A stretch of 30,863 nt of DNA from a virus. This document shows, piece after piece, positions 1 through 30,863 of this stretch. Numbering within the stretch: the stretch's first letter is position 1; each line of letters opens with the position of its first letter. The translations under genes and the position numbers were made by a program. Location: positions 1 through 30,863 of IMG/VR virus record IMGVR_UViG_3300044712_001618. One strand, given 5' to 3'. Below the pieces are notes generated by a model that made no database searches, had not been told where the DNA came from, and saw nothing but the letters and a program-made list of their open reading frames with translations.

Positions 1-56
1 GCTGAAAATAGGGGGCTTGCCAAAATAGTTTCATCGGCGCACCTTCCGAACTGAGA

Positions 57-72
57 GGCTAGGGGACTAGCC
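57..72. repeat. Perfect hairpin just upstream of the terminase genes
   Basis: GGCTAG and CTAGCC pair perfectly around a GGGA loop. The SD-like AGGCGG of the small terminase gene begins a few bases downstream. The 85 bases before the first gene hold no ORF I can support. The hairpin could be an RNA structure limiting translation of the terminase gene or part of a packaging-recognition site (cos or pac regions often lie next to this gene). Only the repeat itself is seen; any role is inferred. Confidence 0.5.
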
Positions 73-85
73 AAAGGCGGAACTG

Positions 86-733
86 GTGGCCAAGGCTAAG
101 GCGGCAGGAAAGACGAAGGCGAGCGCGAAGAACGTTGCTACTGGTAAAGTAGCGGCGAAGACGCGCGCTCGTGCTTCGGCACCCTCTATCGCGCGAACGA
201 CGCCAAAGAGCGCGCCGAAGAGGACTGCCGCCGAGAAGCCGAAGGTCGGCCGGCCGACCGATTACGATCCCGGATTCCATCCCGCGCTCGCCGAAGCCTG
301 GGCAACGGCCGGCCGGACCGATAAGCAGATTGCCGAGAAGATCGGGGTCGCCGAGTCAACGCTGCACCTCTGGAAAAAGCAACACCCAGAATTTTCGGAG
401 TCCCTAAAGCGAGGTAAGGACGGCCCGGACGATCTTGTCGAGGCAAGTCTTTTCCAGCGGGCAACTGGTTATAATTACGATTCCGAGAAAATCCTTACGG
501 TCAGCGATGGCCAGGGACTCGGCTCTCACGTTGAGCGATTGGCGACCATCGAGCATTGCCCGCCAGACGTCACGGCCCAGATCTATTGGCTGAACAACCG
601 CCGGCCGGCGCGGTGGCGCAATCGCCACGAAGTGACCGGGCCCGATGGCGGCCCCGTTGATGTTTCACTTCTCTCCTCCGCCGAGCGTAAGGCTCGCATT
701 GCCGCCCTGCTCAAGAAAAAGGGCGCCGAATGA
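86..733 (+). CDS. terS: Terminase small subunit
   Basis: Predicted DNA-recognition subunit of the packaging motor, 215 residues, starting at GTG behind AGGCGG. Residues 1-52 are a low-complexity Lys/Ala/Arg/Thr tail, very basic and resembling histone H1-type tails. From about residue 54 comes a typical small-terminase beginning (GRPTDYDP) and a helix-turn-helix (TDKQIAEKIGVAESTLHLWK) that would bind the packaging site. The remainder, with a WRNRHEV segment, fits the oligomerisation part of the family. The gene overlaps the large subunit by four bases (ATGA), so the two are probably co-translated. The assignment rests on the HTH plus position; the basic tail is longer than usual. Confidence 0.85.
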   Translation: MAKAKAAGKTKASAKNVATGKVAAKTRARASAPSIARTTPKSAPKRTAAEKPKVGRPTDYDPGFHPALAEAWATAGRTDKQIAEKIGVAESTLHLWKKQHPEFSESLKRGKDGPDDLVEASLFQRATGYNYDSEKILTVSDGQGLGSHVERLATIEHCPPDVTAQIYWLNNRRPARWRNRHEVTGPDGGPVDVSLLSSAERKARIAALLKKKGAE

Positions 734-2259
734 GCCACGTCGCCGAACGCCTTGAAGTTGACGAGGAGATTGAACTCCTCGCCCTCCTCGAGGAGGAGGC
801 ACGCGATACCGCTCGCCAGAGCCATCTGGCGTTCATGGACTATGCCTGGATGAAAAAAGAGCCGTTCCTTCACGGCTTCCACACACGCCGCATCTGCGCC
901 GAGATCGACCGCGCCATCGAGCGTTTCCGCCGCGGCGAGTCCACGTACATCCTGATCGCCGTGCATCCGAGATCGGGAAAGACCGACCTCGTCAGCCGGT
1001 ACCTTGGGCCGCATTTCCTGGGCGAGTTCCCCGACAAAGAGGTCCTGCAGGTATCCTACCAGGCCGATCTGGCCGCGTCATTCTCGACGTTCGGCCGCAA
1101 CATCGCCCGATCGCCTAAGTACCGCGCCCTGTACCCTAAGGTCCTGCTCTCAAGCGAGACGAACAAGAAAAACGATTGGGTCCTCGTCGACGATACCGGG
1201 CAGCCGACGGGCGGCCGCCTCTACGCCTCTGGCCTTCAGTCCGGCCTCACGGGAAACGGGTTCCACCTCGGCGTGCTCGACGACTACTGCGCCGGCCGCG
1301 CCGATGCCGAGAGCCGCATCTTCCGCGACAAGACCTGGGCGGCATTCACCGACGACTTCATGACGCGCCGCGCGCCGGTCTGCATCTGCATCGTGCTCGC
1401 AACCCAATGGCACGTCGACGACATCAACGGCCGGATCAAGCGCGAGATGGCCGAGAACCCCGACTTCCCGCAGTTCAGGATCCTCACCTTCCCGGCGCGC
1501 GCTGCGGACTACAAGGGCGAGGGATCCTACCCCGGAAAGTACCTGTTCCTCGAGCGCTTCGACGAGGCCTGGTACCAATCGCAGTACGCGACGCTCGGGC
1601 CCTATTCGGCCTCAGCCCTGCTCGACTGCAATCCCATCGTTCGAACAGGAGGCCGGTTCGATCTTTCGACGATCGACTGGCAGGACGAGATGCGCGTCGA
1701 TACGACCAAGCGCTGGATGCGCGTATGGGACCTCGCGCACACGGCCAAGCAACGCGCCGGCGACGATCCCGACTGGACGAGCGGGACGCTCCTCGCATTC
1801 GAGGACGAGCCCGGCGACCACGTGCCGCATCTCTACGTCGCCAACGTCACCCGCACTCGCGAGGGCGCGGCCCGTCGCGATCCCATCATCGAGGGCGTCG
1901 CCAAGGCCGACGGCGTCTACGTCAGGCAGGCCCTCGGGCATTCGCTCGACGCGAAGGACGCCTTCGAGTACATCCAGAAGGCGCTCCCTGAATTCTCCTG
2001 GACGGCGATCATTGAGCAGGGAGACAAGGGCGCGCGGGCAACGCCGCTCGAGCCGATTTTCGCGGCTCCCGGCCATGTCCATGTCAAGCGCGGCGAGTGG
2101 AACAACGACTGGATCGACGAGCTCTTGCGATTTGACGGATCCGGGAAAGACCACGACGACCAAGTCGACAATCTGTCGGCAGGGTATCAGGTGCAGCGCG
2201 GAAGCGCCCCCGCTAATACCGCCGTCGGCTCAGCCCTTGCGAGGAGGTTCAAGTCATGA
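730..2259 (+). CDS. terL: Terminase large subunit (packaging ATPase and nuclease)
   Basis: ATP-driven motor that pumps DNA into the prohead and cuts the concatemer. The 509-residue length is normal. Walker A is HPRSGKT at about 79-85, Walker B is GVLDDY at 181-186 (Asp184/Asp185), and the coupling motif is ATQWH at 224-228. The RNase H-like nuclease domain starts near RVWD (Asp334) and ends with DHDDQVD at about 474-480, supplying the acidic metal ligands. All key residues are present, so it should be active. It overlaps its neighbours on both sides by four bases. Confidence 0.96.
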   Translation: MSHVAERLEVDEEIELLALLEEEARDTARQSHLAFMDYAWMKKEPFLHGFHTRRICAEIDRAIERFRRGESTYILIAVHPRSGKTDLVSRYLGPHFLGEFPDKEVLQVSYQADLAASFSTFGRNIARSPKYRALYPKVLLSSETNKKNDWVLVDDTGQPTGGRLYASGLQSGLTGNGFHLGVLDDYCAGRADAESRIFRDKTWAAFTDDFMTRRAPVCICIVLATQWHVDDINGRIKREMAENPDFPQFRILTFPARAADYKGEGSYPGKYLFLERFDEAWYQSQYATLGPYSASALLDCNPIVRTGGRFDLSTIDWQDEMRVDTTKRWMRVWDLAHTAKQRAGDDPDWTSGTLLAFEDEPGDHVPHLYVANVTRTREGAARRDPIIEGVAKADGVYVRQALGHSLDAKDAFEYIQKALPEFSWTAIIEQGDKGARATPLEPIFAAPGHVHVKRGEWNNDWIDELLRFDGSGKDHDDQVDNLSAGYQVQRGSAPANTAVGSALARRFKS

Positions 2260-3689
2260 GCGGATCGATTGACTGGGGCCGATTCCATTTCTCGTGGGGA
2301 CAGGGCAAGGAACAGAATGAGCCCACGCGCCGGATGCAGCGCGGCGGGAAGCGCGATCTCACGGGCGGATTCCAGTCGAACGAGGAGATGCTCCGCGGGC
2401 TTTACCACGGCAACTTCGCCGGCCTCCAGTTCTCGTCCCCGCTCTGCTTCGTTCCCGTCAACCTTCTGACCCAGATGATGGGCTACCCCACGCCGCACTC
2501 GGAAGACCAGAAAACCCAAGACGCGCTCGACGAGATCATGGCGACAATGGCCGACCGGATAGCCCGCACCCATCGCGGCGCGCTCGTGGTCGGAAACGCC
2601 TGGCGCTGGCCGCGCTACGATTCCAAGTCCGATCGGTTGGTATGGGAATCGATCTCTGATTCCTCGGTATCGGATATCCTCGCCGACGTCGCGAGCGAAG
2701 AAGCGACGGCCATTCTCGTTGATGAGATGATCAAGCTTTCAACGGGCGAGAACCAGATCGTCAACGTCCAGCGGAAACGCCGCTTCGATCGGTCACAGGT
2801 CGATGTGAAATGGTTCGGCCAGAAGCCGGCATCGGTTCAAGACTTCTCGGCCCGCAACGTGTCAGGAATCCTCCCGATCAATTTTGCGAACGACGCCGAC
2901 GAGGGCGAGTTCCGCGGCTACTCCCTCTTCGCCCGGGTTATCCGGTCGATGAAGGACTACCACGACATCTCGTTCCGGATCAGCGAGACCCTGGCTAAGT
3001 TCAAGGTTAAGCAGATTCAGACCGCGAAGGATCCAGACCTATGGCTGGAAGAGAACGGGCTGGACGATAGCGCCCTCGAAAGCGTCGACATCTCGGCTCG
3101 TGATTTCATCATCAACCGATCCGGCGAGGAAAGCACCACCTACGAGTTCATGGGCAGCGACGCCACGTCCGCGATGGAGAAGGCACTCGAGCGCATCTTC
3201 CTGACGATCGTGGAAGGCACGGGAGCTCCGGAGCTTTTCTGGGGACCTCTCGCTACCGGAAACCATGCCTCGACCGATACCCAGCTCGAACAGGCGGTCA
3301 AGTACGCGGATACCAAGCGCAAGGAATTCTCCCGGCCATGGGACGAACTCATCCGCGGGAGCCTCGCCGTCATGTCCGAGTCGAGGCTCACCTCCTATGC
3401 CCCGTACACCATGGGCTGGAACCGGCTCGAAGCGGTATCGGCCGAGACGAAGTCGAAGATCCTCCTCTCCTTCAGCCAGGCCGCGGGCGCCCTTGTTGCC
3501 TCGGGATCCTGTACGCCGAAGCAGCTTTTCACGCTCTGGGAGCTCAACTTCCCCGAGACCGAGCCCGGGAAGTACGAAGAGTTCATCGCGGGGATCTCCG
3601 AGATGGCGAAGCATAAGCAATTCCTCGGGCTCGATCCGTTCACTGCCCTTGAGGCTGGGATGACGAGCGGCGACGGAGCGACGGTATGA
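2256..3689 (+). CDS. Portal protein
   Basis: Predicted dodecameric portal at the unique capsid vertex, through which DNA enters and leaves, 477 residues. Support comes from its place directly after the large terminase and before a MuF-type gene, and from portal-like composition: a mixed N-terminal domain, a central segment about the size of the stem (around GYSLFARVIRSMKDYH) and the conserved-looking EGTGAPELFWGPLATG near 325. This segment resembles portals of the SPP1 gp6/DUF4055-type group. Start ATG overlaps the terminase stop (ATGA), and the end overlaps the next gene in the same way. The subfamily is uncertain. Confidence 0.88.
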   Translation: MSGSIDWGRFHFSWGQGKEQNEPTRRMQRGGKRDLTGGFQSNEEMLRGLYHGNFAGLQFSSPLCFVPVNLLTQMMGYPTPHSEDQKTQDALDEIMATMADRIARTHRGALVVGNAWRWPRYDSKSDRLVWESISDSSVSDILADVASEEATAILVDEMIKLSTGENQIVNVQRKRRFDRSQVDVKWFGQKPASVQDFSARNVSGILPINFANDADEGEFRGYSLFARVIRSMKDYHDISFRISETLAKFKVKQIQTAKDPDLWLEENGLDDSALESVDISARDFIINRSGEESTTYEFMGSDATSAMEKALERIFLTIVEGTGAPELFWGPLATGNHASTDTQLEQAVKYADTKRKEFSRPWDELIRGSLAVMSESRLTSYAPYTMGWNRLEAVSAETKSKILLSFSQAAGALVASGSCTPKQLFTLWELNFPETEPGKYEEFIAGISEMAKHKQFLGLDPFTALEAGMTSGDGATV

Positions 3690-4723
3690 ACAACATCATC
3701 GCGTTCCCCGGCATGATCATCGCGAACGACGCCACGCTTTCGGCCCGCGAATACGCTCGGAAATACACCGCGGCCCGCCGGCAGGCGGCGCGGATGGATC
3801 TCGAGACCCGGCGCAAGATCTCCGCCATCTACCGCGAGGCGGCTGACGAAGCGGCCGACGTCGTCAAGGATTCGCTCGAGCGCGGGCTATCCGAGCTCAC
3901 GACCGAGCGGTGGGCGGGCATCGCCGCTCGGCTGTCGAGAACGGCCGACGCGCTCGCATCAGGAACCGAAGACTCGACCACCGAACTAATCGACCGTACC
4001 GCGACGCTGCTTCCCGAGGTCGATGCCCAGTACGTTCTCTCCGCGGCTTCGAGGGCGGGGGCTGACGACATCACAGCCGCCGGCATGTCGCGCCTCATCG
4101 CCGGGGTTCACGATCGCGTCATGGCCTCGCTCGTCTCCAGGCTCTGGGGCGACGGCCAGACCTTCAGCACGCGGATCTGGGGAGGCGATGGCGTCCGGGC
4201 TGACTGGCTCGAGCGCATGCGGATTACGATCAGCGCCGGCATCGCCCAGGGCAGGGACCCGCTCAAGATCGCGAAAGACATCCAGGTCTATGCCACCGAC
4301 GGCAAGGTCGCGCTTCTTCAGCGCTGGGGATCCCTCGAGCGTGGAACGGCGGAATTCGCCAAGCGGATCCCGAAGAACGTGGACTGGCGGGCTGTGCGCC
4401 TCGTGCGCTCCGAGCTCTTCGCCTCCCTCCAGGATTCCGCCGTCCTTGCCGGACGGATGAACCCTGGATGCGACGGCCTCTTCGATTGGGTGCTTCAGGC
4501 CGGACGCCAGGACTGGAACTGCGACTGCCAGGCGCTCGCGGATGGTGGGCCCTACGAGGCCGACCAGGTCCCTACCTATCCCCATCCGAACTGCTTCTGC
4601 GAAGTCCGTCCGCATCTCCGCGATCAAGGCGAATTCGTTTCCGACCTCGCGCGCTGGGCTAAGGGCGAGGACGTGGACTATCTCGACAAATGGTACGCCG
4701 GGCAGTACAAGGCCGCGGCATGA
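3686..4723 (+). CDS. MuF-type minor head / head morphogenesis protein
   Basis: Minor capsid protein of the phage Mu gpF / SPP1 gp7 type, 345 residues, expected inside the head close to the portal. The first 250 residues are mostly helical. The C-terminal part carries the MuF signature of Arg, Cys and His residues: AVRLVRSELF near 230, then NCDCQALADGGPY and PTYPHPNCFCEVRPH near 280-310, which may bind metal. Position immediately after the portal is standard for this family. The stop codon overlaps the SD and possible ATGs of the following gene. Confidence 0.85.
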   Translation: MNNIIAFPGMIIANDATLSAREYARKYTAARRQAARMDLETRRKISAIYREAADEAADVVKDSLERGLSELTTERWAGIAARLSRTADALASGTEDSTTELIDRTATLLPEVDAQYVLSAASRAGADDITAAGMSRLIAGVHDRVMASLVSRLWGDGQTFSTRIWGGDGVRADWLERMRITISAGIAQGRDPLKIAKDIQVYATDGKVALLQRWGSLERGTAEFAKRIPKNVDWRAVRLVRSELFASLQDSAVLAGRMNPGCDGLFDWVLQAGRQDWNCDCQALADGGPYEADQVPTYPHPNCFCEVRPHLRDQGEFVSDLARWAKGEDVDYLDKWYAGQYKAAA

Positions 4724-4734
4724 GGAGGATGGCG

Positions 4735-6066
4735 ATGAAACGCATAGAGAACAAGGCGCCAGATGGCGTGATCGTTTTCAACTACGCCCGCTCAAAGGCG
4801 ACGCTTCCCGCGTCCGATACGATCCTGACGCTTATCCCGAACAAGGCCTGGGAAGCGCTTTCGAAGGGAGACTCCGACCCCTACTTCAAGATCGAGGCCA
4901 TCGACTTCCCGGCCAACGGGTCCGGCGGCGTCTACGACGCAAGCTTTTTCAAGTCGTTCCTGAACGTCATGAAGGAGCGGCCTATTCCGGGGTCGAAGCG
5001 CGGCCATGAATACACCTCCCGCCCGGCAAGCGATTTCTATACCGTCGGCGGAAAAATCGACGAGAACGCGGACAAGAAAAGCGGGACCGTCTACCTGAAG
5101 ATCTACATGCCAAAATCCGGCGACTTCACCGACAATGCCGGGTTCATCCGCGACGCCGCGGCCGGGATCGTCAATTTCTCCCTCGTCACCGCGCCCGACT
5201 ACAAGGTCGTGACCGAGAGCGACGACAAGGGGAACAAGATCCAGGTCCGCCATTTCATCGCGAGCATGGGTTACGAGCGCAACGACGCCGTCGAGTACGG
5301 AGCCGGCGCGATGGCCCAGACCGTCAACTCTCACAATCTGCCCTTCGACTTCGATACCGCAAAAGCGCTCATCGAGGCGGGGCAGTTCGATAGATCAACC
5401 AACGTCGTCGGGGATCCCATCCAGAACGACCGCGTCTACCGCACCGCGCTGAGACATCTGTGCTCCCGCGCTTCGGTCGAAGACCGCTCCGCCCTGGGCG
5501 AACTCATCTCCATGATCGACAAATCCAAGAACGGGAGGAAAACCGTGGAAGACAGAGAAGAGGCAGTAAACCTGCTCTCGAACCTCATCGCCAACGGCAA
5601 AGATAAAATCACCGATATCGTGAAAGATCTCGGGATCGAATCCAGCCTGCGGAACGAGGCCGACGAGAAGAACGCGGAGACCGTGAAGGCGCTGAACGCC
5701 AAGCTCGGGGATAAGCCCCTCGAGCGGCTCGAGGCAATCCTGGCCGAGAACAAGGCCAACGCCGATGCCACCGTCGAGAACGCGGTCACCGCGGCCTTCG
5801 GGGCCAAGGAGATCGAGAACGTGGCGAAGGAGAAGGTGCCGAACTCGCTCCATCTCCGCGCCATGGAGCTCTGCGCGGGCAAGCGCGGCGAGGATCTCAC
5901 GGCCGCGATCGAGAACGCGAAGAAGGACCCGATCATGCTGGACATCGCGCGCAACCGCGCCGACGGCAACTCGGGGTTCAACAGGATCCTGCGCAGCGAG
6001 TCTCGCGACGGCGCGCAGACCGAAGCCGGGGACGGGATCGTCACCCACAAGATCGGGAGGAAGTAA
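4735..6066 (+). CDS. Prohead protease with C-terminal scaffold region
   Basis: Predicted head-maturation protease fused to scaffold, 443 residues. Three in-frame ATGs occur (4720, 4729, 4735). The last is preferred because AGGAGG lies six bases before it, while the others overlap that SD. Residues about 1-200 look protease-like: His91 in KRGHEYTSRPASDF and Ser149 in AAAGIVNFSLVTAPDYKV are candidate catalytic residues, as in herpes-type prohead proteases. After about 265 the protein becomes charged, Ala/Glu/Lys-rich and helical, as scaffolds are. An internal start encodes the scaffold alone (see 5545). Position between minor head and capsid genes supports the call, though active-site residues are inferred without alignment. 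Confidence 0.7.
   Translation: MKRIENKAPDGVIVFNYARSKATLPASDTILTLIPNKAWEALSKGDSDPYFKIEAIDFPANGSGGVYDASFFKSFLNVMKERPIPGSKRGHEYTSRPASDFYTVGGKIDENADKKSGTVYLKIYMPKSGDFTDNAGFIRDAAAGIVNFSLVTAPDYKVVTESDDKGNKIQVRHFIASMGYERNDAVEYGAGAMAQTVNSHNLPFDFDTAKALIEAGQFDRSTNVVGDPIQNDRVYRTALRHLCSRASVEDRSALGELISMIDKSKNGRKTVEDREEAVNLLSNLIANGKDKITDIVKDLGIESSLRNEADEKNAETVKALNAKLGDKPLERLEAILAENKANADATVENAVTAAFGAKEIENVAKEKVPNSLHLRAMELCAGKRGEDLTAAIENAKKDPIMLDIARNRADGNSGFNRILRSESRDGAQTEAGDGIVTHKIGRK
5545..6066 (+). CDS. Nested in-frame scaffold protein (internal start)
   Basis: Within the protease gene and in the same frame, GTG at 5545 is preceded by GGGAGG at 5533-5538 with six bases of spacing. This is an SD better than many true starts in this window. 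It would make a 173-residue protein beginning MEDREEAVNLLSN. This is exactly the charged, helical part (ends THKIGRK). Lambda C/Nu3 and related phages make scaffold this way from an internal start. The product would fill the prohead during assembly and then be removed by the protease. The site and SD are seen; expression is inferred. Confidence 0.6.
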   Translation: MEDREEAVNLLSNLIANGKDKITDIVKDLGIESSLRNEADEKNAETVKALNAKLGDKPLERLEAILAENKANADATVENAVTAAFGAKEIENVAKEKVPNSLHLRAMELCAGKRGEDLTAAIENAKKDPIMLDIARNRADGNSGFNRILRSESRDGAQTEAGDGIVTHKIGRK

Positions 6067-6987
6067 ATGGGCAGCACCGTACACATCGAGCGCGAGGCCG
6101 CGACGAGCCTCCGTCTCGTCAACTCGACGGGAGTCGCTCTCGTCGCCGATGAATTCACCGTCATGGCCGGCCGCGGTCTCGTGGCCCTGGAAGCTATCGC
6201 TTCCCTCGCGGAGGGCGGGCTCCAGATCGTCGACGGCTGCAAGGTTCAGGCCTCCGACTTCGTCAACGGCAGCGAGGACACCTTCGCCACCCCGGGCCAG
6301 GCCGTCTACTGGGACCCGACCACGAAGAAGTTCTCGGACACCTCGACCGCGACCTACTACCTGGTCGGACACCTCATCGCCGCGATCTCCGGCGGCGTGA
6401 TCGACTTCTACGGCTGCGCCCCTATCCTGGTGACGGCCTCCGTCGTCAGCCTCGCGGCCTCCGTCGCCGCCCAGGACGTGGATGCCAAGACGGCCCAGGC
6501 GACCATCGTCGTCCCGCTGGGGTCCATCACCATGGAGGACGGTACTGCCCTCACCAAGCAGGCCACGACCGTCACTGGGTTCGCCCAGCTTGCGAACAAG
6601 GAAATTGTCATCGCCATCCCCGTGAACTGCTCGTCCGGCGAGGCGCTCCAGTTCACGACCCCCATCCCGCAGGACCTGGACGACACCGCGGACATCACCA
6701 TCCATGCCCTCGTGGGCAAGGACGCGGCCAACGACGCGCTCACCCTGGACTGCGAAGTCTACCCGTGCGCGGTCGGAGACCTGGCGAACGCGGACATCCA
6801 GGACACGGCCGCCACGGCGATCGTCGCCACCGGGACGGAGCTGGTCTTCACCTGCGGCGCCGACGGCGTTCTCGAGGCCCCCGGAACCCTGTCCGTCGTG
6901 CTCACGCTCGGCGGAACCAACGACGGCGACGCCGTGTACATCTACGGCGTCTGGGTGGAATACACCCGCAAGCTCATGACGGCGTAA
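6067..6987 (+). CDS. Head decoration protein, DUF2190-like N-terminus with beta-rich extension
   Basis: 306-residue protein starting directly at the base after the protease stop. Residues about 8-120 match the pattern of DUF2190 capsid-decoration proteins: ALVADEFTVMAGRGLVALEAI, GSEDTFATPGQAVYWDPTTKKFSDT, then YYLVGHLIAA. The remaining roughly 180 residues are Thr/Val/Ala/Asp-rich with alternating hydrophobics, consistent with a beta-sandwich that could project from the capsid. Usual DUF2190 proteins are near 110 residues, so this is an extended form. Position before the capsid gene fits a stabiliser binding between capsomers. The identity of the C-terminal fold is unknown. Confidence 0.7.
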   Translation: MGSTVHIEREAATSLRLVNSTGVALVADEFTVMAGRGLVALEAIASLAEGGLQIVDGCKVQASDFVNGSEDTFATPGQAVYWDPTTKKFSDTSTATYYLVGHLIAAISGGVIDFYGCAPILVTASVVSLAASVAAQDVDAKTAQATIVVPLGSITMEDGTALTKQATTVTGFAQLANKEIVIAIPVNCSSGEALQFTTPIPQDLDDTADITIHALVGKDAANDALTLDCEVYPCAVGDLANADIQDTAATAIVATGTELVFTCGADGVLEAPGTLSVVLTLGGTNDGDAVYIYGVWVEYTRKLMTA

Positions 6988-6998
6988 GGAGAAAGGAC

Positions 6999-8195
6999 AT
7001 GAAAATCTACAACAGCGCCACCCTCGCCGAGGAGCGCAAGGAAATGGCGAAGAAGGTCAACGTGGCTCTCGCGTTCCGCGGGAACATGCAGGCCAACTTC
7101 CACTCGAGGGACCACCGGCTGCTCGCCGAGCGGTTCGAGGTCGCCGAGAACAGCGACGATCTGGAGCGCTTGCGCTTCAGGATCGTGAACGCGTTCAAGT
7201 CGGCGGACGAGGCCGGGCGCGTGCTCAACGCCGAGTCCGATCCCGGGTACGCCGCCATCGACGCGTTCTTCGGGAAGTTCTTCCTGGACATCACGCGCCG
7301 CGCCCTCGAGGCGCCGGACCTCACGAGCCTCATCGCCCGCGAGGAAACGAACCTCGACTTCGCCGAAGTCATCAACCTCCGGGACGTCCTCAAATTCCGC
7401 GGCGAGATGGCGACCATCTCCGGAGAGAACGACGCGGTACCGCTCATCCAGCAGCACGAGGGCGACGTCGACACCCTGACCCTGGCGATCAAGGCCGTGG
7501 GCTGGAAGGATTCCTTGGCGAACATGCTCTGGAACCGCTTCTTCACCATGGACAAGGTCGTCCAGGCCGCCATCGACGCCGACGTCGACGCGCGCAACGC
7601 CGCCATCATCGGCTACATCGTTGGCGCCACCTTCGTGGCTTCCCAGCAACAGGCGGCCGTCACCACGTCCGGGCTGTCCCTGGACGAGAAGACCTACGAG
7701 ACCTTCGTCGCCGCGATCAAGAAGCTCCGCGGCCTGAAGGACCTCCAGACTCTCAAGAAGATCGTGGTCCCCTCGATCTCGATTCTCTGCAACAGCGCCG
7801 ATAGCTGGCAGATCGAGAACGTGATCCGCGGCCAGCTCAACGGCAACGGATCCGGAGTGCGCGCCTCGAACCGGCCCGGCCTCCCGATCGCCAACATCAT
7901 CGAGTACGACGGCGGCATCAACGACGGCGTGGTCATCGGCAAGAAGACCCTGTCCTACCCCGGCGTGACCGCGGGCAAGTGCTACGTCTTCGTCCCCGGC
8001 GCCGCGGTCGTGGCGAACAAACGCCCCCTCACCATGGAGACGGGCATGGGCTCGGTCCTGGAACTCTCCACCGAGGAGAGGGCCTGGTACCGCGTCCAGG
8101 GCACGTACCTGAAGGAGCTCATGGGCTCCTCCTACACCGGGACCGGCCTCGGAGCTGGGTACGGCGAGATCGTCGAGGTCACCCTCCCGACCTGA
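6999..8195 (+). CDS. Major capsid protein
   Basis: 398-residue protein starting at ATG 6999 behind AAGGAGAAAGG, predicted to form the icosahedral shell. Position after protease, scaffold and decoration genes, its length and a mixed alpha/beta composition fit an HK97-fold major capsid protein. An N-terminal helical segment is followed by the probable core from about residue 100 (IAREETNLDFAEVINL). The C-terminal end is Gly/Ser/Thr-rich (SYTGTGLGAGYGEIVEV). A hairpin with a short T run lies 24 bases after the stop, as is common behind highly expressed capsid genes. No recognised motif decides the fold, so the call is mainly contextual. Confidence 0.82.
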   Translation: MKIYNSATLAEERKEMAKKVNVALAFRGNMQANFHSRDHRLLAERFEVAENSDDLERLRFRIVNAFKSADEAGRVLNAESDPGYAAIDAFFGKFFLDITRRALEAPDLTSLIAREETNLDFAEVINLRDVLKFRGEMATISGENDAVPLIQQHEGDVDTLTLAIKAVGWKDSLANMLWNRFFTMDKVVQAAIDADVDARNAAIIGYIVGATFVASQQQAAVTTSGLSLDEKTYETFVAAIKKLRGLKDLQTLKKIVVPSISILCNSADSWQIENVIRGQLNGNGSGVRASNRPGLPIANIIEYDGGINDGVVIGKKTLSYPGVTAGKCYVFVPGAAVVANKRPLTMETGMGSVLELSTEERAWYRVQGTYLKELMGSSYTGTGLGAGYGEIVEVTLPT

Positions 8196-8218
8196 TCGGA
8201 AGGCCTTAACTGAACAGC

Positions 8219-8244
8219 GCCGGCCCCTGGCAACGGGGGCCGGC
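8219..8244 (+). terminator. Strong hairpin after the capsid gene, likely terminator or attenuator
   Basis: GCCGGCCCC and GGGGCCGGC form a perfect nine-pair, very GC-rich stem around an eight-base loop. TTTC follows. The T run is short, so termination would be partial, giving more capsid than downstream connector transcript. It could instead protect the 3' end of capsid mRNA. Confidence 0.6.
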
Positions 8245-8264
8245 TTTCGAGGAAGGAGAACGGA

Positions 8265-8564
8265 ATGGCTATCGTCCAGAAGTCAATCACGAACTCAGAA
8301 TGGACCGCGCTTACCACGGCGGGCCAGTCTGGTACGTGTTGGCTCGACGAAGACAACGACGGCGCATCTGGCCACGTCGATGTCCGCATCATCCATTCCT
8401 CAAGCTCGGTGTCTGCAATCGAACCCACTACGGGAAAACGCTTATACCGCCCTGCAGGGAATAACGACCTGATGACGATAAGCGCGGACAGTTCAACGGA
8501 CGTCTTCTACGCCCGTTGTTTCAATTCAGGTGACACGGCCCTCGTGTCCGTGGATGCGGTGTAG
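8265..8564 (+). CDS. Small structural protein, unknown
   Basis: 99 residues, preceded by a good SD (GGAAGGAG, six bases before ATG). It is rich in Ser, Thr, Asp and short hydrophobic strands, with no TM segment or signal peptide. The pattern (SGHVDVRIIHSSSSVSAIEPTTGKRLYRP, then FYARCFNSGDTALVSVDAV at the C-terminus) suggests a small all-beta protein. Its place between capsid and connector genes suggests a head decoration or fibre-attachment protein. I do not recognise the family. Base composition starts to become less GC-rich here. Confidence 0.6.
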   Translation: MAIVQKSITNSEWTALTTAGQSGTCWLDEDNDGASGHVDVRIIHSSSSVSAIEPTTGKRLYRPAGNNDLMTISADSSTDVFYARCFNSGDTALVSVDAV

Positions 8565-8566
8565 AT

Positions 8567-9121
8567 ATGCCTATCGGAAGACTCTTTGACCTAGGACAAA
8601 TAGGAAATACTCAATGGGATGACCTAAGCGTATCCGCAGCGCTTGTGAAGCAAGGCGCCAATACCAAGCCCGATTTTGACTATACAAATCTAGGACTTCT
8701 TTTTCCGCAGAATGACTCGGGAGAAAAGGCGCACCTCACGATTCAAATGCCACATCGAAAAAAGCTCGGGACGGCAGTATATCTTCATGTCCATTACATT
8801 CAGGCGGGAGCGGCAAAGCCTAATTTTCGCGCAGACTGTTGCTTCTACAATAATGGCGCGGCCGTTCCGTCATTCGCGGCAGCAATCAATACGGGGGACG
8901 CAGGCGGAAGCAAAGGCGTTTTTACCTATGCCTCTGGATCAATTCTACAGATAGCACAGTTCCCTCTCATAGCAGCTCCCGCGAACGAAGGTCTGAGCGC
9001 AAACCTTGACGTCATTCTCTACCGAACGGACAACGACGTCGCGGGCGACGTTCTGGTGAAATATATCGATATCCACTACGAAATCGATTCATACGGAAGC
9101 CGAGAGGAGTACGTAAAATAA
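8567..9121 (+). CDS. Conserved-looking beta-sandwich structural protein
   Basis: 184 residues, unknown function. The body is predicted beta-rich, with AHLTIQMPHRKKLGTAVYLHVHYIQAG in the middle and VLVKYIDIHYEIDSYGSREEYVK at the end. The TAVYLHVHY and IDIHYEIDSYGSREE pattern resembles phage structural proteins of unknown function that I recall near head genes, but this cannot be confirmed here. The gene is clearly AT-richer than its neighbours and uses codons such as ATA, GGA and AAA more often, suggesting recent acquisition as a module. Its stop overlaps the next ATG (TAATG). It may be a virion surface protein. Confidence 0.6.
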   Translation: MPIGRLFDLGQIGNTQWDDLSVSAALVKQGANTKPDFDYTNLGLLFPQNDSGEKAHLTIQMPHRKKLGTAVYLHVHYIQAGAAKPNFRADCCFYNNGAAVPSFAAAINTGDAGGSKGVFTYASGSILQIAQFPLIAAPANEGLSANLDVILYRTDNDVAGDVLVKYIDIHYEIDSYGSREEYVK

Positions 9122-9612
9122 TGGCAGTTTTCGCTGACACGGTAGAGCTCAGGCTTCGCATCAAAGACCCTCTCGGCGCCATCGCCATCCTTTCCGTGGC
9201 CACTGAGGCCGCGCGCCTCGCCATCACCACGCCCGCCCGGCAGACCGCATACTGCCAAGCCGACACGGGCGTCTACTACGTCTACGACGTCGACCTCGCG
9301 GCCTGGGTAGCGAAGGACGTCCTCATCTCCGACGCCAGGATTAACATCAAGATCGACCTTTATGGCGTCGCTGGTGCGGCTCCGCGAATCGTGAACGACA
9401 TCAAGGCCGAGCTCGGGCAGCGCATAGCGATCGCGCGGACCTCGGACGGCGCGGGCGCAACGGACTATACGAGCCTCAAGGACATGTACCAGTTCTACAA
9501 GGACCTCGCGGAGTCCATGGTCGAAGAGGCCAAGGTCGAAGCCGGAACATCGACCGGGCGCTACCTGCGCATACGGACGCATCCGCATATTGGCGGAGGG
9601 ATGCACGGATGA
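9121..9612 (+). CDS. Putative head-tail adaptor protein
   Basis: 163 residues, GC-rich again. The N-terminal half contains ATEAARLAITTPARQTAYCQADTG and a YYVYDVD strand. The C-terminal half is helical (TDYTSLKDMYQFYKDLAESM) and ends in a Gly/His-rich tail. First-connector proteins below the portal are helical and of this size, and the gene lies just before a probable head-closure protein. The assignment is by order and general features rather than by a decisive motif. Its stop overlaps the next start by four bases. Confidence 0.5.
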   Translation: MAVFADTVELRLRIKDPLGAIAILSVATEAARLAITTPARQTAYCQADTGVYYVYDVDLAAWVAKDVLISDARINIKIDLYGVAGAAPRIVNDIKAELGQRIAIARTSDGAGATDYTSLKDMYQFYKDLAESMVEEAKVEAGTSTGRYLRIRTHPHIGGGMHG

Positions 9613-10262
9613 ATCCCGTTCTGCGCCAGCTTCGCGATGGCGTCACCGCCCACATCGCCGAGGATCCGACCGTCATCACCCCCTACCGCTGCGCCCTCAT
9701 TGACGATGGGTTCGGGGGATTCGTCCGGAGCGGAAACGCGGCGGCCCAGGCGAAGGCCAGGGTCAGGATCCAGCACGAAAGCGGCGGCGTCCAAGCCAAC
9801 GGCGCCAAGCCGGCCGGCCTCGATACCAATCTCTCGCTCTACATCCTCACCGACTACCACCTTCCGCTTCTCGAGGGAGATACCTTTTCCAATCTCGGGT
9901 TCACCTGGACTGTCGGCCCCGTGAATTCCTTCTCTCGCCACGGAGGAATCTACAAATCAGAGGCGCCTCTCGTGAAGGGATTGGCCGTTCCCGTATCGAT
10001 TCCCATAGCGTTCATCGCGACGGCCATTAGCGACACCGCCATCGACCTTACCTGGTCCGATACGGGGGCGGTCGACATGTACGCCGTTGAGCGAAGGGTA
10101 GGGGCGGGCACTTTCTCCATTATCGGGACGGTGGCCGCGACCGCCTTGGTTTACCACGACACCGGACTTACCCCCGAGACCGCATATACCTACCGGCTCA
10201 GCACCATCCCGTCGAACTATCTCGCGGAAGACGACGCAACCACCGAGGAGACCCCGTCATGA
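9609..10262 (+). CDS. Head-closure protein fused to a fibronectin type III domain
   Basis: 217 residues in two parts. Residues 1 to about 115 have the size and beta-barrel pattern of head-closure (stopper) proteins of the SPP1 gp16/lambda FII type, including LYILTDYHLPLLEGDTF and FTWTVGPVNSFSRHGGIYK. Residues about 128-205 look like an FN3 domain: AISDTAIDLTWSDTG, YAVERRVGAGTFSIIG and TGLTPETAYTYRLSTI are the strand-turn signatures. FN3 domains are common on phage virion surfaces, where they may help adhere to cells or carbohydrates. On a neck protein the domain would protrude at the collar. The FN3 call is firmer than the closure call. Confidence 0.65.
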   Translation: MNPVLRQLRDGVTAHIAEDPTVITPYRCALIDDGFGGFVRSGNAAAQAKARVRIQHESGGVQANGAKPAGLDTNLSLYILTDYHLPLLEGDTFSNLGFTWTVGPVNSFSRHGGIYKSEAPLVKGLAVPVSIPIAFIATAISDTAIDLTWSDTGAVDMYAVERRVGAGTFSIIGTVAATALVYHDTGLTPETAYTYRLSTIPSNYLAEDDATTEETPS

Positions 10263-10732
10263 TCAAGATCGACTCCCCGCTTGAAATCGGGATCGCCGGA
10301 ACCATCCTCCTGGCCGCCCTATGTCTTCTTCTCCTCTTCCTCCGCTGGTTCCTCGGCCGCGGCGGCCGCCTGAAGGGCAAGGACGGCGAGATCGGAATGG
10401 GCGCGGCGTCAGCTGAACCTGCGGCACCCGCGGCCGCGCCTGCCTGCGCGCCCTATGTTGCTGAACATACCGCCATCCTGACCAGGATCGAGAAGAAGCT
10501 CGAGGACATGGACGAGGCAAGGATGGCCGCGCGCCAGGGAGCAGCCGAGTCGAACAAGGCCATGCTCAAGATGGTGAAACAGCTCGCCTATTCCCAGGAC
10601 GCGGTGATCGACGCCATGCAGGACGCTAACTTTGGGAACGGGAATCTGAAGAAAGCCCGGGAGGCCCTGGCCGAATGCGGCGACGTTAGGGATGGATTCC
10701 TCATCGACCAGCTCATGGTGGCGGGAGGCTGA
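10259..10732 (+). CDS. Membrane-anchored coiled-coil protein, unknown
   Basis: 157 residues, starting at an ATGA overlap. Residues about 8-33 are a strong TM segment (GIAGTILLAALCLLLLFLRWFL), followed by a basic stretch and an Ala/Pro-rich linker (about 50-65). A long helix with heptad-like pattern follows (EHTAILTRIEKKLEDMDEARM and on to about 140). A membrane protein among neck genes is unusual. It could be a misplaced lysis component, a membrane-acting ejection helper or a superinfection-exclusion factor. The sequence does not choose between these. Confidence 0.55.
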   Translation: MIKIDSPLEIGIAGTILLAALCLLLLFLRWFLGRGGRLKGKDGEIGMGAASAEPAAPAAAPACAPYVAEHTAILTRIEKKLEDMDEARMAARQGAAESNKAMLKMVKQLAYSQDAVIDAMQDANFGNGNLKKAREALAECGDVRDGFLIDQLMVAGG

Positions 10733-10734
10733 CC

Positions 10735-10968
10735 ATGGACTTACCATCCGGAGGCGCTGTGCTTCCTGGGTCCGCTTCCGATCTCTCCGGGAATGGCATA
10801 GGCGGTACAGCCGAGGGCCAAGGCGCGTACATCCGCAACCCGGTCGCGGATCGGCCCATGCTGACGCCTTTCGAGGCCCTGGACGCGATTTCGCGCCTTT
10901 CGTCCGTTCTCGTCGTCGACCTCAAGTACCGGGAAACGGTGGACAACCCGAGGGTCTTCAATGGCTGA
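10735..10968 (+). CDS. Small hypothetical protein in the connector cluster
   Basis: 77 residues, starting three bases after the preceding stop, with GGAGG before the ATG and an eight-base overlap with the next gene. The N-terminal third is Gly/Ser-rich and flexible; the C-terminal part (FEALDAISRLSSVLVVDLKY) could form one helix and one strand. No TM, Cys pairs or known motif. Tight coupling to its neighbours and GC-rich codon use support it being real. No function can be assigned. Confidence 0.55.
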   Translation: MDLPSGGAVLPGSASDLSGNGIGGTAEGQGAYIRNPVADRPMLTPFEALDAISRLSSVLVVDLKYRETVDNPRVFNG

Positions 10969-11320
10969 AACCGTGGGCCAGAACATCGAAGCCATCTTCG
11001 CGCGTAAGCGGGCGGCCGTGAACATGCTCTGCCTCAATTACGCCGGGCTCATTCTCGCGGAATTCCGGCAGCGCCAGGGCAACGGACAAGGGCCTGGAGA
11101 ATTTTGGGATAACCAGACGACGACGGCCGCGCGGACTGTTTTCTCGGACGCCTTCGATGAGGACGACGAGCTCGGGTTCTTCATCTCCCACATGATCGAA
11201 TACGGGGTCTATCTCGAACTCGCGAACGACCGGCAGAACGAGGCGCTCCGCCCACTCATCGAGGAATTCTATCCTCTGTTCCGCAAGGACCTCGAGGAAA
11301 TCTACGGGGCAGCCGCATGA
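10961..11320 (+). CDS. HK97 gp10-like tail completion / neck protein
   Basis: 119 residues. The pattern FWDNQTTTAARTVFSDAF, then FFISHMIEYGVYLELAND, then LRPLIEEFYPLFRKDLEEIYG matches the general layout of gp10-like proteins: W-x-N-x-T near the middle, YG-x-YLE, then a C-terminal helix with a conserved Pro. These proteins act at the head-tail joint during tail completion. Order (closure, gp10-like, terminator, tail tube) is as in HK97 and lambda relatives. ATG start follows a GAGGG SD and overlaps the preceding gene. Confidence 0.75.
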   Translation: MAETVGQNIEAIFARKRAAVNMLCLNYAGLILAEFRQRQGNGQGPGEFWDNQTTTAARTVFSDAFDEDDELGFFISHMIEYGVYLELANDRQNEALRPLIEEFYPLFRKDLEEIYGAAA

Positions 11321-11673
11321 TCACGAAAATCGTGGCCAAGCTGAAGACGGGAAGCATAAAGAACGTCGTGCCCTTCGGGACGAAGCCGGCCGCCATCCCC
11401 TACGTCGTCGTGAAGCAGGAGCCGGCGCGGGGGAACGAGACGCGGTTCCGGATCATTGCGCACATGGTACAAGGCGCCCAGGTCGCGCTTAACGACTACA
11501 TCTTCCACGAGCTATCGCATCTCTTGACCGGATACGAAGCGGATGATTCGAACACGAACCATTTCAAAATCGAGGAACCGAACGAGAAAGAATGGTCGGG
11601 TGTTGCCGCCGTATCGGACGACAACACGATATCGATGGAGCGGAGTTTTTATGCGCCGCTATTGCTGTTCTAG
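11317..11673 (+). CDS. Tail terminator / tail completion protein
   Basis: 118 residues, ATGA-coupled to the gp10-like gene and directly before the tail tube gene, the usual place of the lambda gpU/SPP1 gp17-type terminator that caps the tail. Features agree: an N-terminal helix, AIPYVVVKQEP strand, RFRIIAHMVQGAQVALNDYIFHE pairing a strand and a helix, and a C-terminal strand ending in ERSFYAPLLLF. No catalytic motif is expected. Identification is mainly from order, size and the alternating pattern. Confidence 0.65.
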   Translation: MITKIVAKLKTGSIKNVVPFGTKPAAIPYVVVKQEPARGNETRFRIIAHMVQGAQVALNDYIFHELSHLLTGYEADDSNTNHFKIEEPNEKEWSGVAAVSDDNTISMERSFYAPLLLF

Positions 11674-11682
11674 GAGGACATT

Positions 11683-12606
11683 ATGGCTCTGAAAGCATCA
11701 GCCAAGTATGTGCGGGGCATCTCTCGCGTCCGCTTCATACCTCACAACGGAAACGGGACGTTCCCGGGAGCCACCTCGGCTCTGGGAGGCGTCTGGGGTG
11801 GCGCCGGTCCCTTCGACTTCACGGCAGCCCACGCGGTCATCTCGGCGGTACCGATCAAGCTGAAGCTCGACAACGGCACAGAGATCTCCGACACGATGGA
11901 TCTGTCGGGAGCTGACGAAGACGCGGTCACCGCTGCCGATTGGGTCGCCGCCTTTACCGCGGCCACGGTCGGCGGAGGCTGGACGAACTCGGTCGACGGA
12001 ACTACGGGCCGGATCAAGGTCGTAAACTCCTCCGGCGTTTACGCCCAGGTCTACGGCTTGGCCGCTGAACTCGCGGGATTCGGGCGCGGTATCGGCGCTT
12101 CGTTCCTCAAGTCCGACACCCTCGAGTCCATCACCGTCGTCCCGAACAAGAAGGCGGACGAGACCGACACGGTCACGGATGCCAACGGGAACGACACCGA
12201 CTGCATCATTGAGGGGTACTTCAAGGGCGCGACCGGCGCGCTCTCCGACACCGTCGAGGACTTCTACCTCATGCGCCTGTTCTCGGGCGGCGCCATCGAT
12301 ACCAACGGGGCATTCTCCTTCCCGAACTCCAATTCGGTCAAGCCGTATTTCGGGATTGAGATCTTCAATCCCTACTACGGCGAGGGCGAAAACAAGTCCG
12401 GCGAGATGCTCGGGTACGTGAAGACGACCGTCTACAACTGCGTCGGCGACATGGGCGACGACAGCCTGGGCAAGAGCTGGAAGAAGAAGTCCTACTCCTA
12501 CACCGCAACCACCTACAAGAACGCGGCGGGAGTCGAGCAGACGGCCGTCAAGTACGAGTACCTCACGCTCGCGCAGTACGCCGCCCTCGCGATCGATACG
12601 GTGTAG
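11683..12606 (+). CDS. Major tail (tube) protein
   Basis: 307 residues with a strong SD (AGGAGG). Predicted to polymerise into the tail tube. It follows the terminator gene and precedes the chaperone-type gene and the tape measure. The sequence is beta-rich, Gly/Thr/Asp-rich and ends in an aromatic strand region (SYSYTATTYKNAAGVEQ). Long extended segments such as AVPIKLKLDNGTEISDTMDLSG fit tail-tube folds. At 307 residues it is on the long side for siphophage tube proteins, so an extra domain (perhaps residues 60-150) may be present. Confidence 0.75.
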   Translation: MALKASAKYVRGISRVRFIPHNGNGTFPGATSALGGVWGGAGPFDFTAAHAVISAVPIKLKLDNGTEISDTMDLSGADEDAVTAADWVAAFTAATVGGGWTNSVDGTTGRIKVVNSSGVYAQVYGLAAELAGFGRGIGASFLKSDTLESITVVPNKKADETDTVTDANGNDTDCIIEGYFKGATGALSDTVEDFYLMRLFSGGAIDTNGAFSFPNSNSVKPYFGIEIFNPYYGEGENKSGEMLGYVKTTVYNCVGDMGDDSLGKSWKKKSYSYTATTYKNAAGVEQTAVKYEYLTLAQYAALAIDTV

Positions 12607-12613
12607 GCCTCAC

Positions 12614-13330
12614 ATGATCTTCGCACGGTGGGCCCGGAAGGGGCGGAAAGAGAAGACCGCGATCGAACAGATCGAGACCGCGGAGAACCATCTCCTCTCT
12701 GTGCCCTGGAAGGGCTCACCGTGCATGGTCATGGTCCGTGAATTGAGCGATATCCAGATCCAGACCATCGGCAGTCTCTCGCTCATCGAGACCGACGAGT
12801 ACAAGTGGAGCAAGGCCCAGGTGAAGACAACCTGGGCCGAGCGCCTTTCCTATGCAGACAAGATGGTCGCCATCTGCAAGGCAGCCCTTGTCTCCCCGTC
12901 CTACGATGAGATCTTCGCCACCATCGGGAAGAACGCTTTCAACGCCGAGGTCAAGGCTCAGATCGAGCACGCCAACAAGCTTCTGAATACGATGGTGCCC
13001 GGCCCGGCCCGCCAGGAGTTGGAGAATATTCGCGATTCTCTGCGGTGCGCATGGGATTTCATCCTCCCCGATGATTTTATGGCCGGGATCGTCGAATACT
13101 CCCTCGGAATCAGGAAGTCCGACATCAAGAAGGTGACCGAGGACATGCTCTACTCGGCCGCCGTCCTTGCCGACCGTGGGCACGGCGCGCCGCATGAGTA
13201 TATCCATGGCGTTTTCTCCGTGTTCAACGTCCGCGACATCGACGCCCAGGCCTGGATCATCTACGACAAGCGGCTAGAAGAAATGCGCGAGGAAGCCAAG
13301 GCACGGAGAGGTGGCGACGATGCCAGTTGA
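12614..13330 (+). CDS. Probable tail assembly chaperone
   Basis: 238 residues, between tail tube and tape measure, the position of lambda G/GT-type chaperones that coat the tape measure during tail assembly. It is mostly helical, with hydrophobic SDIQIQTIGSLSLIET early and a C-terminal charged helix (KRLEEMREEAKARRGG). I saw no slippery heptamer near the end, so if this is the chaperone it would be made as one product rather than by programmed frameshift. The SD is weak (AGGCC). The stop lies inside the start of the tape measure gene. Confidence 0.55.
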   Translation: MIFARWARKGRKEKTAIEQIETAENHLLSVPWKGSPCMVMVRELSDIQIQTIGSLSLIETDEYKWSKAQVKTTWAERLSYADKMVAICKAALVSPSYDEIFATIGKNAFNAEVKAQIEHANKLLNTMVPGPARQELENIRDSLRCAWDFILPDDFMAGIVEYSLGIRKSDIKKVTEDMLYSAAVLADRGHGAPHEYIHGVFSVFNVRDIDAQAWIIYDKRLEEMREEAKARRGGDDAS

Positions 13331-16300
13331 TGCCGGTTCAATCAGCTCCGAGGTCCGCATCAAGCTCTCTGCCCTAAGCTCGGACATCGCCGCATGCAGG
13401 ACTGCCTTCGATAATCTCGGGAAAGAGTTCTCGGACAAGGCGGACAAGTACTCGACCCTCGCGAATAAGTCCTACGTCAACGCATTGAAGGGCGTGGCAA
13501 AGGAGACGAAGAACGTCGAGGCTGCGACGAAAGCGGGGGCGCTTTCCGAGCGGGAGGGAATCCAGCGGCTGATTGATCTACGCCAGACAGAATTGGCTGT
13601 GCTCCAGAAACGCGCGATCGCCGAACAGGGTACAAATGCGGCGACCATCTCGGCCATCAATAAAACGAACTCCGCGATCACCGCGTTGAACGAACAGCAG
13701 CGGTTGCTTGGTACAACGTCTCTGTCCTCGGGCGAGAAGTTGAAAAATATGTTCGCCAGCATGCGCGACGTCATGCAGGGCCCGGTAGCCGCGTTTAGCA
13801 TGGTGAAGAATATTATCGCTGGAATAGCTCGCGACGTTGACGCCTATATCATGAAAGCGTCTGCGATGGAGAAGGCGCAGGCAATTTTAAAATCAACGCT
13901 TGCCGCAACCGGCGCCTCTGCTTGGACAAGCGCGGCCAAGTTGAATGAATACGCCGAAGCAATGGCGAAGGCCACTCTTTTCGAAGACGACCAAATAACC
14001 GACATGCAAAACGTCCTCCTCGGATTCAAAAACATCCAAGGTATCAATTTCACGAAGGCGAGCGATGAAATCCTGAACATGGCTACCGTCATGAAGATGG
14101 ATTTAGCCAGTGCCGCACAAGCCGTAGGGAAGGCGCTCGATGATCCAATAGAGGGAATTAATTCCCTAACTCGCCAGGGCTTTAGGTTCTCAGACGAACA
14201 GAAAAAAGTATTGAAGGTTATGGTTGAAACGGGCGATATTGCGAGCGCTCAGAATATAATCATCAAAGAACTCTCGACTACCTACGGCGGGGCGGCGGTT
14301 GCGGCTGCGAATAATGCGACCGGATCATACATAAATATGAAACAATCGCTTGCCGATCTTGGAGACCAGATTGGAGTATTGCTAGCTAATAGCGCGGACT
14401 GGAAAGGATTCGGGGAATTCGTCAATAAGATAGCTGATGGCGTTGATCGATTAAATAAAATAGGTGCCTCGAAAAACAAGCTCGCCGATCTTCAAGCCCT
14501 CATGTCTACGCGCGGGTTCAAGAATTTAAGCCTACGGCAGCAAAGCGAAGAAATATCAAACATTGGTCTTTCAATTGATGAAGCGGGATCGGCAATCGTT
14601 ATTCTTGATGACAGAATCAAGGAGTTAAAAAAATCTCAAAGCACACCATGGGGTTGGAACGTTCAGGGCCAGAAAGAAATAAAAGACCTCGAAGCTCAGA
14701 AAAAAGGCATCGAGGGAGTCATAGATGTGTTGAGAGTTGCCAATGATGTGAAGGCAGCAAGCACTTCGGCTTCACAAAAAGCCGCAGAAGCAGAAAAAAA
14801 ACGAATAGCAGATGAAGCACTTCGCATTGAGTTGTTAAAAAAATATAAAGACCTACAGAAAGAAAACGCAGACCAGGCCAAGTCTATCATCGATGGCCAG
14901 AAAAACGAATCAACAAAGCTCTATGAGCAATATGTAAAGCTCGCGGCGACTCCCGCCGCAAATGGAGAACTTGAGAAACAACGTCAGGAAGCGCTAAAGA
15001 TTCTATCTCGTCTCATGGAAGAAGCAGCCCTCAAGGAAATAGCGGACGCAAAAAAGGTCGCGGAAGAGAAAAATAAACTAGATCAAGCGACGTTCGATAA
15101 GGCGCTCAGCGATCAGGCGGATGCCGATATAAAAAGGCTCGCCATGGAAAGATCATATCTTACCGGACTAGAAGGCCTTGATACTGCCGCCTTAAAAGCA
15201 AGAGCAGCCGCAAGAAAAAAAGCCTTAGGATTAGAAGGTAATGACGATGAGGCGGCACTGAAAAAAAAGCTCGACTCATTAAAATCCTATTCCGATATGG
15301 CCTTGAATATCCTAAACGCCATCGCTGATCTGGTAATTGAGAACGATAAACGAGAACTCGATAGCCATATGGACGCTCTCGAAAAGCGCATAGAGGCCGA
15401 AGAAAATGCATACGACGAAATATATGAAAATCAAACCAAAGCGGCTGAGGATGCATACGACGCGCAGACTAAAGCGGCTGAGCGCGCTTATCAGATCCAG
15501 CGCGAAGCGGCTGAGGCAATGTACTCCGGCCAGATGGATGCGCTTGAAGAGTGGTATCAACTCAGCCAAGACCTTATTGAATATGATGGCCAGACGAAAA
15601 TGGAATCGCTCCAGGCTCAGCTCGATAAAGCGCTTGCCGATGGCGATACTCAGAAAGCCGCAGACCTACAAAAAGAAATCGATCAAATAAATCTCAAGGC
15701 TGAATACGACGCGAAGAGGAAACAGCTTGAAGATACACGGAGGGCCGAAGAGGCAGCGGCAGAGAAGCGATATAGCGAAGAAAAAGAAGCGCGCGACCGG
15801 GCAAACGATGAAGCGAAGGCTGCCCGCGAAAAGGCTAACGACGACGCGAAGGCGGCGCGCGAAAAGAAGAATCTCTACGACAAGGCGATGCTCGAATATA
15901 AATACGCGAAAACGAAGTGGGGCTGGGATCTTACTTCGGCGATCGCGAACGCGGCGCTTTCGACGCTCAACGGGTTTCTCACTCAGCCCTTTGTCCCGGC
16001 TGGTTTAATAGCTGGATCTTATGCCGCGGTAATTGGCGGCCTCCAGATCGCCTCTGTCGCAGGGGCGCAGCCTCAGCCCCCAGCCATGGCAACCGGTGGA
16101 CTCGTCCTACCTTCAGGTGGTGGATCCGGTACTCCTGTCATAGCCGGAGATCGCGGCGGCGGCGACATCATGTTCGGCACGAGCGCTATGGGCTCGCCGC
16201 TCATGGACGCCTTTGCAGACCTTGTTGCTTCGAAGGTCGCAAGCCAGACCGGACCTGGATTTATTACCGTGCAGTCAATACTCGACGGCAAGGTCGTCGC

Positions 16301-16352
16301 GCAGTCAACCGTCCGGTACATCAACAATGGCCAGGTGAGGATGAACGTATGA
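13320..16352 (+). CDS. Tape measure protein
   Basis: Longest protein in the window (1010 residues), which sets tail length and is probably ejected with the DNA. ATG at 13320 is chosen over GTG 13311, because GGAGAGG at 13305-13311 would overlap the GTG but sits eight bases from the ATG. Residues about 60-400 look like tape-measure family, for example DILNMATVMKMDLASAAQAVG-like segments and LTRQGFRFSDEQ. Residues about 480-870 are a Lys/Glu/Ala coiled coil with repeated KAAE(D/R)AY units. A hydrophobic stretch follows (LTSAIANAALSTLNGF). The middle is AT-richer than the flanking genes. Confidence 0.93.
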   Translation: MPVDAGSISSEVRIKLSALSSDIAACRTAFDNLGKEFSDKADKYSTLANKSYVNALKGVAKETKNVEAATKAGALSEREGIQRLIDLRQTELAVLQKRAIAEQGTNAATISAINKTNSAITALNEQQRLLGTTSLSSGEKLKNMFASMRDVMQGPVAAFSMVKNIIAGIARDVDAYIMKASAMEKAQAILKSTLAATGASAWTSAAKLNEYAEAMAKATLFEDDQITDMQNVLLGFKNIQGINFTKASDEILNMATVMKMDLASAAQAVGKALDDPIEGINSLTRQGFRFSDEQKKVLKVMVETGDIASAQNIIIKELSTTYGGAAVAAANNATGSYINMKQSLADLGDQIGVLLANSADWKGFGEFVNKIADGVDRLNKIGASKNKLADLQALMSTRGFKNLSLRQQSEEISNIGLSIDEAGSAIVILDDRIKELKKSQSTPWGWNVQGQKEIKDLEAQKKGIEGVIDVLRVANDVKAASTSASQKAAEAEKKRIADEALRIELLKKYKDLQKENADQAKSIIDGQKNESTKLYEQYVKLAATPAANGELEKQRQEALKILSRLMEEAALKEIADAKKVAEEKNKLDQATFDKALSDQADADIKRLAMERSYLTGLEGLDTAALKARAAARKKALGLEGNDDEAALKKKLDSLKSYSDMALNILNAIADLVIENDKRELDSHMDALEKRIEAEENAYDEIYENQTKAAEDAYDAQTKAAERAYQIQREAAEAMYSGQMDALEEWYQLSQDLIEYDGQTKMESLQAQLDKALADGDTQKAADLQKEIDQINLKAEYDAKRKQLEDTRRAEEAAAEKRYSEEKEARDRANDEAKAAREKANDDAKAAREKKNLYDKAMLEYKYAKTKWGWDLTSAIANAALSTLNGFLTQPFVPAGLIAGSYAAVIGGLQIASVAGAQPQPPAMATGGLVLPSGGGSGTPVIAGDRGGGDIMFGTSAMGSPLMDAFADLVASKVASQTGPGFITVQSILDGKVVAQSTVRYINNGQVRMNV

Positions 16353-17140
16353 AAATCCTTTTCGAGAACTACGCCCTTACATCCGTCATCACCAGCCTCT
16401 ACACCTCCGCGAACTATTCGCCGTACAACCTCGTCCATATTTTCTTGCGGAAGCGGTATCAGAATACGGCGGGCGTGGACACGCTGACCTTCATGATGCC
16501 GGCCGATAAATCGGTCAACTGTTTTTACTTCGGATACCACAACGCCCTCGAAGCGTATCGTCTTACAGAGGACGGCGAAGAGCGCGTCACCGAAGACGGG
16601 TATACGCGGTCGATCTCGTCGGCCGGAATGACGATCACGCTGAAAGATTATCTCGGCAATACGCTCTACACCGAGACCATGCTTTTGATTGAACAATTTT
16701 ATGCGCTCCACTTCGATACGGTTGAGGGTGTGCGGTCCATCGAAGTATCCATCGATTGGACCGGCGTGGGCGCGGGGTACCTGGGCGGCGTAGGGTTCGG
16801 GATGGACTACACGATGCCCGATCCAATTGCCAACTGGCAGGACGGCGCGCTCGATAATTCCATCGTCGGGGAAAGTCTGACGGGCCAGGTAACGCAGACC
16901 CGCATCGAACCGCTCATCGATCGGACCTTCAACTTCGCACATGTCACGCGTGAACAATACGCCGCGATCAAGGACTACATCAACGCAGTCGGGAACGGGC
17001 GGCCGTTCTGGATCGATTGTTTCGAGGGGGCCCAAGATCTCATGATCCCGATGTACGCGCGGATCATGGGCGGGATCCAGAGCCCCGCGCGCGAGGACAA
17101 AAAATATAGCTTTACGCTCAACTTCCGGGAGGCACGGTAA
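16349..17140 (+). CDS. Distal tail protein candidate (Dit-like)
   Basis: 263 residues, beginning at an ATGA overlap with the tape measure gene (a longer upstream extension in this frame is not supported because it lies inside the tape measure). It follows the tape measure as distal tail proteins do. The sequence is beta-rich with many aromatic strands (NCFYFGYHNALEAYRL, VGFGMDYTMPDP) and a C-terminal segment PIYARIMGG-like (MIPMYARIMGGIQSPARED, then YSFTLNFREAR). Its likely role is the ring joining tail tube to the hub. The call is by position and composition. Confidence 0.6.
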   Translation: MKILFENYALTSVITSLYTSANYSPYNLVHIFLRKRYQNTAGVDTLTFMMPADKSVNCFYFGYHNALEAYRLTEDGEERVTEDGYTRSISSAGMTITLKDYLGNTLYTETMLLIEQFYALHFDTVEGVRSIEVSIDWTGVGAGYLGGVGFGMDYTMPDPIANWQDGALDNSIVGESLTGQVTQTRIEPLIDRTFNFAHVTREQYAAIKDYINAVGNGRPFWIDCFEGAQDLMIPMYARIMGGIQSPAREDKKYSFTLNFREAR

Positions 17141-18135
17141 TGGCAATCAATCGAGTACAAGAGCCTGCGAATCCTCCGACAGCGATAGGCGACTGGACGA
17201 AGATTATCGCAGAGATGCGCGCCGTCGCCCTCGGAATCGAGATGCCCCTGCGCGTCATCGGTTCGAACATCGTGAAGGGCGCCGTGTTCCAGATCGGGGG
17301 GACGCTCTACCTCGCGGACGCCGATACTGCGATCTCGGGCAGCGCGTCAAACTACGTCAAGATCACGCCGTCCGGGGACGGGTCGGTATGCACGGCGGCT
17401 TTCGTTTCGTCGCTCACAGGCGTCACCTGGAACTCGACCTATTGCGGATGGTACGACTCAGGGAGCCCCGCGAGCTTCTACGAATTCGACGAAGGCAAGG
17501 CGTTTACCGCCGGGCAGATCGCGGCGATCAGGCGGAACCGCGACGTGACGATTCCGATGGGAACGGGATGGCTTGCGGTTCTTGCGTCTGCGATTGCTGC
17601 AGGATGGTCCACCGCGTTCGGGTCTGCCCTCGGGGCAAATTGGTCTACGGCTTTAGCGGCAGAAGCTGGTGCGGGAATACTCGCGCGGCTTCTGACGGTT
17701 GACGGAACTGGGAGCGGCCTCGATGCCGACAAGCTCGACGGATTGCATGCGGGACATGGCGATGGGGAAATACCGGTAAATGGCGGAGGAACAGTAAACA
17801 CGAATTTATATGCAGCGACAGCAAATAATGCCTTTTATTGCCGCGAATATGGCGTGTTAAAAAAAATATATGGGAGTAAAACTGGTGATGAAATACATGA
17901 CTATTTCGCGGGATTCCTAAGCGTATCAGAAGAGATAGGTGTGTCAGGTATGATTACTTCTGGCGGAAATAATCTTGTGATTGCGTATGCAGAAAGAACC
18001 TCTAGTAGCCGCATCACTTTATACGGAATAAATTCAGGAACTGGAAATTTAGCTCAATTCTATTGCGACGATGGATCAGCCACTAATTATTATGTCGCAT
18101 TAACGACAAGGCATTATGCGGGTGGCCCCTGGTGA
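17140..18135 (+). CDS. Tail fibre protein
   Basis: 331 residues. Residues about 1-110 resemble an attachment domain, followed by an Ala/Gly-rich shaft (LAVLASAIAAGWSTAFGSAL). DADKLDGLHAGHGDG near 193-207 is the short repeat found in many phage fibres and side-tail proteins. From about 17,770 the DNA becomes distinctly AT-rich and the last 110 residues would be a receptor-binding tip (ISVSEEIG-like, then YGINSGTGNLAQFYCDDG). This modular junction is typical of host-range tips exchanged horizontally. The gene sits between the distal tail and hub genes, an unusual place for a fibre. Confidence 0.7.
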   Translation: MAINRVQEPANPPTAIGDWTKIIAEMRAVALGIEMPLRVIGSNIVKGAVFQIGGTLYLADADTAISGSASNYVKITPSGDGSVCTAAFVSSLTGVTWNSTYCGWYDSGSPASFYEFDEGKAFTAGQIAAIRRNRDVTIPMGTGWLAVLASAIAAGWSTAFGSALGANWSTALAAEAGAGILARLLTVDGTGSGLDADKLDGLHAGHGDGEIPVNGGGTVNTNLYAATANNAFYCREYGVLKKIYGSKTGDEIHDYFAGFLSVSEEIGVSGMITSGGNNLVIAYAERTSSSRITLYGINSGTGNLAQFYCDDGSATNYYVALTTRHYAGGPW

Positions 18136-19889
18136 TTCTCTTCACGCTGACGCAAACATCTGTACTTACTCGATTCTACAACATACAGCCGTTTGTGTTT
18201 TGCGCGAAGCCATCATCGTACACGCTCGCCGCTTTCTGGGTCACGACGTTCGGAGCGCCCGATGAATCCGACACCTCGACGGTCAACATTTCTCAGATCG
18301 TTCAGGACTATCTCATCGGATATACAGCGCTTCTCAATTCTTCCGACGTGCTCACCACTCCTAAATCATTCTACTGGGACAACGCGGCGCAGCTTCTTTG
18401 GCTCCATATCGAACACGCTTCGAGCCCTGATACCTCGGTCATCCAGCAGGGCAGAAGCTATGGTTTCTGTGATACCCAGTTGATCTACCTCGACGGGATC
18501 GAGTTCAAGCCGCTCTTGAAGTCGGTACCGGCGATCGCGCAATGCCAGGATTTCCTCGGCTATAGCAAGCTCGCGCTCATCAACGGCGATGCCGTTCTCA
18601 ACAACGTCGGCGGGGAGCTGGACTATCTCATCGATATTCCAATCTACGGCAACGATGCAAATACCTTCTATCTCCAGGAGCGTGCGGGCGTCTCCGATTA
18701 TTCCTTCGAGGAAGTCATCCGCATCTCGTCGCTTTACGTTGACGATTTCGAAATGAGCCAGCAGGAAATGATTCTGCACCTCATGGACAAACGGAACGCG
18801 GGAGGCGCGAAGATCCCGACGGAAACGTTCACGGCTTCCGCCTATCCCTATCTCGCGGACACCTACGTCAATCAGGTGATCCCTCTGGCCTTCGGAACAA
18901 TCAGGATCTCGAAAGCGATTCCGACGAATACGAATACCACGGGGACAACGACATTCCGGCAAGCGCTTACCCTGACTTCGCTCGGGACTGTCCAGGTGAA
19001 GATCGCCGACGTGTGGACAACGAAGACTCCGACAGCGACGGACCTTGCGAACGGTAGCTTCACCCTTTCATCTGCCGATTCGCGGAGCGGAACGACGGTC
19101 TTCGAGTGCCGTGTCCTGGGATCCGTGGGTATCGACATCGACACCGCGGCGGATGTGATTGTCTACCTGAATAATAGATACTTGGACCTCGCCTATAACG
19201 AGTCGAACTATAACATCGCCGAATGGTCTGCCGCGGATGCGATGCTCTCAGAAGTCGGGGTAGTGTTCGACAGCCAGATCGAAATCGCAGAAGCGATCCT
19301 CCAGCTTCAGGGCGGGGCTAACGTCGGCTTCCGCTACGAGATCGACCCCGATGGGCGCCGCACGATTCGCATCGATGATCCAGACCGAGCCGAATCGTTC
19401 ACGATCCACAACGAAGATATCATGGACATTGAAGACCTCGGCTTCAAAACAGATCGCTCGCTTCTCGCTGCGAGCGTGAAGGTCGAATACGCGAAAGACT
19501 TCAACCAGGGCGAGTCACTCATCAGCCGCTCAATCGCGAACTACGACTACGTGAAGGAAACCTACCGGCTGATTCCCGAGCTTGAATTCAAGACACTTCT
19601 TCCGAACTCGACGCTTGCGGATGCACGAGCCCTTGCCGAGGCGAATAAATATATGGACGTCCCCAAGTTCTTGACGGTCAAACCATGGGGAAGTGACTTC
19701 TTGCGCCTTCGCATCTACGACGTAGGGACGGCCGAATTGACGATGGGGTTCGTTGATCTTGATTCAGAAGCGGTGACTGCGACGCGGCCATGGCTTGGCG
19801 TGTGGAAAGTCCAAGTGCTCGATGTAGCGCCCGACCTTCAGGCGCTTAGCAATACCGTGCGTCTCGCGCTGCTTGAGAAGAAATTCTAG
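18132..19889 (+). CDS. Tail hub / tail-associated protein (Tal-like)
   Basis: 585 residues, starting at GTG in a GTGA overlap with the fibre gene. Position after the distal tail and fibre genes and its length suggest the tail-tip hub, which ends the tail tube and contacts the cell surface. Beta-rich segments fill the first 350 residues. The part around 395-450 (VGFRYEIDPDGRRTIRIDDPDRAESF) resembles hub domains in which a strand precedes a conserved DP. No peptidase or lysozyme motif is visible, so it would not carry its own muralytic activity. The assignment is by context. Confidence 0.6.
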   Translation: MILFTLTQTSVLTRFYNIQPFVFCAKPSSYTLAAFWVTTFGAPDESDTSTVNISQIVQDYLIGYTALLNSSDVLTTPKSFYWDNAAQLLWLHIEHASSPDTSVIQQGRSYGFCDTQLIYLDGIEFKPLLKSVPAIAQCQDFLGYSKLALINGDAVLNNVGGELDYLIDIPIYGNDANTFYLQERAGVSDYSFEEVIRISSLYVDDFEMSQQEMILHLMDKRNAGGAKIPTETFTASAYPYLADTYVNQVIPLAFGTIRISKAIPTNTNTTGTTTFRQALTLTSLGTVQVKIADVWTTKTPTATDLANGSFTLSSADSRSGTTVFECRVLGSVGIDIDTAADVIVYLNNRYLDLAYNESNYNIAEWSAADAMLSEVGVVFDSQIEIAEAILQLQGGANVGFRYEIDPDGRRTIRIDDPDRAESFTIHNEDIMDIEDLGFKTDRSLLAASVKVEYAKDFNQGESLISRSIANYDYVKETYRLIPELEFKTLLPNSTLADARALAEANKYMDVPKFLTVKPWGSDFLRLRIYDVGTAELTMGFVDLDSEAVTATRPWLGVWKVQVLDVAPDLQALSNTVRLALLEKKF

Positions 19890-19900
19890 GGGAGGATGAT

Positions 19901-20839
19901 ATGGCTGGTAAACGGATTTCCGAACTTGCGGCTGCCGCGGCGCTCGATGGCTCCGAGCTGATAGAACTCGTCCAGGCGGGGGCCAACGTGAAGGGCGCAG
20001 CTTCGTCCTTTGTCCGCGTGAATCAGCTCGGGACGGGATGGGTCACGGCGCTCGCGGAAGCCTTCGCCACGATCATGGATACTTATATCCCCATCGGGAT
20101 CATCAAGCCCTGGCCGGGGATCGCGGTTCCGAATGCAACGAATTGGGCCTTCGCCCAGGGCGGAGCGCTTTCAAGGGCTACCTACGCCACGCTCTATGGA
20201 CGGCTAACCTCGTCATTGGGGGCTGTCGATATATCGATCGCCACGCCGGGAGTGGTAACGCTTGCTGCCCACGGGCTCGCGACCGGAGATCGCATCGAGC
20301 TGACGACGACTGGAGCATTGCCCACTGGGTTGGCCGCGAATACCAACTACTGGGTCATCTACGTCAACGCGAGCACCTTCAGCCTCGCGACGACGCTTGC
20401 GAACGCGCTCGCCGGGACGAAGATCAATACCTCGGGATCGCAGTCGGGAGTCCATACGCTTCGCTATTGCCCGTGGGGTACGTCGGGCGCAACGGATTTC
20501 CTCCTTCCCGATTCGCGCGAGGCGGCGTTCTACGGGATCGGGACTCGCGCAGCGGAAGTAACGGCGCATGACGCGGCGGTGCTAGGACAGTTTAAGGACG
20601 ACCAGGGCCAGGGACATTTCCATGAAATAGCCTCGCTTGATCAGCCAGCTATAGGAGCAAAGCGAATCGCTGGCTATGGGGCTGGGGCTAATATTGCTGA
20701 TGGAGACTGCAATCTGTCCGACGGATCTAGACGGCAGGCTCGGGACGTGGTAACTGATGGATCCAATGGAACCCCCCGAATCGGGACGGTAACCCGCGGC
20801 AAGATCCTCGGCGTCAACTACATCATCAGGATCGCATGA
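19901..20839 (+). CDS. Tail collar-domain fibre protein with an inserted beta module
   Basis: 312 residues with SD GGGGAGG. The first 60 residues (KRISELAAAAALDGSELIEL, then NVKGAASSF) are the attachment pattern seen in many tail proteins. IGIIKPWPGIAVPNATNWAFAQGG begins a collar-like domain, and FLLPDSREAAFYGIG plus the C-terminal TRGKILGVNYIIRIA complete it. Between them, about residues 115-185, is an insert: HGLATGDRIELTTTGALPTG, then YWVIYVNASTFSLATT and SGSQSGVHTL. This module occurs in diverse phage tail proteins. Likely a receptor-contacting tail tip protein. It ends in an ATGATG overlap with the lysis peptidase. Confidence 0.75.
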   Translation: MAGKRISELAAAAALDGSELIELVQAGANVKGAASSFVRVNQLGTGWVTALAEAFATIMDTYIPIGIIKPWPGIAVPNATNWAFAQGGALSRATYATLYGRLTSSLGAVDISIATPGVVTLAAHGLATGDRIELTTTGALPTGLAANTNYWVIYVNASTFSLATTLANALAGTKINTSGSQSGVHTLRYCPWGTSGATDFLLPDSREAAFYGIGTRAAEVTAHDAAVLGQFKDDQGQGHFHEIASLDQPAIGAKRIAGYGAGANIADGDCNLSDGSRRQARDVVTDGSNGTPRIGTVTRGKILGVNYIIRIA

Positions 20840-21483
20840 TGACGCGCATCATCCACGGAGAAGGGGCGCCCTACTACTCGCAACGGAACAACGTCATCGA
20901 CCCGGGAACGTCCTGTGGAACCACGGCAGCGATCAACGCCCTGGCCGCGCTCGGCTATCATTTCCCGAGCGGAGTAGGGCAGCCGGAAGATCGCCTCATC
21001 AAGTTCATCCGCTCTGATTTGGTATGCCTCGAGCGGTACAACGAACTCGATCCGCGGCACCAGTACCCGGTGAACCAATGGCAGGAAATCCTGGCCGTCG
21101 GGATCTCGCGCTGGATCGGGATACCCGATCTCTCCCATTTCTCCGAGTACGCGACGACGAAACAGATTTTCGACCATGTCGTCTCCGGTGGAACGGTCCT
21201 GGTGACCGGAGCATTCCCGGCGGGAAACGGGAAGACGCTCCATCATACCGTCGCGCTGATAGGCGTCGAGGTTGACGGTGGGCGAGGGCTGGAAGGCGTC
21301 GCCCGGTGGTTTATCCGCGATCCGTGGGGAGATCATCGGACGCTTTACCGAGACGTAAACGGATCACTGGTTGATCTTTTACCCGAGGAATTCGCAGGCA
21401 TCCTGAAGACGACCGGAGCGAACTCGAAGTGGGCGGTATTCATCCAGCCCCCAACCATCGGCGGAAAGCGTGAAGCGCCCTAG
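20836..21483 (+). CDS. C39-like cysteine peptidase, probable endolysin
   Basis: 215 residues. The papain-like C39 triad is visible: Cys27 in DPGTSCGTTAAINAL, His137 in HHTVALIGV and Asp162 in IRDPWGDH, with Gln16 able to form the oxyanion hole. It sits first in the lysis cassette, so it probably cleaves peptidoglycan cross-links. C39 peptidases in other contexts process leader peptides, but no ABC domain or export context exists here. No cell-wall binding domain and no signal peptide are seen, so it would need the holin to reach the wall. ATG 20836 and 20839 are both possible starts. Confidence 0.75.
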   Translation: MMTRIIHGEGAPYYSQRNNVIDPGTSCGTTAAINALAALGYHFPSGVGQPEDRLIKFIRSDLVCLERYNELDPRHQYPVNQWQEILAVGISRWIGIPDLSHFSEYATTKQIFDHVVSGGTVLVTGAFPAGNGKTLHHTVALIGVEVDGGRGLEGVARWFIRDPWGDHRTLYRDVNGSLVDLLPEEFAGILKTTGANSKWAVFIQPPTIGGKREAP

Positions 21484-21721
21484 CCTTTACCAGGTAGCTT
21501 TTGCGATTTGCCTAATCATCGCGGTCGTCCTGGTCGGCGTGTCCATCGCGACGGTGATTCCGTTCTACGCGGACAAGTCGCTACGGTGGGGCGGGTTCCT
21601 GGGGCCGCTGATTGTTCTGGACATCGCGATGGTGACGGCGACGGTCTTGGTTGAGCTTGTGCGGATGAGGACAGAGCGCCCCGAGCGAGGGGCGGAAACA
21701 ATAGGGGAGGTGGAATCATGA
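21470..21721 (+). CDS. Small two-TM protein, holin or antiholin candidate
   Basis: 83 residues, starting at GTG inside the end of the peptidase gene. Two TM segments, about residues 10-31 (FAICLIIAVVLVGVSIATVI) and 42-64 (GFLGPLIVLDIAMVTATVLVEL), then a charged C-terminus. Length and topology fit a class II holin. The next gene has a similar layout, so one may be holin and the other its antagonist. The sequence does not say which. It overlaps the next gene by four bases. Confidence 0.6.
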   Translation: MKRPSLYQVAFAICLIIAVVLVGVSIATVIPFYADKSLRWGGFLGPLIVLDIAMVTATVLVELVRMRTERPERGAETIGEVES

Positions 21722-22005
21722 GCGATCAATCGCAGGGCGTAGTCGTAGAGGGCCAGGTCGCTGAGGCCGCAGCCGGCGGGCTTTTCAAGGGCAAGGATGG
21801 GAAGACCTCGGGCCGCAAGGTCCTCGGCTTCATCGGTTTCTTCGCGGGGCTCGGCCTCGGAGCCCTGGCCATGCTTCGCGGGCAGCCCTGGGCTGTCGTC
21901 GCCGTAGGGACGGGAATTCCCATGGCCTTCAGCCTAGTCATGTACGGCTTCCTGACCATGCAAAACGGTAAGGAAATCATCGCGGCGGTGAAGGGCACCC
22001 CGTGA
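21718..22005 (+). CDS. Small two-TM protein, holin candidate
   Basis: 95 residues. A polar N-terminal 35 residues containing GKDGKTSGRK is followed by two hydrophobic segments, about 36-54 (LGFIGFFAGLGLGALAMLRG) and 58-80 (WAVVAVGTGIPMAFSLVMYG), with a short loop between them. It is tightly coupled (ATGA) to the preceding two-TM gene, as paired holin/antiholin genes are. The Gly-rich first TM would suit lesion formation, but the family is not recognised. Confidence 0.6.
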   Translation: MSDQSQGVVVEGQVAEAAAGGLFKGKDGKTSGRKVLGFIGFFAGLGLGALAMLRGQPWAVVAVGTGIPMAFSLVMYGFLTMQNGKEIIAAVKGTP

Positions 22006-22310
22006 CGACACAAGGGCGCCGGATCGAACACCTCGACCATACAACCGAGGACGGGATCGAGCCCGGCGACTACTGGAAGGATGACCGCGGACATTGGAAC
22101 GTGGCCGCCCCCGTTGCCAGAGACGATGCCGGGTTCCTCCTGACCGCCGACGTTTCGACCTGGGCGGTCACCGAGCATGAGGACGGGACGATCTCGGTGA
22201 GCCCTTCGATTTTCTGGGGCTCGAACGGTTATCCGAATTCGCCGCGCGAGTGGGCCGCCAAGCATACCTGGCACGGATTCCTCGAGCGCGGCATCTGGAG
22301 GTCAGTATGA
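22002..22310 (+). CDS. Conserved-looking small lysis-region protein (DUF6527-like)
   Basis: 102 residues, starting at GTG overlapping the preceding stop. It is soluble, with no TM or signal. The C-terminal half reads HEDGTISVSPSIFWGSNGY, then AAKHTWHGFLERGIWRSV. A motif of Thr/Ser-PS near a W-H-G-F-x-x-x-G-x-W end resembles proteins of the DUF6527 type found near phage lysis genes. Function unknown; possibly a virion or lysis-accessory protein. The family call comes from memory of this pattern and needs a profile search. Confidence 0.5.
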   Translation: MTTQGRRIEHLDHTTEDGIEPGDYWKDDRGHWNVAAPVARDDAGFLLTADVSTWAVTEHEDGTISVSPSIFWGSNGYPNSPREWAAKHTWHGFLERGIWRSV

Positions 22311-22666
22311 AAGCCTGGTTCGCCGCCCAATGGGCCAAGCTCCGCCCCGGCCTCATCGCCGCCGGCGGGCTCATCCTCGGCATCCTCGCTCTTATCGGGA
22401 TCGCCAAGATCCGCCAAGGAGGGGCCGCCAAGCCCTCGGGCGTCAAATCACTAGGGGTAGGTGGATCGGACTTGCCTATGCCTCAAGGCGGTACAGCCGC
22501 CGATGAAAAAGCCAAGGAGGCCGCCGTTGAAAGTACTATGGCTCGCAATCCTAATGATGTCCTGCACGATCTCGACGCCGATACTCGCGCAAGGATCGAC
22601 GCCGCCAAGCGTGCCGGCGTCCAAGCCGGCATCGACGCCGCCCGAAAAGCTGTACACCCAGGCTGA
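22307..22666 (+). CDS. Inner-membrane spanin candidate (Rz-like)
   Basis: 119 residues from ATG 22307, which has GGAGG five bases upstream and overlaps the previous stop; a longer upstream reading is not supported. One N-terminal TM, about residues 16-33 (GLIAAGGLILGILALIGI), then a periplasmic Gly/Pro/Ser-rich linker and a charged helical C-terminus (HDLDADTRARIDAAKRAGVQ). N-terminal anchor plus helical periplasmic tail is the i-spanin plan that joins an outer-membrane lipoprotein to disrupt the outer membrane. The next gene starts inside this one in another frame, like Rz1 within Rz. Confidence 0.55.
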   Translation: MKAWFAAQWAKLRPGLIAAGGLILGILALIGIAKIRQGGAAKPSGVKSLGVGGSDLPMPQGGTAADEKAKEAAVESTMARNPNDVLHDLDADTRARIDAAKRAGVQAGIDAARKAVHPG

Positions 22667-22952
22667 ATTTGACGCGGGGATCCAGACGTCCGCCGAAACC
22701 GCGGTCGACGTCGCCGTACCCTTGGCCGTCCAGGCTGCCGTAGCGCAGAAGGAGGGCGAGAAAGCTGTCCTGCAGGTGCGCCTTGACTGGACCGGATCCG
22801 CCCTCGGCATCATGACCGATCGGGCGACAGCGGCCGAGAAGCGGGCGCGGATGCTCGAGGACGGCATGATCTGGGGCGCTGTGGGCGCGGCCGTTTTCAC
22901 GGCGGGGGCCTTCATCTTCGGGGCCTGGGCGGGGATGACTCTAGGGCGTTGA
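22527..22952 (+). CDS. Spanin candidate with lipoprotein-like signal and C-terminal TM
   Basis: 141 residues from TTG 22527, chosen because AAGGAGG at 22514-22520 lies six bases before it; an ATG at 22503 and a GTG at 22461 lack such an SD. The N-terminus reads as a signal with a possible lipobox (LWLAILMMSC, Cys13). A Pro/Ser-rich linker follows (GSTPPSVPASKPASTPPE), then a helical body, and a C-terminal TM at about 114-138 (MIWGAVGAAVFTAGAFIFGA). It overlaps the preceding gene by 140 bases in another frame. Lipid anchor plus C-terminal TM is the plan of a unimolecular spanin; the -3 residue of the lipobox (Met) is atypical. It ends 12 bases into a convergent gene. Confidence 0.5.
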   Translation: MKVLWLAILMMSCTISTPILAQGSTPPSVPASKPASTPPEKLYTQAEFDAGIQTSAETAVDVAVPLAVQAAVAQKEGEKAVLQVRLDWTGSALGIMTDRATAAEKRARMLEDGMIWGAVGAAVFTAGAFIFGAWAGMTLGR

Positions 22953-23147
22953 TCGATGAAGGGTACGATCAATTCTCACTGTCCCGCATAATGGGCAAGC
23001 AAAAGCCTTGACTGGAATCCCCTTCCTTTTAGTTATGCCTTCTATGTTTCCAGCCACGTAGAAAGGCCCATCTTCGAGGCCGACGACCTCTATGAATTCT
23101 TGAGTTTCATTCTGCCCATCGCCATATCCACAAGCCCTACACGTCAT
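22941..23147 (-). CDS. Small zinc-ribbon protein, unknown
   Basis: 68 residues on the reverse strand, SD GGCGGAG upstream. Cys pairs CRAC near 3-6 and CPLC near 51-54 are spaced like a zinc ribbon, with DRTLHRSTP at the end. It could bind nucleic acid or a protein partner, but no more can be said. It is the last gene of a leftward cluster, its start overlaps the stop of the gene above it, and its end runs 12 bases into the convergent spanin-like gene. Confidence 0.6.
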   Translation of the reverse strand: MTCRACGYGDGQNETQEFIEVVGLEDGPFYVAGNIEGITKRKGIPVKAFACPLCGTVRIDRTLHRSTP

Positions 23148-23385
23148 GATCTCCGCCTTTCTCGACTTCCGCCTGGATTTCTTTCAGCGTCGCATCCTTC
23201 GTCATGAGTCGCAGAAGAGCCCAGGCGCTCCAAGGTATTGCCCGGAATGACGCGGAGTCCGGGGGGCTCGTCCAGCGGCGCGCGGCCCGCGCCTCGACTC
23301 CGGCGAACCTCCCGGCTTGAGCGACGGTTAGGCCCTTCTCGCTTATCCATGCGCGCAGCTCAACGGGACCGGGTACGCTAGGCAT
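23137..23385 (-). CDS. HTH-like small DNA-binding protein
   Basis: 82 residues on the reverse strand. LTVAQAGRFAGVEARAARRWTS looks like a helix-turn-helix, with the second helix carrying several Arg residues and W38. The end is a charged helix (TLKEIQAEVEKGG). Its start lies inside the end of the gene above it and its stop inside the start of the zinc-ribbon gene, so the three are probably translated together. It is a candidate regulator for this cluster or the late genes. The HTH is by pattern only. Confidence 0.55.
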   Translation of the reverse strand: MPSVPGPVELRAWISEKGLTVAQAGRFAGVEARAARRWTSPPDSASFRAIPWSAWALLRLMTKDATLKEIQAEVEKGGDHDV

Positions 23386-23590
23386 AGGTCTGCTCCACCA
23401 TGGACTCGATCACGGTGACGTCCTCCTGGATCTCCTGGCCTCCGGTATCGAATGACCCGAGGGTCGCCGGGAATTCTAGGTACTGGAACCCGGCCGCGAG
23501 GATCCGGCGCCGCGCTTCCTTCTTCTTCTCGTCTACCACATCCGCGGGGATCCGCTCGCCATGGCTGCTCGATCGTATTACGATACGCAT
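23378..23590 (-). CDS. Small hypothetical protein
   Basis: 70 residues on the reverse strand with a very good SD (AAGGAGG five bases before ATG). The N-terminal RIVIRSS is a beta strand, the middle is Lys/Glu/Arg-rich helix (DEKKKEARRRI), and the end is acidic (GGQEIQEDVTVIESMVEQ). No TM, Cys pair or recognised motif. It starts just downstream of a leftward terminator-like hairpin, so its transcription would depend on read-through or on an unseen promoter. Confidence 0.6.
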   Translation of the reverse strand: MRIVIRSSSHGERIPADVVDEKKKEARRRILAAGFQYLEFPATLGSFDTGGQEIQEDVTVIESMVEQTYA

Positions 23591-23607
23591 ATATCCCTCC
23601 TTGGGGG

Positions 23608-23631
23608 AAAAGGGGCCCCCTTCGGGGCCCC
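23608..23631 (-). terminator. Leftward Rho-independent terminator or attenuator
   Basis: GGGGCCCC repeated on both sides of CTTC makes a perfect eight-pair stem. Read leftward it is followed by TTTT (AAAA at 23608-23611 on the given strand). It lies seven bases below the stop of the first gene of the leftward cluster and above the other three, so it should reduce expression of the three distal genes. On the other strand no T run follows. Confidence 0.7.
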
Positions 23632-23638
23632 GGGTCGG

Positions 23639-23950
23639 TTAGAAGAAGCGGGCCGCCCCGTCCTTCTTGATCATGACCGACTCCTGGCTGAGCTCGGCCT
23701 TGATCCGGCCGGCAAGCCGCTCGATCAGCTCATCGTCCGGGGTTTCGTAGCAGGCCTCGATCAGGTAGACCCTCTCCTCGATCCTCTCGCCAGAATCGGC
23801 CAGGTAACCGCCGGTCCCGACGACCTCGGTATAGCCGCCGAAAGCCTTGGCCAATGCGGCCTTAACATCGGCGCGGATGGCGTCGACCACGGCGGTCGGG
23901 GCGATCCGGTTGAAAACGGTGGTCGGGATCACGATCAGGTAGCTCTGCAT
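23639..23950 (-). CDS. Small hypothetical protein, first gene of leftward cluster
   Basis: 103 residues from ATG at 23950, which has AAGGAG seven bases upstream; an ATG further out at 24016 lacks an SD and overlaps the promoter. A strand-helix-strand pattern is seen: SYLIVIPTTVFN, a helix VDAIRADVKAALAKAFG, a Gly-rich turn (EVVGTGGYLADSG) and RIEERVYLIEACYE, ending with a helix. The layout is like small alpha-beta families such as DUF3574, though I cannot confirm this. A strong promoter lies 54 bases upstream of the start and a terminator just after the stop, so it should be the best-expressed gene of the cluster. Confidence 0.65.
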   Translation of the reverse strand: MQSYLIVIPTTVFNRIAPTAVVDAIRADVKAALAKAFGGYTEVVGTGGYLADSGERIEERVYLIEACYETPDDELIERLAGRIKAELSQESVMIKKDGAARFF

Positions 23951-24003
23951 TTTCGTCTCCTTGCGGGAGGGGTAGCCATGCCCTACGGCCGGCTGATGTT
24001 TAA

Positions 24004-24033
24004 AGTATAGGGCCAATGGCCCTAAGTTGTCAA
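24004..24033 (-). promoter_or_regulatory. Leftward sigma70-type promoter with a palindrome in its spacer
   Basis: Read leftward, TTGACA (24033-24028) and TATACT (24009-24004) are separated by 18 bases, close to consensus. The spacer holds the inverted repeat listed next. The promoter drives the four small leftward genes. Transcription would start about 45 bases before the first gene's ATG. Confidence 0.8.
24009..24023. repeat. Perfect inverted repeat (operator candidate)
   Basis: AGGGCCA and TGGCCCT are perfect reverse complements around one A. The repeat lies between the -35 and -10 boxes and touches the -10. A protein bound there would block RNA polymerase, so it is a strong operator candidate. 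It differs from the GTCGGCAA sites of the phage switch, so a second repressor (perhaps host-encoded or the HTH protein of this cluster) is implied. Confidence 0.6.
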
Positions 24034-24110
24034 GGGGGTATCGGTAGAAAAATGAAAATATTTTTCCGAGGTGATTGAAGCTCCCGGGGTATTTCGGGCG
24101 ATACTAGGAT

Positions 24111-24311
24111 ATGATCTACTTTCAGCGCGCCGACCGCCTAGGGCGTATCCTTAGCGCCGACCTGGGGGCCGGCATAATCATGGTTGACCTTCGCGGAGCG
24201 CCGGCCGTCGCCGCATTCGACCGTCTCATCAACGGCCTAGCCGAAGGAATATTGGTCGAAACCAGTCTAGGCCGAGGCCTTGAAATTGTACCCGGAATAG
24301 TGCAGGAATAG
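24111..24311 (+). CDS. Doubtful small ORF before attP
   Basis: 66 residues, mixed strands and helix (ILSADLGAGIIMVDLRGAPA and on). It opens opposite the leftward cluster and ends in the attP region. There is no clear SD and no recognised motif, and its last codons overlap a copy of a repeated motif. It could be a real gene in this direction or chance. Low confidence. Confidence 0.3.
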   Translation: MIYFQRADRLGRILSADLGAGIIMVDLRGAPAVAAFDRLINGLAEGILVETSLGRGLEIVPGIVQE

Positions 24312-24567
24312 CGTGCACAGTGAGCGAAAAGCTCGAATTGAGCGCGGGATAGTGGGCTTATAAATCGTTCGCTAGAAAACAAATACCGGTATATAAAAGA
24401 ATTGGATCAGTTCCTACTGGTCTGCCTTCTAAGCAGCAGGTCGGGGGTTCGAGCCCCTCTGGTCGCGTTTCGTAAATAACGGCCCATAAAAGAAATAGAG
24501 CTAGAAACGGGCCGGATTGAGCGCGGCCGGGTTGACGATGTACCCGGGAAAGTGCAGGAATTCCGGA
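24312..24567. other. attP region (noncoding)
   Basis: 256 bases without a supportable gene. They contain the 3' half of a tRNA-Arg gene (24421-24467), AT-rich stretches with TATATAAAAG, two ATAAAAGAA copies, two GCTAGAAA copies and repeated motifs like ATTGAGCGCGG (24337 and 24516) that may be integrase or bending-protein sites. A weak promoter-like pair (TTGAGC at 24338, TATAAA at 24359, spacing 15) could serve the integrase. It adjoins the integrase gene, as phage attachment sites do. Confidence 0.75.
24421..24467 (+). other. tRNA-Arg(UCU) 3' fragment, attP core candidate
   Basis: Anticodon loop CTTCTAA (24426-24432, anticodon TCT) is followed by GCAGC, variable AGGTC, a T arm GGGGG / TTCGAGC / CCCTC (one G-T pair), then acceptor 3' strand TGGTCGC and G. 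No CCA is encoded. The upstream 30 bases do not form the matching D arm or the acceptor strand GCGACCA, so this is not a whole tRNA. Such a 3' fragment beside integrase is the usual identity block by which a phage restores the host tRNA gene on integration. Confidence 0.75.
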
Positions 24568-25836
24568 ATGCGCATCCCGTCGCCCTACACGATCCGCCGC
24601 CGGCCCGACAACGGCACCTGGCAGATCACGCTCACACGCGCGACGGGGCTGCCGCGGGAAGCCTGGGCCGCATGGGACCGCCGGGGGTTCGTTCGGTTCC
24701 CGGTGGAGCTCGCGCAATTCCGTCGGCCGACGTCCGAGGGGCAGGCCCGCCGCGGCGCTCTCGCGCTTATTGAGTATCTACGGCGCAACGCGGGGACGGC
24801 GCCCGGAGGTGGATCCACGGTCGGCGCCTGGATCCGGCTATTCCTGGAGGCCGATACGTCGCCGCGGGCCGCGCGCCTGGTCGCCGCCAACAGACCCTAT
24901 TCCCCTAGCACCCTCGCCAACTACCGCAACATCTTCGCAGTCCACCTCGAGGGCGACCCTATCCTCGGCTTCGCCATGTCCGAGATCTCCCAGGACGACA
25001 TCCTCGCGGCCCTGGGCCGGATTGCGCTTCACCCCGTCCTGACCGGCCGGCCAAAGAAGGGCGCTACGGCCGGGAAGGCGAAGCGGGGGAGAACTATGGC
25101 CGGGACGCGCGCCTTCGAAGCCGTCTTCTCCTTCATCCGGATGACCTTCCGCGAATACCAGATGGGTCACCCTCGATGGGTGGATCCGTTCCGATCCATC
25201 GAGCGCCCGAAGGCGACGCAGCGACGGACCAGGACCGGGCTTGAGGAAGCGGAGGTGGCCAAGCTCTTCGCCCCCGGGATCCTCGCGGATGAGATGGAAC
25301 GCGCCGTCGCCGCGGGGATGTTCTGGGCAGGCCTTCGTCGATCGGAACTTTTCGGGCTCCAGCCTGACGATCTCGACTGGAAGGCCCAGACGATCCACGT
25401 CCGCCATGCCTGGAAGCGTTTCGACTCTCCTGGGTTCCGCGAGCTCGGAGACCCAAAGCACCACAAGCTCAGGGACGCTCCCTTCCCCGACATCTTCCAA
25501 TCCGCCCTCCGCGCGCTTTGGAAGACCCACGGAAAGCACGAATTTGCTTTAGCCTACGCCGACGGTAGCCAGCCGTCCCCGCGCATGTTCGCCTCGATGT
25601 TTCGACGATGGGTAAAGGCTGCGGGGATCGATCTCAATGGCCGCAAGATCACCCCACACTCGGCCCGCCATTCGCTTGCGTCGGTCCTGGAGGCCCAAGG
25701 CGTTCAGCTTCGATACATCCAGGAACTGCTCGGGCATTCTGACCTGAAGACGACGAAGGGCTATCTCCATACCCCACAAGACGCGATCAATAAGATTACG
25801 AAGGCGATAGAGAAAAAGACGAAGGGGAAGCCTTAA
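24568..25836 (+). CDS. int: Tyrosine integrase
   Basis: Site-specific recombinase that inserts the phage at a tRNA-Arg gene, 422 residues from ATG 24568 (AGGA eight bases upstream). An N-terminal arm-binding/core-binding part spans about 1-190, and the catalytic domain runs from about 210. Catalytic residues are visible: Arg257 in AGLRRSEL, His364 and Arg367 in HSARHS, His390 in LLGHSD, and Tyr399 in KGYLH. The Lys of the beta-hairpin is probably in PKHHKLRD. The set is complete, so it should be active. Upstream lies the tRNA fragment; a strong terminator follows. Confidence 0.96.
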   Translation: MRIPSPYTIRRRPDNGTWQITLTRATGLPREAWAAWDRRGFVRFPVELAQFRRPTSEGQARRGALALIEYLRRNAGTAPGGGSTVGAWIRLFLEADTSPRAARLVAANRPYSPSTLANYRNIFAVHLEGDPILGFAMSEISQDDILAALGRIALHPVLTGRPKKGATAGKAKRGRTMAGTRAFEAVFSFIRMTFREYQMGHPRWVDPFRSIERPKATQRRTRTGLEEAEVAKLFAPGILADEMERAVAAGMFWAGLRRSELFGLQPDDLDWKAQTIHVRHAWKRFDSPGFRELGDPKHHKLRDAPFPDIFQSALRALWKTHGKHEFALAYADGSQPSPRMFASMFRRWVKAAGIDLNGRKITPHSARHSLASVLEAQGVQLRYIQELLGHSDLKTTKGYLHTPQDAINKITKAIEKKTKGKP

Positions 25837-25916
25837 AAATCAAATAGGTACGAATATTCTTGCAAAAATACGAACAGCGTGGTAGATTATTATCGGATTG
25901 GGAATTCCCGGTCGGT

Positions 25917-25954
25917 AAAGGCTTTTCGGTTTATCCGGAGGCCTTTATTTTTTT
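25917..25954 (+). terminator. Terminator after integrase
   Basis: AAAGGC (25917-25922) pairs with GCCTTT (25941-25946), with an inner CGG/CCG pairing around a TTTAT loop, followed by ATTTTTTT. It separates the rightward integrase gene from the convergent leftward P63C gene, whose stop lies at its edge. Its T run makes it strong in the rightward direction. The rest of the interval from 25837 holds no further signal. Confidence 0.75.
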
Positions 25955-26870
25955 ATGCCTCGTTCTCTTCAAGTTCAAGCCATTTTTGTTCACCGATCAT
26001 TGGATATACTCTTGTTAAAGCTCTATTGAATTGCGACCAGTCAATGCACGATTTCATAAGGACGGTGACTCCATAGATATGTTGAGTAAGCGCTGGATGG
26101 CCAACATCATCAGTTAGCCATTGATGATGTCTGACTTTTCTCTGTCCACTTTCTAGAAGTGGATTTCTACTTTCAAGCTCTTCAAGAATTCCAGGCGCCA
26201 ACCTTTTATAGACTATATCCTTTGTGTAGGTCCCTACCACGCTCGGACGGTTCACCTTCATCCCGCGCCATTCCCAGCCCTTAAGCCGAAACAATTCTTT
26301 ATAGAATTCATCCGGGAATCTCTTTGCCCATTCTGCCCATTCTTTGCGAAGATACTTATCAAGTATTTTCTGGAGCGCATCTTTATCCCTGACCTCTTGA
26401 TACCCGGTGGCCTCATCGATTAAAGCGATCACGCCGACCTTGGCGAAGCTGTTCAATAGCTTCCGGCTGCGGCGCGCAGCCTCTCGCATCTCAATGGGAA
26501 GCCAATTCTCTGTCTGCATCTTCAAAATCGCATTACAAATCTCGGGCAATAGTTCAGCCATATATCCATTTATCGGAGATCCTCGTCCGCCCTCAACTAC
26601 AAATTGAATCGGCTTAATTTGTGGGCTTTCTAAATCATTAGTAATAATAGAATTAAGCCTGATTTTTTCAAGGAAACGCTTCAAAATTGTGGTATTATGT
26701 TTCGGTTCTAAATTCCCGGATTGTAAGTTGAAAATTGAAATGAAATCACTGGCGCTGAATACTCTTTGCTTATCCTCAAGGACATAGCACCCCAGTTCGA
26801 TGTCTCCGATTTTCAACGTACCCATGTGGGTTGAGCGAAGGACTTTATTCGGCATTGGTTTACGCTCCAT
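25953..26870 (-). CDS. P63C domain protein
   Basis: 305 residues, reverse strand. The C-terminal part fits the P63C domain (Pfam of unknown function, often in phages and plasmids): EWAKRFPDEFYKELFRLKG, W-E-W-R-G-M-K with RPSVVGTYTKDIVYKRLAPGI, and a final RHHQWLTDDVGHPALTQHI. The N-terminal half includes GYMAELLPEICNAIL, also typical of these proteins. It may act as a regulator or antirepressor, but no activity is known. AT-rich codon use and placement between int and the repressor mark it as acquired cargo. A GGAG nine bases before the in-frame ATG at 26855 suggests a start five residues later. Confidence 0.8.
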   Translation of the reverse strand: MERKPMPNKVLRSTHMGTLKIGDIELGCYVLEDKQRVFSASDFISIFNLQSGNLEPKHNTTILKRFLEKIRLNSIITNDLESPQIKPIQFVVEGGRGSPINGYMAELLPEICNAILKMQTENWLPIEMREAARRSRKLLNSFAKVGVIALIDEATGYQEVRDKDALQKILDKYLRKEWAEWAKRFPDEFYKELFRLKGWEWRGMKVNRPSVVGTYTKDIVYKRLAPGILEELESRNPLLESGQRKVRHHQWLTDDVGHPALTQHIYGVTVLMKSCIDWSQFNRALTRVYPMIGEQKWLELEENEA

Positions 26871-26878
26871 TTATAAAA

Positions 26879-27400
26879 TTATTGTTTTGTAACCGTAATT
26901 GTATAGTAATCCTCAGCTGTCCCGGATTGAATACATAATAAAATTATAACACTTGGTGAATTGATGGGATTCATCATCCATCCAGATCCATAGGTTCCGC
27001 AACTATAATACGGTTGTCCAGAAGAAAATAAATCTATATTGAAGTTACCCTTGGCTGGAATAACTGTAGCATTCATAGGTCTCGAAGCTTCTATATATTT
27101 CTGCCCAGTAATGAACGGGGTGTAGGAATTGCCGTTATAGGATAGAGAAGAACTTTCCCATACCAATTTAATAATCTTATCAGAATTATTTTTAACATTA
27201 AGTTCAAATCCAGATATACCTTCAGCCCAGGCAAAGAATGACTTACTCTGCCATTCTGTGGTTATGGCGATCTCGGCAAGACCGGTATCATTTTCAGATG
27301 TAATTGTCGAAGTAAAATTAGGCGGAGGAGTATTCTCTACTGAAAGGCAGGACGTTAACGACGCGACGATAAAGAGAGCAGCTATTATCTTTTTCATCAT
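26879..27400 (-). CDS. Signal-peptide lipoprotein, probable lysogenic cargo
   Basis: 173 residues, reverse strand. The N-terminus MMKKIIAALFIVASLTSC is a classical lipoprotein signal: two Lys, a hydrophobic core and lipobox LTSC with Cys18, so the product should be lipidated. The mature part is beta-rich (GFELNVKNNSDKIIKLVWESS, then SYNGNSYTPFITGQKYI), resembling small beta-sandwich lipoproteins of unknown function. It has its own promoter and no structural role, so it may protect the lysogen from other phages or alter the cell surface, as phage lipoproteins such as Cor and Llp do. AT-rich, co-directional with the P63C gene eight bases downstream. Confidence 0.75.
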   Translation of the reverse strand: MMKKIIAALFIVASLTSCLSVENTPPPNFTSTITSENDTGLAEIAITTEWQSKSFFAWAEGISGFELNVKNNSDKIIKLVWESSSLSYNGNSYTPFITGQKYIEASRPMNATVIPAKGNFNIDLFSSGQPYYSCGTYGSGWMMNPINSPSVIILLCIQSGTAEDYYTITVTKQ

Positions 27401-27513
27401 TTCCCCGTTTTCAATTATTCATAGTCGGCCGCGCGGTCGGCATCCAATTATTTTTAATTATGAATTGCAGGATTTTACATTCTCCCCAATTTTTAGACGC
27501 ACCTGCGAGGCTC

Positions 27514-27541
27514 ATTTTACAACGTTTTTCATGGAAGTCAA
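27514..27541 (-). promoter_or_regulatory. Leftward promoter of the lipoprotein/P63C cargo
   Basis: Read leftward, TTGACT (27541-27536) and TAAAAT (27519-27514) are 16 bases apart. It lies just below the repressor gene and about 115 bases above the lipoprotein start. No operator-type GTCGGCAA motif occurs here, so the cargo could be expressed in the lysogen independently of the lytic genes. Read-through from the repressor gene is also possible. Confidence 0.6.
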
Positions 27542-27553
27542 TCAAATTATTTT

Positions 27554-27961
27554 CTAGCCATACGCCTGGGGTTTTGATTCCGCCGCTAATTGTCCTTTGC
27601 TTCTCTCGAGATCTGCAGCCGATTTAACGGTCATCGCCATTATTCTCAGGAAATCGTCGTTGACGTATTCCAGATCGGAGACGATCTCGGCGATCCTGGA
27701 CGGTGGTTTCCATTTCGCGCCGTGGCGGCCGGCCCAGTCGATGACGTAGTCGCGGCCGTGGTCACCGTCGGCAATTTCTTCTACGGTTACTCCGTACGCA
27801 TAGGCAATCCCAATGGCGTCGTGAACGTTCGGTATGCTTTTCCTTTTCTGGTCAAACCAAGAATAAACTCTTGCCCTAGGATATTTTGTCTTTTCAATGA
27901 GATTGGCCGGAGAGTCTCCCCGAACCGCTAGTAGTTTCCGAATTCCTCCCATGAAGTCCAT
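27554..27961 (-). CDS. XRE-family phage repressor (CI-like, no peptidase domain)
   Basis: 135 residues, reverse strand, diverging from the early operon. Residues about 5-65 form a helix-turn-helix domain of the XRE type: SPANLIEKTKYPRARVYSWF, then IPNVHDAIGIAYAYGVTVEEIADG. The C-terminal 70 residues are helical (RIAEIVSDLEYVNDDFLRIM) and may dimerise. There is no S24-type Ser/Lys autocleavage domain. The three phased operators upstream are its expected targets. The SD is weak (TAGGC) and a possible TATTTA -10 close to the ATG suggests near-leaderless mRNA, as for lambda cI. An internal Met4 could also start. Confidence 0.8.
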   Translation of the reverse strand: MDFMGGIRKLLAVRGDSPANLIEKTKYPRARVYSWFDQKRKSIPNVHDAIGIAYAYGVTVEEIADGDHGRDYVIDWAGRHGAKWKPPSRIAEIVSDLEYVNDDFLRIMAMTVKSAADLERSKGQLAAESKPQAYG

Positions 27962-27972
27962 GTAGCCTAAAT

Positions 27973-27988
27973 ATCGTCATTTGCCGAC
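27973..27988. promoter_or_regulatory. Operator A (imperfect)
   Basis: ATCGTCATTTGCCGAC matches the palindrome GTCGGCAATTGCCGAC at 13 of 16 positions, with a perfect right half TTGCCGAC. It is the operator nearest the repressor gene start, so it probably controls the repressor's own promoter. Confidence 0.65.
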
Positions 27989-27996
27989 GAAAAGTC

Positions 27997-28025
27997 TTGA
28001 CAAGTCGGCAAGGTTAGACTAAGAT
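27997..28025 (+). promoter_or_regulatory. Rightward early promoter (PR-like)
   Basis: TTGACA (27997-28002) and TAAGAT (28020-28025) are separated by 17 bases, a near-consensus pair. It drives the AbrB-like gene and the early operon. The spacer is almost exactly filled by operator B, so repressor binding would exclude RNA polymerase. The start point would lie near 28032, inside or just before operator C. Confidence 0.85.
28004..28019. promoter_or_regulatory. Operator B (between -35 and -10)
   Basis: GTCGGCAAGGTTAGAC has a perfect left half GTCGGCAA and a partial right half, keeping the outer GTC/GAC pair (11 of 16 positions of the full palindrome). It sits precisely between the -35 and -10 boxes of the rightward promoter. 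Confidence 0.65.
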
Positions 28026-28035
28026 GGCCCTATCG

Positions 28036-28051
28036 GTCGGCAATTGCCGAC
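28036..28051. promoter_or_regulatory. Operator C (perfect palindrome)
   Basis: GTCGGCAATTGCCGAC is a perfect 16-base palindrome, so probably the highest-affinity site. It lies across the expected transcription start and leader, just ahead of the SD at 28056. Spacing to operator B is 32 bases and from A to B 31 bases, three helical turns each. Confidence 0.75.
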
Positions 28052-28064
28052 AACTGGAGGGGCT

Positions 28065-28250
28065 TTGGATAATCTGGTTCGGATCAAAACCTATCGAATC
28101 GGGCAGAAAGGAAAGCGCGGCTTCTCTCTTTCGATCCCAAAAGCATGGATGGAAGACCATGGAATCAACGCCGGGGATGCCGTTGACCTATTCCAGGATA
28201 CCGAAGGGGACTTGATTTTAAGGCCCCGGAAGATTGAAGGCGCGGCATGA
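28065..28250 (+). CDS. AbrB/SpoVT-like small DNA-binding protein
   Basis: 61 residues from TTG 28065, with GGAGG four bases before; an upstream TTG at 28044 lies in operator C and has no SD. The reading VRIKTYRIGQKGKRGFSLSIP, then KAWMEDHGINAGDAVDLFQD and GDLILRPRK follows the swapped-hairpin AbrB plan (strand, S-I-P-K-x-W, helix, G-D-x-V-x, L-I-L-R-P). It is the first gene of the early operon, in the place where Cro sits in lambdoid phages. It may bind DNA and counter the repressor, though AbrB-like domains also act as antitoxins. No toxin gene is adjacent. Confidence 0.7.
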   Translation: MDNLVRIKTYRIGQKGKRGFSLSIPKAWMEDHGINAGDAVDLFQDTEGDLILRPRKIEGAA

Positions 28251-28714
28251 CCACCAAGCAGATTGCCGAATCCGTAGCAAGAACTGACCGGGCCGTCCGA
28301 GGATGGGTGAAAGACCTTGCGGAAAAAAATGCCGTAGTTGCGGAAAAACTTTCCGCAAGCTCGCCTATGGCTCCCGCCGATTGGAGCCTAGAGGAAACCC
28401 TGGCCATCATCGCCGAAGGGATGGGGCCCGAGGCCGCAGCTCTCTACCGGGACAACGCGACGAAGGAAGCCCTGCCCCGCGTCATCATCTTACAGCCGAA
28501 GCTGCCGCCCGCATCACAACTCCGCGAGCTCCGGATCATGGCCGCTGACCGGACCATCACCCCGGCGCAGGTTCAGCGCGCCCTCGGGTTCCTCCCGGAC
28601 CCTCCGGCCATCGAAGAGCCGAAGGCGACGGCAGAGGAAGCGGCGAATAAACTCGGGCCGGTAGCGGAGAAAATCCGGGCTATCGCGTCGGATGCGGCTA
28701 GGGGAGCGGCATGA
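28247..28714 (+). CDS. HTH-containing phage regulatory protein
   Basis: 155 residues, ATGA-coupled to the AbrB-like gene. The N-terminus MTTKQIAESVARTDRAVRGW looks like a helix-turn-helix, followed by a helix with a repeated L-A-E-K unit, then SLEETLAIIAEGMGPEAAALY and an Ala/Glu-rich C-terminal tail. Proteins with this N-terminal HTH and LEETxAIIxxGMG-like segment occur in phage early regions and are thought to be regulators. The gene contains a perfect nine-base inverted repeat and an extra half-copy (28316-28358). Function not certain. Confidence 0.65.
   Translation: MTTKQIAESVARTDRAVRGWVKDLAEKNAVVAEKLSASSPMAPADWSLEETLAIIAEGMGPEAAALYRDNATKEALPRVIILQPKLPPASQLRELRIMAADRTITPAQVQRALGFLPDPPAIEEPKATAEEAANKLGPVAEKIRAIASDAARGAA
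28316..28358. repeat. Inverted and direct repeat inside the HTH gene
   Basis: TTGCGGAAA (28338-28346) pairs with TTTCCGCAA (28350-28358) around AAC. A second direct copy, TTGCGGAAA, starts at 28317, 21 bases before the first. The direct copy follows a seven-residue repeat in the protein (L-A-E-K), but the inverted copy is not required by it. It may be a binding site for the protein that the gene encodes, or a chance hairpin. Confidence 0.5.
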
Positions 28715-28974
28715 GCAATATAGCCCCCGAATCAACGATCTACCGAATAGCGGCCGACATGGTCGATCTGAGCGAAAAGATGATCGAGGTCGGCATAGAT
28801 CATGGCGATACGGGCCTAGCTGACGACGGATTCAAGATCCTTGAGATGGCCAGGTATTTGATAACGGACCACCTTGAATACATGAACCAACGGAAAGGCG
28901 AATTAAACGCAGCCCGGGAGCGGGCGGACAAGGCCTTGGATGAGGCCAACGCCGAAGCGAAGGCGCAAGCATGA
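28711..28974 (+). CDS. Small helical early protein
   Basis: 87 residues, ATGA-coupled to the HTH gene. Mostly helix: an N-terminal IYRIAADMVDLSEKMIEVG, an acidic middle, and a C-terminal Lys/Glu/Ala coiled coil (LNAARERADKALDEANAEAK). No TM or Cys motif. It may be an oligomeric partner or inhibitor, but I do not recognise it. Its ending overlaps the next gene. Confidence 0.6.
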   Translation: MSNIAPESTIYRIAADMVDLSEKMIEVGIDHGDTGLADDGFKILEMARYLITDHLEYMNQRKGELNAARERADKALDEANAEAKAQA

Positions 28975-29000
28975 TCGCGAAGAAAGAGAAGGAGGAAGGT

Positions 29001-29162
29001 ATGGATCGGAAGGACTACAACGCTTTAGCTCTTGCACTTTGCAGAGCCGGTTATGACGTCGTTTTTATCGAAAAGGGGACGACCGCATTCATAGGACGCA
29101 AGGGCGAACTTGAGGCCGTGGAGATAATCGTCCTCAAGATCACCAAGAGGCCGAAGGGCTAA
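29001..29162 (+). CDS. Small early protein
   Basis: 53 residues from ATG 29001, favoured by AAGGAGG five bases before it; an ATGA overlap at 28971 offers a ten-residue longer reading. The sequence DYNALALALCRAGYDVVFIEKG suggests a helix followed by a strand, then FIGRKGELEAVEIIVLKITK as a second alternating part. Could be a small alpha-beta protein. Unknown function. Confidence 0.55.
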   Translation: MDRKDYNALALALCRAGYDVVFIEKGTTAFIGRKGELEAVEIIVLKITKRPKG

Positions 29163-29359
29163 GGAACTTCTTTAATGATTTCCATGAAGGCATTAGCGGC
29201 TTTCTTTACATCGGAGATTCGCAAGGAATCCAAGTCTTCGTCGTCAAGATCAGATCCGCTTGTTGGGAGTTGCACGCCTTCGGGAAACGTTCCGCCCGCC
29301 CCTAGGAAATTGACTCCTAACTCCAGTGCCTTAATCCAAATCGTTCGTTCATCACTCAT
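29159..29359 (-). CDS. Small reverse-strand gene within the early operon
   Basis: 66 residues from ATG at 29359, behind GGAGGG about eight bases upstream; a longer start is possible but unlikely. The reading is plausible protein: TIWIKALELGVNFLGAGGTF, a flexible acidic middle (TSGSDLDDEDLDSL) and an amphipathic helix (SDVKKAANAFMEIIKEVP). The acidic core and C-terminal helix would suit a DNA mimic or protein-interaction factor, but this is inference. It is encoded against the surrounding operon and ends exactly against its neighbour. No forward gene is supported in this interval. Confidence 0.5.
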   Translation of the reverse strand: MSDERTIWIKALELGVNFLGAGGTFPEGVQLPTSGSDLDDEDLDSLRISDVKKAANAFMEIIKEVP

Positions 29360-29449
29360 GGTTCTTTCCCTCCTTCGGGATTCGGTGGTTGTGGCTCCTT
29401 CCATCGTAAACCCGGGGGAGGGTTCTTTCAAGCAAATTCGGAGGCTCGC

Positions 29450-29662
29450 ATGAAACGCCCCCGCCTCGTCTACGCCATGAAGCGCGACCGCGACGGCACG
29501 CTCTACCGCAAGGCTCTAGGCCCCGGCGCGCCGTGGGTGCCGTTCGATGAGATCCCGGGACCGGCGGAGGTCGTGAAGCTTCCCGCGCCCAGGCTTGTCG
29601 CGGAGAACGAAATCTACCAGCAGAACATCATGCGCGATGAAATGAGGGCCCTATGTCGATAG
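29450..29662 (+). CDS. Small early protein
   Basis: 70 residues with GGAGG five bases before ATG. Basic N-terminus (RPRLVYAMKRDRDGTLYRK), Pro/Gly-rich middle (LGPGAPWVPFDEIPGP) and a final helix. No family recognised. It resumes rightward transcription after the reverse gene, and its end overlaps the next gene by 10 bases. Confidence 0.55.
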   Translation: MKRPRLVYAMKRDRDGTLYRKALGPGAPWVPFDEIPGPAEVVKLPAPRLVAENEIYQQNIMRDEMRALCR

Positions 29663-29853
29663 CTATTTGCCCGAAGTGCAAGAACGAAATCCCGGACGAT
29701 ATCCAAACGGAATGGACCCCCAAAGGCCGGAAGATGAAATGCCCTGGCTGCGGATTGCCATTGATTCTCCAGCAGTGGGTGCAGTCGGGGCACGGGAAAC
29801 AAAGCCCAAGAGGTAAAGACCGACGCGCTGAGCGCGCGAAGAAAGGGAAGTAG
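29653..29853 (+). CDS. Zinc-ribbon protein
   Basis: 66 residues. CPKC near 6-9 and CPGC near 30-33 make a zinc ribbon, and the C-terminal tail is very basic (GHGKQSPRGKDRRAERAKKG). Such small ribbon proteins often bind nucleic acid or RNA polymerase. Phage early regions commonly encode them. Specific role not known. Start overlaps the previous gene. Confidence 0.65.
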   Translation: MSIAICPKCKNEIPDDIQTEWTPKGRKMKCPGCGLPLILQQWVQSGHGKQSPRGKDRRAERAKKGK

Positions 29854-29855
29854 CT

Positions 29856-30029
29856 ATGCCGCTAAACCGTCCAGAGGCGCAGAGCATGGTCATGGAGATC
29901 GTCGATCAGATGGTGCTTCAAGACGGCTTCACCCGCGAGGAGATCATCAGGGTCCTCTGGCGCGAGGCGGTACAGAAGGCGATACGCGACGCGATCACAA
30001 CCGACCGGGTATTGGAGGCGAGGAGATGA
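29856..30029 (+). CDS. Very small helical protein
   Basis: 57 residues from ATG 29856, with GGGAAG upstream. The reading MPLNRPEAQSMVMEIVDQMV, then FTREEIIRVLWREAVQKA and RVLEARR is strongly helical and amphipathic. It ends in an ATGA overlap with the next tiny gene. No family recognised; it is kept because coding composition and overlap suit the operon. Confidence 0.55.
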   Translation: MPLNRPEAQSMVMEIVDQMVLQDGFTREEIIRVLWREAVQKAIRDAITTDRVLEARR

Positions 30030-30145
30030 TCTTAAAGATCCTGATTTCATTCGCGATAGGCGCGGCGGTACTAGCCTACTTGCTTTGCAAAGCCTCAGGC
30101 GACGAGAGCGAACGCGATGAGCGTATAGAGGAGTCATTGAAATGA
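30026..30145 (+). CDS. Tiny membrane protein
   Basis: 39 residues. An N-terminal TM segment at about 2-21 (ILKILISFAIGAAVLAYLL) is followed by a short acidic and polar tail (GDESERDERIEESLK). A single-pass early membrane protein of this size might act on the envelope or on superinfection. It is followed by another tiny TM gene with a four-base overlap. Confidence 0.5.
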   Translation: MILKILISFAIGAAVLAYLLCKASGDESERDERIEESLK

Positions 30146-30258
30146 CGGTCTTTCTCCTGGTATGCGCGGCGATCATTTGCGGCGCGGTTTTCCTAAGCGT
30201 CGTCGGGTCTTTCCTAGCGGCCGCTTATATGGCCTTCATGCAGAGGGGGAAACGGTGA
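30142..30258 (+). CDS. Tiny membrane protein
   Basis: 38 residues, mostly one TM segment at about 3-31 (FLLVCAAIICGAVFLSVVGS), with a basic end (QRGKR). It follows the previous tiny membrane gene with an ATGA overlap and precedes the HTH gene with a GTGA overlap. The pair could form a hetero-oligomer in the membrane. Unknown role. Confidence 0.5.
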   Translation: MTVFLLVCAAIICGAVFLSVVGSFLAAAYMAFMQRGKR

Positions 30259-30605
30259 GCGACGTAGGGGCGGTTCAAGATAGCATTCTTGAAAAGTTCG
30301 ATCGGTTCGAGCGGAAGCTTGACGCCCTCATGGCCCGCCTCGGGGTCCGTGAGACATTCGGAGTCTCCGACATCGCCGAGCTCGGCCCCTACGCCGAATC
30401 CACACTCTACAAGCGCGATCAGCCCTGGCTCCTCCCGCGCTGGGGTGTCTCGGATTTCCCGGGTAAGCGGCGATGGACGAAGGATACGGTGGACGCCTAC
30501 CTCTCCAAGACCGTTGCCGAGTGGAAAGAGATATGGGACGCCATGACACCGGATCAGCGGAGGGCGGCTATCGGGGTTGAGGACGATGGAGTCATATCGG
30601 CATGA
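30255..30605 (+). CDS. HTH DNA-binding protein, excisionase-like candidate
   Basis: 116 residues from GTG 30255 (GTGA overlap). A helical N-terminal part (LEKFDRFERKLDALMARLG) may dimerise. Next comes FGVSDIAELGPYAESTLYKR, a winged-helix-like recognition segment, then RRWTKDTVDAYLSK, the usual end of MerR/Xis-type domains. It would bind DNA, perhaps in excision control or early regulation. The neighbouring gene has a similar domain. Whether either is the real excisionase cannot be decided here. Confidence 0.6.
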   Translation: MSDVGAVQDSILEKFDRFERKLDALMARLGVRETFGVSDIAELGPYAESTLYKRDQPWLLPRWGVSDFPGKRRWTKDTVDAYLSKTVAEWKEIWDAMTPDQRRAAIGVEDDGVISA

Positions 30606-30811
30606 GGGATCCAGTTATTCGCGGGAAGCTCATCGGATCCAAAGAGGCAGCGGAGCGGCTGTGCATCACGCGCGGAACGCTCACGCGGTGGTGCTTGAGC
30701 CCATGCCCGCCGATTGCCTTCCGCCTCATAAACGGTAGGTATTTTTTCGACACCGCTGATATCGACCAGTACCTGACATCATCCTACGTCCCGGCGGGAG
30801 AACCAGCATGA
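30602..30811 (+). CDS. AlpA/Xis-type winged-helix protein
   Basis: 69 residues. GSKEAAERLCITRGTLTRWC is the HTH and FRLINGRYFFDTADIDQYL the wing and last helix, the pattern of excisionase and AlpA/MerR-type small DNA-binding proteins. It may be the excisionase or a transcription regulator. It overlaps both neighbours by four bases, so it is part of the early operon. Confidence 0.65.
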   Translation: MRDPVIRGKLIGSKEAAERLCITRGTLTRWCLSPCPPIAFRLINGRYFFDTADIDQYLTSSYVPAGEPA

Positions 30812-30863
30812 GGCGAAGCATTTCGAAAATATTCGTCGATGGCCAGCCATTCGACTCGGTAAC
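30808..30863 (+). CDS. Start of a further early gene (cut by window end)
   Basis: ATG 30808 overlaps the previous stop. Eighteen codons are seen (MRRSISKIFVDGQPFDSV) before the window ends. The reading frame stays open and fits the operon, but nothing can be said about its product. Confidence 0.5.
   Translation, partial: MRRSISKIFVDGQPFDSV

Follow-up and report, generated by a model that had tools for sequence, protein, structure and literature searches.

The region from 27973 to 28051 of the window, a stretch of 30,863 nucleotides of viral DNA (IMGVR_UViG_3300044712_001618) that was analysed at its full length, is likely to serve a temperate tailed phage as the operator region of its lysis-lysogeny (immunity) switch, with sites to which a divergently encoded, putative 135-residue repressor would bind. 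A first-pass annotation had proposed operators around an early promoter beside such a repressor gene, and this reading is supported by the clustering of the motif, a promoter match that is rare in the genome, the gene order, and relatives that carry different regulators together with different repeats. The feature is real and correctly located, and it is very probably an ordinary kind of switch. The unusual and interesting part of this otherwise ordinary arrangement is an AbrB-type protein in the place of Cro.

Candidate Operators Surround the Early Promoter

Three sites related to the 16-bp sequence GTCGGCAATTGCCGAC, none of them assigned to a strand, are located at 27973-27988 (O1), 28004-28019 (O2) and 28036-28051 (O3). 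Upon recounting, these coordinates as well as the match numbers of 13, 11 and 16 out of 16 given in the first-pass annotation proved correct. The putative grading of affinities corresponds to these match numbers. O3 is a perfect 16-bp palindrome, the half centres of which, GTCGGC and GCCGAC, are 10 bp apart and thus separated by one helical turn, a distance that a helix-turn-helix dimer usually spans. O1 (ATCGTCATTTGCCGAC) consists of a right half matching at all 8 positions and a left half matching at 5 of 8. O2 (GTCGGCAAGGTTAGAC) harbors the exact half-site GTCGGCAA at 28004-28011, and the 3/8 matches of its right half are no more than expected by chance (P ~0.35 for at least 3 of 8). The set is therefore best described as a perfect palindrome (O3), a good dyad with halves of 8/8 and 5/8 (O1) and, in the promoter spacer, a single exact half-site (O2); the earlier claim of three related operators holds for O3 and O1, but has to be reduced to a single exact half for O2. 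The distances of 31 and 32 bp likewise hold when measured between site centres. Their interpretation as three helical turns is arithmetically sound (31/10.5 = 2.95; 32/10.5 = 3.05), but with two intervals the phasing is suggestive at best. A fifth exact half-site of the region is present on the plus strand within the repressor coding sequence (27767-27782; 11/16), where its significance is doubtful.

Promoter scans of the plus strand revealed the -35 hexamer TTGACA at 27997-28002, followed after 17 bases by the -10 hexamer TAAGAT at 28020-28025. The early promoter with the middle site in its spacer is thus present as annotated before, with O2 covering 16 of the 17 spacer bases (28003-28019). 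Sequences of the form TTGACA-N15-19-TANNNT occur only twice in the 44.7-kb genome, the early promoter being one of them. From the spacing, transcription is predicted to start near 28032, which would place O3 within the early transcript at about +5 to +20, while O1 is located 12-27 bp upstream of the start codon of the repressor gene. For the latter gene, promoter scans did not reveal a recognisable sigma-70-like promoter.

The putative repressor gene is an open frame on the minus strand (27554-27961). On the plus strand, the Shine-Dalgarno-like sequence GGAGGGG (28056-28062) precedes the TTG start of the first gene of the early operon (28065-28250), which encodes the 61-residue AbrB/MazE/SpoVT-type DNA-binding protein. 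It is followed by a second early gene (28247-28714, plus strand), the 155-residue product of which has an N-terminal domain common to the loci L010, L011 and L051. According to the gene order and the open frames, the repressor gene and the early operon share one operator region, and in the complete genome the operon continues rightward into DNA-metabolism genes, the functions of which were judged by eye.

Since O3 falls into the predicted leader, upstream of GGAGGGG, and folds into a 6-bp stem with an AAUU loop, we considered whether the palindrome is chiefly an RNA hairpin that controls stability or translation of the early mRNA, the other copies being incidental. This appears improbable. The leader fold is unremarkable (z -1.4; 18 of 200 shuffled sequences fold as well), two more exact half-sites are located upstream of the transcription start, where early mRNA is absent, and the repeats found in the same slot of L011 are direct and form no hairpin. 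A search against Rfam yielded no match.

Half-Sites Cluster in the Complete Genome

A second contig, IMGVR_UViG_3300042876_000717, is 99.7-100% identical to the window over its full length. It comprises 44,843 bp with a terminal repeat of 127 bp, which indicates a circular genome of 44,716 bp, and this near-identical contig made it possible to scan the complete genome. The genome-wide motif search proposed in the first-pass annotation yielded six exact copies of GTCGGCAA on both strands, four of which lie within 71 bp (27981-28051), and no other cluster. Four copies in 80 bp were obtained in none of 300 shuffles. When the choice of the motif was left free, no 8-mer of the genome other than GTCGGCAA reached four copies in 80 bp, and none of 100 order-2 shuffles contained such an 8-mer. 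The clustering of half-sites over the early promoter thus exceeds chance, as is to be expected of a switch.

These numbers also bear on the trivial explanation that a random palindrome happens to lie near a promoter and is accompanied by unrelated partial matches. Taken singly, neither the palindrome nor the weakest site is remarkable, as the genome contains three perfect 16-bp palindromes and 33 windows matching at 11/16 or better. Nevertheless, the four exact half-sites in 80 bp, absent from both sets of shuffles, and their position exactly in the gap between the repressor gene and the early operon leave next to no room for coincidence.

In 2.9 million viral contigs the exact 16-mer was found in 20 stretches. 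Among these, a second related site nearby was observed solely in the same phage, and nearly all others were situated inside long open frames; the operator was thus not seen elsewhere in this collection. As the second copy is identical phage DNA, the operator set represents one independent sequence, which does not permit a footprint by conservation.

A Putative Helix-Turn-Helix Repressor Faces an AbrB-Type Protein

The 135-residue protein matched no Pfam or NCBIfam family, and none of these and the other searches placed it in a family at a significant E-value. It showed a weak match to PHROG 18342, annotated as transcriptional repressor (E 0.0056). Relatives in viral contigs were confined to the same phage, none were found in genomes, and searches of phages and plasmids yielded none of use. 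Structure prediction without an alignment (pLDDT 50-57) gave five N-terminal helices with low confidence, and the non-significant Foldseek matches of this model include DdrO, HigA, SinR and many Cro/C1-type helix-turn-helix proteins. In our judgement, the order of motifs R-x5-RGDS...LIEK...RVYSWF...SIPN...IA..YGVTVEEI reads like an XRE domain. The model and these motifs suggest that residues 1-65 probably form an XRE/CI-like helix-turn-helix, followed by a helical C-terminal part. An S24 peptidase (autocleavage) domain was detected by neither Pfam nor NCBIfam.

The 61-residue protein matches Pfam PF04014 (MazE_antitoxin/AbrB) with an E-value of 8e-10 and 39 bits at a cut-off of 24.7, and the AbrB domain TIGR01439 of NCBIfam with an E-value of 9e-6, just below the cut-off. 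By these profile matches, it is classified as a member of the AbrB/MazE/SpoVT family. A toxin-antitoxin pair of the MazEF type was rejected, as the products of the neighbouring genes at 28247-28714 and 27554-27961 match no toxin family in Pfam or NCBIfam. We found no paper on an AbrB-type Cro in the literature searched, the partial coverage of which makes this weak evidence. If the protein works as Cro, it would widen the set of folds known for this role.

Given this family assignment, the GTCGGCAA sites might mainly be autoregulatory operators of the AbrB/MazE-type protein, with the 135-residue protein binding elsewhere or to some of them only. The AbrB-type protein is indeed the only neighbour with a significant match to a DNA-binding family, and O3, the best site, directly precedes its gene. 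However, O1 adjoins the other gene and O2 is situated in the promoter spacer, the usual places of sites for a lysogenic repressor. Moreover, the two divergent regulators in L051 are paralogs (52% identity), an argument for operators that are shared rather than reserved for one of the two proteins. We therefore regard this reading of the sites as unlikely and favour sites that serve the divergent repressor. It is conceivable, though less likely than not, that the XRE-like repressor and the AbrB-type protein, despite their unrelated folds, both recognise the GTCGGCAA half-sites and are competitors at the early promoter.

In the mechanism that we infer from the sequence with regard to binding, the identity of the binder, the order of affinities, autoregulation and what the AbrB-type protein does, the early promoter (27997-28025) would drive the rightward early operon. 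A repressor dimer would bind to O3 just past the transcription start, to the half-site 28004-28011 of O2, and to O1 by its own start codon. The occupied sites would keep RNA polymerase off the early promoter, and O1 would allow the repressor to adjust its own synthesis. The AbrB-type protein, which takes the place of Cro, probably acts on this region as well and promotes the lytic course. As no S24 domain was found in the repressor, induction would have to proceed differently, for example through an antirepressor. Possible hints in this direction are a Bro-N domain in the relative that the second early gene has in L051 and a P63C-domain protein encoded left of the repressor gene, the C-terminal part of which matches an antirepressor PHROG.

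Relatives Carry Different Regulators and Repeats

Distant relatives of the second early gene are present in L010, L011 and L051, and the one in L051 is fused to the Bro-N domain, which is of the antirepressor type. The gene following the second early gene likewise has a counterpart in L011 (36% identity over 70 residues). Upstream, the regulators differ. The Cro-slot gene of L051 encodes a ribbon-helix-helix protein (PF01402, E 5e-5, above the cut-off), and the small divergent gene opposite is its ribbon-helix-helix paralog. The Cro-slot gene of L011 is RHH-like (PF07878, E 0.006, below the cut-off), and the small divergent gene opposite was judged RHH-like solely by eye. Four TGTGAGTYAAT repeats are present in the gap of L011, three of which are spaced by 10 bp and fill and follow the spacer of TTGACA-N17-TAATGT, and the gap in L051 contains GTGTTA/TAACAC repeats around TTGACA. 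That different regulators, together with different repeats, occupy the same slot before a related gene supports the view that the immunity switch can be exchanged. No other independent evidence supports the operator reading as well as this. The cassette would have been swapped as a unit, with a helix-turn-helix and AbrB-type pair in one phage and ribbon-helix-helix pairs in others, upstream of a related early gene.

A relative of 39.8 kb, G002 (L044/L045), encodes a terminase that is 99% identical and has no aligned counterpart of ~26991-31055, nor of the integrase region. Since this contig ends exactly at the immunity region, the missing repressor gene and sites are uninformative as such. The alignment nevertheless suggests that the immunity module and the module of the integrase region have been exchanged or are variable. 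A terminase query returned no match in genome contigs, and no close relative was present in the public phage collection searched. For this lineage of uncultivated phages, the region provides a switch that is compact and can be tested.

Within the second early gene, we observed inverted repeats at 28313-28362 (TTGCGGAAA-AAC-TTTCCGCAA) plus a third copy, and L051 and L011 contain different inverted repeats at the matching place. RNA folds were more stable than those of shuffled sequences in three of the four loci (z -3.9, -2.0 and -3.3), and L010 showed none. The repeats could be a binding site within the protein's own gene or an RNA element.

Comparison with Known Switches

The likeness to the lambda right operator put forward in the first-pass annotation extends to the presence of three related dyad sites within a single divergent promoter region that separates the repressor gene from the Cro-slot gene. 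It fails with respect to the spacing, the place of the best site and a counterpart of OL. The OR sites of lambda are ~23-24 bp apart, in contrast to 31-32 bp here, and the best site here is located downstream of the predicted transcription start. Unlike lambda, which has tripartite operators at both OL and OR, the complete genome scan did not reveal a second, OL-like operator cluster. Furthermore, a full dyad of the lambda type was not found at each of the three sites, as the other half of O2 matches at 3/8 positions, and the repressor lacks the S24 domain of a lambda-type CI in the family searches.

The layout resembles that of mycobacteriophage BPs more closely. For the 33-34 intergenic switch of BPs, experiments have demonstrated a repressor of 136 residues together with one operator within the PR spacer and another by the repressor gene (PMC4557955). 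Both phages have a short divergent repressor, putative here (136 versus 135 residues), a gene in the Cro slot, a palindromic operator or candidate operator between the -35 and -10 elements of the rightward promoter, a second operator or candidate site near the repressor gene, and variable second half-sites. They differ in the operator itself (12-bp CGACATATGTCG in BPs, 16-bp GTCGGCAATTGCCGAC here), in the number of regulatory regions (five versus one cluster), in the attP, which is inside the repressor gene in BPs and likely ~3 kb away here, and in the AbrB type of the Cro-slot protein.

A regulator of the AbrB type at such a position has a precedent in the AbrB-like protein C68 of the archaeal plasmid-virus pSSVx, which binds to the DNA separating its own gene from a divergent gene of the CopG type (PMC5569661). 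Both are small swapped-hairpin proteins of viral elements, the genes of which are opposite a divergent regulator gene. However, pSSVx is archaeal with a CopG-type partner, whereas here the promoter is of the bacterial type and the partner helix-turn-helix-like. The CI/MOR switch of TP901-1 is comparable as a short divergent switch in which the product of the Cro-slot gene cooperates with CI or opposes it (PMC7250872). Its operator layout differs, and neither for MOR nor for CI was a relation in sequence found.

Integration Region and Further Regulatory Regions

Left of the repressor gene, profile matches identified a tyrosine integrase at 24517-25836. Beside its start, the sequence 24430-24500 is similar to the 3'-half of tRNA-Arg(TCT) and, as seen by eye, is the probable attP. 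The integrase together with the probable attP is consistent with a temperate lifestyle.

Between the P63C gene and the repressor gene, the minus strand encodes a small protein (26879-27400) that matches a lipoprotein signal (LPAM_1, E 0.006), possibly a lysogenic conversion gene. The signal is a hint at a bacterial host. Just upstream of the start of this gene, at 27424-27441, there are two more copies of GTCGGC (GTCGGCCGCGCGGTCGGC), which are not full half-sites.

The only other promoter of this form in the genome, of the TTGACA/TATACT type, is located at 24004-24033 on the minus strand, with the dyad AGGGCCATTGGCCC in its 18-bp spacer. The gene that it precedes is DUF3574-like by a weak match (23639-23950), and the promoter is conserved in G002. 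Outside the window, at ~15814-16117 of the complete genome (L012), we observed a second divergent regulator region with a small RHH-like gene, opposite which the promoter TTGACT-AGGGTATATACCTGGTA-TATAAT contains the palindrome GGTATATACC in its spacer.
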